A stretch of DNA of 64,000 nt from Methanomassiliicoccales archaeon (GCA_026394375.1 JAPKYJ010000013.1:128089-192088), one strand, 5' to 3'; counted from the stretch's first letter, positions 1 to 64,000 are shown. Made by a program: numbers and translations. Notes: generated by a model not told the origin, from the sequence alone.

Positions 1-548
1 CGCAACGAGTCGGCGCTGAAGCCACCGAAAACGATGGAATGCACGGCACCGATGCGGGCGCAGGCGAGCATGGAGACCGTCAGTTCCGGTATCATTGGCA
101 AATAGATCGATACCCGGTCCCCTTTCCGCACACCCATCTTCTTCAGTACGTTGGCGAACTTGCACACCTCGCGATGAAGTTGCTGGTAGGTGAAGGTGCG
201 AACGTCCTCTTCCGGCTCCCCCTGCCATATGATGGCCGCCTTGTTCTTGCTCGGCCCTTTCAGATGACGGTCCAGGCAGTTGTAGCTGGCATTGAGCTTG
301 CCTCCTTCGAACCACTTTATGACCGTGTTCTCCTTGTCCCATGAGAACGCCGTCCTCCAGGGAGAGAACCAATGAAGCTCCTGCTTAGCCAGTTTCTCCC
401 AGAACGCTACCGGGTCGGCGATCGATTCTCTGTACAGTTGCTCATATTCCTGCATGCTCTTGATCCTGGCCTTCTCCCTGAATGCGGGAGACGGTTCGAA
501 CCTTCGGTCCTCATTCATCACCGACTCAATGGTCTTACCATCGTTCAT
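1..548 (-). CDS. acs: Acetyl-CoA synthetase (AMP-forming), N-terminal part, cut by window edge
   Basis: The open frame runs from an ATG at 548 off the left edge, giving 182 codons. The translation matches the N-terminal third of acetate-CoA ligase: an entry domain with [17 protein letters not shown], then [25 protein letters not shown], and the start of the adenylation core [15 protein letters not shown] and [16 protein letters not shown]. The enzyme makes acetyl-CoA from acetate, ATP and CoA in the cytoplasm. GGAGGA lies a few bases before the ATG and supports this start. Family members are about 630-660 residues, so most of the gene is outside the window. An acetate transporter (7350-7985) and an ADP-forming acetyl-CoA synthetase (19918-22017) suggest acetate handling matters in this organism. 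Confidence 0.93.
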
Positions 549-631
549 TCTCGGTCCTCCGGCTGGCCTTCTACCTCCGCGTCCTTGCCAGGCGTCGGCA
601 AGTCGTTCGCGGGCGTAGGGATGTATGACCG

Positions 632-643
632 ATATTCATATAA
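632..643 (-). promoter_or_regulatory. Possible TATA box for acs
   Basis: On the minus strand this reads TTATATGAATAT, an A+T-rich stretch in G+C-rich surroundings, about 85 bases before the acs ATG. It would give a leader of roughly 60 bases containing the GGAGGA ribosome site. No other features were seen in the rest of the 549-730 gap. Confidence 0.3.
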
Positions 644-730
644 CCGTTACGGAAAGAAGGGCCGACAATCAACGAAATAGATACTAATTGCAGCGATGAT
701 TACGAAAATCGTATCCGGATAAAGGTTCGG

Positions 731-763
731 AAGGAGGGGGCAGAGGTGGCTGACCCCCTCCTT
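731..763 (-). terminator. Hairpin after the small gene at 776-1018
   Basis: A perfect 10-base stem (AAGGAGGGGG with CCCCCTCCTT) encloses a 13-base loop just beyond the TAG stop of the minus-strand small gene. There is no long T run after it, so termination is inferred from position and symmetry alone. Confidence 0.45.
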
Positions 764-775
764 TGATCGTGAGTT

Positions 776-1018
776 CTAGGTTGGGACTGGCTCAGCTGGC
801 ATGGCCACTGCGTAGTGGCCGTGCACCTTGTGCTTGTCGAAGTCCTTCTCGATGGAGCGCAGTTCTCGGTAGAATCCCTCGAGATCCTCCGCGCCCTCTC
901 CGTGTTCTTCAACCTCGTGCGCCAGCGCTTTTACCTCGCCGACGGTGTGCGTCTTCATCCAAGCCTCCACGCCCGGCTCGAACTCCATTCCCACGATATA
1001 CACGTCTTGCAGCTTCAT
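776..1018 (-). CDS. Small unknown protein, 80 residues
   Basis: I do not recognise this protein. It starts MKLQDVYIVGMEFEPG and continues as an acidic helical segment rich in E, H and K (VKALAHEVEEHGEGAEDLEGFYRELRSIEKDFDKH), ending in a hydrophobic, proline-containing tail. It has no signal peptide, membrane segment or Cys motif. Composition, third-position G/C preference, a clean ATG and the hairpin directly after the stop make it look real rather than a chance frame. It stands alone between acs and the divergent TPR gene. A duplicated 17-base element lies directly before its start. Confidence 0.6.
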   Translation of the reverse strand: MKLQDVYIVGMEFEPGVEAWMKTHTVGEVKALAHEVEEHGEGAEDLEGFYRELRSIEKDFDKHKVHGHYAVAMPAEPVPT

Positions 1019-1022
1019 CGTC

Positions 1023-1065
1023 GCATCCCATCCCTAAGGTGTTTGTGTGCATCCCATCCCTAAGG
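1023..1065 (-). repeat. Two direct copies of a 17-base element before the small gene
   Basis: GCATCCCATCCCTAAGG occurs at 1023-1039 and again at 1049-1065, a 26-base period. The near copy ends five bases from the ATG of the minus-strand gene, so on the mRNA both copies read CCTTAGGGATGGGATGC and the near one occupies the ribosome-binding position. It looks like a tandem duplication of a leader segment or a repeated regulator site. Confidence 0.7.
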
Positions 1066-1321
1066 GGTTTATTTGTGTGTTTGTCCGACTTGTGTCAGAC
1101 GCTTTGAGTAAATGTGTCATACACTATATAATCCTTTCTTCTGAACTGTCCAGCACGAGGTCTTCGCATCGGCAAGTGTCATATTCCATCAATCTGGGTC
1201 ATTCGAGAAGCGAGTCGTCCGACAATCACCTTCTATACTCCCAGAGCCAGACATATGAGGCGGGTGAGAAGTTATTTGTTGGTAATAATCAATAGGAGCC
1301 TCGTTCGATGGGGGTGCCACG
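1066..1321. promoter_or_regulatory. Divergent promoter region between the small gene and the TPR gene
   Basis: This 256-base stretch has no convincing gene. It holds CTATATAATC at 1124-1133, which can act as a TATA box in either direction, and an A+T-rich stretch at 1281-1292 better placed for the TPR gene at 1322. Two direct copies of TGTGTCA followed by G/T-AC lie at 1091 and 1113, 22 bases apart (about two helical turns), a spacing that would suit a dimeric regulator. Confidence 0.4.
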
Positions 1322-4300
1322 GTGGGGTTCCTCGACTCACTTACTGACAAAGAGGCCAAGTCGCTCAAGAAAGCACAGAAGCTCATAGAAGTACCAGAGG
1401 GCAGCGTTCCCACGGTGGAGAATCTGCTCAAGGCAAAGGAAGCGCTGTTCGAGAACGCCAGCGATCCGAACCTTGCACACAAGCAGGAGTACTCCGACAC
1501 ACTAGCCAGGTTGAGCGACCTCCTTCTTCGGGCAGGTGTCCCGACAGAGGCCGCGCAGGTGGCGGACAAGGCCATCATGATCCTGCCCGAGAGCGTGCTG
1601 GCCATCTTGGCCCGGGCCCGAGCCATCGCAGCCATGGGTTCTGTGGATGATGCCATCGGCACCCTGGATTGGGCCATCAACCGCAGCCCGTCGGAGAAGG
1701 GCCTGTGGATGGAGAAGGGCTGGATCCTGGATCGCGCAGGCAGAGGGCAAGCGGCCCTGGATTGTTGGAAGAAAGCCTCCGAACTGGATCCGGCGGACAT
1801 CTACATCTATGATGTCCTGGCCAACAAGACGCGAGACAAACCCTATTGGCTGAAGCGCAAAGGAGAGGCGCTGATGGCCAAGGAGATGCACAAAGAAGCG
1901 GTGGTGGCCTTCGACGAATCGCTGGCGGTGGAACCTAACAACGTCAACGTCATGATCGAGAAGGGCAAGGGCCTCATGCTCCTCAATCAGTTCGATGAGG
2001 CGGGGGTGGTGTACGAGGACGTGCTCAAGCTCGACCCGCGCAACTATTTCGCCCACCTGAATCGCGCTCGGGCCCTCAGGCAGAAGAACGACTTCCAGGG
2101 CTCGATCCAGAATTACAAGGAAGCGCTGCGCTCCAACCCGGCGGACAAGCGCACCTGGGTGGAGGTGGCTTCATTGCTCGAGTCCCTCAACCGCAACGAC
2201 GAGGCGCTCAAGGCGTACGAGCGATCATTGGAACTGGATCCGGAGTTCATACCCGGACTAGAGGGAAAATGCAGCGTCCTGCGCACCCTGGACCGTCAGG
2301 AGGACGTGGTGGCCTGTTCCGCCCGCATCCTGACCTTGAAGAAGGACGATATGGTCATGCACTCCATGCTCATCGGGGCGCTCGTGAAGCTCGGCCGCTT
2401 GGAGGATGCCCTCGCCGCCATCGATGAGGCGCTGAAGATCGCGCCTCGCGACCGCGATCTGCTGGAGAGGAAGAGGGGAGTGCTCAAGGAGATGGGCAGG
2501 CACGAAGAGGTCATTCTGGTGGCCGGGGACATAATCACCTATCACGACGAAGACGCCGGCACGCTCTACGACCTGGGCATGGCCTTCTTCCTCACTGGCA
2601 AGTACAACGAAGCGCTCCGACCTCTGGAGCGAGCCCTCAAAATGCAGCCAGACAAGGAGAGCGCCCTGGTGGCCATGAAGGAATGCTACAAGCACTTGGA
2701 CCAGGACAAGGAAGTGCTGAACACCTGCGATCGCATCCTGACCCTCAATCCGCGGAACAAGGACGCTCTGGAGGACAAGGCCATCGCCTTGGACCGCCTG
2801 GGAAAGAAGGACGATGCCATCGAAGTCTACGAGAAGATCATCGAGATAGACCCGTACGACGAGGACATCCTGGCCGACCTGGCCGTGGCCTACTTCGCCA
2901 AGGAGAAGCAGGAGGAGGCGCTGAACAAGGCGAGCATGGGGGCGGAGCGGTTCCCCCAGAACCCGCTGTTCTGGATGATCAAGGGCGACGCGCTCTTTGC
3001 ATTGGGACGGGCGGGCGATGCGGTGGAGGCCTTCACGAAAGCGGTGGAGCTCAAGCCCAACGACAAGCGCCTGCTCTACTCAAAAGGTCTGGCGTTGGAA
3101 GCCTCGCATCGTTGCGAGGAGGCCATCGCCTGCTACGACGAGGCTTTGCAGATGGACTCCACGGACAAGAACCTGTGGATATCCAAGGGCGTGGCATTGG
3201 AATGGCTGGAACGCTACGACGACGCTCTCAAATCCTACGATCTGGCGCTTTCCCTCGACCCGGAGAACGCATTCACCCACGTGCGTCGGGGCCTAGTACT
3301 GGCCAAATTGGAGCGCCATGACGAGGCGGTGGTCGCCTTCGACAAGGCCATTGAACTAGGCACCAAGGAGATCGAGGTGCTGGAATCCAAGAAGGAGTCC
3401 CTCAAGGTCCTTGAACGGCACGACGAGGTCATGAAGGTGGCCGAGCGCATCGTCAAGCTCGACCCCAAGAACGTCAAGGCCTGGGTGGACCGCGGTCTTT
3501 CGGCCCAGGAGCTGAACGACCTGGATGAGGCGGAACGCTGCTTCGACCGCGCCCTGGAACTGGAACCAGAGAGCCTGGAGATACTGGAGCTCAAGAAAAC
3601 GGCGGTGCTACGGAAGGGGGAGATGGAGAAGGTGGTGGAGGTCTGCACCTCCATACTCCGGATCGATCCTCGGAGCAAGAGCGCTCATGTGGACCTGGCT
3701 CTGGCCTTGGAGAAGCTGGGGAAGTTGGAGGGGGCGGTCATTGAGTTCGATATCGCTCTGCAATTGGACGAGAACGACCGGCAACTGTACAACAAGAAGG
3801 GGCTGGCGCTCATCGCTTTGGGCCGATACGGTCCGGCGGTGGAGGCGTTCGATGCCGCCTACCGCCTGGACCCGGAGGACCCTCGCACCCTGGACAACAA
3901 GGGACGGGCCCTGCTCCTCCTACACTCGTATCAGGAAGCCTTGGAAGCTTTCGAGCGCTGCGTGAACATGTCCCCTGACACCGTTCAGTACCAAAGTGAT
4001 CGCGGACGGGGATTGGCCTCATTGGAGCGCTTTGACGAGGCGGTGGAGGCGTTCGACGCCGCATTGAAGATGGACAAACGCGACGGGCAGACCTGGAAGT
4101 ACAAGGGCACGGCGCTGTTCAAGCTGGGCCGCCACGAGGAGGCGGTGGGCTGCTTCAACAAGGCCATCGATCATGGGGCGGAGGACCAGGCGGTCTACAA
4201 GTCCAAAGGGCGCGCCCTGGAGGAGCTCGGGCGGGTCCAAGACGCCATGGAATGCTACCAGAAAGCCCTCACATACGATGACAAGGACGCGCAGCTGTGG

Positions 4301-5617
4301 GCCAGAGTGGGAGGGCTCTACGCCAAGCTGGGGGACGTGGAGAGCGCCGCATCGGCCGTCGACCGGTCGTTGCAGATCGACCCTAGGAACCAGAAGGGCT
4401 GGATGGCGCGAGCCGATCTCATGGAGAAGCTGGGCAAGAACGAGGAGGCGCTCAAGAGTTACGATAGCGCCATCGGCATCGATCCCTCCGACCCCTTCGC
4501 CTGGAACGGCAAGGGCATGGTGCTGCTGCGATTCGGCTCCAACGACCTGGCCAAGCGGTCGTTCGAGAAGGCATTGGAGCTCAACCCGTCCATGGAATCG
4601 GCCACCGAGGGCCGGCGCATCGTGGACCGCAAGCTGCATGAAGGAGAGGTGGCCGGCTTTGCACTCAAGGTGCTGGAGGCGGAATACCGCACCGGTGGAG
4701 AGATATCCAAGGAGGACGCGTTCCGCGAGTGCGGTGTGCCCTATTCGCACCTGGATGAGGTGTTCACCTACCTGGAGCAGCCCGAGCCCATCGACATCAA
4801 CTCCATGGGGGAGGCAGAGTTCTCCGAGTACGAGGAGATGTCCCGTCGAGTGCTGATGGCCGCCTACCGGAATCCATCCGTCGCCAGGCACGGTCTTCGC
4901 TTGGCCGATGTGCTCATGAACCTTCCTGAGCGGGACATCGCGGTGGCGAAGAAGGTGCATTCCTACGTGGAGCGGGTGAACGAGATGGAGTTCCGTACCG
5001 GCCCGCCCGACCCCGAGACGGAGAAGCTGCTGCGCACCGCCCTCGCCCTCCCGGATGACAAGCGGTCCGCAGTGGGCATCATGGAGAATCTGGGCGTAGG
5101 AATATACACGGCGCGCAAGCTCATGGCCATGATCCAGAAATTCCATGGCGCAGGGTACAAGGCGGCGCCGGTCCGGATCAAGGAGCTGCACGCCGAAGAG
5201 GACAAGGTGGAGCTCGAACCCCGTCCCCAGAAAGACCTGGTGGACCGGGCGACGGAGCGAGCGGCGAAGGCGGAGTCCCGGCCGCCGCCCAGGAAGCCCT
5301 CGCCATACGAGGCGCCGGAGCTATACGTCAGATCGCAGCGGGAGAAGAAGGAGGCCGAGCCTAAGGAAGAGGGCGCCCCTGAGGTCAAAGGCAGGCGTTG
5401 TCTATTCCACGGCGGGCTGGCGGTGATGAAATGCCCCTCCTGCAATTCCGTCCTGTGCCAAGAGTGTACATCCTCGGGAGCGTGCCCTCGGTGCAAAGCG
5501 CCATTGGGCACCGGACCGGTGAAGAAGCCCCGGGATGACGCGGAGGGCTCATCAGAGAAGGGCGATAGGTCAGAGGGGAAAGGCCCGGAGCAGCCTCGGG
5601 ATTGGAGCAGGCTCTAG
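1322..5617 (+). CDS. Giant tetratricopeptide-repeat protein with C-terminal zinc-binding domain
   Basis: 1431 residues. From about residue 45 to 1100 it is almost entirely TPR units of about 34 residues (recurrent A-x-x-x-Y/F-D-K/E-A-L-x-L-D-P), around 30 in number. A mixed helical region follows, with a segment near 1230-1280 (ENLGVGIYTARKLM) resembling a helix-hairpin-helix, then a charged Pro/Glu/Lys linker. A Cys/His cluster starts at Cys1360 (CLFH, CPSC, CQEC, CPRC), like a B-box or RING-type zinc site. There is no signal peptide or membrane segment, so it is probably a cytoplasmic scaffold. The start is GTG with GGGGGTG six bases upstream; the ATG at 1308 is in another frame. Partners are unknown. 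It faces truD convergently with a 9-base gap. Confidence 0.9.
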   Translation: MGFLDSLTDKEAKSLKKAQKLIEVPEGSVPTVENLLKAKEALFENASDPNLAHKQEYSDTLARLSDLLLRAGVPTEAAQVADKAIMILPESVLAILARARAIAAMGSVDDAIGTLDWAINRSPSEKGLWMEKGWILDRAGRGQAALDCWKKASELDPADIYIYDVLANKTRDKPYWLKRKGEALMAKEMHKEAVVAFDESLAVEPNNVNVMIEKGKGLMLLNQFDEAGVVYEDVLKLDPRNYFAHLNRARALRQKNDFQGSIQNYKEALRSNPADKRTWVEVASLLESLNRNDEALKAYERSLELDPEFIPGLEGKCSVLRTLDRQEDVVACSARILTLKKDDMVMHSMLIGALVKLGRLEDALAAIDEALKIAPRDRDLLERKRGVLKEMGRHEEVILVAGDIITYHDEDAGTLYDLGMAFFLTGKYNEALRPLERALKMQPDKESALVAMKECYKHLDQDKEVLNTCDRILTLNPRNKDALEDKAIALDRLGKKDDAIEVYEKIIEIDPYDEDILADLAVAYFAKEKQEEALNKASMGAERFPQNPLFWMIKGDALFALGRAGDAVEAFTKAVELKPNDKRLLYSKGLALEASHRCEEAIACYDEALQMDSTDKNLWISKGVALEWLERYDDALKSYDLALSLDPENAFTHVRRGLVLAKLERHDEAVVAFDKAIELGTKEIEVLESKKESLKVLERHDEVMKVAERIVKLDPKNVKAWVDRGLSAQELNDLDEAERCFDRALELEPESLEILELKKTAVLRKGEMEKVVEVCTSILRIDPRSKSAHVDLALALEKLGKLEGAVIEFDIALQLDENDRQLYNKKGLALIALGRYGPAVEAFDAAYRLDPEDPRTLDNKGRALLLLHSYQEALEAFERCVNMSPDTVQYQSDRGRGLASLERFDEAVEAFDAALKMDKRDGQTWKYKGTALFKLGRHEEAVGCFNKAIDHGAEDQAVYKSKGRALEELGRVQDAMECYQKALTYDDKDAQLWARVGGLYAKLGDVESAASAVDRSLQIDPRNQKGWMARADLMEKLGKNEEALKSYDSAIGIDPSDPFAWNGKGMVLLRFGSNDLAKRSFEKALELNPSMESATEGRRIVDRKLHEGEVAGFALKVLEAEYRTGGEISKEDAFRECGVPYSHLDEVFTYLEQPEPIDINSMGEAEFSEYEEMSRRVLMAAYRNPSVARHGLRLADVLMNLPERDIAVAKKVHSYVERVNEMEFRTGPPDPETEKLLRTALALPDDKRSAVGIMENLGVGIYTARKLMAMIQKFHGAGYKAAPVRIKELHAEEDKVELEPRPQKDLVDRATERAAKAESRPPPRKPSPYEAPELYVRSQREKKEAEPKEEGAPEVKGRRCLFHGGLAVMKCPSCNSVLCQECTSSGACPRCKAPLGTGPVKKPRDDAEGSSEKGDRSEGKGPEQPRDWSRL

Positions 5618-5626
5618 ACGCCTGGA

Positions 5627-6979
5627 TCATCGCGCTTCGTTCGGTCGTTCCTCGTCGGCAACAGCGAACGCGGCGCGGTCCGCTTCAATCTGGTCGGTCT
5701 TGATGAACTCCCGGAGCAGGGAGGTGGCGTAGCAGCCCTTTCCCAGGACAAATGAGAAGCAGGCGTCATTGGACTCGACCGAGCACTGGAAACGGTCGAA
5801 CTTCGCCACCAGCTCCCGTCGGCTACCCCGGGAACTGCACTTCTGGAGCTGGGGAACGATGAAATCGTTCGCTTCGACACGCTCCTCGCTCAGCACCAGG
5901 CGCTCGATCTCTCCAGGAATTCCTTCGGCGAGAAGGCTCTCCGAACCGAAGAGCAATCCGCCGACGTAGGCCCGTCCATTGCGCACCTGCTGTGCCACCA
6001 AATCGAGGTTACTCCAGTTCACAGGCACCGGCTTCTCGTGGTCTGGTAGCCCATCCTTGTCGACCGGGAGCACCAAGTCCCCGATCAGAGGCTCGTTGAG
6101 GGGCAGCCCCCGGCGCACCCTTTCGCACAGCATGCGGTTGAAGAGATAGGATTGGTAGGCGTGCACGAACATCATCTGCAGGTTCGGCGGCAGCACGCCA
6201 ATGGCCCCGGCGTAATCACCTGGATTGCGAGCCAGATATCCGACCATCATCCGTTCGAAAGTGAGCACCCGGGGGAAGAGAGGCAGTGCGCCCTGGAAAT
6301 CCCTGGTCCGGTCCACATAGCCGCGGGCTTCCTTGGCCTGGGGGTTTTCCTGCTCCACTGGCTCCCCTACATACGCCATGCAGGCCCCCTCCATGTCCCC
6401 TCGGATGATGTGCTTGCCCACGATGTGCGTTATCGGCCGCAGGGAGCCGAAGCGCTGCACTCCGAAGAAATTGGGGAAGCCGCCCAAGAGGTTCAGCTGC
6501 TGCAGAGTATCCTCGGTCTCTCGTCTCAGCTCATCCTCCTTCACGCGACAACCGCGCACCCAGATGCGGAACGAGTTGCCGATGAGGTCGCCGATAGTAA
6601 TGTGCTTGCGCGAGCGGTAAGCATTCGTTATCGACACGTCATGGACGCCGATCTGTTGCACCGCCTCCAAGGATGCCTCGAAGGACATCAGCTGGGAGGT
6701 CACTCCCCTTTTGTCCTTGGTGCCAGCGAAGGTGATCCGGTTCCGGCTCATGTGCATCGCCTTCCCGAGCTGTCGCACCAGGCGGTTCGTTTCCCAATTG
6801 GTAGAGGTGACGGTGGCGATGACGAATCCGCCTTCCTCGTCCTGGGGAGGAAAACGGGAGACCTCGTCCACTACGAAGTCCTCCGGTACTTGCTTCAGCG
6901 CGCCCGCTATGCCCTGGCTATCAGTAAAAAAAAGCTCCAGTCCTATGGCCTTTTCCGGACCGAGGCTTTCCCGAGGCAT
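5627..6979 (-). CDS. truD: tRNA pseudouridine(13) synthase TruD
   Basis: 450 residues. It carries the TruD signature FAGTKDKRGVTSQ with the catalytic Asp at residue 89, preceded by the N-terminal PEDFVVDEV and followed by NFFGVQRFG and the family-specific TRUD insertion. The enzyme converts U13 of certain tRNAs to pseudouridine. Archaeal members also have other RNA targets, so the exact substrate is inferred. It starts three bases after rpoL on the same strand, so the two are probably co-transcribed from the rpoL promoter. Length is normal for archaeal TruD. Confidence 0.95.
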   Translation of the reverse strand: MPRESLGPEKAIGLELFFTDSQGIAGALKQVPEDFVVDEVSRFPPQDEEGGFVIATVTSTNWETNRLVRQLGKAMHMSRNRITFAGTKDKRGVTSQLMSFEASLEAVQQIGVHDVSITNAYRSRKHITIGDLIGNSFRIWVRGCRVKEDELRRETEDTLQQLNLLGGFPNFFGVQRFGSLRPITHIVGKHIIRGDMEGACMAYVGEPVEQENPQAKEARGYVDRTRDFQGALPLFPRVLTFERMMVGYLARNPGDYAGAIGVLPPNLQMMFVHAYQSYLFNRMLCERVRRGLPLNEPLIGDLVLPVDKDGLPDHEKPVPVNWSNLDLVAQQVRNGRAYVGGLLFGSESLLAEGIPGEIERLVLSEERVEANDFIVPQLQKCSSRGSRRELVAKFDRFQCSVESNDACFSFVLGKGCYATSLLREFIKTDQIEADRAAFAVADEERPNEAR

Positions 6980-6982
6980 GGA

Positions 6983-7258
6983 TCACTTCAGATCCTTGAC
7001 CAGCTTATCCCTGGCTTCCTTGTAAGTGTTGGAGAGGGACTTGGCCGCCCGCTTGAGCGCGGTCTGCGGTTTGCCGGCGCTGACGCGCACGTACAATGTT
7101 GGTATGTCGAGCTCCGGGTGGCCGGTGGTGTACTTCACCTCGCTCACCTGCTCATCATCCAGGAGCACCTTCACCAGGGGAGAGATCAAGGTCATGTCCG
7201 CGTCCTTGATCTGGATCCTAATGGAATCCTTGTCCTTCTCGATGAGCTGAATCTCCAT
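6983..7258 (-). CDS. rpoL: DNA-directed RNA polymerase subunit L
   Basis: 91 residues, the usual size for archaeal RpoL (equivalent of eukaryotic Rpb11/AC19). Typical features are the strand MEIQLIEKDKDSIRIQIKDAD, the dimerisation motif around HPELDIPTLYVRV and the C-terminal helix with ALKRAAKSL. It pairs with subunit D in assembly of the polymerase. This is the first gene of a two-gene unit with truD. The ATG has no clear Shine-Dalgarno, but a TATA-like box lies 23-32 bases upstream, so the mRNA is probably leaderless. Confidence 0.95.
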   Translation of the reverse strand: MEIQLIEKDKDSIRIQIKDADMTLISPLVKVLLDDEQVSEVKYTTGHPELDIPTLYVRVSAGKPQTALKRAAKSLSNTYKEARDKLVKDLK

Positions 7259-7280
7259 GCTCGGTGGCTATATTAGGCGC

Positions 7281-7290
7281 GTTAATAAAG
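7281..7290 (-). promoter_or_regulatory. TATA box of rpoL-truD
   Basis: Reads CTTTATTAAC on the minus strand, 23-32 bases before the rpoL ATG. The distance fits transcription beginning at or next to the start codon. Confidence 0.55.
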
Positions 7291-7349
7291 GTTTTGATAT
7301 CTTGGGGATGAGGGGAGACCAGACCCAGTGGTATTTGGCTTTCCTTTCA

Positions 7350-7985
7350 TCACTTGCCCGCAATGTCCATCTCCGGGCTCGGTGCCAACTCCTTCTTCTT
7401 CACCCCGAACAGAGGAAGCAGCTCGTAGCCATAGACCTCGTTGAGCACCTGCGCCAAGCCCGTGTACATGGCTGATAGTCCACACACTATGCCCAGGTAC
7501 CCCGCCGCCTGGATGATGGTCGGCTCGTTCAGACCGTTGCCCAGGGCCAGCATGAAGAAGAGCAGGGCCAAGGTGGCGAAGACGAACTGCAGCGCTCGGT
7601 TCATGCGCAGCGTGCCGATGAACATGACTGCGGTGAACACCCCCCACAATCCGAGGAACCAGGCCAATGCATTCTTGTCGGTCGCGGTCCCGATACCCAT
7701 GCTGGGAAGGAGGAGCAGGCCAACTAGCGCCAGCCAGAAGAAGCCGTAGGAGGTAAATGCGGTGGTTCCGAAAGTGTTACCCTTCTTCCATTCCATCATG
7801 CCAGCGACCACTTGCGCCAAGCCGCCGAAGAAAATACCCATCGCCAAGATCACGTTCTGCATGCCGAAGAAACCGGCATTGTGCAGATTCAGCAACACCG
7901 TGGTCATTCCAAAACCCATTAGACCCAATGGTGCTGGATTCGCCGTTCTGTCACTGGTGCTGACCTGAATGGCATGCTGTGACAT
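7350..7985 (-). CDS. satP: Acetate transporter of the GPR1/FUN34/YaaH (SatP) family
   Basis: 211 residues with six hydrophobic segments. The family signature NPAPLGL lies near the N-terminus (residues about 17-23), followed by [13 protein letters not shown]. The family moves acetate or succinate across the cytoplasmic membrane, coupled to protons in characterised members. The C-terminal tail is short and charged. The frame also opens at a TTG three codons earlier (7994); the ATG at 7985 is preferred, although neither has a strong ribosome site. Its presence near acs suggests acetate uptake and activation. Direction and substrate are inferred from the family. Confidence 0.9.
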
Positions 7986-8071
7986 GGCAAACAACTTCGG
8001 AGAGAATCGAGGTATCCCCTACATCAAGCAATCGCTTCTCCGCCACGTCAGTAATACGGCATTTGTCGAAA

Positions 8072-9832
8072 TCAGCTCTCGATCTTCTTGAGCTGTTTGG
8101 AGTACATCTGCTCCAGTTCCGCAGTGGTGGTAGCCTCCCTCGGCCCCTTGTCCTCTCGGAAGCGTCCTGTGAAACGAGGGAATCTGATCGCTAGGCCCGC
8201 ATCCTTCCGCACTTTCGAGAATGCGGCGGTATGGATCGGGCTCACGGTGATCTCTGCGCCCAATACTTCCAGTACCAGGCCCGGTTCGAACCAGAAGTCC
8301 GCCTCCATCTTGGAGACCAGATGGGAGGGCTTTGCATTGGCACGATATTGTTCCAGCATCCCTGGCAGTTTGGCCAAGGTCACATCGTCGAAGCCGCTGC
8401 CCAGCTTGCAGACGGTCTCGAACGTATCATCGTCCGAATTGTATGTGGCCATGAGCAATGCGCCGTAAACTCCCTTGCGCTTGCCCCTGCCCGCGAAAGC
8501 GCCTGCGACCACTAGGTCCACGGTATCCGTCATCTCTGACCGGTACTCCTTCTTGTATTTGATCCAGAGGTATCCTCGCGCCCCGGCCCGATAGAATGAA
8601 TCCGGCCCGACCGACTTGGCCATGAGGCCTTCGCAACCATCTTTCAGAGCCGCCTGGAAGAATTGGTCCACGTCCGCCTCGTTGTCGAGCACCCTCATCT
8701 CCGAGAAACGCACGTCCTCGCTGCCCTCAAAGCTCTGCTGCAGCGCGTCCCTTCTGTCAAGGTAGGGAAGCTGGGTCATATCGTCGTCATCCTTGAGCAC
8801 GCTGTCGAAGAGGAACACCGTTACTGGGTAGTCCTCGATGGCATCCTGCAACCCATGCTTGCGACCGCGTCGGTGGGACACCTCCTGGAAAGGAAGCATC
8901 TCGCCGGTGTTCAGGTCCACTGGAACGCACTCTCCCTCCACTATGGCGGTCCGCGCTCGGAAAGCCTTGCCTAGGGCAGCCACCACATCGGGGAACTGGG
9001 ACGTCAGATCCTCCAGTCTCCTGGAGTAAAGGGTGACCTTGCCCCCCTTGATATGCGCCTGGACCCTCACGCCGTCGTACTTGTACTCAAAGGCGCACCT
9101 CCCGCCCATGCGCGTCAATATCTCCGCCGGAGAAGGAAGACGCTCAGCTAGCATGGCCCTCAGGGGCGAGCCGACCTCCACCTTCATCTCCTTTACCGCC
9201 AGGATCCCCCGGCTGGCTAGTGCCTCGGCCACCCTCCCCATGTCCGAAGAGATGTTGAACGCCCTCTCCACCGCATCCCTTTCCTCCTTGCTGGCGAAAG
9301 CCACCGCCAAGGCATCCACCATCGTCATGCCCGCCACGCCCAGGCGCATCCTCCCGCTGACGATGCGGCTTATGAACTTGGCCTCGGCCGGTGCGGCGTC
9401 GTTCAACAGGTCCGCCAGCAGCTTCATCTTCGTTTCCTGCGAGCCTGGCCCTTCCGCCTTCGCGATCCTTTCTAGATTCTCATAGACCCGCTCCACGGTC
9501 AACGGCTCGCTGAAGAGGGTGCTTTGTCTTCGGACCTGGAATATCTTCTGGGCCACCAAGCCAGGATCTCCTTCCGTCAGCCAGGTCTGGTGGATCTCCT
9601 CTTCTCCAATTCCTGAGCACATGGCCAGGGTGCGCAGGAGCAGCTTGTCGGCCATTCCCAGCTTCTGCGGGTAGAAATCGGGGTAGAGCTGGCCTTGGGT
9701 GAGATAGACGATCTTTCGCAGGTCGTTCACCTCCGCACGGCGCAGCAGGTCGGCCAAGATGTCGGTCATCTCCAGCCGGCTGGACCGGGCCTCGATCTGG
9801 TCGTAGGCCTGCACAAGCTCTTGGAAGAGCAT
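8072..9832 (-). CDS. lig: ATP-dependent DNA ligase
   Basis: 586 residues, the normal archaeal size. The order is a helical DNA-binding domain (1-200), the adenylation domain with motif I EYKYDGVR and nucleotidyl lysine 251, motif III near IVEGECV, motif IV EGLMAK, motif V WIKYKKEY, then the OB domain ending in RFPRF. It seals nicks in replication and repair. The frame begins at a TTG (9835), but the adjacent ATG at 9832 is preferred. TATA-like CTTTAATA sits 24-31 bases upstream and no Shine-Dalgarno is visible, which again suggests a leaderless message. Confidence 0.95.
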   Translation of the reverse strand: MLFQELVQAYDQIEARSSRLEMTDILADLLRRAEVNDLRKIVYLTQGQLYPDFYPQKLGMADKLLLRTLAMCSGIGEEEIHQTWLTEGDPGLVAQKIFQVRRQSTLFSEPLTVERVYENLERIAKAEGPGSQETKMKLLADLLNDAAPAEAKFISRIVSGRMRLGVAGMTMVDALAVAFASKEERDAVERAFNISSDMGRVAEALASRGILAVKEMKVEVGSPLRAMLAERLPSPAEILTRMGGRCAFEYKYDGVRVQAHIKGGKVTLYSRRLEDLTSQFPDVVAALGKAFRARTAIVEGECVPVDLNTGEMLPFQEVSHRRGRKHGLQDAIEDYPVTVFLFDSVLKDDDDMTQLPYLDRRDALQQSFEGSEDVRFSEMRVLDNEADVDQFFQAALKDGCEGLMAKSVGPDSFYRAGARGYLWIKYKKEYRSEMTDTVDLVVAGAFAGRGKRKGVYGALLMATYNSDDDTFETVCKLGSGFDDVTLAKLPGMLEQYRANAKPSHLVSKMEADFWFEPGLVLEVLGAEITVSPIHTAAFSKVRKDAGLAIRFPRFTGRFREDKGPREATTTAELEQMYSKQLKKIES

Positions 9833-9855
9833 CAAGCCAGAGACGATATCGGCAC

Positions 9856-9863
9856 TATTAAAG
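9856..9863 (-). promoter_or_regulatory. TATA box of DNA ligase
   Basis: CTTTAATA on the minus strand, 24-31 bases before the ligase ATG at 9832. Confidence 0.5.
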
Positions 9864-9997
9864 AATGCGCGGGCAGGTCATCGATGAGGTCCTGCTAATC
9901 AAATTCCGGGGGCTCCGACCGTCAGAGCCATTAGGATACGTATCGCCTCCATCATCAGCGGGAGGGGTCCACCCCTGACGAACCTCCTCCATCTAGA

Positions 9998-10028
9998 CCA
10001 CACCCAGATGGCAATTCTTCTGGTGTGG
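9998..10028 (-). terminator. Hairpin downstream of the Hef-like helicase
   Basis: CCACACCCAG pairs with CTGGTGTGG (one bulged base) around a 12-base loop, 30 bases beyond the helicase stop. A second small inverted repeat, AGGGGT-CC-ACCCCT, lies at 9963-9976. Termination is inferred. The rest of 9864-9997 shows no gene. Confidence 0.4.
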
Positions 10029-10057
10029 GTCCCTCCTGACCAATAGATCGTGAGATT

Positions 10058-11659
10058 CTAGAAATCGAAGATCTGCTTTTGACCTTTCTTGGGGGGGCTC
10101 TTGGGCTGCGGTTCCGGTTCTGCCTCTAGTCTCTGCTCGATGCGCATCTTGCGCTGGATGTTCACTATCTCCTTCTTCATGGCGCGCTCCTTGTTCACGG
10201 CCGCGTAGAGGGATGCTTCATCCCGGGTGCCTCTCGTGACCAGGACCGCCACCCGCCCAGAGCGTCTCCTCCCCGTCCGGCCGCGTCTCTGGATAGAACG
10301 TATCTCAGAGGCCACCGGCTCATAGAAGATGACCAGGTCGGTGCTGGCCACGTCCAAGCCTTCCTCTCCCACGCTGGTGGCCACAAGCACATTGAATTGG
10401 CCGTTGCGGAACCGTTCCAGCACGCTCACTTGCTCCTTCTGCTTGAGCCCCCGTTCCCCGCCGCTTCTGTCCGCCTGGCCCACGAGCTTGGCCACCCTTG
10501 CCCCCTCGATCTCGGCAAGTTTGGTGGCGACCAATTCGCACGTATCTCTGTAATGAGTGAAGACGATGACCTTCGATTCAGGCTTCTCATGCACCAGGCG
10601 GGATACGATGGTCATCACCCGGTTGAGCTTGGGATGCTCGAACTTCATGGCCTGGACAAGTTCCAGCGCCTTGATGAACTCGGGCGCTTTGACGATGGTG
10701 CGGGCCGCCTTCGTGCCTTCATCCGACTCCGCCTCACGCTGCAGCTTCTCCAGGAAGAGGCGGAGAGCCGTGACTCCTTGGGTCTCGCCCATTTCCAGAG
10801 CATGCCCCACCTTCAGCGCCATGGCCTGCACGCTCATGGCCGAGAACAGGTTCCGATGGCGCTCGCCGCTCCTGTGGCGCCTCTGCAGGGTCTGCCCGAC
10901 CTCAAGCAGGTACTTGGTGTTCGCCGGACGCTTGGAGTCCATCACGCCCAGACGGACCAGTTCTTTGATGTAGGATTCCTGCATTCCTTTGAGGAGGAAG
11001 ATGACCCGTTTCATCTCCTGGGGCACGTCCACCTCGATCCAATCCATCTGGATATCGTGCATGTATTTCGCAACATCTGGATCGTCCTCTGACCGGGCCT
11101 CGATGCTCTCGATGCCCAGATGATCGCGGACCTCCTTGATCTTGGAGCTGCTGGCGCCGGGGGAGGCGGTCATGCCCAGAACCAGCCCATCGTAATGCTT
11201 GTACTCCTCCCCGATGGCCACGTATGCGTAGTCTCCGACGGCTCGATGCGCTTCATCGAAGACTATGAGCTTCACGTCGCGCAAGGAATAGTTCTCTCTT
11301 CTAATGTCGTTGGAGACCACCTGAGGGGTGGAGGCGATGACGTCGTTCTCCAAGAAGACCAGGGCCCGCTCGTCCGGCGCCACCTCGCCGGTCATGACGC
11401 CCACCGTCCTATCCACGAGAAGCTCGCGGAGCGAGCTTGCGTGCTGCTCCACCAGTGGCTTCGTTGGGGCTAGGAACAGCACCTTTCCTTTCTTTCCTTG
11501 GAGCACATCCGCTATGACCAGGAGGGCGATGATGGTCTTCCCCAAGCCAGTGGGCAGCACCAGAAGGGTGGACGTGCATGTCGCCGATTTGGCCAGCGCG
11601 ATCTGGTATTCTCGTTCCTCGACGCTGTCCTTCTTGATCAGAGGATGGTCGACGTACAC
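10058..11659 (-). CDS. Hef-type superfamily 2 helicase, nuclease domain absent
   Basis: 533 residues. Domain 1 has Walker A PTGLGKT, motif Ia APTKPLVEQH, DEAH box FDEAHRA and motif III TASPG. A helical insert follows, then domain 2 with VFTHYRDTC, TSVGEEGLDVA and motif VI QRRGRTGR. This is the helicase half of archaeal Hef/FANCM, which acts at stalled forks and branched DNA. Full-length Hef also carries an XPF-type ERCC4 nuclease and HhH domain; here the protein ends about 30 residues after the helicase core. The last seven residues, QKQIFDF, resemble a PCNA-interacting peptide. The start is GTG at 11659 with no clear ribosome site. Confidence 0.9.
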   Translation of the reverse strand: MYVDHPLIKKDSVEEREYQIALAKSATCTSTLLVLPTGLGKTIIALLVIADVLQGKKGKVLFLAPTKPLVEQHASSLRELLVDRTVGVMTGEVAPDERALVFLENDVIASTPQVVSNDIRRENYSLRDVKLIVFDEAHRAVGDYAYVAIGEEYKHYDGLVLGMTASPGASSSKIKEVRDHLGIESIEARSEDDPDVAKYMHDIQMDWIEVDVPQEMKRVIFLLKGMQESYIKELVRLGVMDSKRPANTKYLLEVGQTLQRRHRSGERHRNLFSAMSVQAMALKVGHALEMGETQGVTALRLFLEKLQREAESDEGTKAARTIVKAPEFIKALELVQAMKFEHPKLNRVMTIVSRLVHEKPESKVIVFTHYRDTCELVATKLAEIEGARVAKLVGQADRSGGERGLKQKEQVSVLERFRNGQFNVLVATSVGEEGLDVASTDLVIFYEPVASEIRSIQRRGRTGRRRSGRVAVLVTRGTRDEASLYAAVNKERAMKKEIVNIQRKMRIEQRLEAEPEPQPKSPPKKGQKQIFDF

Positions 11660-11710
11660 GCCTGAGCGATTCGAATAGGATTAGAAAAGTATTGTGGACG
11701 GGGCGTCGAA

Positions 11711-12031
11711 TCAGTGGCAGCCGCCGCCGCATGTGTTGCAGCCTTCCGCGTTGGGGTTGTTGACCATCAGGCCGGACCCGTAGGGGGTCTCGATGAAATC
11801 GACCGTACACTGGTCCAGCAGGGTCTTGGTCTCCTGGTCATAATAGAGAGAGAAGCCCTCTGCCTGCTGTTCCATGTCCCCATCCTTCTTGCCCTGTTGA
11901 AAAGACATGCCGAACTGGGGCCCGGAGCAACCCATGCCTGAGAGGTAGATCTTGATGCCGTAGCCCTGTTTGCTGTTCTTCTGAATGAGATCGCTGATGT
12001 ACTTGGTAGCTTCCGAGGTGATGCTGACCAT
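11711..12031 (-). CDS. A-type iron-sulfur carrier (HesB/IscA family)
   Basis: 106 residues. It begins MVSITSEATKYISDLI and has the family fold with Cys35 in SGMGCSGPQFGM and a C-terminal cluster Cys98/Cys101/Cys105 (GCNTCGGGCH). Characterised A-type carriers use three Cys to hold an Fe-S cluster for delivery to apoproteins; here there is one extra Cys. The frame also opens at an ATG at 12061, but a TATA box at 12066-12073 places transcription start near 12043, downstream of that ATG, and GGTGA precedes the ATG at 12031. The shorter start is therefore chosen. Confidence 0.9.
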   Translation of the reverse strand: MVSITSEATKYISDLIQKNSKQGYGIKIYLSGMGCSGPQFGMSFQQGKKDGDMEQQAEGFSLYYDQETKTLLDQCTVDFIETPYGSGLMVNNPNAEGCNTCGGGCH

Positions 12032-12065
12032 TTTCTTTTTCACCGCTCTGAACAACGGCATTCGG

Positions 12066-12073
12066 TATTTAAA
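12066..12073 (-). promoter_or_regulatory. TATA box of the IscA-type carrier gene
   Basis: Reads TTTAAATA on the minus strand. With the usual 25-27 base distance, transcription begins around 12043-12045, which excludes the upstream ATG at 12061 and supports the start at 12031. Confidence 0.6.
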
Positions 12074-12179
12074 GGATTCTCTTCGAAGTATCGTTTCTAT
12101 CGTTCAATTCCTTCCTAGCCAGATGCAGCAGCTCCCGACGAAGCGTTTAAGTGCGTCGTCGGCCTATGCGCCGCTCGCC

Positions 12180-12674
12180 ATGAGCGCGCCACGTATCGAG
12201 AGGCTCACTCGGGGGGACATCGCTCCCGTTCTCCGCATGACGAGGGAGAACATGTCTAGCATCCTTCTCTCCGCCTGGGGGTTGGAATGGAGCGACGAGA
12301 CGCTGCTGGATGCAATACTCGATCGTAGAACCTACACCGAGGTCGCAAGACTGGGAAAGGAGATCGTGGGCTACTTCACAGTGGACCAAAAGGGCGAATA
12401 CGCCTTCATTGTCTCGCTCCAGGTCCGGCGCGATTGGCAGGGGAAAGGGCTGGGCAAGTTGATGATGGATAGGATCGAGGACCTTGTTCTCATGGCCGGT
12501 CTGGAGGGAGTGGAGCTGTGCGTGCAGACCACGAACAAAACGGCCCGGGGATTCTACGAGCACCTCGACTACCGCTTCGTTTCGAAGGTGCGAAGCAACC
12601 TGCTCATGCGGAAGGAGGTTCAGGAAGCGTCAAAAGCACTTCCGCCTCGTTTGGTGCTCGCCAACTCCTTCTAG
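12180..12674 (+). CDS. GNAT-family N-acetyltransferase
   Basis: 164 residues with the GNAT fold. The acetyl-CoA loop is VRRDWQGKGLGKLMMDRIED (about residues 81-100), followed by GVELCVQTTNKTARGFYEHLDYRFV, the motif B region typical of RimI-like and small-molecule acetyltransferases. The substrate cannot be told. The open frame extends upstream, but the ATG at 12180 is chosen because GTTTAAG at 12145-12151 would place the transcript start near 12173. The gene is divergent from the IscA carrier and is followed by the permease gene with its own promoter-like sequence. Confidence 0.85.
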   Translation: MSAPRIERLTRGDIAPVLRMTRENMSSILLSAWGLEWSDETLLDAILDRRTYTEVARLGKEIVGYFTVDQKGEYAFIVSLQVRRDWQGKGLGKLMMDRIEDLVLMAGLEGVELCVQTTNKTARGFYEHLDYRFVSKVRSNLLMRKEVQEASKALPPRLVLANSF

Positions 12675-12756
12675 AGGTTAGGGTCAGAGCGCAGCCAGCA
12701 TTTTCAATGACAGGCAAAGCATTATTCATCCACCGTTTTATAACGCCCATTTGACC

Positions 12757-15090
12757 ATGACCGAAAGGGTCGAAGTCGGGGTCGAGACCAGCAAAGTCTC
12801 TAGCGAGGTGCAGGTCGCCCTTCGCCGCGACCTCGGCCTGCTCGAAGTGCTGATGATCGGCATCGGACCGAATATCGGCTCCTCGATTTTTGTCCTTATC
12901 GGCATCGCCGTGGGGATCGCTGGACCGGCGATCCTTCTGGCGTTTTTCCTCAACTTCTTCGTCACTCTGTTCACCGCCATGGCCTACGCAGAGCTGGCCA
13001 GTGCCTTTCCGGAGACCGGGGGTGGCTATCGATGGATCAAGGAAGGGCTGTTTCCGCCGTTTGGCTTCCTCGGGGGCTGGATGTCCTGGATCGGGCATTG
13101 CATCGCGTGCGCGGTGTACGCCTTGGGGTTTGGCGTGGGCGTGACTGCCCTCTTCCAGCAGTATGGGTTGGACTTCTTCGGCATCCCCGTCGAATGGGTG
13201 GGCAAGCTCTTCGCGGGCCTCATCTCTGCAGCCTTCATCTACCTGAACTACAGGGGGGTGAAGGGGGCGGGAAGGTCGGAGATCATCGTCTCCGCCTTCC
13301 TCATCGGCATCATTGTCATCTACGTTCTCTTCTGCATTGGCTATGTCCTTGGGTTCGGGGTCGCCTCGGATGCCTACACTCCATTCTACGCCTACGGGCT
13401 GATGAGCATAGCCACTTCCATGGGCTTCACCTTCATGATATTCGAAGGGTACGAAGTGGTGGCCCAGACCGGCGAGGAGGCGAAGAACCCGGAGCGAACG
13501 GTCCCTAAGGCCATGTTCCTGTGCATCATCATCAGTTGCGTGCTCTTCGTGGTCATCGCCATCGTCACCTTGGCCGTGCTTGGATATCAGCAGACCGCGA
13601 GCTCGGGGGCCTCAGCCCTGGTGGTAGCCTCCGACAAGGTCGTCCCGGTGCTAGGAGGGGCGCTCATCTCGATCGGCATAATCATTGGATCCATCGCGGC
13701 TGTCAATTCAATAGTGTTCTCGGCCTCCCGGGTGTCCTTCGCTATGGGTCGAGATGGCAACCTGCCAGGCTCCTTCGGAAGATTGCATCGGAAAAACCAG
13801 ACCCCTTCCACAGCCCTGTTGGTCAGCGGGGCGGTCATCGTCTTCGCCACCGTGGCGCTTCCATTGGACCAGGTGGCCTCGGTGGCAGACATCCTCATCC
13901 TGCTGCTTTTCACGCTGGTCAACGTGGCAGCGCTGACGCTGAGGAAGAAGCGGCCGGACGTGAAGAGGCACTTCATCACCCCCTTCTTCCCGGTGATCCC
14001 GCTGATCGGAATAGGAACCAAGATGTTCCTGGCCGTCACCCTCTTCAGCTATGAGCCTTTCGCCTGGTATCTGGCCCTGGCGTTGATATTCGCCGGTCTG
14101 CTGTTGCACTACTTCGCGAAAGGCCGGAAAGAGATCGAGCGGATCGAGGTGCCCGAACGCGCCCCGCTGACCAGAGCGGAGCGGGAGAGATACCGGGTGC
14201 TCATCCCCGTCGATGATCCCAAGCACATTTCCCTGATCGAGGTGGGTGGCATCATCGCCGCAAAGCACAACGGAGAACTGCTGCTCACTTCGGTCGTGGA
14301 AGTGCCCACGGCCGTTCCCCTCGATGCGGTGGACCGCAAGCTGGTGGAAGAGCGCAGCCGCATGCTGGAGAAGCTCAAGCGCTTGGCCGAGAGCAAGGGC
14401 ATTCCCACCCGGGCCATGGTCTCTATCTCTCACGACGTGGTCACGGCAGTGATCGATACCGCCAAAGAAGAGGCGGCCAACATGATCGTCATCGGCTGGA
14501 AGGGATATACCAAAACGCAAAAGCGCGTTCTTGGCCTGAAGATGGACGAGATTCTCAGGCAGACCCCCTGCGATGTCATCGTACTGCACGCCGAGGACAA
14601 GCTCAAGGTGGAGAACATACTGGTGCTCTCAGGCGGCCTGTGGCACGTTTCCGCGGCGACCGAGACCGCGGCGCAGATCGCCAAGGCGGAGAGCGCTCGC
14701 GTGACCATCCTCAACGCCATCATCAACGATGCGCACCTGGCCAAGGCCAGGGAATATGCCCGCCGCCTGACCAAGATCGTGGAGGACGAGGGAGTGCCGG
14801 TCATCACCAAGGAAGTGCATCCGGAGACCATCGTTGGGGGAGTGGTGGCGGAGAGCATGGAGTACGACCTGCTGGTGATGGGCGCAAGCGCCGCGCGCAG
14901 ATGGGAGCGTTTCGTCTTTGGCCCGATCCAGGACAAGATCGTCAAGAACTCCAAGTGCCCGGTCCTGATCTACAAGAGGGTATTCGCGAAGGCACCACAA
15001 GAACTGGTGCTCAAAGAAGATGAGGAGCGGGAGGAGATAGAAGAGGAGAAGGAAGAGAAGGCCAAAGAGCGCGCTACCGGGATGCGATAG
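12757..15090 (+). CDS. APC-superfamily amino acid permease fused to two universal stress protein domains
   Basis: 777 residues. Residues 1-460 form about 12 membrane helices of the amino acid-polyamine-organocation type, with the first helix region IGIGPNIGSSIFVLIG and the consensus FPETGGGYRWIKE, then MIFEGYEVVAQTGEEAKNPERTVPKA. After a short linker, two USP domains lie at about 478-612 and 618-760 (RYRVLIPVDDP; VENILVLSGG; GASAARRWERFVFGPIQDKI). The last 25 residues are very acidic. USP domains on APC carriers are thought to sense adenine nucleotides and regulate transport; substrate and ligand are unknown. A TTG two codons earlier is possible. TTTTATAA at 12736-12743 is very close to the start, so the true start is uncertain. 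It overlaps the convergent DHH gene by 17 bases. Confidence 0.9.
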   Translation: MTERVEVGVETSKVSSEVQVALRRDLGLLEVLMIGIGPNIGSSIFVLIGIAVGIAGPAILLAFFLNFFVTLFTAMAYAELASAFPETGGGYRWIKEGLFPPFGFLGGWMSWIGHCIACAVYALGFGVGVTALFQQYGLDFFGIPVEWVGKLFAGLISAAFIYLNYRGVKGAGRSEIIVSAFLIGIIVIYVLFCIGYVLGFGVASDAYTPFYAYGLMSIATSMGFTFMIFEGYEVVAQTGEEAKNPERTVPKAMFLCIIISCVLFVVIAIVTLAVLGYQQTASSGASALVVASDKVVPVLGGALISIGIIIGSIAAVNSIVFSASRVSFAMGRDGNLPGSFGRLHRKNQTPSTALLVSGAVIVFATVALPLDQVASVADILILLLFTLVNVAALTLRKKRPDVKRHFITPFFPVIPLIGIGTKMFLAVTLFSYEPFAWYLALALIFAGLLLHYFAKGRKEIERIEVPERAPLTRAERERYRVLIPVDDPKHISLIEVGGIIAAKHNGELLLTSVVEVPTAVPLDAVDRKLVEERSRMLEKLKRLAESKGIPTRAMVSISHDVVTAVIDTAKEEAANMIVIGWKGYTKTQKRVLGLKMDEILRQTPCDVIVLHAEDKLKVENILVLSGGLWHVSAATETAAQIAKAESARVTILNAIINDAHLAKAREYARRLTKIVEDEGVPVITKEVHPETIVGGVVAESMEYDLLVMGASAARRWERFVFGPIQDKIVKNSKCPVLIYKRVFAKAPQELVLKEDEEREEIEEEKEEKAKERATGMR

Positions 15091-16048
15091 AGATGAAGTC
15101 ATCAAGGAACATGTCCGTCGCTTCCACCGGGATGCGAGCGCCGGCGCTGGTGGGATGACCGCCGCCATCTACTCCATGCTCGTTGGTGAAATCCTCCACG
15201 AACGTGCCCAGGTTCACACCGTCCCTTGTGAGCCCTCTCAATGAGATGGCCGTGTGCATCCGACGTTGGTTGAGCATGACCGCGTAGTCGCATCCTCTCT
15301 CCTTGGCGACCTCCACCAAAGCTCGAGTGCCGAAGCCATAGAGTGAGCGGTTCTTGTCTTTGCATTGCAGGACGCAGGCCGGGCCGTGGATGCGCATCTG
15401 GCTCTCCACTCTGGCCAAGGCTTTGGGCCAACGCTGCTCATTGACCACCTGCAGGTAGCGCCTTCTGATCGGACCGATCTCAGATGGCCAAGCACCATTG
15501 GAAAGATGCAAGCAAGCTTGAGTGCGGAACAGATCGTCATCGATGTCCAGGCGCCAGGAGAAGTCCAACGTCATCGCTTCCTCCGTGATCCGACGCTGGC
15601 CGTGGATCTGCATCTGCTCTTGAAGCAGGTCCGTCTCGCAGAACTCCACCAGGTCCGCTATGGCTGCCAGCTTGCGCATCCTCCCGTTCAGGCCAAAGTG
15701 ATGGTAGAGCACGGAGGCAGCGCTCATACCTTCTCGGACGATGAGGAGCTTATCCAGATCGCCCGATATCCAATGCGGCTGATGATGGTCGAAGGCCAGG
15801 ACCTCCGCCCTCTGGGATACTTGCCGGAGGTTGATCTCCAGCTCCGGGACGATGGCCAGGTCTGCTAGGAATATCTCGCGCGAAAGGTGGTCCATGGCCA
15901 TGGTCCTGGCACCTGCCGTCGGAGAGGTCACGAAAGAGACCTTGGAGCCCGGAAACGCACATAAGAACATGGCGGCGGAGAGGATGCCATCTACGTTGCC
16001 ACGGGTAATAAGATGCTTTTCCCGGTCGTCCCTGGAGAAGCTGTCCAT
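15074..16048 (-). CDS. DHH-family phosphoesterase with altered motif I
   Basis: 324 residues. The DHH motif is FDHHQPHW (about residue 88) and the C-terminal DHHA1 motif is DGGGHPTSAGARI (about residue 298), so the overall fold is that of RecJ, nanoRNase and related phosphoesterases. Motif I, normally H-x-D-x-D-G, reads R-G-N-V-D-G here, so the usual His and first Asp metal ligands are missing. The protein may be an inactive paralogue or use another metal geometry. Length is shorter than archaeal RecJ/GAN. ATG start at 16048. Substrate unknown. Confidence 0.8.
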   Translation of the reverse strand: MDSFSRDDREKHLITRGNVDGILSAAMFLCAFPGSKVSFVTSPTAGARTMAMDHLSREIFLADLAIVPELEINLRQVSQRAEVLAFDHHQPHWISGDLDKLLIVREGMSAASVLYHHFGLNGRMRKLAAIADLVEFCETDLLQEQMQIHGQRRITEEAMTLDFSWRLDIDDDLFRTQACLHLSNGAWPSEIGPIRRRYLQVVNEQRWPKALARVESQMRIHGPACVLQCKDKNRSLYGFGTRALVEVAKERGCDYAVMLNQRRMHTAISLRGLTRDGVNLGTFVEDFTNEHGVDGGGHPTSAGARIPVEATDMFLDDFISIASR

Positions 16049-16079
16049 CCCTTCCGAACGAATATTGGCCAGATGAGTA

Positions 16080-16087
16080 TTTTAAAT
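16080..16087 (+). promoter_or_regulatory. Possible TATA box of the metallopeptidase unit
   Basis: TTTTAAAT in the gap between the DHH gene and the plus-strand unit. It would start transcription near 16110, leaving about 90 bases before the short leader frame and about 170 before the peptidase ATG. Confidence 0.4.
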
Positions 16088-16196
16088 GTGCTGACCTATT
16101 TACATGGTGGGATGGGCCTGGGATTCAAACTAGGAGCGGGGGATTCCGAGTCGGAGAGCGACGGACCGTATCTGCGGGCCGACGCAGCCTGCCTGT

Positions 16197-16286
16197 ATGC
16201 TCATCGGTTATGCGGCGACCAAGGAACTAGACTTCATGCGGAGCAGGAAGAACGAAGACCTTCCAACGCACCCGGTGAGCATATGA
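16197..16286 (+). CDS. Short leader open frame, 29 codons, coupled to the metallopeptidase
   Basis: An ATG at 16197 opens a 29-codon frame (begins MLIGYAATKELDF, ends HPVSI) whose TGA overlaps the next gene's ATG as ATGA. The composition looks protein-like and the overlap is the same type used by real gene pairs in this window. It has no obvious ribosome site. It may be a leader peptide, a real small protein, or the remnant of an upstream gene. Confidence 0.3.
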   Translation: MLIGYAATKELDFMRSRKNEDLPTHPVSI

Positions 16287-16966
16287 TGGGCGAAGGCCAG
16301 AGGATTGAAGACTCATTTCGGACCGTCGGAAGCAACTATGGCTACGAACTTGTGAAGGCGGAGTTCCGGCCCTTCAAGGAGTTCAAGACCACCTGGGAAC
16401 GCTGCGGCGCTCAGGCGGATTTCAAAGTGACCGACTATCTGCAGGCGGCGAGCGACGTGGTGCTGGAGGATTTCGCCCATTGCATCTTCAAGCGGATCCA
16501 GAAGCGGCGCAGGGAGGTATACACCGACCGGCTGCGCGACTGGCTACGCTCTCAGGAGTTCGTGAGCCGCAACCGGCCGTTGTACCTGGATCGATCTCGC
16601 AATCTGAGGATGAGCTCCAAGGGCGAGAACTATGACCTGCAGGCCATGGCCGAGCACCTGAGGTCGCAAGGTCTCATCGCCGACTGCCAGGACGCTTACC
16701 TCTCATGGACCGATAGACCCAATCGTTTCCGCATGGGCTATTGTAGCCTTCTTATGCGGGTGGTGGCCATCTCCTCCGTTCTCGACTCGGTCAAGGTGCC
16801 TGACTTCGTGACCGAGTACGTGCTCTATCACGAGCTGCTGCACTTGGAACGGGGGATCGACTCGCTCCGGAGCCAGCACGACGCCGCCTTCCGTCGAGCG
16901 GAGCGCATGTACCCACGTTGGCGCGAGTCCGAGGACTGGCTGAAGAAGATCGCCTCCGGGCGTTGA
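16283..16966 (+). CDS. Zinc metallopeptidase-like protein (SprT/YgjP-type)
   Basis: 227 residues. The motif YHELLHLERG (HExxH-type His-Glu-Leu-Leu-His) lies about residue 178, followed after about 15 residues by HDAAFRRAERMYPRW and a C-terminal WL, the arrangement seen in YgjP/DUF45 and SprT-like metalloproteases where a third His binds zinc. The N-terminal 130 residues are helical and unassigned. Substrate unknown. GGTGA lies just before the tandem ATGATG at 16283/16286, and no good start exists upstream in frame. The next gene follows after 12 bases, so they are probably co-transcribed. Confidence 0.75.
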   Translation: MMGEGQRIEDSFRTVGSNYGYELVKAEFRPFKEFKTTWERCGAQADFKVTDYLQAASDVVLEDFAHCIFKRIQKRRREVYTDRLRDWLRSQEFVSRNRPLYLDRSRNLRMSSKGENYDLQAMAEHLRSQGLIADCQDAYLSWTDRPNRFRMGYCSLLMRVVAISSVLDSVKVPDFVTEYVLYHELLHLERGIDSLRSQHDAAFRRAERMYPRWRESEDWLKKIASGR

Positions 16967-16978
16967 ACGGGTGTCCTC

Positions 16979-18022
16979 ATGGCCAAAGCTCGCCTCCTCT
17001 TCGCTCCTTTCGACATGGATATCTCCTCGGCCGTTCATTCTTCCGTCATGAAGGGGAAGGAGAGGAAGTACCTCAAGGACCTGAAAGAAGGAGATGAAGT
17101 CGATCAGTCGGTCTCGGTGAAACAGAAACGCCCTCCCCGACCTTACGCAGGAGGCCGCTTCTTCGAGCTGCGCGTCTCGGACCGCAGCGCTGAGATGAAC
17201 TTGAAGTTCTGGGGTTCTGGGGACAAAGGTTCATTGGACCAGGTCTACGCATCCTTCTGCGCGGGGGATGTGGTCAAGGTGAGAGGGAACGTGGGCAGAT
17301 ATTGGGACGCGCTTGAGATCTCCGTCTCCCCGGACAAGGGTGGTAGGCTAGAGAAGCTCGCGATGAGCGAGGTGGTGCGGGAGGATTTCGTGGCCCGGAG
17401 CGAGCGCGAGCCGGAACAGCTGATGGCCGCCCTGAATCTGCATATACGAGGTTTGAAAGACGAGGGACTGCGAGCCTTGTTGACCGTCTTCTTCTCCGAC
17501 GAGGAGTTCGTGGAGCGGTTCCGCAACTCCCCTGGTTCGATGTGGATGCACTGCAATTGGATCGGGGGGCTGGCGGAGCACACCCTCAAGGTGGTGGAGA
17601 TATGTGAGTTCCTGACCAAGGAATATCCTAAGCTGGACCACGACCTCCTCATTGCCGGTGCACTGTTGCATGACGTCGGCAAAGTGAGCGAGTACGTGGT
17701 AACGACGAACATAGATGTCACACCGGACGGCATGCTCCGGGGGCACATCGCCATCGGGGCGGAGATGATCTCAAGGGCCTGCGACAAGGTGCCAGCCATG
17801 AGCGAGAATCTCAGGCTGAAGGTGGTGCACATGGTGCTATCCAGTCATGGAGAGCTCGAGTTCGGCTCGCCCAAGAAGCCCCAGTTCCCGGAGGCGTATG
17901 CGCTCAACTTCGCCGACGACCTAGATGCCAAGTTGGAGCAGTTCATCAAGATCAAGGAGGAGGCCAGGACCGAGGACCCCTGGATATTCGACAAGCGCTT
18001 CGGCCAGGTGTATCTGCGCTAG
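16979..18022 (+). CDS. OB-fold plus HD-domain protein, YhaM-type 3'-5' exoribonuclease-like
   Basis: 347 residues. An OB-fold nucleic-acid-binding domain (about 30-125) is followed by an HD phosphohydrolase domain with HCNWIGGLAEHTLKV, the diagnostic LLHDVGK, GHIAIGAEM and the late motif HGELEFGSPKKPQFPEAYALNFADDLDAKL. This is the domain order of bacterial YhaM, which trims RNA and single-stranded DNA from the 3' end; the archaeal role is inferred. Start ATG at 16979 with GGGTG upstream; another ATG at 17048 lacks a ribosome site. Its TAG stop shares a CTAG with the convergent stop of the next gene. Confidence 0.85.
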   Translation: MAKARLLFAPFDMDISSAVHSSVMKGKERKYLKDLKEGDEVDQSVSVKQKRPPRPYAGGRFFELRVSDRSAEMNLKFWGSGDKGSLDQVYASFCAGDVVKVRGNVGRYWDALEISVSPDKGGRLEKLAMSEVVREDFVARSEREPEQLMAALNLHIRGLKDEGLRALLTVFFSDEEFVERFRNSPGSMWMHCNWIGGLAEHTLKVVEICEFLTKEYPKLDHDLLIAGALLHDVGKVSEYVVTTNIDVTPDGMLRGHIAIGAEMISRACDKVPAMSENLRLKVVHMVLSSHGELEFGSPKKPQFPEAYALNFADDLDAKLEQFIKIKEEARTEDPWIFDKRFGQVYLR

Positions 18023-18288
18023 TCCGCTTGTCCCTCGAACCAGTAGGAGCATCTCTCCAGACCTCTCAGGTTGTCGGGATGCCAAGGGAAGGCGCGGCAA
18101 TGGTCGCTGCGTGAAGAATGGATGGTGCAGGTCCATTGCCCATCCTTGAGGGTTAGGAACTGGCACTGTCCGTTCTCGGGCAATCCATTGTCGTGGTAGA
18201 ACTCCTTGGCGTCCTCGTCCACGAAAAAGCGCGGCTTGCAACAATCCCCACATCGGTTGCAGTCTCCGTGACGGACCAGCGCCGGCAT
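18019..18288 (-). CDS. YkgJ-family CxxCxxCC protein
   Basis: 89 residues. The N-terminus carries CNRCGDCC (residues about 10-17), and two further Cys (CTIH and HCRAFPWHP) complete the pattern of the UPF0153/YkgJ family, thought to bind zinc or an iron-sulfur cluster. The function is not established for the family. The gene is convergent with the HD-domain gene and overlaps it by four bases. An ATG start is clear, and no Shine-Dalgarno is visible. Confidence 0.85.
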   Translation of the reverse strand: MPALVRHGDCNRCGDCCKPRFFVDEDAKEFYHDNGLPENGQCQFLTLKDGQWTCTIHSSRSDHCRAFPWHPDNLRGLERCSYWFEGQAD

Positions 18289-18978
18289 GCGAGGGAGATG
18301 TGCTTAACGGGCTAAACCTTTTTCTGTTCTTGGGCGACGCTCATCTCGCCCTGGGCCATCTTCTCCGGTGCTTGGCTGGACTCGGCCGTGGTGTGTGGTC
18401 TTAGCACAACTCCTATGAAGCCATAGGACCGGAAAGCGGCCACCACCGGAATATTGGAATAGCTGGTGGAAGCCGCATGCTTCCCTTCCGGTTCGATAGC
18501 GTCCTGAGAATGGATCAAGCGAACAACGACTGATGGAGTGCTAGAACTCCTTTCCATTCCCCGGAGAACATAGCCGGACAAAAAAGCAATCGGAGAGCGG
18601 GACCAAGATCGATGCCATTGTCCAAGAAGAGGATGGCCAGTGTGCCCCGGCCGAAACAGATTGGTTCATGGACGGGCGGTGCCCGGATCTCCCCACACTG
18701 ACCCTGGCCGGGGGTGTTTGTCGTGCACCGGGGTTGTCCTCCAGTCATGACGCGATGTCACATCGCAGTTCCTGCAGGGACCCATATTACGGCGCACTGT
18801 GCGCCTCCAGCATTCTGAGGGATCACTGGTCACCCTCGGATTTTTCGGAGGCAGGTCCAACTACGCGCATCCAGTATTTATCTGTTCTCTGCTCGCACCC
18901 GAATACCGCCCAATCCATCGTTGAAGGCGGTCCCGAGGGCAAGCATTTTCTCCTCTGCCTCCCAATGATAGGAACAAG
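18289..18978. other. Gene-poor 690-base gap
   Basis: No convincing gene. A minus-strand frame at 18312-18581 (89 codons) contains YSNIPVVAAFRSYGFIGVVLR, faintly like the end of a dCache sensor domain, and could be a decayed fragment. The base composition and codon pattern look unlike neighbouring genes. A hairpin GGCGCA-CTG-TGCGCC lies at 18791-18805 and a TATA-like AGTATTTATC at 18873-18882, about 100 bases before the DUF72 gene. No tRNA-like structure was found. Confidence 0.5.
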
Positions 18979-19863
18979 ATGATAGCGGTCGGTTGCAGTG
19001 GTTGGTCCTACGATGACTGGGTCGGGCGCTTCTATCCCATGGAGCTGGCCAAGAAGAAAGGGGATTGGTTCGCCTACTACGCCCAGTATTTCCGCACCGT
19101 GGAGATCAACAGTACGTTCTACCGGCCACCGAACGAGTTCATGGTGCGCTCTTGGATTACCAAGTCCAAGGACCTGAAAGGGTTCGAGTATTCGGTCAAG
19201 ATGCCTCAACTGGTGACGCACGAATCCCTGGTCAAAGGCGAAGTGCAGAAGGCCTGCGAGCAAGCGGCCTCCTTCGAGCGTATCTGCATTCAGCCCTTGG
19301 CGGAGGCAGGGAGGCTGGGATGCGTGCTCCTTCAGCTCTCACCCTACTTCAAGAACGAGGGCGACTCGCTGTTGAACTTGGTCAGAATGCTGGATACGGT
19401 CAGAACCGCAGAGCATGACTACGCGGTGGAATGGCGTCACCGCTCCTGGCTGGATGAGGGTGGACGAGAGGTGAACGCCGCCGCTCTGGAAGCGCTCAAG
19501 GAGAGGAACGTGGCCAACGTCCTGGTCGACGGTCCGGGCTTCCCCGTCACCCAGGTGGAAACGGCCGATCATGCATACGTGCGCTTCCACGGCCGCAACT
19601 ACGATATCTGGTATCGGGACGAGCCGGAGGACGATCATCGCCTCAACCGCTACGACTATCTCTACACCGATGAGCAGCTTGGCAAGTGGCAGCCCCGGAT
19701 CAAAGAGGCGGAGAAGAATGCGGATCGGGTGCGGGTCTACTTCAACAATCATGCTTCTGGCAAGTCCACCAAGAACGCCTTCCGCATGATGGACCTTCTG
19801 GGCATCGAGCACAAGGAGAAGGAGATCAAGCTCCAGGAGCAGCACAAGCTGGGCGGTTTCTGA
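18979..19863 (+). CDS. DUF72 (YecE-like) TIM-barrel protein
   Basis: 294 residues. It opens with the family pattern IAVGCSGWSYDDWVGRFYP and contains VEINSTFYRPP, FEYSVKMPQLVTH, YAVEWRHRSW, YVRFHGRN and VYFNNHASGKSTKNA, all hallmarks of DUF72. The fold is a TIM barrel and no reaction has been firmly established. It is a single gene with a long untranslated region ahead of it and is followed after 54 bases by the acetyl-CoA synthetase gene. Confidence 0.9.
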   Translation: MIAVGCSGWSYDDWVGRFYPMELAKKKGDWFAYYAQYFRTVEINSTFYRPPNEFMVRSWITKSKDLKGFEYSVKMPQLVTHESLVKGEVQKACEQAASFERICIQPLAEAGRLGCVLLQLSPYFKNEGDSLLNLVRMLDTVRTAEHDYAVEWRHRSWLDEGGREVNAAALEALKERNVANVLVDGPGFPVTQVETADHAYVRFHGRNYDIWYRDEPEDDHRLNRYDYLYTDEQLGKWQPRIKEAEKNADRVRVYFNNHASGKSTKNAFRMMDLLGIEHKEKEIKLQEQHKLGGF

Positions 19864-19917
19864 GCCGCCGACAACGCAAGTTCTTATACGGCGCCCATCA
19901 ATCCGAACGCGGGGAAC

Positions 19918-22017
19918 ATGAGGGAGCTTTTTGAGCCCAAGGCCATCGCGGTCATCGGGGCCGCCCGCGAGGAGATGAAGGTGGGGCACATCGTGCTCAA
20001 GAACCTCATCGATTCGGGGTTCGAGGGTCCACTGTACCCCATCAACCCCAAGGCGGACGAGATCCTGGGGCACAAGTGCTTCCCCTCCGTTCTGGACGTT
20101 CCAGGAGAGATCGAACTGGCCGTGATCGCCGTGCCCAACGTCTACGTTCCTCGGGTCATGGAGAACTGCGGAAAGAAAGGGATCAAGGTAGCTATCATCA
20201 TCACCGCCGGTTTCAAGGAGACTGGAAAGGTGGGGGCAGAGCTGGAGATGAAGGTGGGAGAGATCGCTCGTTTCTATGGCATCCGCGTCCTGGGGCCGAA
20301 CTGCCTAGGCCTCATCAACCCTCAACACAAGATGAACGCCACCTTCACGAACAATTATCCGCGCGAAGGCTCGATAGCCATCACCTCGCAATCCGGTGCC
20401 ATCTGCTCGACCATCCTGGACTGGGCGGAGCACATCAAGGTGGGCTTCTCAAAGTTCGTGAGCGTGGGGAACAAGGTGGACCTGGACGAAGCGGACATCC
20501 TGCGATTCCTGCGCGATGATCCGTCCACCAAGGTCATCGGCATGTATATCGAGGGCGTGAACCGGGGAGTCGAGTTCATGCGTGAGGCCTATCTGACCTC
20601 GGCCAACAAACCCATCCTTGCCTTGAAGGCGGGGAGGACCAACACCGGAGCGAAGGCGGCGTCCTCGCACACCGGTGCTTTGTCCGGGAGCGACAAGGTG
20701 TACGGCGCAGCCATGCTTCAGTCCGGCATCGTGCGGGTGCAGAACATCGAGGAGTTGTTCGACCTTCTCTTGGCTTTCGCGACCATGCCCCTGCCCAAAG
20801 AGGGTGGGCTGGCGATCGTCACCAACGCCGGCGGACTGGGGGTATTGGCGGCGGACGCCTGCAGCGACCATGGTCTGAACATGGCATCCTTCACCGCTGA
20901 GACCATCGCCAAGCTGAAGAGCAAGCTGCCAGAGGAGGCGAACTTGTATAATCCGGTGGACGTGGTGGGGGATGCACGGACTGACCGCTATGAGTTCGCT
21001 TTGCGTACTGTCATGGACGATCCCAACGTCTCCTGCGCACTGGTGATGCTGGCGCCCACCGACCTGGTGGACATTCCTTCGGTGGCGCAGTTGGTCGCCT
21101 CCTTCGCTGGCAAGACATCAATGCCTCTGGTGGCCACGTTCGTGGGAGGGGAGGACGTGGCAAAAGGAGTGACGATTCTGAGAGAATCCGGAGTGCCAAG
21201 TTATGAGTCCCCGGACCGGGCCATCCGTGCTCTGGCAGCGATGATGGAGTACCGCCGGGCGGTCGAGTCTCGGACCAGCAATTCGTTCCTTCGGGTTCCA
21301 GGGGATGGAGATCGGGTGCGCGCCCTGATCCGGAGCGCAAGGGAAGAGGGCCGTGTCAGCCTCTCGGAGAAGGAGGGCAAGGATATCTTGGTGGCTTACG
21401 GCGTGTCCGTTCCCCAGGAAGGCGTGGCGAAGAGCGCTGAGGAAGCGGCGCGCATCGCTGAAGACATAGGCTATCCGGTGGTGATGAAGATCGAATCCCC
21501 GGACGTATTCCACAAGACGGACGTGGGAGGCGTGGCCGTCAATATCGCCAGCGGGGACGAGGTGAGGAAGCAGTTCGATCTGATAACCACCAGGGTGCGC
21601 ACCCGCATGCCTCAGGCTCGCATCCAGGGCATCTCGGTGCAGAAGATGCTGGTGGGACGAGAGGTCATCGTGGGAATGGTCCGGGACCCGCAGTTCGGTC
21701 CGGTCGTCACCTTTGGCCTCGGGGGCATCTTCGTGGAAGTGATGAAGGACGTCGTTCAAAGGATCGCCCCCTTGACCAAGGAGGACATAAGCAACATGAT
21801 ACGCTCCATCAAAGCCTATCCGATATTGGCCGGGGCGAGGGGCAAGAGGCCGGCGGACATCGAGGCCTTGAAGGACGTCATCGCCCGGGTGGCCCAGATC
21901 GGGGTCGACTTCCCGGAGATAGCGGAACTGGAGATCAACCCGGTCATCGTCGGGGACGAGGGCCAGGGATGCAGCGCGGTGGATGCGCTTGTGACAATTG
22001 GGAGGGAAAGGGAATGA
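19918..22017 (+). CDS. Acetate-CoA ligase (ADP-forming), fused alpha and beta subunits
   Basis: 699 residues. The alpha part has a CoA-binding Rossmann domain (IAVIGAAREEMKVGH, about 8-22), the ligase domain with TSQSGAI, and the phosphohistidine loop SSHTGALSGS with His251. The beta part (about 475-699) is an ATP-grasp domain with GYPVVMKIESPDVFHKTDVGG. The enzyme makes ATP and acetate from acetyl-CoA, ADP and phosphate, and can run in reverse. In some archaea the two parts are separate genes. Its TGA overlaps the ATG of the next gene, so the pair is translationally coupled. Confidence 0.92.
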   Translation: MRELFEPKAIAVIGAAREEMKVGHIVLKNLIDSGFEGPLYPINPKADEILGHKCFPSVLDVPGEIELAVIAVPNVYVPRVMENCGKKGIKVAIIITAGFKETGKVGAELEMKVGEIARFYGIRVLGPNCLGLINPQHKMNATFTNNYPREGSIAITSQSGAICSTILDWAEHIKVGFSKFVSVGNKVDLDEADILRFLRDDPSTKVIGMYIEGVNRGVEFMREAYLTSANKPILALKAGRTNTGAKAASSHTGALSGSDKVYGAAMLQSGIVRVQNIEELFDLLLAFATMPLPKEGGLAIVTNAGGLGVLAADACSDHGLNMASFTAETIAKLKSKLPEEANLYNPVDVVGDARTDRYEFALRTVMDDPNVSCALVMLAPTDLVDIPSVAQLVASFAGKTSMPLVATFVGGEDVAKGVTILRESGVPSYESPDRAIRALAAMMEYRRAVESRTSNSFLRVPGDGDRVRALIRSAREEGRVSLSEKEGKDILVAYGVSVPQEGVAKSAEEAARIAEDIGYPVVMKIESPDVFHKTDVGGVAVNIASGDEVRKQFDLITTRVRTRMPQARIQGISVQKMLVGREVIVGMVRDPQFGPVVTFGLGGIFVEVMKDVVQRIAPLTKEDISNMIRSIKAYPILAGARGKRPADIEALKDVIARVAQIGVDFPEIAELEINPVIVGDEGQGCSAVDALVTIGRERE

Positions 22018-23009
22018 GAAGTCTCTTCATGGGTTCGGTTGTGGAACGATCTGGTAAGAGCATGATCACGCTTGGAATAGCGCTCAATTGCGGCAGGCGG
22101 CTCGGCTACTTCAAGCCGTTCGTGGAGAAGCTCATCAACGGACGCGAGTCGTTGGTGGACCAGGACGCCTATCTGATGAAGAGGGCGCTCAAGCTCAAGT
22201 CAAAGGAGGAGGAGCTTTGCCCCTTCGTCTACGACGTGCTCAGACCGGTCCCCATGTCCTCGATCGTCGAGGCGTACGATCGTCTGAGCAAGGACTGCGA
22301 GTTGATGCTGGTGGAGGGGACGAGGGACATAGTCACCGGCTGCTTGCACGGGGTCTCGGGCATGGCCATAGCGTCCGCCGTGGGGGCGGAGGTGGTACTG
22401 ATCTCCACCCCGCAGCCTTCAGCGCTGGACAAGATTGCCATGCTGGTGCGCATGATGCAAGCTCAGAACATCCCGTTCAAAGGGGTCATCTTGAACATGT
22501 GCGACGACCCGGCGATCAAGCTCATGCTCGAGGACAAGGGAGTGAAGGTCCTGGGGGTGGTGCCCGAAGTACCAGAGCTCAAGCGCTTCACGGCCCGCGA
22601 GGTGCGGGAGGCCGTCAATGCAGAGCTAGTGGTGGAGAACGGCCTGGACAACGTGGTGCAAGAGGTGATGATCGGTGCCATGACCCCCGAGACCGCGCTC
22701 ACCTACATGCGCCGCGTGCCCAGGAAGGCGCTCATCACCGGCGGCGACCGGGCGGACATACAACTGGCAGCGCTCTCAACGGACACATCTTGCCTGGTCC
22801 TCACCGGAGGGCTGTATCCGGCCAAGCAGGTGGTGGCCAAGGCCTATGAGGAAGGCGTCCCGATACTGCTCACGCGCTACAACACGCTGGAGGCGGCGGA
22901 GATGGTGGACCATCTCATCGCCCGCATCGACCCTGACGACAAGGAGAAAGTGGAACGCATAAGGAAAGTGATCGGAGCATCCGTGGACATGGCCGCCCTC
23001 TTGAAATGA
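22014..23009 (+). CDS. BioD-like P-loop plus DRTGG-domain protein (phosphotransacetylase N-terminal type)
   Basis: 331 residues. The N-terminus MRSLFMGSVVERSGKSM is a P-loop of the BioD-like family seen at the front of long phosphotransacetylases. A DRTGG domain follows at about 215-320, with ITGGDRADIQLAAL and LTGGLYPAKQV. No phosphate acetyl/butyryl transferase domain is present. The ATGA overlap with the ADP-forming acetyl-CoA synthetase strongly suggests a shared role, perhaps regulation or sensing of acetyl-CoA or nucleotide status. This is inference: the function of stand-alone members is not established. It ends six bases before the convergent rad50. Confidence 0.85.
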   Translation: MRSLFMGSVVERSGKSMITLGIALNCGRRLGYFKPFVEKLINGRESLVDQDAYLMKRALKLKSKEEELCPFVYDVLRPVPMSSIVEAYDRLSKDCELMLVEGTRDIVTGCLHGVSGMAIASAVGAEVVLISTPQPSALDKIAMLVRMMQAQNIPFKGVILNMCDDPAIKLMLEDKGVKVLGVVPEVPELKRFTAREVREAVNAELVVENGLDNVVQEVMIGAMTPETALTYMRRVPRKALITGGDRADIQLAALSTDTSCLVLTGGLYPAKQVVAKAYEEGVPILLTRYNTLEAAEMVDHLIARIDPDDKEKVERIRKVIGASVDMAALLK

Positions 23010-23015
23010 TTAGCC

Positions 23016-25430
23016 TCAACTCGTGACCAGGACCTCGCTCGAGCCATCCTCCTTCTCCCGCACCAGGATGGCGCCGTTTATGAGGTCCTTCATATCCTCC
23101 ACATGGGTGATCAGCACGATCTGGCTGAACTGCTTGGAGAGCTGATCGAACGCGTTCACGATGTTGCGCTTGCGCACCTGGTCCTGGGACCCGAAGATCT
23201 CGTCCAGGATGAGGAAGTTGAGGGCGTTCCCGGAACGCTCGCTGATCATCTTGGATATGGCCAGGCGCAGGCAGAGATTGGCCAGGTCTGCTTCGCCCCC
23301 GGAGAAGCGGTCCAATGGATACTTCTTTCCCCCGTCCAGGACCTCGATCTCGTATTCGTCGTTCAGCTCCATGCCCGCGTACTTGGATTCGGTCAGCTCT
23401 TGGAACAGCTTGGAGGATATCTGGGAGAGCGCGGGGGTGATGCGGGCGATGACCTCCGACCTGAAGACCCGCATGGCATCGCTGAGCGCGCTCTGCTCCT
23501 GAAGCTTCCTGGTGCCGGCGGAGGTTCTCCTCTCGATAGCTTCCACTTCCTCCAATTGCCCTCGGATCGCCGCGGCCTCGTTCTCCTTGCCCGAGAGCTC
23601 CGCCTGCTTTCGGGCGATCTCCTTGCTCTTGAGCATGGCAGCATCGGCCGCTCCGTCCACCTCGGACTGCGCTCGCTCCAGGTCGCCCTCGTGGTAGCCT
23701 ATGCTCTCGACCTTGGTAGTGGTGGATCTAGCCTCTTGTCTGAGGACCTCCAGAATCGTTCTTGCGTTCTTCAGCGCCTTCTCCAGCTCGGTAGTGCGCT
23801 GTACCTGCGCCTTCAGTTCCTGGCACCGGTCCGCGGCCGCCCTGAGCTTGGTCAAGCTGCCTTTGAGCTGCAGGTATCTAGCTTCGTCAAAATCGATCTC
23901 CCCTATCTCGTTCGCTCTGCGCAGCAGCCCCTCCCTCTCCACCTCCAGTTGTGAGCGTTGAGCGGTCCGCTCCCGCAACCGGGATAGCAGTTCCACCTCT
24001 CTTTCCCGGTCTGCGACCAGCTTCTTCCTCCTCTCTTCCAGGGCCTTGGCCCTTTGCATCGATTGCTCGGCCTGCGTCTGCAGGCCAGATCTCTCTAGGT
24101 CCAACTGCTTCCGCTCGGCGCTCTTGCCGCTCAGTTCCTGACCAAGCTTGGTCAGGAGGGATGAATGCTGGTCCCCCATCCGCCGTTCGCAGGTGGGACA
24201 ACAGCTCTCCGGCCCCAGCCGGGAGATCTCTTCCATCTTCTTTTTCAGCGCATCCATCTCCCTTTGGAGGCGGCGGGCCTCGCTCTCCTTTCCCTTGGCA
24301 CCCTCCGACCGGTCCTTGGCCTGTTCCAGGAACTCGCTGAGATTCTTCTCCACGCTAGCAAGGTGGCCGGATGGGTCCTTCAGCTCCTCGAGCTCGATCG
24401 CTGTCCTCTTGCAGTCCTCCTCGATGCGCAGCCGGTCCCGGTCCACGACGCTCAGCCTTGCCTGGATGCCCTTCCTCTCCTCGTAGGAGCGCAGGACGTT
24501 CTCGAACTTCTCCTTCTCCTGCACCGCCTTCTCATATTCCTCCTTGATAGGGCGAAGCCTGGCCAGCTCCTCCTTCTTCTCGCCCAAGGAGCGAAGCTCT
24601 CCTTCCAGCTCCGCTTCGGATCGCTCCTGTGCCTTCAGTTCCATCTCCTTGCGCATCAGGTCGTCGCGGGCGGAGCGATAGCGTTCCTGGATGGCAGAGA
24701 TAAGAGAGCGATCCCCTTTCTTCTCTTCGACCTTCGATTCAAAGGAGATGAGCTGCGTCCTCAGCTCTTCCATCTCGGATCTCAGCTTCTTGCGCGATAT
24801 CTCGACCGCCTCCAGGTTCAGGAGGAGCGATGGGTGCTTCATCCCTCCATCGGATTGGACGAGGGAGGCCTGCAGCCCTTTGAGCTCGCTCTCTATGAGC
24901 CGGGCGTCCTTGTCGATCTCAGTGACCACCTTGTCGAGCACGTCCACTTCCAGCATGCGGCGCACCAGCTTCCTGCGTTCCTCAGCGCGCAACGAGCTCA
25001 GTGCGTTCAGATCTTTCTGTTTGGCGAACACCGAAACGAAGAAGGCGCGATGGTCCATGCCCAGCCTCTCGATCATGGCGTCTGTTACTGCGGTATCTCC
25101 TTTCGCCAGTAGCTTGCCGTTCACGGTCAAAGAGGCATCGAGCGCGTTCCTCTGCCCCTTCATGATGCGCTGCAGACGGTAGCTCTCACCCTCCAGCTCG
25201 AATTCCAGGGTCACGGAGCAGTCCTCGTTGGGCCAGGCTCCGGAGAACTTGACCCCTTCCTTGCCGGTGCGGACGATGCTGCCTTCGTTGCCGTAGATGG
25301 CCCAGGCGATCGCCTCCACCAGCGACGATTTGCCTGAACCGTTGCGGCCGATGATCCCTACGATGCCTTCGGGGAACTCCACCGCGGCCTGGCGGAACTT
25401 GCGGTAGTTGCGCAGCTCCATGTACCTCAA
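23016..25430 (-). CDS. rad50: DNA double-strand break repair ATPase Rad50
   Basis: 804 residues. Walker A IGRNGSGKSS near residue 30, then two long coiled coils around the zinc hook CPTC (Cys411, Cys414), the ABC signature FSGGEADLANL and Walker B FLILDEIFGSQD. With Mre11 it tethers and processes DNA ends. The frame starts at a TTG that overlaps the TGA of mre11 as TTGA; an ATG three codons later (25421) is also possible. Homologues usually have five to seven residues before the first Leu of the conserved strand, which favours the TTG. It is co-transcribed with mre11. Confidence 0.95.
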   Translation of the reverse strand: MRYMELRNYRKFRQAAVEFPEGIVGIIGRNGSGKSSLVEAIAWAIYGNEGSIVRTGKEGVKFSGAWPNEDCSVTLEFELEGESYRLQRIMKGQRNALDASLTVNGKLLAKGDTAVTDAMIERLGMDHRAFFVSVFAKQKDLNALSSLRAEERRKLVRRMLEVDVLDKVVTEIDKDARLIESELKGLQASLVQSDGGMKHPSLLLNLEAVEISRKKLRSEMEELRTQLISFESKVEEKKGDRSLISAIQERYRSARDDLMRKEMELKAQERSEAELEGELRSLGEKKEELARLRPIKEEYEKAVQEKEKFENVLRSYEERKGIQARLSVVDRDRLRIEEDCKRTAIELEELKDPSGHLASVEKNLSEFLEQAKDRSEGAKGKESEARRLQREMDALKKKMEEISRLGPESCCPTCERRMGDQHSSLLTKLGQELSGKSAERKQLDLERSGLQTQAEQSMQRAKALEERRKKLVADREREVELLSRLRERTAQRSQLEVEREGLLRRANEIGEIDFDEARYLQLKGSLTKLRAAADRCQELKAQVQRTTELEKALKNARTILEVLRQEARSTTTKVESIGYHEGDLERAQSEVDGAADAAMLKSKEIARKQAELSGKENEAAAIRGQLEEVEAIERRTSAGTRKLQEQSALSDAMRVFRSEVIARITPALSQISSKLFQELTESKYAGMELNDEYEIEVLDGGKKYPLDRFSGGEADLANLCLRLAISKMISERSGNALNFLILDEIFGSQDQVRKRNIVNAFDQLSKQFSQIVLITHVEDMKDLINGAILVREKEDGSSEVLVTS

Positions 25431-26545
25431 TCGGATTCTTCCAGCCCCCTTTGCAGATACTCCAGGCCTTTGCTGCGCAGTCTCTCCTTGTCAGCCTTCT
25501 CCACTGGATAATGATCCAGGAAGGAGACGAACTCCTTCTCCAGCGAATCGATGTAGGTGCTGGCGCTCTGAAGGGAGACGCCCTCCTGCACCACCTCGAA
25601 GCGGGCGTCGAAGTGCATGGCCTTGGCGGTTGCGGAGCGGAGCCAGGTATGGTCGATCGCCCGGTAGACCGGCGATGCCACGTTCCTCACTATCAGGCGG
25701 ACCAGCTTGCCCTCCAGCTCTTGTGATTCGATCTCATTTTTCAGTTCCTGACGCAGCTCGTCCGCGTCCTTCCTCTTGGCGTCGATGAGCGGAAGATCGA
25801 GCATGGGACGAGAGCGCAGGGGCACGAACTCCTTCTTGCCCTTCGCCAGGTCAACCATGACGAAGCCTTTCTTGTCCCGCGCCTCTGAGAAAGAGAGCCG
25901 CTCCGTCGAGCCAGAGTAGGTAGCGTTCCTGGTCACGTGCACGAAGCCGTGATAATGGCCGAGCGCAATGTAGTCCAGTTTCTCGTTCAAAGCGGAGACG
26001 GGCAGCATCAGCTCGTTGAACTCCCCCATGCGGAAATCCTGGATGCTTGCGATGCCGACATGCATCATGCCCACGTTCAGGTGCGAGTCGGATGGTCTCA
26101 TCTTCTCCGCTTCCCTTTGCAGCACCTCCCCTTCGCAGTGGGGCAGGGCGTGCACCATCAGCCCGCCCAGCTCGATGCTCTCATATTCGCCCTTGAACAC
26201 CGGATGGACGTCCTTCAAGTGCTCGAAGACCTTGAACACGCTACCGGTCTCCCGCAACTTCGGAGTGGAGTGGTTCCCGGCGATGACCACCACCGGGATG
26301 CCCGCCTGGGAGACGCGCGCGAACTGATCGAGAGCGAACGACAAAGCTCGATTCGACGGGCGCACGGAATCGAACAGGTCGCCCGAGTGCAGGAGGGCGT
26401 CCGGCTTGAGCCGAACGACCTTGTCCACGCATTCCTCGAACGCCCGATAGAAATCCACCTCCCGCAGGTTCAGCCCGGACTGCTCGTCCACTCTGCCGAA
26501 GGCCGAGTAGCCCAAATGCGTGTCGGAGACGTGGGCGATCCTCAT
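25427..26545 (-). CDS. mre11: DNA double-strand break repair nuclease Mre11
   Basis: 372 residues. The metallophosphoesterase motifs are present in order: HVSDTHLGY (residue 5 onward), LHSGDLFDSVRPSN, IAGNHSTP, MMHVG and ALGHYHGFV. It cuts DNA ends in the Mre11-Rad50 complex. The C-terminal region after residue 280 is helical, as expected for the part that docks on the Rad50 coiled coil. ATG start. It is the first gene of the mre11-rad50 pair. No herA/nurA partner lies in the window. Confidence 0.95.
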   Translation of the reverse strand: MRIAHVSDTHLGYSAFGRVDEQSGLNLREVDFYRAFEECVDKVVRLKPDALLHSGDLFDSVRPSNRALSFALDQFARVSQAGIPVVVIAGNHSTPKLRETGSVFKVFEHLKDVHPVFKGEYESIELGGLMVHALPHCEGEVLQREAEKMRPSDSHLNVGMMHVGIASIQDFRMGEFNELMLPVSALNEKLDYIALGHYHGFVHVTRNATYSGSTERLSFSEARDKKGFVMVDLAKGKKEFVPLRSRPMLDLPLIDAKRKDADELRQELKNEIESQELEGKLVRLIVRNVASPVYRAIDHTWLRSATAKAMHFDARFEVVQEGVSLQSASTYIDSLEKEFVSFLDHYPVEKADKERLRSKGLEYLQRGLEESD

Positions 26546-26614
26546 CTGTGCACCAGTTCGCCCCCAACAACGGCATGCGCTCTAAAAGGGATTTCTCAGA
26601 CCGTCCCGAAAGTG

Positions 26615-28390
26615 CTAGGACCGTTTCTCTTCCTGGCCTTCGACGATGTTCGCAGCCAGCGCATCCTGCAGCCGCATGTACCCAGAATGGAAGAAGTCCC
26701 AGAGCAGGTAGCCGAGGAGGACGCCGATGAGCACGAAGATGAGCACCAACCATGACTGGTATTGATCGAACACATAGGCGAAGGGCACGATGGCGAGCAG
26801 TATCACCACCACCACGAAGAGCCGCACCAACTTCTTCAGCATGCGGTAGACCAGGGTGCCGCTTAAGACCTGGTAGGATCTGGTGTCCAGGACGCTGGCC
26901 GCCAGCAGTCTGACGACGTTGCGCATCTTGTTCACCATGCTGATCACCACCGGCATCGATAGGGCGATGGTGATTACCAGTGCCAGCACCGAAGGGATGA
27001 TACCGATGGCGCGCGCGATCGGGTCGAGCACCAAGCTGAAAGCCAGAAGCACGCTGCTCAGGAACGAGATGAGCACTATGATGATCAGGTCCACGAAGAT
27101 CCAGAAGAGCTCCCGGCGGATCTGCTTGCGTTTCTCAGCGGACAATGCCAATCGTCTTCGCACGTCCATGCGCACGCCTTCGATGACGCGCATGGTGCCG
27201 AGGACGCCTTTGGGAGTGTGCGTGACGAACCAGTTGAACCACTTGGGAGCGCGGTTGACGCACACCGGAAGGAGAACCATGGTGATGAGCGCCGCCCCTA
27301 TGACAGCGGAGTAGAAAGCGTCGGTGAGCGCCCCTGCCTCGCTGCCTTGTTTGGCGATGATGAAGGAGAACTCACCCATGGCCACCATGCTCGCACCTGC
27401 CAGGAAGGACGTTCGCACAGGCAGGTTAGAGATATAGGATCCCAGGGTGACCGCGAACATCTTGCCCAAGATGAACACCAGAGCGATGACGATAGCGGGA
27501 ACGATGTTCTTCAGCACCAGCAATGGCTGGACGAGCATGCCGATGGAGACGAAGAACACGGCCAGGAACATCTCCTTGATGGGCGCTACCTTCTGCTCCA
27601 CGTGCAGATGCGCCCTGGCATGTCCAATGATCACGCCCATGATGAAGGAACCTATGGCCACGGAGAGCCCGATCTGGTCCGCCACCAATGCCATGCCGAA
27701 TGACAGTCCCAGCGCCACCAACAAGAGCGTTTCGCTACTGTAGCCCCGGTCCACCCGGTCGATCAGCTTCGGCACGACCGCCAGACCGAGCACGAGGGAG
27801 AAGCCGATGAAGAGCAGGATCACCACCAGGATGGTGATGGTGGCGGAGAGCCGGGGCACTTGCCCGGTGAGAAGAGGAGAGGTCATGGTGAGCAGGATGA
27901 CCGCCGCCAGGTCCTCCACGATGAGAACGCCGATGAGCGATTCCACGTACTCCTCCTTCAGCTTGCCCAGTTCTTTTAGCACGCTGAGAATGACGGCGGT
28001 GGAGCTTATGGAGAGTATCGCCCCCATGAAGATCGATTCCACGAAGGAGTAGCCCATGGCGTGGCCCAACGAGTAACCGATGCCCAGCATCGCGCACACC
28101 TCCACCCCCCCGGCCAGGATGGCGAAGGAGCCGATCTTGCGCAGGCGGTTCAGGTTGAACTCCAGTCCGATGGAGAACATGAGCAGCACGATGCCCAGGT
28201 TGGCCAGGAAATCGATGGTGTCCATGTCGAACTGCAGCACCGATCCGATGCCTCGCGGACCGAGAATCATTCCCGCCGCGAGGTAGCCGATGACCGCGGG
28301 AAAGCGGAGCTTGGTGAACACCACTGACGAGATGCCAGCGATGACCAGGATGAGCGCGATCTCGAGCAACATGTGCGTGCTATTGTCCAT
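26615..28390 (-). CDS. CPA2-family cation:proton antiporter (KefB/GerN type)
   Basis: 591 residues. Residues 1-395 carry the usual 12-13 membrane helices, with LAAGMILGPRGIG, NLGIVLLMFSIGLEFN, SISSTAVILSVLKELG, IEDLAAV (read as VEDLAAV here) and SFIMGVIIGH, all typical of CPA2 exchangers of Na+ or K+ for H+. Instead of the common TrkA-N/RCK domain, the remaining 190 residues contain about four more hydrophobic segments, so nucleotide control through RCK is absent. Ion specificity cannot be told. It stands alone between mre11 and the FtsZ-like gene. Confidence 0.9.
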   Translation of the reverse strand: MDNSTHMLLEIALILVIAGISSVVFTKLRFPAVIGYLAAGMILGPRGIGSVLQFDMDTIDFLANLGIVLLMFSIGLEFNLNRLRKIGSFAILAGGVEVCAMLGIGYSLGHAMGYSFVESIFMGAILSISSTAVILSVLKELGKLKEEYVESLIGVLIVEDLAAVILLTMTSPLLTGQVPRLSATITILVVILLFIGFSLVLGLAVVPKLIDRVDRGYSSETLLLVALGLSFGMALVADQIGLSVAIGSFIMGVIIGHARAHLHVEQKVAPIKEMFLAVFFVSIGMLVQPLLVLKNIVPAIVIALVFILGKMFAVTLGSYISNLPVRTSFLAGASMVAMGEFSFIIAKQGSEAGALTDAFYSAVIGAALITMVLLPVCVNRAPKWFNWFVTHTPKGVLGTMRVIEGVRMDVRRRLALSAEKRKQIRRELFWIFVDLIIIVLISFLSSVLLAFSLVLDPIARAIGIIPSVLALVITIALSMPVVISMVNKMRNVVRLLAASVLDTRSYQVLSGTLVYRMLKKLVRLFVVVVILLAIVPFAYVFDQYQSWLVLIFVLIGVLLGYLLWDFFHSGYMRLQDALAANIVEGQEEKRS

Positions 28391-28423
28391 CGCTCTCTCC
28401 GTCCGGCGCCAATGGTCCCAGGC

Positions 28424-28633
28424 CTAAAAGAACTTCCTGTCTATGGTCGGCTTTCCGGGGTTCTGAGTCTCCCTGGCCTCCGCTTGGGTGATCTCCGCCT
28501 GCACGCACTCCTCGTACAGATGGATCTTGACCAGCACCGCGAAGGGCGTGAAGGGAGAAGCGAATGTAGTGAAGATCCGAAGTCCCTTCTCCCGAGTTCG
28601 CTCCTGCTCGCTGCCCTCTCCTCCACCGAAAAG
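28424..28633 (-). CDS. Possible small protein with no standard start codon
   Basis: A frame ending at TAG (28424-28426) reads as convincing protein over about 55 codons: RIFTTFASPFTPFAVLVKIHL, then EECVQAEITQAEARE and a tail ending in IDRKFF. It is open back to a TAA at 28634-28636, but contains no ATG, and the first GTG would leave only 36 residues. A GTG at 28626 lies in another frame. This may be a real small gene with a frame error or unusual start, or a remnant. The TATA-like AAATAAC at 28634-28640 is on its strand. Confidence 0.35.
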   Translation of the reverse strand, partial: LFGGGEGSEQERTREKGLRIFTTFASPFTPFAVLVKIHLYEECVQAEITQAEARETQNPGKPTIDRKFF

Positions 28634-28639
28634 TTATTT
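28633..28639 (+). promoter_or_regulatory. TATA-like box of the FtsZ-like gene
   Basis: GTTATTT lies 27-33 bases before the ATG at 28666, consistent with a leaderless transcript. The complementary strand could serve the small minus-strand frame. Confidence 0.4.
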
Positions 28640-28665
28640 CAATCACTGGTGGATAAAGCCGCGCG

Positions 28666-29595
28666 ATGAGTCCAGCCCCGCAGCGGTTCGGCACGTCAGA
28701 AAAGAAGACCCGACCTAGGGTCAAAGTCATAGGCGTTGGCGGAGCAGGCTGCAACGTCGTGGCCGAGGGGCCTTTGGAGGCGGTGGCCGTCTGCAAGCTG
28801 GAGGAGGGGCCTGGAGCAGCTCGATTGCGGACAAGATGCGTGCTGACCAGAGACCATGTTCGGCTGTTCAAGACCACCTCTCCCCAGATGTTCAGCGCCA
28901 TCGGGGGGGACCTGAAGAGCGGCCTGTTCTCGCGCATAGGGGAGGCGGACATCATGTTCCTCTTCGCCGGCCTGGGCGGAGAGACCGGAAGCAACGTCAC
29001 TCCCGCTCTGGCGAACATCTGTCGCCGGCACTGCAAATTGGTGGTGGTCTCCGCCGCCCTGCCCTTCTCCGTGGAAGGGGGAGAGAGGCATTACATCGCC
29101 ACCCAGTCCATGGAGAAGATCCTCGAGCACTCGGACATGTTGATCTCCTATGCCAACGACTGCCTGCTCAGGATCGCTCCCAACCTGCCTTTGAGGAAAG
29201 CTTTCAGCGCCATGGACATGATCATGATGGCGCCGGTGCTGGAGCTGGCTTCAGCTCTCACCCTGGAGGACCTGGGCCAAGTGCGCTCGGACTTCTCCTC
29301 CTGCAAGCACGTCCGCGCGGGAATAGGCATCTCCGGCGAACTGGACCGCGAACTGCGGGCAGTGGAAGAGGCGTTCACTTCCCCCTGGTTCGATTTTGAG
29401 TTGAAGGACGTCAAATCCGCGCTCACCGTGATCTCGGCATCTTTCACCGACGAGGGGCTGCAGGCCAAGATCGCCCAGGACATCGCTTATCGCGTTCCGA
29501 ACGCGAGGGTCAGGTTCGTCGGGCGCTTGGACCCGGAACTGGGAGACCGCATCCGGGTCCTGGTGCTGCTGGGCGTGGGCCAGCGAAGACCTTAG
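28666..29595 (+). CDS. FtsZ/tubulin-like protein with degenerate GTP-binding motifs
   Basis: 309 residues. The N-terminal VKVIGVGGAGCNVV matches the first loop of FtsZ, and the G-box region reads GLGGETGSNVTPALAN where FtsZ has GGGTGTG. Next come ALPFSVEGG and LISYANDCLL, aligning with the FtsZ core. The T7 catalytic loop, normally N-x-D-F-A-D, reads ALTLEDLGQV. The protein ends without the usual C-terminal tail. It is probably a non-canonical FtsZ paralogue with weak or no GTPase activity. Role unknown. A TATA-like box 27-33 bases upstream supports the ATG. It is convergent with dphB (5-base gap). Confidence 0.75.
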   Translation: MSPAPQRFGTSEKKTRPRVKVIGVGGAGCNVVAEGPLEAVAVCKLEEGPGAARLRTRCVLTRDHVRLFKTTSPQMFSAIGGDLKSGLFSRIGEADIMFLFAGLGGETGSNVTPALANICRRHCKLVVVSAALPFSVEGGERHYIATQSMEKILEHSDMLISYANDCLLRIAPNLPLRKAFSAMDMIMMAPVLELASALTLEDLGQVRSDFSSCKHVRAGIGISGELDRELRAVEEAFTSPWFDFELKDVKSALTVISASFTDEGLQAKIAQDIAYRVPNARVRFVGRLDPELGDRIRVLVLLGVGQRRP

Positions 29596-29600
29596 CCCTT

Positions 29601-30392
29601 TCATTCTTTGATGATCTCGGGCGGCGCCCCGGCCATCTTGACCAACGCCTCCGCCTCCATGAAATGCAGCTTACCCGGGACGACCAGGGTATGCAACGGC
29701 GGACCCAGGTCAATCTTGACCACTTCCGCAGCATAGCCGGCCACGAGCTTCTCCGTCGGCGAACCGACGCGGGCGGCGGCGCATACGATGCTGTCTGCCT
29801 GCATCAATCCGCCTCCCAGTCTCTTCTCCGCATCCAAGAGCCATTGCACGCCTTCCGAAGCGGACATGAAGCGATCCTCCGCCTCCCGGATGTCCAGGAG
29901 CACGAGCGAATGCAACCCTCGCTTCTTGTTCTCCAGGATGTTCTCGTACGGGCTGGCGGGCAAGAAATTCTTCTCTGGGAAGGGCAGGGTGATGGTTCGC
30001 CCGAATTTATAGGGCTGCAGGCCGAACGCGGCGGCGCAGGCGGTGAATATCGAGACCCCGTGCACGAGGGAGGTGGAAATGCCCTCCTCCATCGCCCTCA
30101 GCCTCATGTCCACGTGCGTCGTGGCCGCCATGGTGTCCCCGGCGGTGACGAACGCCACCTTCCTGGAACGGGCGGCCTCGATGACCTCCTCTCCCTCCTC
30201 CACGTCCATCCGCTCCAGGACCTTGACCTCCTTTCCGATCAAGCGCGAGAGCTCGTCGACGTTCGAATCGATCAGCTTGGAGGTGTAGAACTCCGCGAAT
30301 ACCAGATCACATCCCCTGAGAACCTCGAGCGCCCTTAGGCTCATGTCCTGGACGCTGCTCAGCCCTAAACCGACAAATACCAATTCGCCCAT
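29601..30392 (-). CDS. dphB: Diphthine synthase
   Basis: 263 residues. Tetrapyrrole-methylase fold: MGELVFVGLGLSSVQDMSLRAL, FVTAGDTMAATTH, VHGVSIFTACAAAFGLQPYKFG and ILDIREAEDRFM-like (LLDIREAEDRFM). It uses S-adenosylmethionine to methylate the modified histidine of elongation factor 2 on the way to diphthamide. The frame extends further upstream, but homologues begin with this M-x-x-x-F-V-G-L-G-L, so the ATG at 30392 is secure. That ATG overlaps the divergent trm5 start codon by two bases. Confidence 0.95.
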   Translation of the reverse strand: MGELVFVGLGLSSVQDMSLRALEVLRGCDLVFAEFYTSKLIDSNVDELSRLIGKEVKVLERMDVEEGEEVIEAARSRKVAFVTAGDTMAATTHVDMRLRAMEEGISTSLVHGVSIFTACAAAFGLQPYKFGRTITLPFPEKNFLPASPYENILENKKRGLHSLVLLDIREAEDRFMSASEGVQWLLDAEKRLGGGLMQADSIVCAAARVGSPTEKLVAGYAAEVVKIDLGPPLHTLVVPGKLHFMEAEALVKMAGAPPEIIKE

Positions 30393-31422
30393 GCCATTCA
30401 CCGTGCGGTCCCTGTGCTTGAAGGTTCCCAAGGGAGAAGGGGAGTCGGTTCGTAAAATACTTTTAGAGAGCGGGCTGCTGGACATCTCTCTGAAGGTCAG
30501 GCGGGTCGACGATCACATTCTTTTCCCTCTCCTGTCTGCCGAGGTGGGCAGGCTTGACCACGAGGTCCTGGAGGAGGATTTCGAGGAGAGGAGCGTGGCA
30601 GAGGCGGACTTCGCTCGCCTTGCACACGTCCCGGAGCAGCTGAGAGATCTCATCCCTTCCTCGTTCGACGTCATCGGGGACGTGGCGATTATGAAGCTGC
30701 CAGAGGAGCTGCTTCCTTATTCTAAAGAGGTCGGGGGAGCGCTGAAGCAGGCGTTCCCTAGGCTGCGCACCATCGCATTGGACAAAGGGGTGAAAGGCGA
30801 GCTCCGGGTGAGGGACCTGGAGGTGATCGCTGGGGACGAAGTGCTGGAGACCGTGCACACGGAATACGGCATCAAGTTGCTCGTCGACCCATCTAAGGTC
30901 TATTTCAATCCCCGGCTGGCGAATGAGCGCATGCGCGTCGCCTCTCTTGTCCACGACGACGAAGTGGTCCTGGACATGTTCGCTGGCGTGGGACCTTTCG
31001 CCATAATGATCGCTCGGCACGCGAATCCAAGCATCATCTTCGCCGTCGATCTCAACGCGGACGCGATATCCTACATGAGGCGCAACATCGAGCTCAACAA
31101 GGCGGACAAGGTCATGGCCATCGAGGGCGATGCCAAGGAGGTCATCTTCGAACTGCCGAACGTGGACCGCATCGTCATGAACCTGCCGCACTCCGCCATG
31201 GACTTCTTCCCCGATGCGCTCACCAAGCTCAACTTCGGAGGCACCATCCACCTCTACCACATCTGCGAGCGCGACGATATCGATCGAGTGCTGGACGAGC
31301 TGCTCACTCGGGCAAGAGGAATGGGCGCGATGGTGGAACTGGTGAGGCAGGAAGAGCTGAAGACCTACTCGCCGTCGATGAGCGTCTACTCACTTGACCT
31401 TGTCCTTAGCAAGTGGTGCTAG
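30391..31422 (+). CDS. trm5: tRNA (guanine(37)-N1)-methyltransferase Trm5
   Basis: 343 residues. The N-terminal CLKVPKGEGESVRK is typical of archaeal Trm5. The methyltransferase domain has VLDMFAGVGPFAI (SAM motif I), FAVDLNADAISYM, EGDAKEV and the catalytic NLPHSAMDF. It makes m1G37 next to the anticodon, guarding reading frame. The frame could be extended to an ATG at 30343, but the extra residues are antisense to dphB and unlike any homologue. It shares start-codon bases with dphB and overlaps dcd at the 3' end by 33 bases. Confidence 0.93.
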   Translation: MPFTVRSLCLKVPKGEGESVRKILLESGLLDISLKVRRVDDHILFPLLSAEVGRLDHEVLEEDFEERSVAEADFARLAHVPEQLRDLIPSSFDVIGDVAIMKLPEELLPYSKEVGGALKQAFPRLRTIALDKGVKGELRVRDLEVIAGDEVLETVHTEYGIKLLVDPSKVYFNPRLANERMRVASLVHDDEVVLDMFAGVGPFAIMIARHANPSIIFAVDLNADAISYMRRNIELNKADKVMAIEGDAKEVIFELPNVDRIVMNLPHSAMDFFPDALTKLNFGGTIHLYHICERDDIDRVLDELLTRARGMGAMVELVRQEELKTYSPSMSVYSLDLVLSKWC

Positions 31423-31890
31423 GATGATGCCTTTCTGCCCCTGGTAGTTGCCGCTTCGCTTCTCATAGGTCATCTGCACCTTGGAGTGCATGGTCTCGAA
31501 GCACATTTGCACGAAGCGAGAGCCAATAGGTATCTCCACCTCCACGCTGGAGGCGTTGAAGCCTGCGAAGGTAAGCGTTCCATGGAAGCCAGCATCGATC
31601 TTGCCCAGCCCGACCAATATTCCTTTTCTGATCCACGACGTTCGAGTCCAGAGCTGCGCCGCCAGGTCGTCCGGCAGTTCGACATATTCCACGGTCGAGA
31701 CATAGAACATGGCCTTGGGCGGCACCTTGGCCTTGCCTTCTTTGAACGAGATCCCAAGCTCGGGCAGCGAGAGCTCCGCGATCCTGAGATCGTAGCCATT
31801 GGGCGTGAGCGAGCCTTCGTGATAGTCGCGGATCCGGAGCGTGCCCTCCTTCATTCTTGCCAGGATCTCGTGGTCGGCGAGGATGCACAT
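31390..31890 (-). CDS. dcd: dCTP deaminase
   Basis: 166 residues. MCILADHEILARM, the nucleotide-binding SLTPNGYDLRI, TRTSWIRKGI, the Ala/Gly-rich IDAGFHGTLTFAGFN and the C-terminal YQGQKG lid are all characteristic of Dcd/DUT trimers. It deaminates dCTP, giving dUTP for dTMP synthesis; some archaeal members also hydrolyse dUTP. The open frame runs further upstream, but ATG 31890 matches homologues and has TATA-like CGATTAAGG about 24-32 bases before it. It overlaps the 3' end of trm5 on the opposite strand. Confidence 0.93.
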   Translation of the reverse strand: MCILADHEILARMKEGTLRIRDYHEGSLTPNGYDLRIAELSLPELGISFKEGKAKVPPKAMFYVSTVEYVELPDDLAAQLWTRTSWIRKGILVGLGKIDAGFHGTLTFAGFNASSVEVEIPIGSRFVQMCFETMHSKVQMTYEKRSGNYQGQKGIILAPLAKDKVK

Positions 31891-32116
31891 GCCTGCCGCA
31901 TGGTCGAGCGAAGCCTTAATCGTTGCATTTCTTCTGGAGCCTGATAGGCCGGATCCTCTTGTGGGCGTATCGGTCGTTCGGAGTCGCACCAGTAGTCCAT
32001 TTCGATTCGAAGTAGGCCAGCATCGATAGGCTTGGATGTGGGAGCAGAGTCACCATTGAGGAAACAACGGACGATTTTGTCGCAATGATTCCGATTGGGT
32101 CGTTTTTCTGCAAATC

Positions 32117-32124
32117 AATAAATA
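32117..32124 (+). promoter_or_regulatory. TATA box of the btuFCD-cobalamin operon
   Basis: AATAAATA. The expected start of transcription, about 25 bases on, falls at the left edge of the operator palindrome (32146-32166), the geometry of a repressor that blocks initiation. Confidence 0.55.
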
Positions 32125-32145
32125 CCGCCCTGTCCATCATATGTC

Positions 32146-32166
32146 AGTTGGATGATACATCCAACT
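32146..32166 (+). promoter_or_regulatory. Palindromic operator, copy 1 (btuF)
   Basis: A perfect inverted repeat: left arm AGTTGGATG, spacer ATA, right arm CATCCAACT. The same element, 18 of 21 bases identical, precedes cobT (40959-40979), and a third copy, 15 of 21 identical, sits at the start of the phosphoglycerate-mutase-like gene (42126-42146). A TATA box lies about 22 bases upstream of it. Confidence 0.75.
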
Positions 32167-32217
32167 ATGCTGGGCTGAGCTTAAGCATCACTAGTAGGAC
32201 ATCCTGGAGGGAGGAGA

Positions 32218-33312
32218 TTGGAATCATCGAAGCGTATGATCATCATCGCCATCGCGGTCGTGGGCATCCTTGTGACCGCGGGCTTGGTCGTGCTCGTGGG
32301 CAACAAGCCTGCGTCGGGAGAGAACTTCAACGTCACCATGACCGACGCTCTGGGACGCAAGGTCAACCTGACGCACCAGCCGGAGCGCATCGTCTCCTGT
32401 GCTCCTGAGATCACCGAGCTGGTCTATGCCATGGGGCAGGGAAGCAAGCTGGTCGGCGTGACGGGGTATTGTGACTACCCTCAGGATGTAGTGGACAGAA
32501 AGGCGGCCCAGACCGTCAAGGATATCGGGGGATTCTCCACGCCCAAGGCAGAGGAGATCGTCGACCTCACCCCTGACCTGGTGCTCGTGACCGCCTCGAT
32601 GTCGCAGCACGTCGAACTGGCGAATCAGCTTGAGGGTCTCGGTCTGTCGGTCGTCGCCCTTTACGAGGGAGCGACGATCAACCGCGTCTACGACAATATC
32701 CGCCTGGTCGGTTCCGCTCTTAAGATGGAAGGACAGGCGGCGAGCCTGGTGGGCGAGATGCAGAAGAAGATCACCGCCATCCAGGGGAAGATCGACTGGG
32801 CCAAGCCTCAGGCGAAGGTGTTCTTTGCGGTTTGGCTGGAACCAATCTACACTGCCGGTGCTGGAACGTTCATAGGCGAAGTGGTGCAGTTCGCCGGAGG
32901 CGCGAACGCGATGGCCTCCTACCCCGGCTGGGCAATGGTCTCCAAGGAGGACGTGATCGCGGCTTCACCAGACATCATCTTCGTTAGCGGCACCATGATG
33001 GAGATGACCCCCGAACAGATCATCACCAGCATGGAGACCGACCCAGTGTGGAGCATGACCCCCGCGGTGCAGAACCACAAGGTGTTCGTGGTGACGAATC
33101 AGGGTGAGAACGTGTTCGTCCGACAGAGCGTGCGCATCGTGGAGGCGATCCAGCTCATGGCGGAGGTCCTGCAGCCCTCGGCGTTCGGGGCGAACGTGCC
33201 CAACATCATAGGGAGCGAGTATCAGGATTACCTAACACCCCTAACCTCTTCCAGCGGCCCGGCTGCCGATGTCCAATCGGTAGCTCTGGCCGTTCCGATC
33301 AAATGGGAGTGA
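32218..33312 (+). CDS. btuF: Corrinoid ABC transporter substrate-binding protein BtuF
   Basis: 364 residues. An N-terminal hydrophobic segment (MIIIAIAVVGILVTAGLVVLV) anchors or exports it; the mature part is a periplasmic-binding-protein type III fold with ERIVSCAPEITELVYAMGQG, VGVTGYCDYP and IGGFSTPKAEEIVDLTPDLVL. The family binds vitamin B12, haem or iron siderophores; the neighbours (cobD, cbiB, cbiS, cobS, cobY) make corrinoids the likely ligand. The TTG start at 32218 is preferred because GGAGG lies seven bases upstream; the later ATG at 32236 would be too far from it. First gene of an eight-gene operon under the palindromic operator. Confidence 0.9.
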   Translation: MESSKRMIIIAIAVVGILVTAGLVVLVGNKPASGENFNVTMTDALGRKVNLTHQPERIVSCAPEITELVYAMGQGSKLVGVTGYCDYPQDVVDRKAAQTVKDIGGFSTPKAEEIVDLTPDLVLVTASMSQHVELANQLEGLGLSVVALYEGATINRVYDNIRLVGSALKMEGQAASLVGEMQKKITAIQGKIDWAKPQAKVFFAVWLEPIYTAGAGTFIGEVVQFAGGANAMASYPGWAMVSKEDVIAASPDIIFVSGTMMEMTPEQIITSMETDPVWSMTPAVQNHKVFVVTNQGENVFVRQSVRIVEAIQLMAEVLQPSAFGANVPNIIGSEYQDYLTPLTSSSGPAADVQSVALAVPIKWE

Positions 33313-33339
33313 GACGTTTCGGATGGCCGGGGAGAACCG

Positions 33340-34386
33340 ATGAACGGATCGACCGTCAAGAGCAGCAAAATGAAACTGGCCCTCATCCTCGTAGTGGGGT
33401 CGGTGACGCTCTTCCTTCTTTTCATTCTTTCACTAGTTGTCGGTTCAGTGGACATGAGCTTCACTGACGCATTGGGGGCGCTGTGGGGTTACATCACCAA
33501 GTTGGGGGATGTCAGTCGGCTCACTCCTGACGAGAAGATAGTTGGTCTATTGCGCCTTCCGCGAGCGGTGGCCGTGGTGGGAGTGGGCATCGCCCTTTCC
33601 GTCGCCGGTGCGGTCATGCAGGCGCTCATACGCAATCCGCTGGTCGACCCGTACATCACCGGCGTCTCCTCAGGAGCGGCGGCGGGGGCGGCCGTGGTCA
33701 TGCTCATGGGCATAACGGTGACAGGGGTGGGGCTGTTCGCCGTTCCGGTGGCCGCGTTCATCGGAGCGATCGGCGCCTTTTTCTTCACATTGCTGCTGGC
33801 CGAAGCCTCTGGAGGTAGAGCGCTAAACTACGTGCTGGCGGGCATCGTCACCGGCACCGCTCTCTCCTCGCTCACCTCGCTCATCATGACCGTCAGCGGC
33901 AACCAACTTCACGGTATCGTCTTCTGGATGTTCGGCAGCTTCGCCACCATCACCACGGACAAGGCCCTGCTCATCATCGTGCCCACCATCTTCCTCTGTC
34001 TCATCGTGCTGGTCATGGCCCGGGAGCTTAACGTCATCCTGCTAGGGCATGAGCAGGCCTGGCAGCTGGGCGTGGATTCGCGCTCCTTCAAACGCCTCAT
34101 GATGGTGCTCACCTCCATCCTCACTTCCATCGCGGTGGCGTTCACAGGCATCATCGGCTTCCTCGGACTGATCGTCCCGCACATCGGTCGCATCCTGGTC
34201 GGAGGGGACCACCGGCTCCTGCTCCCAGCGAGCATGATATTGGGCGCGAACGTGCTGCTGGTGGCGGACCTCGTCTCTCGCACGGCCATGCAGGGCGAGC
34301 TGCCCGTCGGGGCGATCATCTCTCTCATCGGGGCGCCGTTCTTCGGCTACCTGCTGGTCAGGAGGGGGCGGGATTATGCCGGATGA
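33340..34386 (+). CDS. btuC: Corrinoid ABC transporter permease BtuC
   Basis: 348 residues of FecCD-family permease with about ten membrane helices. Conserved elements are LRLPRAVAVVGVGIALSVAGAVMQALIRNPLVDPYITGVSSGAAAGA, read across 180-190 bases near residue 75-125, and GFLGLIVPHIGRILVGGDHR near residue 280. It forms the membrane channel with BtuD. GGGGAG lies six bases before the ATG. It overlaps btuD by 11 bases. Confidence 0.93.
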   Translation: MNGSTVKSSKMKLALILVVGSVTLFLLFILSLVVGSVDMSFTDALGALWGYITKLGDVSRLTPDEKIVGLLRLPRAVAVVGVGIALSVAGAVMQALIRNPLVDPYITGVSSGAAAGAAVVMLMGITVTGVGLFAVPVAAFIGAIGAFFFTLLLAEASGGRALNYVLAGIVTGTALSSLTSLIMTVSGNQLHGIVFWMFGSFATITTDKALLIIVPTIFLCLIVLVMARELNVILLGHEQAWQLGVDSRSFKRLMMVLTSILTSIAVAFTGIIGFLGLIVPHIGRILVGGDHRLLLPASMILGANVLLVADLVSRTAMQGELPVGAIISLIGAPFFGYLLVRRGRDYAG

Positions 34387-35164
34387 TAAGATGGTCATCC
34401 GCATCGAGGGATTGGAGTTCCGATACGACGCCTCCAGGACCTTGGATGGCGTGGCGTTCGAATCCAACCGAGGGGAGTTCCTCGGTCTCATTGGACCAAA
34501 CGGTTCAGGAAAGACCACGCTCTTGCGCTGCATAAACGGCCTGCTCAAAGCGGACGGAGGGGTCGTCTACCTCGAAGGAAGAAAAGTGAGCGAGATGAAG
34601 CTGGCGGAGATCGCCAGGGTATGCGCTGGCGTCCCCACCGACATCCCGGAGGATTTCAACATCACCGTCGAGGACTACGTCTATCTGGGGCGCTATCCTC
34701 ACGTGCAAGGTCTGTGGTGGGAAGCGGAGAAGGACGAAAAGCAGGTGGACGAGGCCATCGCCTCTTTCGAGCTGGGGAAGTTGCGCAAGCGCAAGCTCTT
34801 CGAGTTGAGCAGCGGCGAGAAGGAGAGGGTGATGTTGGCCAAGGCCACCGTCCAGGAACCGAAGGTCATGCTGGTGGACGAGCCCTCGGCGCATCTGGAC
34901 CTCAAGTACAAGCTGGAGGTCATGGAGTTCCTGCACGAGCTCTCTCGGAAAGGCATAACGGTCATCGTGGCCTCTCACGACATCAACCTCCTGGTGCGCT
35001 ACTGCGACCGGGTGCTCATCATGAAAGAGGGGAAGGTGGTCAAGTGCGGCAAGCCAGTGGACGTCATGACGGAGCAGCTCATCCGCGAAGTCTACGAGGT
35101 GGAGGCAGAGGTGCTGCATCATTCTGGCGAAATATTCGCCTTGGCGAAAAGGCCTCTGAGGTGA
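34376..35164 (+). CDS. btuD: Corrinoid ABC transporter ATPase BtuD
   Basis: 262 residues. Walker A GPNGSGKTT (about 39-47), Q-loop region around ARVCAGVPTDIPEDFNITVEDYV, ABC signature LSSGEKERVMLAKA and Walker B VMLVDEPSAHLDL, then the switch His in VIVASHDIN. The signature has Ser-Ser-Gly-Glu in place of the more common Ser-Gly-Gly-Gln, an allowed variant. It powers the BtuCDF importer. ATG overlaps the end of btuC. Confidence 0.93.
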   Translation: MPDDKMVIRIEGLEFRYDASRTLDGVAFESNRGEFLGLIGPNGSGKTTLLRCINGLLKADGGVVYLEGRKVSEMKLAEIARVCAGVPTDIPEDFNITVEDYVYLGRYPHVQGLWWEAEKDEKQVDEAIASFELGKLRKRKLFELSSGEKERVMLAKATVQEPKVMLVDEPSAHLDLKYKLEVMEFLHELSRKGITVIVASHDINLLVRYCDRVLIMKEGKVVKCGKPVDVMTEQLIREVYEVEAEVLHHSGEIFALAKRPLR

Positions 35165-35207
35165 TGGCACGGACCTGACGAAACGCATGCGGCAAGAGGT
35201 GGCGAGG

Positions 35208-36293
35208 ATGGAGCGCCCGCAGCACGGCGGTGACGGCTGGCGCTACAGCGGGCTGGAGGACTTCAGTGCCAACCTGAATCCTTTCGGTCCGCCTCCCGGT
35301 CTGCAGGAAATGCTGCTTGCGGCGTCCAAGCAGCTCGATCACTATCCCGATGACTCGAGCGACCGCTTCCGCAGGGCGGTGGCCGATCATCATTCGCTCG
35401 TCAAAGAGAACGTAGTGCCAGGGGTCGGTTCCTCCGAGATCATCCGCCTCTTTCCCGAGGTCTTTCTGGAGCGGGGGGACAAGGTGCTCATGCCCCGGCC
35501 CACCTTCGGCGAGTATGCGTTCGCTTGCAGGTTCATGGGAGCGGAGGTGGTGCCCTTCGCCCTTCCTGAAGAGGATGCTTTCCGAGTGGACGTGGAATCG
35601 CTCTTGGGTGAGCTGGACCGCTCTTTCAAGGCGGTCTATCTGTGCAATCCCAACAACCCCACGGGCATGGTCTGCCCGCGTCGCCAGGTGCTCGAGCTCC
35701 TGCAGGAATGCGAGCGCCTGAACGTCATCGTTTTCTTGGACGAGACGCTGCTGGAGCTCCTTCCCGACGAGGAACAGATCAGCCTCTCGTCGGAAGTAGA
35801 GGCTCACGACAACCTGCTCATCATCCGCTCGCTGACCAAGTCCTTCGCCATTCCCGGGCTGAGGGTAGGATACGGTTTGGCAGGGAAGGGCATGGCCGCC
35901 TGCCTGGAGAGGGGAAGGCAGACCTGGAACTTGGGACAGATCGAGCAGGAGGTCTCCGCTTCGCTGATCTCGGACCATTTCCATTACGTACGGAAAGGGG
36001 CTCAGGTGCTGGATGACGAGAAGCGGAGGGTGCACCAGGAGCTCGGCCAGTTCCGATCGCTCACGGTCCATATGCCTGACGGCTTCTTCTTTTTCCTCGA
36101 TCTTCGACCCATCGAGATGACTGGAGCTAGATTCCGGGAGAGGATGATGGAGCAAGGCGTGCTAGTCCGCGATTGCCGCTCCTTCGGTCCACCTTTCGAA
36201 AGTTTCGTCCGCTTCTGCGTCAAGACCCCAGAGAAGGACGCGCTCTTGCTCAAGGCGTTCCGTGCGGTCCTGGGCAGGGAGGGCAGGACGTGA
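35208..36293 (+). CDS. cobD: L-threonine-O-3-phosphate decarboxylase-like aminotransferase CobD
   Basis: 361 residues of a HisC/CobD-type class I PLP enzyme. It begins MERPQHGGDGWRY and DFSANLNPFGPP, and has VGSSEIIRLFPE, YLCNPNNPTG, FLDETLLEL and SLTKSFAIPGLRVGY with PLP lysine 211. The substrate, L-threonine phosphate giving aminopropanol phosphate for the nucleotide loop, is inferred from the operon; HisC activity is the alternative. The ATG at 35187 is in frame, but GAGGTGG is ideally spaced before ATG 35208 and homologues begin near the HGG motif. Its TGA overlaps the GTG of cbiB. Confidence 0.88.
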   Translation: MERPQHGGDGWRYSGLEDFSANLNPFGPPPGLQEMLLAASKQLDHYPDDSSDRFRRAVADHHSLVKENVVPGVGSSEIIRLFPEVFLERGDKVLMPRPTFGEYAFACRFMGAEVVPFALPEEDAFRVDVESLLGELDRSFKAVYLCNPNNPTGMVCPRRQVLELLQECERLNVIVFLDETLLELLPDEEQISLSSEVEAHDNLLIIRSLTKSFAIPGLRVGYGLAGKGMAACLERGRQTWNLGQIEQEVSASLISDHFHYVRKGAQVLDDEKRRVHQELGQFRSLTVHMPDGFFFFLDLRPIEMTGARFRERMMEQGVLVRDCRSFGPPFESFVRFCVKTPEKDALLLKAFRAVLGREGRT

Positions 36294-37294
36294 ACTTCGA
36301 TCCGATCATCCTCTATGCACTAGCGTTCGCGGTCGCCGCGGTCATCTTGGACCTTCTGCTGGGGGAACCGCCGAACGCCCTCCATCCAGTGGTGTGGATG
36401 GGCAAGCTCATCGGTCTCTTGGATGGAAGCATCAAGCGCCATGGTCGGGTGAGGAGGGAACGTGCCATGGGCGTGCTCGTGGCCTTGATCCCCATCCTGG
36501 TCTTCGTGCTCGGCCTCACGGTATTGATCGCGGTCCTACACAGCCTCTTCGGGATGCTGGTCTGGGCCATCGTATGCGCATTGCTGTTCAAGACGCTCTT
36601 CGCCATGAAGGCCTTGGAGCGTCATGTGTTCCCGGTCATGGAGGCGCTGGAGAAAGGTGATCTGGAAGAAGCTAGGAAGAGGGTCTCTATGGTGGTTAGT
36701 CGAGACACTAGCACATTGGACCAGGGGCACGTGGCCTCCTGCGCGGTGGAGACCGTGGCCGAGAACACCATCGACAGTATTTTCTCTCCTTTCCTCTTCT
36801 TCGGTCTGGCTGGGGTTCCGGGAGTGGTGTTCTACCGCGTCTCCAACACCCTCGATGCCATGGTCGGCTACTTGAGCGAGAAGCACCGCAACGTCGGCTG
36901 GTTCTCCGCCAAGCTGGACGACGCCACCAATTGGATCGGGGCAAGGCTTTCCCTGCCGTTCATACTGCTTGCGCTGAAGATAATGGGCAAGGACTGGAGA
37001 AAAGCCTACCGGACGGCGTTGCGGGATCATACCAAGACCGCATCACCGAACAAGGGCTGGCCCATGGCCGCATTCGCCGGAGGCTTGGGGATCCGCATGG
37101 AGAAGATCGGCCACTACACCTTTGGCGATGGGCTTCTGCCCGAGGACCCCCGCTACATCCGGGAGACGGTGAAGCTCGCCAAAGGCTCGTCCCTGCTGTT
37201 CTTCTTCCTGGTGGCGTTGCCGTTGTTCCTGGTATTGGGGCTGCAGGTCCAGCTTTTATTTGAGCAAGTCATTACGCATCTGTTGTTCGGGTGA
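36290..37294 (+). CDS. cbiB: Adenosylcobinamide-phosphate synthase CbiB
   Basis: 334 residues with several membrane helices. Family motifs are LDLLLGEPPNALHPVVWMGKLI near the N-terminus, VSRDTSTLD, VETVAENTIDSIFSPFLFF, YRVSNTLDAMVGYLSEK and DHTKTASPNKGWPMAAFAG. It joins adenosylcobyric acid to aminopropanol or its phosphate, the step after CobD. GTG start overlapping the cobD stop as GTGA. It is coupled downstream to cbiS. Confidence 0.93.
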   Translation: MNFDPIILYALAFAVAAVILDLLLGEPPNALHPVVWMGKLIGLLDGSIKRHGRVRRERAMGVLVALIPILVFVLGLTVLIAVLHSLFGMLVWAIVCALLFKTLFAMKALERHVFPVMEALEKGDLEEARKRVSMVVSRDTSTLDQGHVASCAVETVAENTIDSIFSPFLFFGLAGVPGVVFYRVSNTLDAMVGYLSEKHRNVGWFSAKLDDATNWIGARLSLPFILLALKIMGKDWRKAYRTALRDHTKTASPNKGWPMAAFAGGLGIRMEKIGHYTFGDGLLPEDPRYIRETVKLAKGSSLLFFFLVALPLFLVLGLQVQLLFEQVITHLLFG

Positions 37295-37299
37295 GAGAG

Positions 37300-38427
37300 A
37301 TGAGAAAGACGTTCAAACCGAAGGTGGAGGTGAAGGCCCTGAACGGGGGGAATGGAGCCATTGTTCACTTCCCAGAGAAGATGAAAGTGCTCGCATCCAC
37401 CCTGCGCAACGGCGGGTTCGTGGAAGCGGACACGGTGCTCATCATCCAAGTGGAGCGCGGCTACGACGGTCAGGACCCAGACGAGGACATGCGCAAGACC
37501 TGCCATGGGCTGGGGTTGAAGGAGGACACGGTATGCTTCATGACCGCGGCGGACGTGAAGAAGGTCATCTCCACCACCGAGGAGGAGTACCATGGAGTCA
37601 AAGCGTCGGTCGTAGCCACCGCCGGCGTCGTCAACGCAGTCATGGCCGGGGAACTGGTGCCGGATGCGATCCTGGCCACCCTGACCAAGCCGGGCACCAT
37701 CAACATCGTGGCCGCGGTCAACGTCCCTCTTGAGCCGGCCGGTCTGGCGAACGCCATCATCACCATCACCGAAGCAAAGACCGCCGCCATGATCGATTGC
37801 GGCGTGAAGGGTACGGGGACCACGAGCGACGCCGTCGCCGTGGCATGCCCGAAAGGCAACGGAAGCCACTACGCCGGCACGGCCACCGACGTCGGCATCG
37901 CCCTGTCCAGGGCGGTGCGCAAGGCGGTGGGGCAGAGCATCCGCAAGTGGTACAACGGGACGGCTCCGCTGGACATGCTCTCCCGCCTGCAAGAGAAAGG
38001 AATCAGTCTCGATGATCTCTGGAACGCGGCCAAGGAACTCTACTATTCCAACCCTCAGTGGGAGACCGAGATGATCCACCAGCGTTTCATGGCGCACATC
38101 AAGCTTCTGAACGACGACGTCAACGTGAACGCCATGGTGCAGGCGGCGCTGCTGATGGAGGAGCAAGGGGGTCGGGACAACATCCACGGCCTGGGGAAGG
38201 GCGAGTTCGCAAAGGACCCGGTGCACCTGCTGGCGGACGAGCTCATGGGCATCGCCTTGGCGGAGTACATCTCGGGTACTAGGGGGCTCTTCGAGTACAC
38301 CCGCTACGATCGCAAGAAGCCGGGCATCATCGGCGAGCTCGGTCCCTTCATGGACGATATCGTGGGCGCGTTGGTCGGAGGAACGATGTCCAAGGTCTAC
38401 ACCGACCTTCTGGGGGCGGGAAGATAG
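37300..38427 (+). CDS. cbiS: Bifunctional adenosylcobinamide amidohydrolase / alpha-ribazole phosphatase CbiS
   Basis: 375 residues, a fusion. Residues 1-215 are CbiZ-type amidohydrolase (VVATAGVVNAVMAGE, TITEAKTAAMIDCGVKGTGTTSDAVAVAC, HYAGTATDVGIALSRAV), which removes aminopropanol from cobinamides so they can be rebuilt. Residues 225-375 are PgpA/CobZ-like (LLMEEQGGRDNIHGLGKGEF, DPVHLLADELMGIALAEYISGTRGLFEYTRYDRKKPG), which dephosphorylates alpha-ribazole phosphate or cobalamin phosphate. This architecture is known from CbiS of Methanopyrus. A GTG at 37291 overlaps the cbiB stop, but GGTGA is well spaced before ATG 37300. Confidence 0.9.
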   Translation: MRKTFKPKVEVKALNGGNGAIVHFPEKMKVLASTLRNGGFVEADTVLIIQVERGYDGQDPDEDMRKTCHGLGLKEDTVCFMTAADVKKVISTTEEEYHGVKASVVATAGVVNAVMAGELVPDAILATLTKPGTINIVAAVNVPLEPAGLANAIITITEAKTAAMIDCGVKGTGTTSDAVAVACPKGNGSHYAGTATDVGIALSRAVRKAVGQSIRKWYNGTAPLDMLSRLQEKGISLDDLWNAAKELYYSNPQWETEMIHQRFMAHIKLLNDDVNVNAMVQAALLMEEQGGRDNIHGLGKGEFAKDPVHLLADELMGIALAEYISGTRGLFEYTRYDRKKPGIIGELGPFMDDIVGALVGGTMSKVYTDLLGAGR

Positions 38428-38429
38428 GG

Positions 38430-39233
38430 GTGCTCTCCATCCTCAAGGCGCAGTTCTCCCTCTTCACCATCATTCCAGCCGATGCCAGCGGTCAAGAGGT
38501 CGATGCTTTGGCGCATCGCTTCTGGTCGGTGCCTATCGTCGGATTGTTCTTCGGTTGCGTTGCTGGCTTGGTATTCCTCTTGGCCGATCAGGTGTTCTCT
38601 TCGCTTGTCGCCGCCCTTCTGGCACTGTTGTTCGTGCACGGCCTCAACCGCTTCCTGCACATCGACGGCCTGAGCGATCTAGGCGATGGCCTGCTGGCCG
38701 GCGGAAGAAAGGAGAAGAAGCTGGCGGCCATGAAAGACAGCCGATCCGGCGCTGGTGGAATTGCCTACCTCTTCTTCTTCGAATCGCTCTCCGTGCTCGC
38801 CCTAGCCATGTTCGCCAACCAGCCCCTGGCCTTGCTGTTCCTCATCCCCCTGATGGCGGAGGTGCTGGCGAAGAACGCTCTGGTGGCATGCGCCTCCGTC
38901 GGGAAGCCATCGGAAGGCATGGGGGGCATCTTCGTTCGCAACGCCAAGGGTGGCACGGCCCTCGCCTCTGCCGTCCTGTCGTTCTTCATCATTTTCGTCC
39001 TCGGCTATTTCCTCAAGCCCTACTCCGGATGGAGCGACATCTGGGTAGTGGTCATCGGCCTTTCCTTGGTGCTCGTCAGCTCCCTGGTCGGAGCGGTGCT
39101 GGCGAAGCTTGCCATGCGCTCCTTCGGCATCGTGAACGGAGACGTGCTGGGAGCGACGAACGAGATCGCTCGACCGATAGTGCTGATGACGCTGGTATTG
39201 GTGATCAGATGCCTCGAGTCAGTGCGGTGGTGA
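38430..39233 (+). CDS. cobS: Adenosylcobinamide-GDP ribazoletransferase (cobalamin synthase) CobS
   Basis: 267 residues, a multi-helix membrane protein. The signature FLHIDGLSDLGDGLLAG followed by KKLAAMKDSRSGAGGIA (about 76-115) marks CobS. It joins activated adenosylcobinamide-GDP with alpha-ribazole or its phosphate at the membrane. GTG start two bases after the cbiS stop. It overlaps cobY by 25 bases. Confidence 0.93.
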   Translation: MLSILKAQFSLFTIIPADASGQEVDALAHRFWSVPIVGLFFGCVAGLVFLLADQVFSSLVAALLALLFVHGLNRFLHIDGLSDLGDGLLAGGRKEKKLAAMKDSRSGAGGIAYLFFFESLSVLALAMFANQPLALLFLIPLMAEVLAKNALVACASVGKPSEGMGGIFVRNAKGGTALASAVLSFFIIFVLGYFLKPYSGWSDIWVVVIGLSLVLVSSLVGAVLAKLAMRSFGIVNGDVLGATNEIARPIVLMTLVLVIRCLESVRW

Positions 39234-39835
39234 CCGCTGGCGGCAGGGGAACGAGGATAGGCGAGCTGAAGCAAGAGAAACCGCTGATCGAGATCCTTGA
39301 CAAGCCGATGGTCGATCATGTGCTGGAGGCGCTCAAAGGCTCGAAGGAGATCTCGGAGATCGTGGTCTCGGTGAGCCAGAACACGCCCCGCACGGAGAAG
39401 CACGTCCAATCCCAGGGATACAGGTTCGTGCGCACCCCCGGCGAAGGCTATGTCCAGGACCTTCGCTATGCCATGTATTTGCTCTCCACTCCCTACATAC
39501 TGGTGGTGCCAGCGGACATGCCTCTCCTGCGGACATCCTCCATCGACGCCGTGGTCACGGCCTTCTATCGGTCCAAGAAATCATCCATTGTGGTCGGGGT
39601 GCCGGTGGAGGTGTTTCAGAACATGAACGCGGAGCCGACCTTCACCATGGAGATGAACGGCCAGATGGCCGTTCCCTGTGGCATCAGCATCGTGGACCGG
39701 GACATGATGCTCCGCAACGAGTACCTTGATGAGGCATACATGCTCACGGAGCTGGAGGATTTCGCCGTGAACATCAACACCGTCGCCAATCTGAGGTTCG
39801 CGGAGAAGGTCCTGAAGAAAAGGAAGAAAGTCTAA
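39209..39835 (+). CDS. cobY: Adenosylcobinamide-phosphate guanylyltransferase CobY
   Basis: 208 residues. The nucleotidyltransferase loop is AVVTAGGRGTRIGELKQEKPLIEI (about 6-29), followed by DKPMVDHVLEAL, LVVPADMPLL and a C-terminal FAVNINTVANL. This is the archaeal replacement for bacterial CobU, making adenosylcobinamide-GDP from the phosphate and GTP. It begins inside the end of cobS and its stop shares CTAA with the convergent cobT stop. Confidence 0.92.
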   Translation: MPRVSAVVTAGGRGTRIGELKQEKPLIEILDKPMVDHVLEALKGSKEISEIVVSVSQNTPRTEKHVQSQGYRFVRTPGEGYVQDLRYAMYLLSTPYILVVPADMPLLRTSSIDAVVTAFYRSKKSSIVVGVPVEVFQNMNAEPTFTMEMNGQMAVPCGISIVDRDMMLRNEYLDEAYMLTELEDFAVNINTVANLRFAEKVLKKRKKV

Positions 39836-40941
39836 GCCTTCCTGGCCATCAACCTCTCGTAGTTCTCCTCGATCTCCTGCAGCAGGGCGGCCGCGTCCAC
39901 TCGTCCTCTGGTAGTAAGCATGGCAGCGATGGACGAGCCACCGGCCCCCACGCCCTCCTTGACCAGGCCGGTCTCGTAGATGCGCAGCCCTTCATGTTTC
40001 GAATGGCCGAAATCCAGATCGGCCGCGATCACGGGCACCGGTGCGATCTGCTGCACCAGGCTAACGATGCTCGAGCCCTTGTCCTGCACGATCCATCTGG
40101 TGGTGCCGATGGCCACGTTACCGAGAACGCCCTTATCCATGCCTTTGACCACCGCCAGAACGGCGGCCATCTGGGTGCCGCCGGCCATGATGACGGGAAC
40201 GGAGCGTGCCGCTCCTACGACCACACCTGCCGCAGCAGGGATCATCGGATCGCCCATGGCCGCCAGGGCAGCCATCGGGTCCTTCCGCATCTGCTCCATG
40301 GTCAAGGGCGCGTTCTTCAATCCTTCGCGCACGACCTGCGCTTTGAGAGAATGGGGGTTCTCCAGAAGGCTGCTGGACACTTTGCCTTCCGCATCATAGC
40401 CCATGGCCGCCAATACGCCTAACGCCGTGGTGGTTCCCCCGGCGATGGATTCCCCCACGACCAAGTAATCGGAGATCCTGGCCAGGGCCTTGCCCACTTC
40501 CACAGCGTGGTCGAAGACCTTGCGTGGATCGTCCAATGCCTTTCCCGTGCGAATGTCCTTGCCCGGAGTTCCGCCAAGCTCGAAGTAGGGGGAGTTCGGT
40601 CTGACATTCACACCTCCGTTCACTGCGAACACTGGCATGGAGGTCAGCTTGATGGCGGACATGGTGATGAGACCAGGTGTAGGGATGCCGTTGGGCGTCA
40701 CTGGCACTCCATTGATGCACTTGCACCAGCCGAAATAGAGCAGTTCGATGTCTGCGGCGGGGGTGTAGTCAGTGATCTGGGGGTTCGCTCCCGCTGCAGA
40801 GATGCCAGGGATCTTGCCTGTCTCTGTGTTGCCGATGATGCAGACGTAGGTGGGCGCCTTGCCCAGCAGCTTGCGCACGAACTTCTTCCCCTTCATCTCC
40901 TCGTGGCTGAAGATGATGTCCTTGGGAATCGTTGTCGCCAT
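39832..40941 (-). CDS. cobT: Nicotinate-nucleotide-dimethylbenzimidazole phosphoribosyltransferase CobT (archaeal type)
   Basis: 369 residues of the archaeal CobT/UPF0284 family: FVCIIGNTETGKIPGISAAGANP-like N-terminus (CIIGNTETG), TPGLITMSAIKL, GESIAGGTTTALGVLAAMG, MAGGTQMAAVLAVV and GAGGSSIAAML. It makes alpha-ribazole phosphate, the lower-ligand half of the CobS reaction. GGGAG precedes the ATG. The operator and TATA box directly upstream link it to the convergent btuF operon. It shares its stop with cobY on the opposite strand. Confidence 0.9.
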   Translation of the reverse strand: MATTIPKDIIFSHEEMKGKKFVRKLLGKAPTYVCIIGNTETGKIPGISAAGANPQITDYTPAADIELLYFGWCKCINGVPVTPNGIPTPGLITMSAIKLTSMPVFAVNGGVNVRPNSPYFELGGTPGKDIRTGKALDDPRKVFDHAVEVGKALARISDYLVVGESIAGGTTTALGVLAAMGYDAEGKVSSSLLENPHSLKAQVVREGLKNAPLTMEQMRKDPMAALAAMGDPMIPAAAGVVVGAARSVPVIMAGGTQMAAVLAVVKGMDKGVLGNVAIGTTRWIVQDKGSSIVSLVQQIAPVPVIAADLDFGHSKHEGLRIYETGLVKEGVGAGGSSIAAMLTTRGRVDAAALLQEIEENYERLMARKA

Positions 40942-40958
40942 AACTCTCCCTCTTCGTC

Positions 40959-40979
40959 AGTTGGATTATTCATCCAATT
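40959..40979 (-). promoter_or_regulatory. Palindromic operator, copy 2 (cobT)
   Basis: On the plus strand: AGTTGGATT, ATT, CATCCAATT. It matches 18 of 21 bases of copy 1. It lies 18-38 bases before the cobT ATG and about 13-41 bases downstream of the TATA box at 40993-41000, covering the expected transcription start. Confidence 0.72.
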
Positions 40980-40992
40980 GAAGGATTGGCGG

Positions 40993-41000
40993 CTATATAA
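40993..41000 (-). promoter_or_regulatory. TATA box of cobT
   Basis: Reads TTATATAG on the minus strand. Transcription would start near 40970, inside operator copy 2. Confidence 0.6.
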
Positions 41001-41084
41001 TGATTGAGCTGAAGTGATGCATCTGGCTTGAGAAATGTGGCAACATCGGAATCGCACCGTCACCGTAATGTCGAATCCTCCGCC

Positions 41085-42128
41085 CTACTGAAGGATGGCG
41101 TCGAGCAGTCCGGGCAGCGGAACGAAATCCTCCTCGATCTCGCAGAACCTCTTCCCTGCCCTTCCTTTGGTGATGGCCGGACCGACCGCGAACGGCACCT
41201 TCATGATCAAATGCTCGCCGCTCAGTGAAGAGGTGCCATGATCGATGACGAAAGCCACTTTGTGCCCCTGCAGCTTCTTCTTGTTCGAGCTGAGCAACCG
41301 ATCCACGTCCAACAGCATCTCCACTTTCTTCGACGGCATCCGTTTGTGGCTGATGTCGTCCGTCTCTTCGATGTGCCAGAGCACATTGCCCTCCGCCAGA
41401 CGAGGCAGCGATCGCTTCAGCCCCTCGGCATAATTGCTCACTTCGTGATTCTCTAGGCCGAAATAAGAGGCCACGCCGAGCACGGACGGGCTCTTGGAGA
41501 AGAACACCATCCCTTTGCTGGATGGCAGTGGACCTCGATCCCCTTTCTTGATGAGCTTCCCTCCTCCCCAAGGCATGACCACCAATCCGCCGTTGTAAGA
41601 GCCCATTTCCTGGATGAATGGCGTTAGCTCCCCGAACTCCCTTCCTTTGATGCTGACCGGCGTGGGCGGGGCGGGGAGCTCCTCCACTCTATCGGAGCGG
41701 ACCTTGAGGATGCCCTTGCCTTGGCAATAGAAGAAGAGCTGCGGATGAAGGGAGGAAATGGACTTGGAATGCTTCTTGGCCAGGAGACGCAGCTTCGCCT
41801 CGTCCTCGCACATCATCTGGTATTCCCAAGCCACTTTTCCGTCATGCAGCTTGGCCGGGCTGAGGCGATAGGCGACCTCTCCTTCCTCCAGCGGGACGCC
41901 ATAGCCCATGGCCTCGATGACCCCTCTCGGCACGTTCAGAGGGCGTCCCCCGATGAACTCCAGCATGAAGAGGTGGGTGTAGCCCCGAGCGTCGGTGCAT
42001 CCGAATCTGCCGCTGGATGCGACGGAATCGATGAAGCGCTTGTCCGTCGCCTCCAGTGGCGTGCGGCTCCCTAGCTCCTCGATGCGGTCGTCCGCGGCGC
42101 CATCGAGAAGAACGATCAGCGTGCTCAT
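41085..42128 (-). CDS. Alkaline-phosphatase-superfamily protein resembling cofactor-independent phosphoglycerate mutase (ApgM)
   Basis: 347 residues. It begins STLIVLLDGAADDRIEELGSRTPLEAT, the ApgM signature, and later has GGGKLIKKGDR, LGVASYFGLEN, WHIEETDDISHKR and FVIDHGTSS with probable metal ligands (His-Glu-Glu-Thr-Asp-Asp; Asp-His-Gly). Family enzymes are usually about 400 residues, so this member is short and divergent. It could be a true phosphoglycerate mutase, but the corrinoid operator overlapping its start codon suggests a phosphatase or mutase linked to cobalamin metabolism. Alpha-ribazole phosphatase is already supplied by CbiS, so the substrate is open. The frame opens further upstream; ATG 42128 fits the family. 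Confidence 0.75.
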   Translation of the reverse strand: MSTLIVLLDGAADDRIEELGSRTPLEATDKRFIDSVASSGRFGCTDARGYTHLFMLEFIGGRPLNVPRGVIEAMGYGVPLEEGEVAYRLSPAKLHDGKVAWEYQMMCEDEAKLRLLAKKHSKSISSLHPQLFFYCQGKGILKVRSDRVEELPAPPTPVSIKGREFGELTPFIQEMGSYNGGLVVMPWGGGKLIKKGDRGPLPSSKGMVFFSKSPSVLGVASYFGLENHEVSNYAEGLKRSLPRLAEGNVLWHIEETDDISHKRMPSKKVEMLLDVDRLLSSNKKKLQGHKVAFVIDHGTSSLSGEHLIMKVPFAVGPAITKGRAGKRFCEIEEDFVPLPGLLDAILQ

Positions 42129-42146
42129 TGGATGACTCGTCCAACC
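42126..42146 (-). promoter_or_regulatory. Palindromic operator, copy 3 (ApgM-like gene)
   Basis: Core TTGGATGACTCGTCCAAC, 15 of 21 positions identical to copy 1. On the coding strand its last three bases are the ATG start codon, so a bound protein would sit on the start of a leaderless message. TATA-like TTCAATAC lies at 42164-42171. Confidence 0.55.
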
Positions 42147-42248
42147 GGCGAATCCATCTATGCGTATTGAATGATTTCGCTGCGAGAAGAGCGAGCTGGG
42201 ACGGAAGCCAGAAAGGGCTATTATCCCCCAGTTTACTGAGGGTGCTTC

Positions 42249-42887
42249 ATGAAGGGAAGGCAGAAGCGGGAAAAGACCGCCAAGGATGATACCGCGCAGG
42301 TACGGGATGTCCTGCGGACCTTGCAGGGTGCTTACGCCAAGAAGAGCGAGAAGGAGTTCGACCAGGTCATTCGCTCCCTCCTTCCCTCGGATGGAAGGGT
42401 ATGCGTCATCAGCACCAGCGGGATCATGGCCGGGGACGAACGCTGGGCTCGGGAGGTGGAGGCGGCCAGAAAGCTCATCGAATCCGACTGGAGGAGCTGG
42501 GGCGACGTCTACTGGCACGTGGACCGGGCGGCGATACAGGTCGAGGGCGAAATCGCTTGGCTGGATTGCAATGCCTTCGTGGAGAAGTTGCTTCCCAAGG
42601 AAGAGGCGATCAGCAACCACCTACGATATATCAAGAAGCTCGTGGACGGCCCGATGAGCGATGAGGAGAAAGTGGCCGAGGTGGCGAGAGGGGCGTCCAA
42701 CGTGCTGACCGAGTTCATGCGCGGGGAGAGGTTCGTCTGGCCCATGCGCTTCACCGCTGTGTTGCAGAGGCTCGAAGGAAAATGGCTGTTCCGCCAGATG
42801 CATTTCTCATTTCCCACGACACGCTTCCCGGATGAGCGGCTCACCGATCTGGATGTAGCGGGTGAATCACGCAAGCTGAAGGAATGA
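42249..42887 (+). CDS. NTF2/SnoaL-like domain protein
   Basis: 212 residues. The N-terminal region (RDVLRTLQGAYAKKSEKEFDQVI) and the C-terminal FTAVLQRLEGKWLFRQMHFSFPTTRFPDERL are typical of the SnoaL/DUF4440-type NTF2 fold, a cone that binds small ligands or mediates protein contacts. A middle segment ISNHLRYIKKLVDGPMSDEEKVAEVARGAS is an unusual helical insert. Function unknown. GGGTG lies before the ATG and a TATA-like CTATTAT at 42218-42224 gives a short leader. It is transcribed divergently from the ApgM-like gene. Confidence 0.75.
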   Translation: MKGRQKREKTAKDDTAQVRDVLRTLQGAYAKKSEKEFDQVIRSLLPSDGRVCVISTSGIMAGDERWAREVEAARKLIESDWRSWGDVYWHVDRAAIQVEGEIAWLDCNAFVEKLLPKEEAISNHLRYIKKLVDGPMSDEEKVAEVARGASNVLTEFMRGERFVWPMRFTAVLQRLEGKWLFRQMHFSFPTTRFPDERLTDLDVAGESRKLKE

Positions 42888-42913
42888 ACGCTAGCTCCGA
42901 CACATGACCTGCT

Positions 42914-43399
42914 TTACCTTCTTAGCCGTTGCCTTCGTTGCATGAGCACCGCTAGAAATGCCGCTCCTAGAACGATGGCACCCACAACGACCGCCCATAG
43001 GTAGTCCGGCACTCGTGAGATCGTCACCGTGCCCAGATCGAGAGTCTGACCTTGTGCGAGAGTGACAGGTCGTTGGTACATCTGGTAACCCGTCTTATTC
43101 ACGGTCAGGTTGTAGCTGCCCGCTGTTAACGTGAACGAGAATGCCCCGTCGGATGAGGTAATCATGGCAGCCGACGTCATCGTTCCGTTCATCAGTCTTA
43201 CATCGGCTTGGTCCATGATTCTTCCGTCAGCGTCCTTGATCACGCCCTTGACCGTCCCGTCGGCATACGTAGCGAGCCCGAATCGCGTTGTTGATGTACT
43301 GCTATCTGGTGAAATGGATGCCTGTCCCGCTGCTATCGCTACCAACGTCGTGCCTAGGATAATGAGCAGGACAGCAGCCACGGTCCAGAACTTGTGCAT
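42914..43399 (-). CDS. Secreted or membrane-anchored carboxypeptidase-regulatory-like protein
   Basis: 161 residues. It has an N-terminal signal or anchor helix (MHKFWTVAAVLLIILGTTL), a Ser/Thr linker, one beta-sandwich domain of the CarboxypepD_reg type (GTVKGVIKDADGRIMDQADVRL, AGSYNLTVNKTGYQ) and a C-terminal membrane helix followed by a basic tail QRRQRLRR. The topology suggests an outward-facing domain held by one or two helices. Earlier in-frame ATGs exist at 43423 and 43453, but GGAGAA is well spaced before ATG 43399, which also begins a clean signal sequence. Ligand unknown. Confidence 0.75.
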   Translation of the reverse strand: MHKFWTVAAVLLIILGTTLVAIAAGQASISPDSSTSTTRFGLATYADGTVKGVIKDADGRIMDQADVRLMNGTMTSAAMITSSDGAFSFTLTAGSYNLTVNKTGYQMYQRPVTLAQGQTLDLGTVTISRVPDYLWAVVVGAIVLGAAFLAVLMQRRQRLRR

Positions 43400-43481
43400 C
43401 CTATCTTCTCCGGAAATAGGCATGGTCGAGCCAATATCAATCATTTGCGCCACGGGAGCTCACCTTCGATTCCGCCGCAAC

Positions 43482-45671
43482 TCATTTGTCGGTGCTCTTC
43501 CTCAGGGCGATGGCGCATTGACCAGTGGATATGCACCCATCCCCATTAGGCAATAGATCCGGGCAAAGAAGCTCCAGTCCCCTTTCCTTTGCCAACCGTT
43601 GAGCCATTGCGGTGATGGTGTGGTTGTAAGATACCCCGCCCGTGATGCCTATCTCCTTGAGGTTCGCGCTCTGCGCTCTGTCGGCGGCGATGTCAACCAA
43701 CCCTTCGAGCATTGCCAGGACCATGGAACGAGCTTTTTCGTCCGTCGTCCCGCTAGATTCGAGCATCTGCCCGTACATGGGGACGGTCATCACCGTGCCT
43801 CCCTTGTGCACGACGTCGATCTCGAGCGATTCTCTCCCCTGCTCCAGATGCTGTTCCAGTTTCATCGCTGGCTCTCCATCGTAGGAACGGTAGTGGCAGA
43901 TCCCCAGCTCATCCGCTAGGGCATCCAGCACCCTGCCGAAGCTGGTCGTTCGGGGCGCCTTCGATATCATCTTCCGTAGTATCTCCGCCTCGTGATCGGG
44001 AATGGAACTGGACCCTAGGCCGAGGGCTTCCCGGAAGGCGAAGCTCAGCCTGCGGACGTCGTAGACCGCCTTCTCTCCCCCCAGCAAAGGGATTTCTTGC
44101 AGATGTCCGATGCGCTCGTAGGAGTCGTAGGTAGCATGGAGGACTTCCCCTCCCCAAGCAACTCCATCGTCGCCGTAGCCAGTCCCATCGAGGGTGAGGA
44201 CGACCATCTCATCTCGACCGCTCTCGGCCATGAGCGCGGCGGCATGCGCCCAGTGGTGCTGCACTTCCACGCCCTCCGCTCCGTACTTCTCGGTCAGTCG
44301 CTTGGCTAGCCTGCGGGTCGTGTATCCGGGATGCATGTCCAAGCCAACAACATCGACCCGGTCCACGCCAAGCAGGCGCATCTGATAGTCCAGCGCGCTC
44401 TCTAGGAACTCGATCACGCCGTAGGAAGAGCCGTCGCCGATGTACTGCGTCTGATGAATGCGACCGTGGAAGGCGAGCGCACCGACGATGTTCTCCTGCG
44501 CTCCCACGCCGATGGCGCTGCCCTTGGCATCGAAAGGTAGACTGGTAGGCACGTGTCCCCGGGACTTGCGGATGAAGAAGGTGTTCCTGCCGAACGCTCG
44601 AACCACGGAATCATCGCAGCGGTTGATGATCTGGCGGTCATGCAGCAGGTAATACTCAGCTCCGAGATCGAGAGCGTCCTCATCCCGCAGCACCATCGGC
44701 TCGCCGGGGACGTTGGCGGAGGTCATCACCAGTGCATCCAATTTCAGATAGTGGAAGAGCAGCTGCTGCATCTCCGTGTAGGGAAGGAAGAGGCCGATGT
44801 TGCCTAGGCCAGGCGAGATGAGCTCCGTGACCTCGCTTTCCTTCTTCCTGATGAGCACGATAGGGCGATGGGTAGAGGTGAGCAGCTCCTCTTCGAACGG
44901 CTCTGGATCTCCGTACCGATGCACCGCGTCCAGGTCTCGTACCATGATCGCGAACGGCTTCTCCTTCCGCCGGTACCATTCGCGCATTTTGGGGAGGGTT
45001 GGCAACGTGCAGCACAGGTGCATCCCGCCCCAGCTCTTTGCCACGCCGACAGCGCCTTGCTCCAGCAATGAGGCGAAGGTGCGGGCGGCGTCTCCTTCGA
45101 CCCTCTTCCCCTCTTTGTCGAGGAGATAGAAAGAAGGTCCGCACTTTGAACAGGAGATGGTCTGGTGATGGAACCTTCGGTCCGCAGGATCCTCGTACTC
45201 CCGGCGACACTCCTCGCACATGGGGAAATCTCGCATGGAGGTCTTCTCTCGATCGTATGGCAGGTCCTCTATGACCGTGAAGCGGGCGCCGCAGTCCGTG
45301 CAGTTGGTGAACGGAAACAAATGTCTCCTGTTCCTGGGATCGAACATCTCTCGATGGCAGGTCGGGCAGATGGCCACGTCGTTGGGTATGGCCACTCCTC
45401 TTGCGCCTGGCTGGCTATGGACGATCCTGAATCCCGTGTCCAGTTCTGCTGCCTCGAGTCCCACCTCCATTTCGATGGAATCGATGCGCGCCAAAGCCGG
45501 AAGGTTTGATTTCAATCGTCGGACGAACTCCTCTCCGTCCCGGTCGACCTCGATGACCACGTTGGAGCCGTTGTTCTGGACGTATCCATTCAGTCCCATG
45601 GAGGTGGCGATCCGATGCACCGTCGGTCGAAAGCCGACCCCCTGCACCACGCCGTGGACCACGATCTTCAT
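43482..45671 (-). CDS. hypF: Hydrogenase maturation carbamoyltransferase HypF
   Basis: 729 residues. Domains in order: acylphosphatase (VHGVVQGVGFRPTVHRIA, 1-90), two zinc fingers (CPTC..CTDC and CEEC..CSKC, about 102-175), YrdC-like (VAKSWGGMHLCC, PFAIMVRDL, MTSANVPGEPMV) and a Kae1-like domain with QHHWAHAAALMAE and VVLTLDGTGYGDDGVAWGGE. It makes the thiocarbamate used for the CN ligands of [NiFe] hydrogenase, so the organism probably has such a hydrogenase. No other hyp or hydrogenase genes are in the window. Confidence 0.95.
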   Translation of the reverse strand: MKIVVHGVVQGVGFRPTVHRIATSMGLNGYVQNNGSNVVIEVDRDGEEFVRRLKSNLPALARIDSIEMEVGLEAAELDTGFRIVHSQPGARGVAIPNDVAICPTCHREMFDPRNRRHLFPFTNCTDCGARFTVIEDLPYDREKTSMRDFPMCEECRREYEDPADRRFHHQTISCSKCGPSFYLLDKEGKRVEGDAARTFASLLEQGAVGVAKSWGGMHLCCTLPTLPKMREWYRRKEKPFAIMVRDLDAVHRYGDPEPFEEELLTSTHRPIVLIRKKESEVTELISPGLGNIGLFLPYTEMQQLLFHYLKLDALVMTSANVPGEPMVLRDEDALDLGAEYYLLHDRQIINRCDDSVVRAFGRNTFFIRKSRGHVPTSLPFDAKGSAIGVGAQENIVGALAFHGRIHQTQYIGDGSSYGVIEFLESALDYQMRLLGVDRVDVVGLDMHPGYTTRRLAKRLTEKYGAEGVEVQHHWAHAAALMAESGRDEMVVLTLDGTGYGDDGVAWGGEVLHATYDSYERIGHLQEIPLLGGEKAVYDVRRLSFAFREALGLGSSSIPDHEAEILRKMISKAPRTTSFGRVLDALADELGICHYRSYDGEPAMKLEQHLEQGRESLEIDVVHKGGTVMTVPMYGQMLESSGTTDEKARSMVLAMLEGLVDIAADRAQSANLKEIGITGGVSYNHTITAMAQRLAKERGLELLCPDLLPNGDGCISTGQCAIALRKSTDK

Positions 45672-45785
45672 TTGAACGGGGGAATCGAAGCGGTCGAGCG
45701 TATAAATCGTTTTTCAGAGAAGCAACCGGACGATTGCCTCGGTCTCAGGAGAAGGAGATGACTGATGCAACGGAATCCGCACAAA

Positions 45786-45793
45786 TCATATAT
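45786..45793 (+). promoter_or_regulatory. TATA box of gcvH
   Basis: TCATATAT, 32-39 bases before ATG 45825. It lies downstream of the alternative ATG at 45765 and therefore rules that start out. Confidence 0.5.
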
Positions 45794-45824
45794 CCGGCAA
45801 CTGGATACCGAGCCGGGGACTGCG

Positions 45825-46208
45825 ATGAGTCTGGTTCCAGATGGATTGCGCTACACCAAAGAGCACGAATGGCTCAAGGTCGAGGGAGATGTGAGCACTA
45901 TGGGCATCACCGACCATGCCCAAGAGGAGCTCACGGACATCGTCTACGTGGAACTGCCCAAGATCGGCGCAAAGGTGAAGAAGGGCGACAGGCTGGGCGC
46001 GGTGGAGAGCGTGAAGACCGTTTCCGACATCTACAGTCCCGTGGCGGGAGAGGTGGTGGAAGCGAACGAAGCGCTCAACGATGCGCCTGGGATCTTGAAC
46101 CACAGCCCGTATGAGAAAGGCTGGTTCGCCAAGGTGCGCATGAGCGATCCCACCGAGGCAAGGCAGCTCCTGGACGCCGCCGCCTACAAGAAACTGCTGA
46201 ACGAGTGA
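45825..46208 (+). CDS. gcvH: Glycine cleavage system H protein / lipoyl carrier
   Basis: 127 residues, the normal length. RYTKEHEWLKVEGD, GITDHAQEELTDIVYVELP and the lipoylation site AVESVKTVSDIYSP with Lys64 identify GcvH. It shuttles the aminomethyl group between glycine cleavage enzymes, or serves as a lipoyl donor. No gcvT, gcvP or lipoate ligase is nearby. The frame opens at an ATG at 45765, but a TATA box at 45786 and GGGGA before ATG 45825 support the shorter form. Confidence 0.93.
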   Translation: MSLVPDGLRYTKEHEWLKVEGDVSTMGITDHAQEELTDIVYVELPKIGAKVKKGDRLGAVESVKTVSDIYSPVAGEVVEANEALNDAPGILNHSPYEKGWFAKVRMSDPTEARQLLDAAAYKKLLNE

Positions 46209-46221
46209 TTCGGCCAGGGCC

Positions 46222-46437
46222 TCAGGCCTTGGCGAACTCCTCCTTGATCCTTCTTACCAGGGCATCCTCATCCTCGGCCATGAGCCGCTTCACCTCCTTC
46301 CAGGCGGCTGGACAGCTTTTGTAGTGGACACCGGCGATCTTGTGAATGACCTCATCGATCTTCTTGCGGTTCTCCGTGGTCACCTCGATATTCGCTTCCT
46401 TCAGGACCTCGTCCAAGTGTCTAAGGTGGCAGCTCAT
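46222..46437 (-). CDS. Small helical protein of unknown function, 71 residues
   Basis: I do not recognise it. MSCHLRHLDEVLKEANIEVTTENRKKIDEVIHKIAG is followed by VHYKSCPAAWKEVKRLMAEDEDALVRRIKEEF, an all-helical, charged protein with two Cys and a WK motif. It resembles small archaeal proteins of unknown function. The frame opens upstream at 46578, but GAGGAAGG is correctly spaced before ATG 46437 and the upstream part overlaps the peroxiredoxin start region. It lies convergent to gcvH. Confidence 0.65.
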   Translation of the reverse strand: MSCHLRHLDEVLKEANIEVTTENRKKIDEVIHKIAGVHYKSCPAAWKEVKRLMAEDEDALVRRIKEEFAKA

Positions 46438-46544
46438 GTCCTTCCTCGATAGAACAAGTGTATCAACACCAAGTTCAGCTTTTCGGCTTCCTAGGACAGA
46501 ATTAATGATGAACCGGCTCTCATCCCATCTACTCGGTGATGGAA

Positions 46545-47012
46545 ATGTCAGAGATGCTGAGCGTTGGAGATAAGGCACCTGTGTTCAGGCTTCCTGACTA
46601 GGACGGGCACATTGTGGATCTGGCCGAACTGATCGGCAAGAAGGTGATCGTCCTCTACTTCTATCCAAAGGACTTCACCTCGGGATGTACCATGGAGGCG
46701 CACGAGTTCCGAGATATGCACGAGCAGTTCCAGGGAGGCGGGGCGGTCGTCCTAGGAGTGAGCGCGGATGATGTGGCGACGCACAAGCAGTTCGCCGTCG
46801 AGCACGAACTGCCTTTCAGATTGCTCAGTGACGTGGACGACAAGGTGCGCGACATTTATGGCGCGCGGGGACTGGCTCACACCCCGGGAAGGGTGACATT
46901 TCTCATCGACAAGAATGGCACGATTCGAATGGTCTTCTCGTCCCAGTTGCAGCCGAAGAAACACATCGAGGAAGGGTTGAGGGTCTTAGCTGAGATTAAC
47001 GTCAAAAGCTGA
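46545..47012 (+). CDS. bcp: Peroxiredoxin (BCP/Q type) interrupted by an in-frame TAG at codon 19
   Basis: The ATG at 46545, with GGTGA five bases upstream, begins MSEMLSVGDKAPVFRLPD, then TAG at 46599-46601, then DGHIVDLAELIGKKVIVLYFYP and the active-site FTSGCTMEAHEF in the same frame to a TGA at 47012. The family reads L-P-D-Q-D-G here, so TAG replaces CAG by one C-to-T change. The only start after the TAG is a GTG at 46614 with no ribosome site, which would remove the first strand of the thioredoxin fold. It has a single Cys. Readings are nonsense mutation, sequencing error, readthrough, or pyrrolysine; frequent TAG stops nearby weaken the last. Confidence 0.8.
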
Positions 47013-47279
47013 GGCCAGGCAATCGCCGAGAGATGAGCGTTTCTGGAAGGAGATATCCAGAATCGAACAATTCCCGCTGGATCGAAACTGGCATTAACTT
47101 CCGAGGGTCGAGTACCTTCCTAGGCTAGGGATATGGCAAGATGCATGTGGGCCCCATCTAGGCGCATCTCAAGGGAGTCAATTAGGAGGAATGTATTAAT
47201 ACCACCAATCAAAGTGATATTATGGATATCGAGTCATGCCATCGAAGACTGATCCAGTCGACATCCTGCGAGGAGATGT
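47013..47279. promoter_or_regulatory. Gap and probable promoter ahead of the chemosensory cluster
   Basis: 267 bases without a convincing gene. The A+T-rich GTATTAATA at 47193-47201 is a likely TATA box, with transcription expected near 47220. The change to more A+T-rich sequence begins around here. No repeat or integrase was seen. Confidence 0.4.
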
Positions 47280-47690
47280 ATGGGCTTGCCTTGGGACGCC
47301 TCTCAGAAAGCCTACGGTCTATACCTGGCCATAGCCGCTTCGATAGTAGCAGTCCTGTTTCTGGATGTCTACACAAAAGTGGGAATGGCAGTCGGGATGC
47401 TATATGTCATCCCGGTCACGCTCACCCTTTGGACTAAGAACTGGCGCTTCCCTATTTATCTGGCCCTGCTCTTGACCCCGCTCATGGTGTTCGGGTTCTT
47501 CCTGAAGTCGCCTGGGGCTCTAAACATCGCCGCCGTGAACCGGCCGATCATCATCGCCAGTGTCTATTTCGTATCGCTCTTGTGCGCTCTTCAGTTGCTG
47601 GTCGTCGCGGAGAGTAAGAAGGCTGAGGAGGATGCAAGGAGCAGCGAAGAGAGATACAGAACCATTTTAGAAACCCTGGGCGTGGGATAA
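47280..47690 (+). CDS. Membrane sensor, N-terminal fragment (frameshifted)
   Basis: 136 residues. About three to four membrane helices (AYGLYLAIAASIVAVLFLDV, GMLYVIPVTLTLW, PIYLALLLTPLMVFGFFL, IIIASVYFVSLLCALQLLV) lead to a linker and the first strand of a PAS domain, RYRTILETLGVG, where a TAA stops it. The next frame begins at the overlapping ATG (TAATG) and continues the same PAS motif, so one missing base at about 47685-47690 explains the break. GAGGAG precedes the ATG. It is probably a broken membrane receptor at the head of the chemosensory operon. Confidence 0.7.
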   Translation: MGLPWDASQKAYGLYLAIAASIVAVLFLDVYTKVGMAVGMLYVIPVTLTLWTKNWRFPIYLALLLTPLMVFGFFLKSPGALNIAAVNRPIIIASVYFVSLLCALQLLVVAESKKAEEDARSSEERYRTILETLGVG

Positions 47691-48226
47691 TGGTCTCGGA
47701 TACCGAAGGCAATATCACGCTCGCCAATCGGGCGGAGCAAGCGCTGCGCGAGACCGAGGCCCGGTTCGACCAGTTGGCCGAGCAGAGCAACACCGTCACT
47801 TGGGAAGCCGACGCGGACGGCCTCTTCATCTATGTCAGTAGTGTGTCCGAGGTCGTTTGGGGATACCGCCCGGACGAGCTGGTGGGCAAGAAGCACTTCT
47901 TCGACCTGGTCGTGGAAGCTGAACGCGAGACGATCAAGTCAAAGGCCTTCGAGGTGCTCAAGCACAAGGAGCGTTTCGTCGGCCTGGAGCATGCCGTGCT
48001 GGTCAAGGACGGCCGCACCCTGTGGAACTCCACCAGCGGCATCCCCCTGCTGAACGCTGCTGGAACCCTGCGAGGCTACCAAGGCCGTGACACCGACATC
48101 ATCGAACGAAAGAAAGTCGAAAAGTTGAGAAAAACGAAGGAAGAAGACAACCCGAACGACATTGATTTGACTATCCGGGCACGCAAGAAGAATAAAATAT
48201 CGAAGGAGGTAAGAATACGGAAATGA
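47690..48226 (+). CDS. PAS-domain continuation of the frameshifted sensor
   Basis: 178 residues. MVSDTEGNITLANRA is the middle of the PAS domain begun in the previous frame, then it jumps straight to a linker (EQALRETEARFDQLAEQ), as if the rest of that PAS had been deleted. A complete PAS/PAC follows (NTVTWEADADGLFIYVSSVSEVVWGY to LRGYQGRDTDIIERKK), ending in a Lys-rich tail without a kinase or methyl-accepting domain. It overlaps the next cheW by ATGA. It may still be made by coupling at TAATG, giving a soluble PAS protein. Confidence 0.65.
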   Translation: MVSDTEGNITLANRAEQALRETEARFDQLAEQSNTVTWEADADGLFIYVSSVSEVVWGYRPDELVGKKHFFDLVVEAERETIKSKAFEVLKHKERFVGLEHAVLVKDGRTLWNSTSGIPLLNAAGTLRGYQGRDTDIIERKKVEKLRKTKEEDNPNDIDLTIRARKKNKISKEVRIRK

Positions 48227-48741
48227 GAAAAGCCAATTCTGATGATAACCCTGGCCATAATACGATAGACGTCCATCGTGCAAACCACGATCAAATCGTC
48301 ACGTTTTCTCTCGATGAGCCGCGTTACGCCCTTCATCTCCAAGTCGTACAGCGTATCGTTCGGGCAGTCGAGATATTGCCTCTGCCGAAAGCACCGGATA
48401 TTGTTTCGGGTGTAATCGATGTACAAGGGCAGGTCATCCCGGTGATCGACGTCCGCAAGCGCTTCCGCCTGCCACCTCGCGAGATGGACCTAGACGACCG
48501 TTTCATCATCGCGCTCACATCTACGCGAACCGTGGCGCTTGTGGTCGATTCTGTTGTCGGTGTGCGTGCACTTGCCGAAGGGGAGAGCGTGGATGCCGAC
48601 CAGATCATACCTTCTTTGGAATACATTCGGGGAGTTGCACAGCTGGATGGTGGTCTTGTTCTGATATTTGACCTCGACCGGTTCCTATCAATCGATGAGG
48701 AGCGAGCGTTGGATGTTGCACTGACAGGAGGTACGAATTGA
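48223..48741 (+). CDS. cheW: CheW-like adaptor (WspB/WspD position)
   Basis: 172 residues. CheW fold with IVTFSLDEPRYALHLQVVQRIVRAVEILPLPKAPDIVSGVIDVQGQVIPVIDVRKRF split over the two beta barrels, and VALVVDSVVGV. It bridges the methyl-accepting protein and CheA. AGGAGGT lies upstream; the start overlaps the PAS gene and the stop overlaps cheR (TTGA). Confidence 0.9.
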   Translation: MRKANSDDNPGHNTIDVHRANHDQIVTFSLDEPRYALHLQVVQRIVRAVEILPLPKAPDIVSGVIDVQGQVIPVIDVRKRFRLPPREMDLDDRFIIALTSTRTVALVVDSVVGVRALAEGESVDADQIIPSLEYIRGVAQLDGGLVLIFDLDRFLSIDEERALDVALTGGTN

Positions 48742-50237
48742 AGAATAGCATCCCGGAGAGCCTACTTTCCCAATTGAGCGAATTCATCGCTACAAGGATG
48801 GGGTTGCATTTTCCCAGGGAGCAGTGGGATGGCCTCGAACGAAAAGTAGGTCCGCTAGCCAAAGAATTCGGTTTTAACGATGGAACAGCCTTCGTTCAGT
48901 GGCTGGTATCGTCGCCCCTAACCAGGGAGCAGATGGATATCTTAGCGAGTCATCTTACGATTGCAGAGACATATTTCTGGCGCGAACCAAGAATCTTTGA
49001 AGCGTTCGAAGAACATATCCTGCCGGAACTGGTCCGGGGGCGGGAAAAGGGAGAGAAACGGTTGAGAATATGGAGCGCTGGCTGCGCCACCGGCGAGGAG
49101 CCTTATTCCATCGCCATTGCGCTGCGCAGGGCGATCCCTGATCTTGATGATTGGCATATTACCATCCTGGCGAACGATATCAATACCCGCAATTTGCGAA
49201 AAGCGATAGCCGGTAAATACACTGATTGGTCTTTCCGTAACGTTCCGTCGTGGTTCAAAGAAGATTATTTCCTGGACAAGAAGAACGGGATGTTCGAGAT
49301 ACTGCCAGATATTCGGAAGATGATAACATTCGCCTACCTGAACCTGGCTGAGGATGAATATCCATCGCCCGTGAACAACACCAACGCCATGGACATCATA
49401 TTCTGTCGGAACGTGCTCATGTATTTTACGCAGGAGCGAGCCGAACAGATCGCGCAATGTCTCGGGCGGTCTCTTCTGGACGGGGGATGGTTGGCAGTCA
49501 GCTCTACGGAGCTTTCCCAGCATCTCTTTTCACAATTTTCATCGGTTGAATTCCCTGGGGCGATTATCTATAGGAAGGGTGCATTGGAATCCGGGTCGTC
49601 AGATGATTCATTCTCAAAGTGGCTCCCACTCCAGAACGTCCCGGTTCTAACATCCTTGGACTCCATGACCATGGTCGGAGCCGAACTCGACGAACCCGGG
49701 CTCCTGTCATTCAAACCAGAAATTGTAGTGTCTGTCGAAAGCCCCTTGTCGCAAAAGATCGAATCCGTAGGGGCTTCAAATATCAATTTGGGAAGCTTTG
49801 ATGCAGAAATGGTGGAAAAGCCTAGTGAAAGCACGCCGCAGACGATAGCGCATATGGTACGGGAACTAGCCAACCAAGGCAGGCTTGCCGATGCACAGGC
49901 CTTATGCGAAAAAGCCATAGCCATCAACAAGCTCGATCCCGGATTGCATTACCTTAGCGCGACCATTCTTCAGGAACAGAACAGGGAGGGCGATGCCATC
50001 GCCTCGCTCAGGCGGGCGCTCTATATCGATCCTGATTTCGTGCTGGCGCATTTTGCCATGGGCACCCTGGTGATGCACCGAGGAGACAAACGGGCGGCAA
50101 AGAAATGTTTTGATAACGCTCTTGCGATACTCAGTTCTTACCAACAGGATGACTTACTGATTGATTGTGAAGGAATCACGGCGGGCAGGTTCAGGGAGAT
50201 TGTTATCGCCACTATTCAGGTAGGTGCATTGACTTGA
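48738..50237 (+). CDS. cheR: CheR methyltransferase with C-terminal TPR domain (WspC-like)
   Basis: 499 residues. The CheR N-domain (1-75), then the SAM-binding IWSAGCATGEEPYSIAIAL, ILANDINTRNL, FAYLNLAED and DIIFCRNVLMYF. After a 100-residue linker, TPR-like helices occupy about 370-470 (MVRELANQGRLADAQALCEKAIAINKLDPG, YLSATILQEQNREGDAIASLRRALYIDPDF). It methylates glutamates on the receptor. CheR-TPR fusions are typical of Wsp and other alternative-function systems. The start is TTG with AGGAGG seven bases upstream, overlapping the cheW stop. Confidence 0.92.
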   Translation: MKNSIPESLLSQLSEFIATRMGLHFPREQWDGLERKVGPLAKEFGFNDGTAFVQWLVSSPLTREQMDILASHLTIAETYFWREPRIFEAFEEHILPELVRGREKGEKRLRIWSAGCATGEEPYSIAIALRRAIPDLDDWHITILANDINTRNLRKAIAGKYTDWSFRNVPSWFKEDYFLDKKNGMFEILPDIRKMITFAYLNLAEDEYPSPVNNTNAMDIIFCRNVLMYFTQERAEQIAQCLGRSLLDGGWLAVSSTELSQHLFSQFSSVEFPGAIIYRKGALESGSSDDSFSKWLPLQNVPVLTSLDSMTMVGAELDEPGLLSFKPEIVVSVESPLSQKIESVGASNINLGSFDAEMVEKPSESTPQTIAHMVRELANQGRLADAQALCEKAIAINKLDPGLHYLSATILQEQNREGDAIASLRRALYIDPDFVLAHFAMGTLVMHRGDKRAAKKCFDNALAILSSYQQDDLLIDCEGITAGRFREIVIATIQVGALT

Positions 50238-50875
50238 AAAATGACAACACCCCCTCCCTTGAGGAGCAAGAAGCGCCCATGGATAGGAGCGAATCTAGCC
50301 GCCGCGAGGAAACGAAGAAAGATATGCTCGATCAAAAAGTTGCGCCGTCTCAAACAGAAAAACACAGCATTCTACGGGCGCGCGCCCGCATCCTAGCTCG
50401 GAAACCGGCTCAGGAAGTGACAGCGAATGATCTAATCGTTGTCATCGAGTTCCGTCTTGGATCCGAAACATATGCCATCGAGTCCGCATTCGTCAGGAAA
50501 GTATATCAATTGAAAGATTACACCCCGCTACCGGGGACTCCAAACTTCGTGCTGGGTATCATCAATGTGCGGGGACAGATTTTCTCTGTCGTGGATCTCT
50601 CGAGATTTTTCAACATCCCTAGGAGGGGCCTAGGCGAGCTGAACAAAGTCATCATCATCCGCAACGAAGAGATGGAGTTCGGAATATTGGCAGATACCGT
50701 ACTTGGGACGCGACAGATTTCGCTCAAAGCCATCCAGGCATTGCCACCTACCGTTACCGGCATCGGCGCTGAGTATCTGAAGGGGGTCACGGCGGAACGG
50801 GTCATCGTCATAGACGCAAAAAAGATACTAGGCGACGAGAAGGTCATGGTGGATGAAGAGTCAGAAAAACCGTGA
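50234..50875 (+). CDS. cheW: Second CheW-like adaptor with N-terminal extension
   Basis: 213 residues. A charged, probably disordered 65-residue N-terminus precedes a CheW domain with LIVVIEFRLGSETYAIESAFVRKVYQL, PLPGTPNFVLGIINVRGQIFSVVDLSRFF and GILADTVLG. Two different CheW proteins in one cluster is a Wsp-like trait. TTG start overlapping cheR as TTGA; an ATG 15 codons later is possible. Confidence 0.88.
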   Translation: MKNDNTPSLEEQEAPMDRSESSRREETKKDMLDQKVAPSQTEKHSILRARARILARKPAQEVTANDLIVVIEFRLGSETYAIESAFVRKVYQLKDYTPLPGTPNFVLGIINVRGQIFSVVDLSRFFNIPRRGLGELNKVIIIRNEEMEFGILADTVLGTRQISLKAIQALPPTVTGIGAEYLKGVTAERVIVIDAKKILGDEKVMVDEESEKP

Positions 50876-50939
50876 GGCAGTTGATGTCGTTCAAGATAGC
50901 GACCCATGAGTTCAGGTTTGCAAAAAGGAGGAAGAGAAA

Positions 50940-53030
50940 ATGCCAGAAAAAATGAAAAAAAACACCGACAGTAAAATGAAGGATGACGAATTACGCGCCG
51001 CGTCGCTCTATGCCCGCAGCCTGATCGAAGCAAGCCTCGATCCATTTGTCACTATCAGTCCCGGTGGCAAGATCACCGATGTGAACAATGCCACAGAGCA
51101 GATGACGGGCCTAACCCGCGAACGTCTGATAGGCAGTGATTTCTCTAACTACTTTACGGAGCCCAAAAAGGCAAGGGCTGGTTACAAGCAAGTGCTCTCG
51201 CAGGGCATGGTCAAGGATTACCCGCTCGCCATCCGTCACTCTTCGGGTCGTATCGTTGACGTGCTCTACAACGCCAGCGTGTACAAAAACGAGGCCGGAG
51301 AGGTGCAGGGCGTATTTGCTGCAGCCCGGGACATCACCGAGCGCAAGCGGACCGAGGCGGATTTGGCATCTGCTTATGACCTGATCAAAGACTCACTTCG
51401 TCTGGCACACATCGGGACCTGGGACTGGCTTATTGAAAGCGATAAGGTGACCTGGTCAGAGGAACTTTACGATATTGCTGGAAGGGACCACTCATTGCCG
51501 GCGCCTACCTATGCAGAGCTTCCGCGTCACTATACACCCACCAGCTGGGAAAGTCTGAGTCGTGCTGTCAAGAAAGCACTCACTACTGGTGAACCGTACA
51601 ACCTCGAGCTAGAACTCATCCGTCCGGATGGCAGCACACGATGGACAAATGCAATCGGTAGTGTGAGACTTGACGGGAAAGGAAAGGTCATCGGGCTTCA
51701 TGACATGGTGCAGGACATCACCGAGCGCAAAAGGATGGAACATGATGTCAGGGTACGCATGAAAGAGCTGCAGGCATTCTACAGTTTGGCAGAGATAACC
51801 GAAAGGGAAGGACTCACCCTGGACGGACTGTATCAGGAACTCACGAACATCCTTCCGAACAGCTGGCAATACCCGGAGATCGCTTGGGCTAGGATAGTGA
51901 TCGGCGAGAGCGAGTTCCGCACGGGGAACTTCAGGGAGTCCGCATGGAAGCAGTCCGCGCCGGTCAAGGTGCATGAATCGGTGGTGGGGAGGATCGAAGT
52001 CGGTTACCTCGAAGAGAGACCGGAGCTCGATGAGGGACCGTTCCAAAAGGAAGAGAGGCAGCTTATAGATGCCATCGCCGAGCGGATAGGACGAATCATC
52101 GAGCGCAAGCGACTAGAGGAGCGACTAGAGGAAATGGTGAATCAGCGGACGCTCGAGCTCACGAATGTCTTGAAGGAGGTGAAAGGGACCGTGAATGTAC
52201 TGACCACCGCTGCCAGCGAGATACTGGCCGCAACCACCCAAGTCGCTACCAGCACCGCAGAGAATGCTGTCGCCATCAGCGAGACCACCACCACGGTGGA
52301 AGAGGTCCGGCAGGCCGCACAGCTCTCAACCCAGAAGGCGCAGAGCGTCTCCGACAGCGCTCAGCGGGTCGCCCAGGTGGGACAAACCGGTCAGAAGGCC
52401 GCGGATGATACGGTCGCTGTGATGCGTCAGATTCGAGACCGGATGGAAGCCATCGCGCGAACCATCGTCGGCCTGAGCGAACAAAGCCAGTCCATCGGTG
52501 GTATCATCGCCTCCGTCACGGACATCGCCGATCAATCAAACCTCCTGGCGGTGAACGCCGCCATCGAGGCCGCTAGAGCCGGCGAGCATGGCAAGGGCTT
52601 TGCCGTTGTGGCGCAGGAGATAAAGAGCCTGGCCGAGCAGTCAAAGCAGGCCACCGCACAGGTCCGTAACATTCTGGGCGATATCCAGAAGGCCACAAAT
52701 GCAGCGGTGATGGCCACGGAACAGGGGAGCAAGGCGGCTGACGCGGGCGTGAAGCAGTCGGCACAGGCAGGGGAGGCGATACGGGTGCTGGGGGAGAGCA
52801 GCGGGGCGGCAGTGCAGGCTGCAATACAAATAACGGCATCGAGCCAGCAACAGGTTGTGGGAATGAACCAGATAGCAGCAGCCATGACGAACATCAATCA
52901 GGCGGGACAGGAGACTGCCGCTAGCATGAAGCAGGCGGAAATTGCCGCGAAGAACCTACATAATCTGGGTGAGAACCTGAAAGACCTTGTCAATCGGTCC
53001 AAGTTAGTGGGGCAAAAGAGCGATGACTGA
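50940..53030 (+). CDS. Cytoplasmic methyl-accepting chemotaxis protein with PAS domains
   Basis: 696 residues and no membrane helix. PAS domain 1 (about 25-135, ending ARDITERKR), PAS domain 2 (about 145-265, ending QDITERKR), a GAF-like or variable segment (270-390, ending [14 protein letters not shown]), then the coiled-coil signalling domain with the conserved hairpin [39 protein letters not shown] around residue 525. Glutamine/alanine-rich helices flank the tip as methylation regions. A soluble receptor suggests sensing of redox, light or a cytoplasmic ligand; no cofactor-binding residue is diagnostic. AGGAGG precedes the ATG. It overlaps cheA by eight bases. Confidence 0.92.
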
Positions 53031-55308
53031 GAAAAATGACGATTTCCTCAAACGGCTCCGGGAGACCTTTCGCGTTGAGGCGAACGAGCATATGAGCGCT
53101 ATCAGCTCAGGGCTTTTCGAACTGGAGAAAATTCCTGATGAGGGTAGGCGCACGGAGGTCATAGAGACCATCTTTCGCGAGGTGCACAGTCTCAAGGGTG
53201 CGGCCCGTTCCGTGAACCTCAGGGACATCGAGGTCATCTGCCAGCCCATGGAGGGAGCATTCGCCGCGCTGAAACGAGGGGAGTTATCCCTAGTGCCGGC
53301 GCATTTGGACCTTTTCCATAAGGTCGTGGATTACCTGGCGCAGCTTGTCACCTCCATGGATACGGGATCGACCCCGCAGGACCGATTGAGCGACAAGGAT
53401 CTGGTCAGGCAACTTGTTGACATATCAAAAGAGAGCGGATTAGGTAGCGGACCGGAAACGTCCGGAGCCACTGCAAAAGTGCCGCCCGTGGAGGTTTTAC
53501 CCAAAACTCCGCAAGAGGCAACGACCTCATCCCGACTGTTAGAGGCGAAGCCAAGCACTGCGGACACCGTGAGGATACCCATTTCCGGGCTGAACCCCCT
53601 CCTGCTCCAGGCCGAGGAGATGATTCTGGTCAAGATGACTCTAGACCAGCGGACCGTGGAATTGAGGGATATCAACCAAACAATGGCCAAATGGAAGGTA
53701 GAATCGGCGAAATGGAAGAACACACAGTCCGAACCAGAAATGCAAGAGAGGGGCGGCTTGCATGAGTGGAACGGGGAATACCTGAGTCTGCTCCTGGACC
53801 GGATATCCGCTTTGACTAAGGCTTTTGAACAGGATCAGCGAGTTCTAGGCCAGATGGTCGACGATCATTTGGAAGCGACGAAGAAGGTCCTAATGCTCCC
53901 GGTCATGTCCATGATGGAATTGTTTCCTAGGCTAGTCCGCGATTTGTCGCGCGACCAGGGCAAGGAGACAGAATTGGTAATTCGCGGTGCAGAGATTGCG
54001 ATTGATAAACGGATACTAGACGAGCTTAAAGATCCGCTCGTCCATCTCGTGCGCAACTGTATCGACCACGGTATAAAAAATCCAAATGAACGATCGCGCC
54101 TGAATAAACCGCCCCGTGGAACGATCACAATAAGTTTCAGTGTGAAGGACAGCCACCAGATCGAGATGCTAGTATCCGATGATGGCGAAGGCATCGATGT
54201 TGAACAGGTGCGGGCGGCGGCGATCAGGTCTGGAATGATTTCGAAAGAGGCTGCCGGCAAACTCAGTTTTAGGGAGACCATCGAGCTCGTATTTCAATCG
54301 GGAATCACCACTAGTTCCATTATTACGGACCTTTCAGGGCGCGGCTTAGGGTTGGCTATCGTGCGCGAGAAAGTAGAAAAGCTCGGAGGAACCGTATCTA
54401 TGGACACTGAAAGTGGCACTGGTACGACATTCCACCTTCTTCTGCCGCTTTCCCTCACGACGTTCAGAGGCGTCCTTGTGCGTGTGAATGAAGATTTATT
54501 AGTGTTGCCCACCATGAATATTGAACGCGTCCTCCGGGTAAACAAGGAGGAGATCGGGACGGTGGAAAACCGGGAGACGGTCCGGCTGAATGAGACGGTA
54601 CTCTCGGTTGTGAAGCTGGTCGACGTGCTGCAATTGCCTATCCACAAGGACAATCATGAAGCTTCCGGCAACGCAAGCCCGACCGTTTTGAAGGTCACAC
54701 TGATCATCCTCTTGTACGGCGGAAAGCGCATCGCCTTCCAGGTAGATGAGGTACTGGGCGAACACCAAATCCTCGTGAAGAGTTTGGGAAGACAACTCAG
54801 CCGCGTGCGCAACATAACCGGCGCTACTGTCCTAGGCAATGGCAAGGTTATCCCCGTGCTCAATGTTCCCGACCTGATGAGAGCGGCAGTGCTCCCGGCC
54901 ACGATGACCAGGATAGAGGCTGCGGTGGAAAAGGAACCAGTACGAAAAAGAAGAATCCTTGTTGTGGAAGATTCGATCACGACGCGCATGCTTATCAAAA
55001 ACATCCTAGAAATGGCTGGTTATAGCGTAATGACAGCCGTGGATGGCGTGGACGGCTTCACCCAAGCTCGCAGCGGAGAATTCGATATGATAGTATCTGA
55101 TATAGACATGCCCCGGATGAACGGCTTCGAGCTTACCCACAAGATTCGGGACGATAAGAAAATGGGTGAGTTGCCGGTGGTGCTGGTGACAGCTCTCGAA
55201 TCTCGCGAGGACCGCGAGCGTGGTATCGAGGTCGGTGCCTCCGCATACATCGTCAAGAGCAACTTCGACCAGAGCAATTTGCTGGAAGTGGTACGCAAAC
55301 TTATTTGA
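53023..55308 (+). CDS. cheA: Hybrid CheA histidine kinase with C-terminal receiver (WspE-like)
   Basis: 761 residues. HPt domain with [13 protein letters not shown] and phospho-His55; linker to about 180; dimerisation helices; ATPase domain with [16 protein letters not shown] (N box), VSDDGEGID and [14 protein letters not shown]; CheW-like regulatory domain (about 485-625); then a receiver domain (about 640-761) with Asp693 in [12 protein letters not shown]2, the CheY-docking domain, is not evident. Fused CheA-receiver kinases occur in Wsp and pilus-type systems, where the receiver acts as a phosphate sink or relay. Confidence 0.92.
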
Positions 55309-55332
55309 GGATCGTCAAAAAGGAGAAAGAAG

Positions 55333-56394
55333 ATGATTAAAGTGGTCATAGTTGAAGACTCACCAGTGGCACAGGAGTACTTGATATACCTGTTCACATC
55401 CGATCCATCCGTCAAGGTTGTCGGCGTCGCCAGGAACGGTTTGGAAGCCATCGAAGTAGTCAGGCGGGAGCGTCCGGATGTCATCACAATGGATATCCAC
55501 ATGCCCATCATGGATGGTTTCGAGGCGACTCGCCGGATCATGGAGACCGTGCCAACGCCTATTGTCATAGTGAGTGCGAGCTCCGGAACCAAGGAGGTTG
55601 GCGCGACATTCAAGGCTATCGAAGCGGGGGCTCTAGCATTTGTCCGTCGTCCGCCGGGCAGCGATCACCAGGAGTTCGATGCAGCCGCTAAGGAATTAGT
55701 GCAGACCGTTAAACTGATGTCCGAGGTCAAGGTGGTAAAACGTCTTCCCCGCAGGATAACCGCGGAAAAATCGCCCCCAGTACCGTTGGCGCCTTTATCA
55801 CGGGATCTGCCAGAGATCGAATTGATCGCTATCGGCGCATCTACTGGTGGTCCTCTTGCATTACAAGAGATTCTATCGATTCTGCCGCAGGATCTGCCTG
55901 TCCCAGTCCTCATCGTCCAGCACATCGCGTCAGGGTTCAAGGAGGGTCTCGTAAGTTGGCTCACAGAGACGTCCCATTTTCCGTTGAGCATTGCGTCTCA
56001 TGGCGAGTATCTGATACCAGGTCACGGTTACATCGCACCTGACAACCATCATATGGGGGTGGGTGATGGTATGAGAATCGTCCTGAGCAATCATGCGCCA
56101 GAGAATGGTATGAGGCCGGCGGTCGCCTATCTCTTTCGCACGGTGGCGGAGGTCATGGATTCGCACGCCGCGGGCGTACTGCTGACGGGAATGGGGAAAG
56201 ATGGAGCGGAGGAATTGAAAACAATGAAGGACAGAGGTTCTGTCACCATCGCTCAGGATGAGGCAAGCTCCGTCGTGTTCGGTATGCCCGGCGAGGCAAT
56301 CAGGCTCGATGCGGCAGTCTATATTCTTCCGCCTGAAGGCATTGGGAAAATCCTCGCCACTCTGGTGAAAGGATCAAAGGGCGTGCCTCCATGA
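55333..56394 (+). CDS. cheB: Chemotaxis methylesterase CheB (WspF-like)
   Basis: 353 residues. Receiver domain with Asp54 in TMDIHMPIMDG, then the esterase domain with Ser170 in IGASTGGPLALQ, VQHIASGFKEGLVSWL and the late LLTGMGKDGAEELKTM. It removes methyl groups or deamidates receptor glutamines when phosphorylated. AGGAG precedes the ATG. Its TGA overlaps the ATG of the hybrid kinase gene. Confidence 0.93.
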   Translation: MIKVVIVEDSPVAQEYLIYLFTSDPSVKVVGVARNGLEAIEVVRRERPDVITMDIHMPIMDGFEATRRIMETVPTPIVIVSASSGTKEVGATFKAIEAGALAFVRRPPGSDHQEFDAAAKELVQTVKLMSEVKVVKRLPRRITAEKSPPVPLAPLSRDLPEIELIAIGASTGGPLALQEILSILPQDLPVPVLIVQHIASGFKEGLVSWLTETSHFPLSIASHGEYLIPGHGYIAPDNHHMGVGDGMRIVLSNHAPENGMRPAVAYLFRTVAEVMDSHAAGVLLTGMGKDGAEELKTMKDRGSVTIAQDEASSVVFGMPGEAIRLDAAVYILPPEGIGKILATLVKGSKGVPP

Positions 56395-59021
56395 ATGTAG
56401 ATGTGAACGCCGGGCAGGACAGAATTGACATTTTAATTGTCGAGGACAGTCCCACGCAGGCTGAACAACTGAAATACGTCCTTGAACAGCGACATTACAG
56501 GGTCACGGTGGCATGCGACGGCAAGCAGGCCCTCGCCATCTTGGACGACCTTATGCCGACACTGGTCATCAGCGACATCCTGATGCCAGGGATGGACGGT
56601 TATGAATTATGCAGAATGATCAAATCGGACGTGAAGACCAGAAGTATCCCGGTAATACTCCTCACAGTCCTATGCCATGCAAAGGACGTCCTCGAAGGAC
56701 TTGACTGTGGGGCGGACGGTTTCATAACCAAACCTTACAGTGAAGAATATGTCATTAGGAATGTCGAACAGGCCATTGCCAACAGGATGCTGGGTTGGGA
56801 AGATCGCACCCAAGCCAGCTTGGAGATTTCGTGGGATGGGGCGAATCGATCCATAAACGCAGACCCGCAGCGAATGCTAACCATGCTCATCTCCACCTAC
56901 GAGGCGGCGATCCAGCGGAACACCGAACTGGTCCAGACACAGAAACAGTTGAGTCTGATGAATGACCAACTTGAGGATGAAGTGGGGAAAAGGACGGTGG
57001 ATCTTCTTAAGGAGATCGCCGAACACAAGAATGCTGAAGTTGCACTGCGCGATAGCGAGAAGAGGTATCGCCTGCTGGTGGATAGTGCCACCGAAGCCAT
57101 CCTGGTGGCGCAGGATGGGATGCTGCGGCTGGTCAATCCCATGGCCGTCGCAATGACCGGCTTCTCGGAGCAAGAACTCATGTCGAAGCCTTTTCCTTCG
57201 TTCATCCATCCAGACGACCGCGCCATGGTGGTGGAGCGCCACCAGAAGCGGTTGAGGGGAGAAGCCGTCCCGGCCCGCTACGCCTTTCGGCTGCTAGCCA
57301 AGGATGGAAGCATCAAATGGGTGGAGATCGGCGCGGTCACGATCGAATGGGAAGGGCGCCCCGCTACCCTGAACTTCCTGATGGACGTCACCGAGCGCAA
57401 GCGGGCCGAGGAAGCGCTGAGCCAAGCCAAGGATGTACTGGAAGTCAGGGTCATAGAGAGGACCAGGGAGCTGAGAGAAACGAACAGCCAGCTCCAGGAA
57501 GAGAAGGAAAAGTTGGCGGTCATGCTTCGCAGCATCGGGGATGGGGTTATCGCCACCGATGAGCATGGGACCGTGGTCCTCCTCAATCGGGTGGCGGAAG
57601 AGCTGACGGGATGGAGGAACGATGACGCTCTCGGACTCTCGCTCCCCAAGGTGTTCCACATCATCAATGAATCGACCAAGGAGGAATGCCCGGATGTTGT
57701 GGAGAGGGTGGTCTCGGCCGGTGGTATCATAGGGCTTGACAATCACACCTCGCTCATCGCCAAGGATGGTCAGGTTAGGAACATCGCCGACAGTGGCGCT
57801 CCCATATGGGACATAGGCGGCCGGATCGTCGGCGTGATAATCGTATTCAGGGACGTGACAGCGCAGCGCATCTTGGAGGAAGAAGCGGAGAAGAGCCTTC
57901 GGTTGGAATCGATCGGGCTGCTGGCAGGGGGAATAGCGCATGATTTCAACAATATCCTGACGGGCGTCCTGGGGGACATCTCCCTCGCCAAGATGTATGT
58001 GAATCCCGGTGACAAGGTCCACGAGAGGCTCTCTGATGCAGAAATGACCTTAAGCCATGCGAAAGGGCTGGCGCAGCAGCTGCTCACCTTCTCCCGGGGA
58101 GGGGCACCGATCAAACGCGGGACCTCGGTCAGGTCACTGCTGAGCGATTCCGTGAACTTCGCCCTCAGCGGCTCCAACGTGCGACATGTGATCGAAATAG
58201 ACCCAGATATTTGGTCCGTGAACGTGGATCACATCCAGATGGTACAAGTGTTCAACAACATCCTGATCAACGCCAGGGAGGCCATGCCCGAGGGAGGGAT
58301 CATCCGTCTCCGGGGGAAGAACGTTACGGCTGGTCGAAGAGGAGCTCATGCGGCGCTCCCCAGCGACAAGGATTTCGTGATGATCTCCTTCATCGATAAC
58401 GGAAAGGGCATACCGAAGGCGAATTTGAGCAAGGTCTTCGACCCGTATTTCAGCACCAAGCCAGAAGGCGGCGGTCTGGGGCTCTCCATCGTCTACTCCA
58501 TCGTCAAGCGCCACGATGGCTTCATTTCAGTGGAATCCGAAGAAGGGAAGGGGGCGAAGTTCACCATCTTCCTCCCGGTCCATGAAGAGCCACTGGGGAA
58601 GGAGCTGCCCCTTCAAGTGGAGCTGCCCCCCGGTCACGGAAAGGTCCTCCTGATGGACGATCAGGAGTTCATCCTGGAGATCACGGGCGAGATTCTCACC
58701 GCCCTTGGATATCAGGTCGAGACAGCGGAGGACGGGCAGAAGGCGATCGAACTATACAAGCGCGCCAAGAAGCGCGGGGAGCCGTTCGATGTCATCATCA
58801 TGGACCTGACCATCCCCGGGGGCATGGGGGGCCAGGAGGCGATGCAAAAGATCAGAGCTCTCGATCCGAAGGTGAAGTCCATCGTCTCCAGCGGCTACTG
58901 CAACGATCCGATCATGTCCAAGCCAGAGGATTTCGGGTTCATGGGCGTGGTGAGCAAGCCCTACACCGTTCGCGAGCTGCAGGCCGAGGTCCATAGGGTG
59001 CTTCATACGGACGCATCCTGA
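56391..59021 (+). CDS. Hybrid sensor histidine kinase: REC-PAS-PAS-HisKA-HATPase-REC
   Basis: 876 residues. An N-terminal receiver (about 12-130, VISDILMPGMDGYE), a coiled linker, two PAS domains (about 215-335 and 375-505, separated by a coiled coil), HisKA with HDFNNILTG (His517), a HATPase domain with NILINAREAM, DNGKGIP and GGGLGLSI, and a second receiver (about 752-870) with MDLTIPGGMGG. The N-terminal receiver could take phosphate from CheA or its fused receiver, making this the likely output branch. No DNA-binding or cyclic-nucleotide domain is present. Last gene of the operon, coupled to cheB. Confidence 0.92.
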   Translation: MNVDVNAGQDRIDILIVEDSPTQAEQLKYVLEQRHYRVTVACDGKQALAILDDLMPTLVISDILMPGMDGYELCRMIKSDVKTRSIPVILLTVLCHAKDVLEGLDCGADGFITKPYSEEYVIRNVEQAIANRMLGWEDRTQASLEISWDGANRSINADPQRMLTMLISTYEAAIQRNTELVQTQKQLSLMNDQLEDEVGKRTVDLLKEIAEHKNAEVALRDSEKRYRLLVDSATEAILVAQDGMLRLVNPMAVAMTGFSEQELMSKPFPSFIHPDDRAMVVERHQKRLRGEAVPARYAFRLLAKDGSIKWVEIGAVTIEWEGRPATLNFLMDVTERKRAEEALSQAKDVLEVRVIERTRELRETNSQLQEEKEKLAVMLRSIGDGVIATDEHGTVVLLNRVAEELTGWRNDDALGLSLPKVFHIINESTKEECPDVVERVVSAGGIIGLDNHTSLIAKDGQVRNIADSGAPIWDIGGRIVGVIIVFRDVTAQRILEEEAEKSLRLESIGLLAGGIAHDFNNILTGVLGDISLAKMYVNPGDKVHERLSDAEMTLSHAKGLAQQLLTFSRGGAPIKRGTSVRSLLSDSVNFALSGSNVRHVIEIDPDIWSVNVDHIQMVQVFNNILINAREAMPEGGIIRLRGKNVTAGRRGAHAALPSDKDFVMISFIDNGKGIPKANLSKVFDPYFSTKPEGGGLGLSIVYSIVKRHDGFISVESEEGKGAKFTIFLPVHEEPLGKELPLQVELPPGHGKVLLMDDQEFILEITGEILTALGYQVETAEDGQKAIELYKRAKKRGEPFDVIIMDLTIPGGMGGQEAMQKIRALDPKVKSIVSSGYCNDPIMSKPEDFGFMGVVSKPYTVRELQAEVHRVLHTDAS

Positions 59022-59126
59022 TCGAGAAGGGGTGGAGCCCTCGGCGTCCCGGTTCTCCGTCCAGGGCCAGCTCAGCACGTTATGGATACTCAAGGATAGA
59101 GATCGAGTCCTAGAGTCATTCGCGAC

Positions 59127-59921
59127 CTAGGCGCCTGCCGCCTTCAACGTATCTGAGCAGTCGCATTTCTTCCTCGCTTCAGGGATCTTCGGCAGGGTGG
59201 ACGTGATGAGCTTCTGGATCTTGTCCACGTTCTCCGCCATGGTCTTGAGGATCATGGCCGTGTCCACCGGATGCTCGGTCCAGACATCGTAATCGGTGAT
59301 CATGGCCAAGGACACGTAGCACATCTCCATCTCCTTCGCCAGCTGGCATTCCGGGCACAGGGTCATGCCGATGACGTCCGCGAAAGCCCTGAACATGAGC
59401 GATTCCGCTCTGGTGGAGAACCTCGGTCCCTCGATGCAGATGTACGTTCCATCCTTGTGATGCGGGATCTTCAGTCGCTTGGCTTCCTTGACAAATATGT
59501 CCCGCAGCTCGGAGCAGAACGGATCTGCCATGGAGACGTGCACCGTCTTCGCTCCATCGTAGAACGTATAGTCGCGCTTCTTGGTGAAATCGATGAACTG
59601 GTCCGCAATGACTATCTGGCCGGGCTCGTACTCCTCCTGCAAAGAACCAACGGCGCAGGGCGAAATGACCCGCTCCACGCCGCACTGCTTCAACGCCCAT
59701 ATGTTGGCACGATAATTGACCTTATGTGGAGGGAAGACGTGCCATTTCCCGTGTCGGGGGAGCAATGCCACCATCAATCCATCTATCTCTCCGATCTGGA
59801 TATCGTCCGATGGTGCCCCATAGGGAGTGGAGAGCTTGACCGTCTCTTTGAGCTCGAACATCTCCGGGTCGTAGACCCCGGTGCCGCCGATGATCCCGAT
59901 GCGCGCCTGCGTTTTCATCAT
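59127..59921 (-). CDS. mtnP: S-methyl-5'-thioadenosine (or thioinosine) phosphorylase
   Basis: 264 residues. Purine-phosphorylase family II: IGIIGGTGVYDP, PYGAPSDDIQIGE, LLPRHGKWHVFPPHKVNYRANIWAL, VISPCAVGSLQEEYEPGQIVIADQFIDFTK (split here) and EGPRFSTRAES, then TDYDVW. It cleaves methylthioadenosine from polyamine or SAM metabolism; in some archaea the substrate is methylthioinosine and the residues I can see do not settle this. The frame opens earlier, but ATG 59921 (or the adjacent ATG 59918) has a TATA box 22-29 bases upstream, pointing to a leaderless start. Confidence 0.92.
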   Translation of the reverse strand: MMKTQARIGIIGGTGVYDPEMFELKETVKLSTPYGAPSDDIQIGEIDGLMVALLPRHGKWHVFPPHKVNYRANIWALKQCGVERVISPCAVGSLQEEYEPGQIVIADQFIDFTKKRDYTFYDGAKTVHVSMADPFCSELRDIFVKEAKRLKIPHHKDGTYICIEGPRFSTRAESLMFRAFADVIGMTLCPECQLAKEMEMCYVSLAMITDYDVWTEHPVDTAMILKTMAENVDKIQKLITSTLPKIPEARKKCDCSDTLKAAGA

Positions 59922-59942
59922 GAGTGAATCTCTCAGGAACGA

Positions 59943-59950
59943 GTTAAAAG
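59943..59950 (-). promoter_or_regulatory. TATA box of the MTA phosphorylase gene
   Basis: CTTTTAAC on the minus strand; the expected transcription start is about 59920, at the tandem ATGs. Confidence 0.5.
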
Positions 59951-60049
59951 CCTTGGTCCGCCGCTCCTCATTCATATGATTGAGATCGGAGGTCACAGGA
60001 TTAACAGGTAAGAAACTTCTCGCCTGAGCGAAGGATAGGGGGCATTAGC

Positions 60050-60058
60050 TTTATTTAA
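60050..60058 (+). promoter_or_regulatory. TATA box of the first flavin-reductase-like gene
   Basis: TTTATTTAA, 26-34 bases before ATG 60084; leaderless transcript expected. Confidence 0.6.
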
Positions 60059-60083
60059 CCACCCTCATGTTCCCTGCGGTCCG

Positions 60084-60617
60084 ATGGACGCGAAGACGGA
60101 GGTCAACCCCATCTGGGCGTGCAGGGGTTTCCCGGCGTTCCCGGTGGTCTTGGTTGCGGTCGGCAATGCCAAAGAAAAGGTCGAGTGCAACGTGATGACC
60201 GTGGTCTTGGTGCACATGTTCTCCTTCGATCCTCCTGTTATTGGAGTGGGCGTTTCTCCTTGCCGTTACACATTCGATCTGATGAACAAGCATGATGAGT
60301 TCACGGTGAACATACCCGGAAAGGAGCTGGTGGAGGAGGTCCTCTTCTGCGGCCAGAAGTGTGGTCGGGAGACGAACAAGTTCGAGGAATGTGGGTTCAC
60401 GGTCACTCCAGGCAAAGTGGTCAACGCACCCATCATCGAGGAATGCCTTGTGAACCTGGAATGCAAGAAACGCCAGGTGATCGATGCCGGCGATCACGTC
60501 TGGTTCCTAGGCGAAGTGGTGCACGGAGAATCCGTGCAAGGCGAGCTGCGGGAGCGGGCGATTCTCTACTGGGGCGGGGAGTTCCGCGTCATCGGCAACT
60601 GCATCAGGAAGCGTTAG
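60084..60617 (+). CDS. Flavin reductase-like / flavoredoxin-family protein, paralogue 1
   Basis: 177 residues. Split-barrel FMN-binding fold: PVVLVAVGNAKEKVECNVMTVV, FDPPVIGVGVSPCRYTFDLMNKHDEFTVNIPG, then CGQKCGRETNKFEECGFTVTPGKVVNAPIIEECLVNLECKK and GDHVWFLGEVV. The family binds FMN and passes electrons or reduces flavin. Partner unknown. It is followed by a similar gene 86 bases downstream. TATA box 26-34 bases upstream supports the start. Confidence 0.85.
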   Translation: MDAKTEVNPIWACRGFPAFPVVLVAVGNAKEKVECNVMTVVLVHMFSFDPPVIGVGVSPCRYTFDLMNKHDEFTVNIPGKELVEEVLFCGQKCGRETNKFEECGFTVTPGKVVNAPIIEECLVNLECKKRQVIDAGDHVWFLGEVVHGESVQGELRERAILYWGGEFRVIGNCIRKR

Positions 60618-60703
60618 TCGCTAGGAACACCCACCGTCCTATCGCTCTTAAGGGTGCTAAGGTTTTTCTACAACGCGCATCAATCTTCTTGCCGGTGGTA
60701 GAT

Positions 60704-61282
60704 ATGGCGAAAGAACCGGAAAAGATAGATCTAGACGTTTTCGATGCGATCGCACATCTCCCTCCTGCACCAGTCCTGCTGGTGGCATCGGGGGACAAGG
60801 AACAGGACTGGAACGTGACCACGGTGGGCATGTTCAACGTGTTCTCCCTCTTCCCCGTGATCGTAGGCATCGGGGTCAAAACCTCCCGCAACATCTACCG
60901 CCTCATCGCCGACTCGAAGGACTTCACGATCAACGTTCCCTCGGTGGATTTGATCAAATCGGTGGAGGTATGCGGAAAGGAATCGGGCGTGCGCAAGAAC
61001 AAGTTCAAGGAGGCTGGCCTTACGCCGATCAAGGGCAAGCGCACGAACTCGCCCATCATCAAGGAATGCTGGCTCAACATCGAATGCAAGAAGCTGACGA
61101 GCGAGAAGAAGAAGATGGAGAGCGTGGCGCACCTGGGCGAGTTCGACGTCGGAGATCACACCTGGTTCCTCGGCCAGATCGTGCACACCGAGGTCTGGAG
61201 CAATTACGATCGAGGCAAATCGTTGCTCTTCTGGGACGGCGAGTATCGCACCGCCCCCAATGTGGTGAGGGGTAAGGAATGA
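60704..61282 (+). CDS. Flavin reductase-like / flavoredoxin-family protein, paralogue 2
   Basis: 192 residues, same fold as the previous gene: PAPVLLVASGDKEQDWNVTTVGMFNVFSLFPVIVGIGVKTSRNIYRLIADSKDFTINVPS in pieces, CGKESGVRKNKFKEAGLTP and GDHTWFLGQIVHTEVW. The two are tandem paralogues with clearly diverged sequences. GGTGG precedes ATG 60704. The TGA overlaps the aminotransferase ATG (ATGA), so this copy is coupled to that enzyme. Confidence 0.85.
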   Translation: MAKEPEKIDLDVFDAIAHLPPAPVLLVASGDKEQDWNVTTVGMFNVFSLFPVIVGIGVKTSRNIYRLIADSKDFTINVPSVDLIKSVEVCGKESGVRKNKFKEAGLTPIKGKRTNSPIIKECWLNIECKKLTSEKKKMESVAHLGEFDVGDHTWFLGQIVHTEVWSNYDRGKSLLFWDGEYRTAPNVVRGKE

Positions 61283-62355
61283 GGTTCGCGCCGTTCCTGC
61301 TCGAGGACTGGCTCATCAAGTGCCGAGGGGCAGCCATAGATCTCGACCATTCCGGAGCGCCGACGCCTTTCGGGGACGGTTTCGATCCATGCATCGGTGG
61401 CGAGGCCTGGCTCGACGACCTGGAACTAGAGGAGAAGCTGGTTCGACTATTAGCCAAGCAGTACCGGGTCAAGGAGAGCAAGATCGTCCTCACGGGCGGG
61501 GCGCAGAACGCTAACTATCTTTTCCTGCAATCCTGCGCTCCTCACACCGACGCCGTGGCCATCGAAACACCGACCTATGCTCCCATGCGGGCTTCGGCAG
61601 ATGCCATGGTTTCCAAGGTGATTGAGGTCAAACGAACGAGCAAGGACCATTTCTCCTTGTCACCAGAGCAGGTCGCCAAAGCGATCAACAGGGGAGCGAA
61701 AGCGGTCCTGCTCACGAACCTGCACAACCCTTCCGCAAGAATGCTGTCCGATGAAGAGCTGAGAGCGATCCTAGAAGAGGCAGCGAGGAAGAGCGTCCCG
61801 GTGCTGTGCGATGAGATCTACCGGGAGATGTCCTATGCACGGCCTTCGAAGCCTGTCTGCAGCCTGGGCGAAAATGGCGTCTCGACCTGCGGCATGACCA
61901 AGCTCTGGGGACTGGGGGGACTCCGGATAGGTTGGCTCGTCGGACCGGAGGACATCGTGAAGAGGGTGAGGATGACCCGGCTCTACTCCGCCTATCACCT
62001 TCCGTCCCGTTCCATGGCCGTGGCCTTCCGGGCGTTGCAGGAAAAACAATGGTTCCGGGACCGGGTGCTACGCATGGCCAAACACAACCTTCCAGTGCTG
62101 GACGAATGGCTGGAGGAAGAGGAACGAGTCAAGGTGCGGAGACCGGACGGCGGTCTGATGTTCCTCGCCATGCTGCCGAAAGGTCTGAACGACGAGGAGT
62201 TCGCTCTGAGGCTCTTCAGGAAGCACAAGACAGCGGTATGCCCCGGAAGATACTTCGGCATCGGAGGGGCGATCCGAGTCACATTCTCCTGTGGAAGGTC
62301 CGACTTCCAGCAGGGCCTCAATCACATCTCGTCCACGTTGGATGCGATGCTCTAG
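61279..62355 (+). CDS. Class I/II pyridoxal-phosphate aminotransferase
   Basis: 358 residues. Motifs: TGGAQNANYLFLQSCAP, IETPTYAPMR, LTNLHNPSARMLSDEEL, LCDEIYREM, CGMTKLWGLGGLRIGW with PLP lysine 208, and a C-terminal GGAIRVTFSCG. The usual Asn-Pro-Thr-Gly loop is NPSAR. The substrate is not certain; prephenate dehydratase and aspartokinase next door suggest aromatic or aspartate-family amino acids. The start overlaps the flavin-reductase-like gene; the stop shares CTAG with the convergent pheA. Confidence 0.85.
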   Translation: MRFAPFLLEDWLIKCRGAAIDLDHSGAPTPFGDGFDPCIGGEAWLDDLELEEKLVRLLAKQYRVKESKIVLTGGAQNANYLFLQSCAPHTDAVAIETPTYAPMRASADAMVSKVIEVKRTSKDHFSLSPEQVAKAINRGAKAVLLTNLHNPSARMLSDEELRAILEEAARKSVPVLCDEIYREMSYARPSKPVCSLGENGVSTCGMTKLWGLGGLRIGWLVGPEDIVKRVRMTRLYSAYHLPSRSMAVAFRALQEKQWFRDRVLRMAKHNLPVLDEWLEEEERVKVRRPDGGLMFLAMLPKGLNDEEFALRLFRKHKTAVCPGRYFGIGGAIRVTFSCGRSDFQQGLNHISSTLDAML

Positions 62356-63197
62356 TCCGATGGCGGCTTCGCTTTGACGTATGATCCGAAGACCTTGACG
62401 AAGGATGATTTGCGCACCAGTTCCGCGATGGCCTCGCTGACCTTGGTATCGTTCACGTGGCCGTCGATGTCCACGTAGAACACGTATTCCCAGGTGCGCC
62501 CTTTCCTCGGTCGGGACTCGAGCTTGGAGAGGTTGACATTGCGTTGGGCGAACGCCCCTATGCATTGATACAATGCTCCAGGTATGTTCTTGGTGGCGAA
62601 GACCAGGGAAGTGCGATCGCCCACCGGCAGGATGGATGTGCTCTTCTCGACCACGAAGAAGCGCGTATAGTTCCGGGGAACGGACTGGATATCCTCCTTC
62701 AAGACCTTCATCTGGTAGTAGGAGGCGGCGCGCTTGGAAGCGATGGCCGCCTCATCCTTCTGCTTTCGTTCCTTGACCATGCGCACGCTGCCCGCCGTGT
62801 CGAATGCAGGGATCTTCTCCCACTCCGGATGGCTGGAAAGGAATGCGCGACACTGGCCGAGCGCCTGCGGATGGCTGTAGACCCTCCTAACGTCCTGCAT
62901 CTTCGAAGAGGGGTGAGAGACGAGGCAATGGCGCACTGCCACTAGGACTTCGCCGGTCACAGTGAGATCGCTCTCCAGCAGCAGGTCGCTTACGACCGTG
63001 ACGCTGCCCTCTATGGAGTTCTCTATTGGCAGGACGGCGTGCGAGACCTCGCTCGATTCCACTTTCTGGAAGACCTCCTCGAACTCGTTGCAGGGAATGG
63101 TGTCCACGTCCTCTCCGAAGAACTGCAGTATCGCGTCCTCGGAATAGGCGCCGTGCACGCCCTGGAAGGCTATTCGTTCAGCTCGCTTGGGGGACAT
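62352..63197 (-). CDS. pheA: Prephenate dehydratase with ACT domain
   Basis: 281 residues. The catalytic domain has AFQGVHGAYSEDAI, VLPIENSIEGSV and the key NYTRFFVV; the ACT domain has the phenylalanine-binding ESRP within LSKLESRPRKG. It converts prephenate to phenylpyruvate with feedback by phenylalanine. The frame opens at 63242, but ATG 63197 fits family length. Its start overlaps the end of the aspartokinase gene by 20 bases, so they are one transcription unit. Confidence 0.92.
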   Translation of the reverse strand: MSPKRAERIAFQGVHGAYSEDAILQFFGEDVDTIPCNEFEEVFQKVESSEVSHAVLPIENSIEGSVTVVSDLLLESDLTVTGEVLVAVRHCLVSHPSSKMQDVRRVYSHPQALGQCRAFLSSHPEWEKIPAFDTAGSVRMVKERKQKDEAAIASKRAASYYQMKVLKEDIQSVPRNYTRFFVVEKSTSILPVGDRTSLVFATKNIPGALYQCIGAFAQRNVNLSKLESRPRKGRTWEYVFYVDIDGHVNDTKVSEAIAELVRKSSFVKVFGSYVKAKPPSD

Positions 63198-64000
63198 TTT
63201 CGGAGAAGAACTCCTTGTGTATCGCCTTGATGGTTCGCTCAAGGTTCTGCCGGTCGACCGTGAAATGGTATGCCACGAGAGAAGCTCCAGCGGAGATCAT
63301 GTTCACGCTCACGCCTTCGCTCGCCACGGCCGAGAAGACCCTGGCTGCTATCCCCTTTTCATATCCCAGGCCTTCGCCGACCACGCAGAGCAGGGCGATG
63401 TCGTCCACCGTCTCTATCTTCTCGATGACGCCCTTCTTGCTCTCCTCCAGGGCGTCCTGCGCCAACGGTAGATCATGCTTGCTCACCAGGAAGGCGATGC
63501 ACGTCTGCGACGTGGCCGCCGAGTAGATATTGACCCCGGCATCCGTGAGCTTGGAGGAGATCTCGGACATGACTCCTGCCTTGTACCCCGCTCCAGCGCC
63601 ATACACCTTGATGATGGCCATGTTCTTCATGAAGGAGATGGATTTGATGGTCTGGGCTCTTTGCACTCCCGAGGGCTGGATGGCCGTGCCCCTGACCTCC
63701 GGCTTGAAGACGTTCTTCACGAAGATGGTGATGTTCTTCATTCTTGCTGGCTCCACGGTCCGAGGGTGCAGCACCTGCGCTCCGAAGTAGGAGAGCTCGG
63801 CCGCTTCATCGTACGAAAGGGTATCGATGGGCACCGCCTCCTTCACGATCTTGGGATCGACGGACATGAAACCGTCCACGTCCTTCCAGATCTCCAATGC
63901 ATCGGCGTTGAGGACGTTCGCTATGACGGAAGCGGAGTAATCGCTGCCGTTGCGTCCGAAGACCGTGACGTGGCCTTCCGGGGTCCGTCCGAAGAAGCCC
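63178..64000 (-). CDS. Aspartokinase, C-terminal part, cut by window edge
   Basis: The frame enters from the right edge at GFFGRTPEGHVTVFGRNGSDYSAS and runs to a TGA at 63178, 273 codons in the window. EIWKDVDGFMSVDP, ELSYFGAQVLHPRTVEPA and two ACT domains (IKSISFMKNMAIIKVYG; VDDIALLCVVGEGLGYEKGIAARVF) identify aspartate kinase. It makes aspartyl phosphate for lysine, threonine and methionine synthesis and is usually feedback-controlled through the ACT domains. No homoserine dehydrogenase domain follows. The N-terminal part lies outside the window. Confidence 0.93.
   Translation of the reverse strand, partial: GFFGRTPEGHVTVFGRNGSDYSASVIANVLNADALEIWKDVDGFMSVDPKIVKEAVPIDTLSYDEAAELSYFGAQVLHPRTVEPARMKNITIFVKNVFKPEVRGTAIQPSGVQRAQTIKSISFMKNMAIIKVYGAGAGYKAGVMSEISSKLTDAGVNIYSAATSQTCIAFLVSKHDLPLAQDALEESKKGVIEKIETVDDIALLCVVGEGLGYEKGIAARVFSAVASEGVSVNMISAGASLVAYHFTVDRQNLERTIKAIHKEFFSENVPQAS

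Follow-up and report, generated by a model that had tools for sequence, protein, structure and literature searches.

In bacteria, B12 genes are mostly under the control of cobalamin riboswitches, and the targets are of similar kinds to those presented below. To our knowledge, little is on record on how the B12 supply is controlled in archaea, and methyl-reducing methanogens need corrinoids for methane formation. The bacterial control is RNA-based, while the locus analysed here gave no match in an Rfam scan of the whole window (the complete stretch of 64,000 nucleotides from a Methanomassiliicoccales archaeon): no family, cobalamin riboswitch included, was detected at gathering score, in agreement with a preliminary description of this DNA in which no riboswitch was seen.

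A predicted cobalamin regulon with unknown regulator is included in a 2023 study of Pyrococcus furiosus (PMC10746257). This regulon (RegPrecise 'CblrR') resembles the one described here in that archaeal cobalamin genes are placed under a predicted protein regulator, and differs in that it comes from another phylum than Methanomassiliicoccales; a possible identity of both systems is considered as a lead. The PH0730 family has been counted among the factors of P. furiosus (PMC6316755). Another archaeal regulator, TrmB (VNG1451C) of Halobacterium salinarum, is reported to affect cobalamin biosynthesis (PMC4158304, PMC10817205). Unlike the system built on the palindrome reported here, TrmB is sugar-responsive and global, with more than 100 genes, and does not represent a dedicated B12 operator system. 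No prior description of the present regulon was found in the open-access literature.

Palindromic sites in the corrinoid locus

The corrinoid genes of the window and the three palindromic sites are listed in Table 1. The start codon of the btuF-like gene is uncertain; its open reading frame opens at 32218. The cobY-like part corresponds to the C-terminal half of its open reading frame, with a true start near 39220. The idea that the ApgM-like enzyme replaces the alpha-ribazole phosphatase lost weight, since a CbiS with a CobZ domain is already present among the genes of the window.

Table 1. Corrinoid genes and palindromic sites in the window.
Feature	Coordinates	Strand	Assignment or sequence	Remark
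Operator 1	32146..32166	.	AGTTGGATGATACATCCAACT	before btuF
btuF-like corrinoid-binding protein	32254..33312	+	Pfam Peripla_BP_2	NCBIfam BtuF below cut-off
btuC-like permease	33340..34386	+	Pfam FecCD	NCBIfam BtuC best match, below cut-off
btuD-like ATPase	34376..35164	+	NCBIfam corrinoid/F420-0 ABC ATPase models	below cut-off
cobD-like threonine-phosphate decarboxylase / HisC-type aminotransferase	35187..36293	+	NCBIfam TIGR01140	best match, below cut-off
cbiB	36173..37294	+	NCBIfam TIGR00380	over cut-off; ORF limits, true start later
cbiS, adenosylcobinamide hydrolase + CobZ-type alpha-ribazole phosphatase	37291..38427	+	NCBIfam NF038002	over cut-off
cobS	38430..39233	+	NCBIfam TIGR00317	over cut-off
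cobY-like guanylyltransferase	38555..39835	+	NCBIfam NF045495	residues 224-421, below cut-off
cobT, archaeal NaMN-dependent phosphoribosyltransferase	39832..40941	-	NCBIfam TIGR00303	over cut-off
Operator 2	40959..40979	.	AGTTGGATTATTCATCCAATT	18/21; between TATATA element and cobT (minus strand)
ApgM-like metalloenzyme	41085..42128	-	Pfam Metalloenzyme/PhosphMutase	upstream of cobT; apgM far below cut-off
Possible operator 3	42126..42146	.	CATTGGATGACTCGTCCAACC	15/21; overlaps start codon of ApgM-like gene; weaker

Three copies of the palindrome, linking three transcription units, were claimed in the preliminary description, and their positions and identities were confirmed. Scanning the window with AGTTGGATGNNNCATCCAACT and up to 3 mismatches returned sites 1 and 2 only, so that there is indeed no further full-pattern copy, while 0.03 matches were expected from shuffled windows and none of 100 shuffles reached two. 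Site 3 was detected only with the looser core TTGGATGACTCGTCCAA and one mismatch. Upstream of the ApgM-like orthologues of five relatives, no comparable site was present except one with 2 mismatches in a single genome. In contrast, exact sites precede cobT in five out of five relatives (proteins 61-71% identical), at distances between -31 and -42, a count which is biased because the loci were fetched for carrying sites. The exact core of operator 1 was also found 5' of btuF homologues in relatives, and the motif is thus conserved ahead of the orthologues of both genes. Sites 1 and 2 are strong. Site 3 is weaker and poorly conserved, which makes it doubtful as an operator.

Distribution of the motif and its target genes

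The core of the element is TTGGAT-N5-ATCCAA. In the whole genome to which the window belongs (1.73 Mb), 8 sites were obtained with TTGGATGNNNCATCCAA and at most one mismatch against 0 for a reversed-pattern control, and 4 exact TTGGATDNNNHATCCAA sites were found where about 0.06 were expected by chance. Therefore, the element is not random in this genome. Beyond the window, an exact copy is located before the gene of a secreted beta-propeller protein, full or near copies precede an APC-type permease and cbiP/cobQ, a second btuF is preceded by two tandem copies, and a variant copy precedes a corrinoid protein gene. The enrichment extends to 58 of 61 related genomes, with 1-18 sites each and a reversed control that was non-zero in 2. 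When 200 genomes were drawn from the class, the motif (at most one mismatch) was present in 32/33 Methanomassiliicoccales against 37/167 others. The order was recognised from 80 named loci with a long DUF4443 protein (see below), most of them titled as Methanomassiliicoccales or as families within it and the remainder carrying wider archaeal labels, and from the presence of mcrA, mcrB and AtwA in the genome of the window.

The neighbours of the sites were collected from ten genomes and grouped into clusters, to which NCBIfam and Pfam supplied the names. A corrinoid or related tetrapyrrole or uptake gene was found downstream within 300 bp for 43 of the 73 exact sites, which is a low estimate because the gene caller sometimes took antisense frames at the sites; behind one such antisense call, a direct search revealed cobT. 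BtuF was among the targets in 10 genomes. Further targets are BtuC, CobT, CobN and its ATPase, CbiT, CobQ, CbiA, CbiC, CobA, precorrin-2 dehydrogenase, corrinoid proteins and F430 genes, and the list also covers btuFCD, cbiP/cobQ and likely corrinoid-uptake proteins. For about 30 of the 73 sites, no corrinoid role could be assigned to the neighbours. The proposed control of corrinoid uptake and salvage agrees with these targets, whose range is wider and takes in cobalt insertion and de novo synthesis as well as additional transporters. With a motif that occurs above chance, stands before functionally linked genes and is conserved in relatives, the palindrome almost certainly marks a corrinoid regulon in Methanomassiliicoccales.

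Most of the 67 exact sites with an assigned gene are located 0-45 bp before the start codon. At the value -12 an ATG falls within the site, which is probably a start-codon artefact. A peak of A+T content was found 25-35 bp ahead of the sites, and TATA-like words are commonest in the same interval. Statistically, this position agrees with a repressor acting where transcription begins, and the repressor geometry suggested in the preliminary description holds as a prediction of this statistical kind.

The DUF4443 family as candidate regulator

A weaker site in the genome of the window lies less than 15 bp upstream of a gene coding for a winged-helix + DUF4443 + DUF2111 protein (hereafter the long form), which is divergent from AtwA and McrC. 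A search with this protein recovered the long form within the order, and a shorter one with HTH + DUF4443 only (the short form) both there and in other families. DUF4443 (Pfam PF14544) was over cut-off in 33/33 genomes of the order and in 22/167 others. Outside the order, 19 of the 22 DUF4443-positive genomes contain an exact site, as compared with 6 of the 145 negative ones (Fisher p = 5e-17); when only intergenic sites were considered, the figures were 17/22 and 2/145. Counting by family gave 7/7 against 3/19 (p = 2e-4), a figure which is safer because the genomes are related. In four of the six site-bearing genomes without DUF4443 the site is inside unrelated genes; an exception is a 69%-complete genome (G117) from a DUF4443-positive family, where it stands before a transporter-type gene. 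It had been proposed earlier that the regulator is encoded outside the window, and a search for a helix-turn-helix gene whose presence tracks with the motif had been suggested as a check. The DUF4443 winged-helix gene behaves in this way and lies elsewhere, and a DUF4443 protein is likely to bind the palindrome. No paper naming DUF4443 or DUF2111 was found in an open-access literature search.

The long form scored 101 bits against PF14544 (cut-off 27) and was over cut-off for PF22167, the PH0730-like winged-helix N-terminus. PH0730 from Pyrococcus horikoshii (PDB 2p8t, hypothetical protein) consists of the Pfam domains PH0730-like_N and DUF4443. Both forms matched it in sequence across HTH and DUF4443, the short one with an E value of 2.7e-14 and the long one with 6.7e-17. 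A structure predicted for the long form from an alignment of 28 sequences (mean pLDDT 81, pTM 0.57) also matches 2p8t with a target TM of 0.76. Neither function nor operator of PH0730 was recorded in the papers found. The winged helix of the long form superimposes with that of operator-bound CggR (SorC/DeoR type, 7oyk) at 0.8 A over 64 residues, and taken as a whole the protein resembles IclR repressors weakly (TM about 0.2). CggR and IclR proteins differ from the long form by weak full-length scores (TM about 0.2), other sensor domains and other targets. No B12-binding domain was found in the DUF4443 + DUF2111 protein, which speaks against this protein being a B12-dependent repressor of the CarH type.

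Outside the order, the sites precede beta-propeller or DUF4430-type secreted proteins, followed in several of these loci by ECF components, or they precede BtuF/BtuC. Of 45 short DUF4443 genes checked, 11 from six families are followed by an exact site at 21-315 bp from the stop codon (nine cases by script and two by reading, wrong-ORF picks of the script being read by eye), and in most cases the site stands before the gene of a secreted protein of the beta-propeller type. In the genome of the window, the short gene has no site beside it. In most loci with a readable neighbour, it adjoins the archaeal S-adenosylmethionine synthetase, and this conserved neighbour is not a corrinoid gene. The short form was preferred mainly because exact sites adjoin short DUF4443 genes, and a probability of about three in four is given to the short form in particular being the protein that binds TTGGAT-N5-ATCCAA.

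Two DUF4443 paralogues occur in most genomes of the order, so either of them could bind the sites. It is unlikely that the long paralogue, rather than the short one, is the corrinoid regulator. Its presence in most genomes of the order and its apparent autoregulation speak for it: a match above the 99% null was obtained for 59 of 79 long-gene promoters from named Methanomassiliicoccales. Moreover, one genome (G027, 99% complete, 7 contigs) contains three exact TTGGAT sites with the long paralogue only. However, the motif in the long-gene promoter is ATGGAT-N5-ATCCAT and not TTGGAT-N5-ATCCAA, most clearly in the family of the window, and the same variant was found upstream of mcrB in nine out of nine genomes tested in this family (eight tested directly, among which one site has a single mismatch, and one from separate evidence). 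Two other genomes (99% complete, G029 and G032) are rich in exact TTGGAT sites (11 and 10, respectively) without the long form, and outside the order all DUF4443 matches found are of the short form and come with TTGGAT sites.

Two further genomes, G025 and G054, have the variant upstream of mcrB (the latter with one mismatch), and it was absent in 16 other genomes of family f2 and in G026, G029 and G032. Paired variant copies precede a corrinoid methyl carrier in two genomes. When the recognition helices of the short and long forms were compared by eye, no obvious distinguishing residue was seen, and GEGSxR is present in both. Tentatively, the two paralogues may be split by a single operator base pair, the short form controlling the corrinoid supply (TTGGAT), the long one itself, the mcr operon of some lineages and the corrinoid methyl carrier (ATGGAT), with the cobalamin regulator of Pyrococcus belonging to the same family.

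A little less probable still than the long paralogue is a different, unlinked transcription factor binding the sites, with DUF4443 merely co-occurring. No site lies near 34 of the 45 short DUF4443 genes, and the co-occurrence follows lineages, as such an explanation would have it. Against it stand the adjacency of site and DUF4443 gene in six families and the significant association at family level, and no other helix-turn-helix gene was noticed to recur beside the sites, except Fur in two genomes.

Binding by this Fur-family protein, encoded beside cbiP/cobQ and cbiM and sensing cobalt, is very improbable. In the genome of the window and in one other, a site separates the fur gene from the divergently oriented cobQ, but the fur gene adjoins a site in only 2 of the ten genomes and, in the genome of the window, has its own distinct Fur-like palindrome upstream, ATTATCATGTAAATGATAAC; Fur was rejected on these two grounds. 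The palindrome could be read as an RNA hairpin or attenuator, given its seven-base arms and short loop in or near 5' leaders, but this is hardly credible, since the letters of the arms and not their pairing alone are conserved across families, sites occur between divergent genes and as tandem or overlapping copies, and the missing Rfam match in the window also led to the rejection of a riboswitch.

Proposed mechanism and significance

For protein-site binding, repression and the identity of the signal, we infer the following. A dimer of the short PH0730/DUF4443-type winged-helix protein, whose gene lies at another place in the genome next to that of S-adenosylmethionine synthetase, would most likely bind TTGGAT-N5-ATCCAA where transcription starts or directly after it. 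In this position it would keep corrinoid uptake and salvage repressed, together with cobalt insertion and de novo synthesis. The signal for repression may be plentiful corrinoid or an adenosyl compound.

The beta-propeller and DUF4430-type secreted proteins with their ECF components are marked by the sites as likely corrinoid uptake systems. The variant sites offer a lead on the control of mcr itself. Taken together, the operator, the target list and the candidate family DUF4443 provide a testable candidate answer to the question of the archaeal cobalamin regulator.

Genes and a second palindrome near the corrinoid sites

An ApgM-like metalloenzyme gene immediately precedes cobT in G000 (the window's own genome) and in the relatives G043 and G049. 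Alongside this metalloenzyme, a CobZ domain is already provided by CbiS. In G003 the palindromic site TTGGAT-N5-ATCCAA also stands in front of a gene for a CbpB-family (TIGR04163) radical SAM peptide maturase, and in G043 it adjoins a similar gene (loci L163 and L071). A zinc-type dehydrogenase is preceded by sites in five genomes (L161, L072, L094, L170, L177), followed in G043 by a glycosyltransferase-family-3 protein.

A Fur-family gene with a palindrome of its own, ATTATCATGTAAATGATAAC, is divergent from cbiP/cobQ and is followed by cbiM/cbiQ/cbiO-like genes; gene and palindrome probably represent a separate metal regulon. Regarding the candidate regulator domain DUF4443, eight matches were detected in the single genome G036 (contig C1), several short ones being grouped near 1.82-1.85 Mb, while most relatives have two.

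Secreted proteins behind the site in other families

In other families, beta-propeller/PKD or DUF4430-type secreted proteins are encoded behind the site, with ECF components or DUF6580 coming next in several loci. These are candidate corrinoid uptake systems.

Variant sites before methyl-carrier and mcr genes

The variant ATGGAT-N5-ATCCAT precedes a corrinoid methyl-carrier protein gene, in pairs or singly. In the window's family, it also lies 5' of the methyl-coenzyme M reductase (mcr) operon, often as overlapping ATGGATGGATTATCCATCCAT, and is a candidate operator for mcr control.

Location of features (L, fetched locus)
Feature	Location	Remark
ApgM-like metalloenzyme	window 41085-42128	directly upstream of cobT
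Fur-family gene with palindrome	L018:3990-4130	
Secreted proteins behind site	L148, L151-L154, L178, L185-L189	
Variant sites, methyl-carrier gene	L301:3793-3840	
Variant sites, methyl-carrier gene	L303:3781-3828	
Variant site, methyl-carrier gene	L022:3598	
Variant site, mcrB	L302:9996-10012	mcrB at 10160
Variant site, mcr operon	L300, L304, L305, L306	further loci
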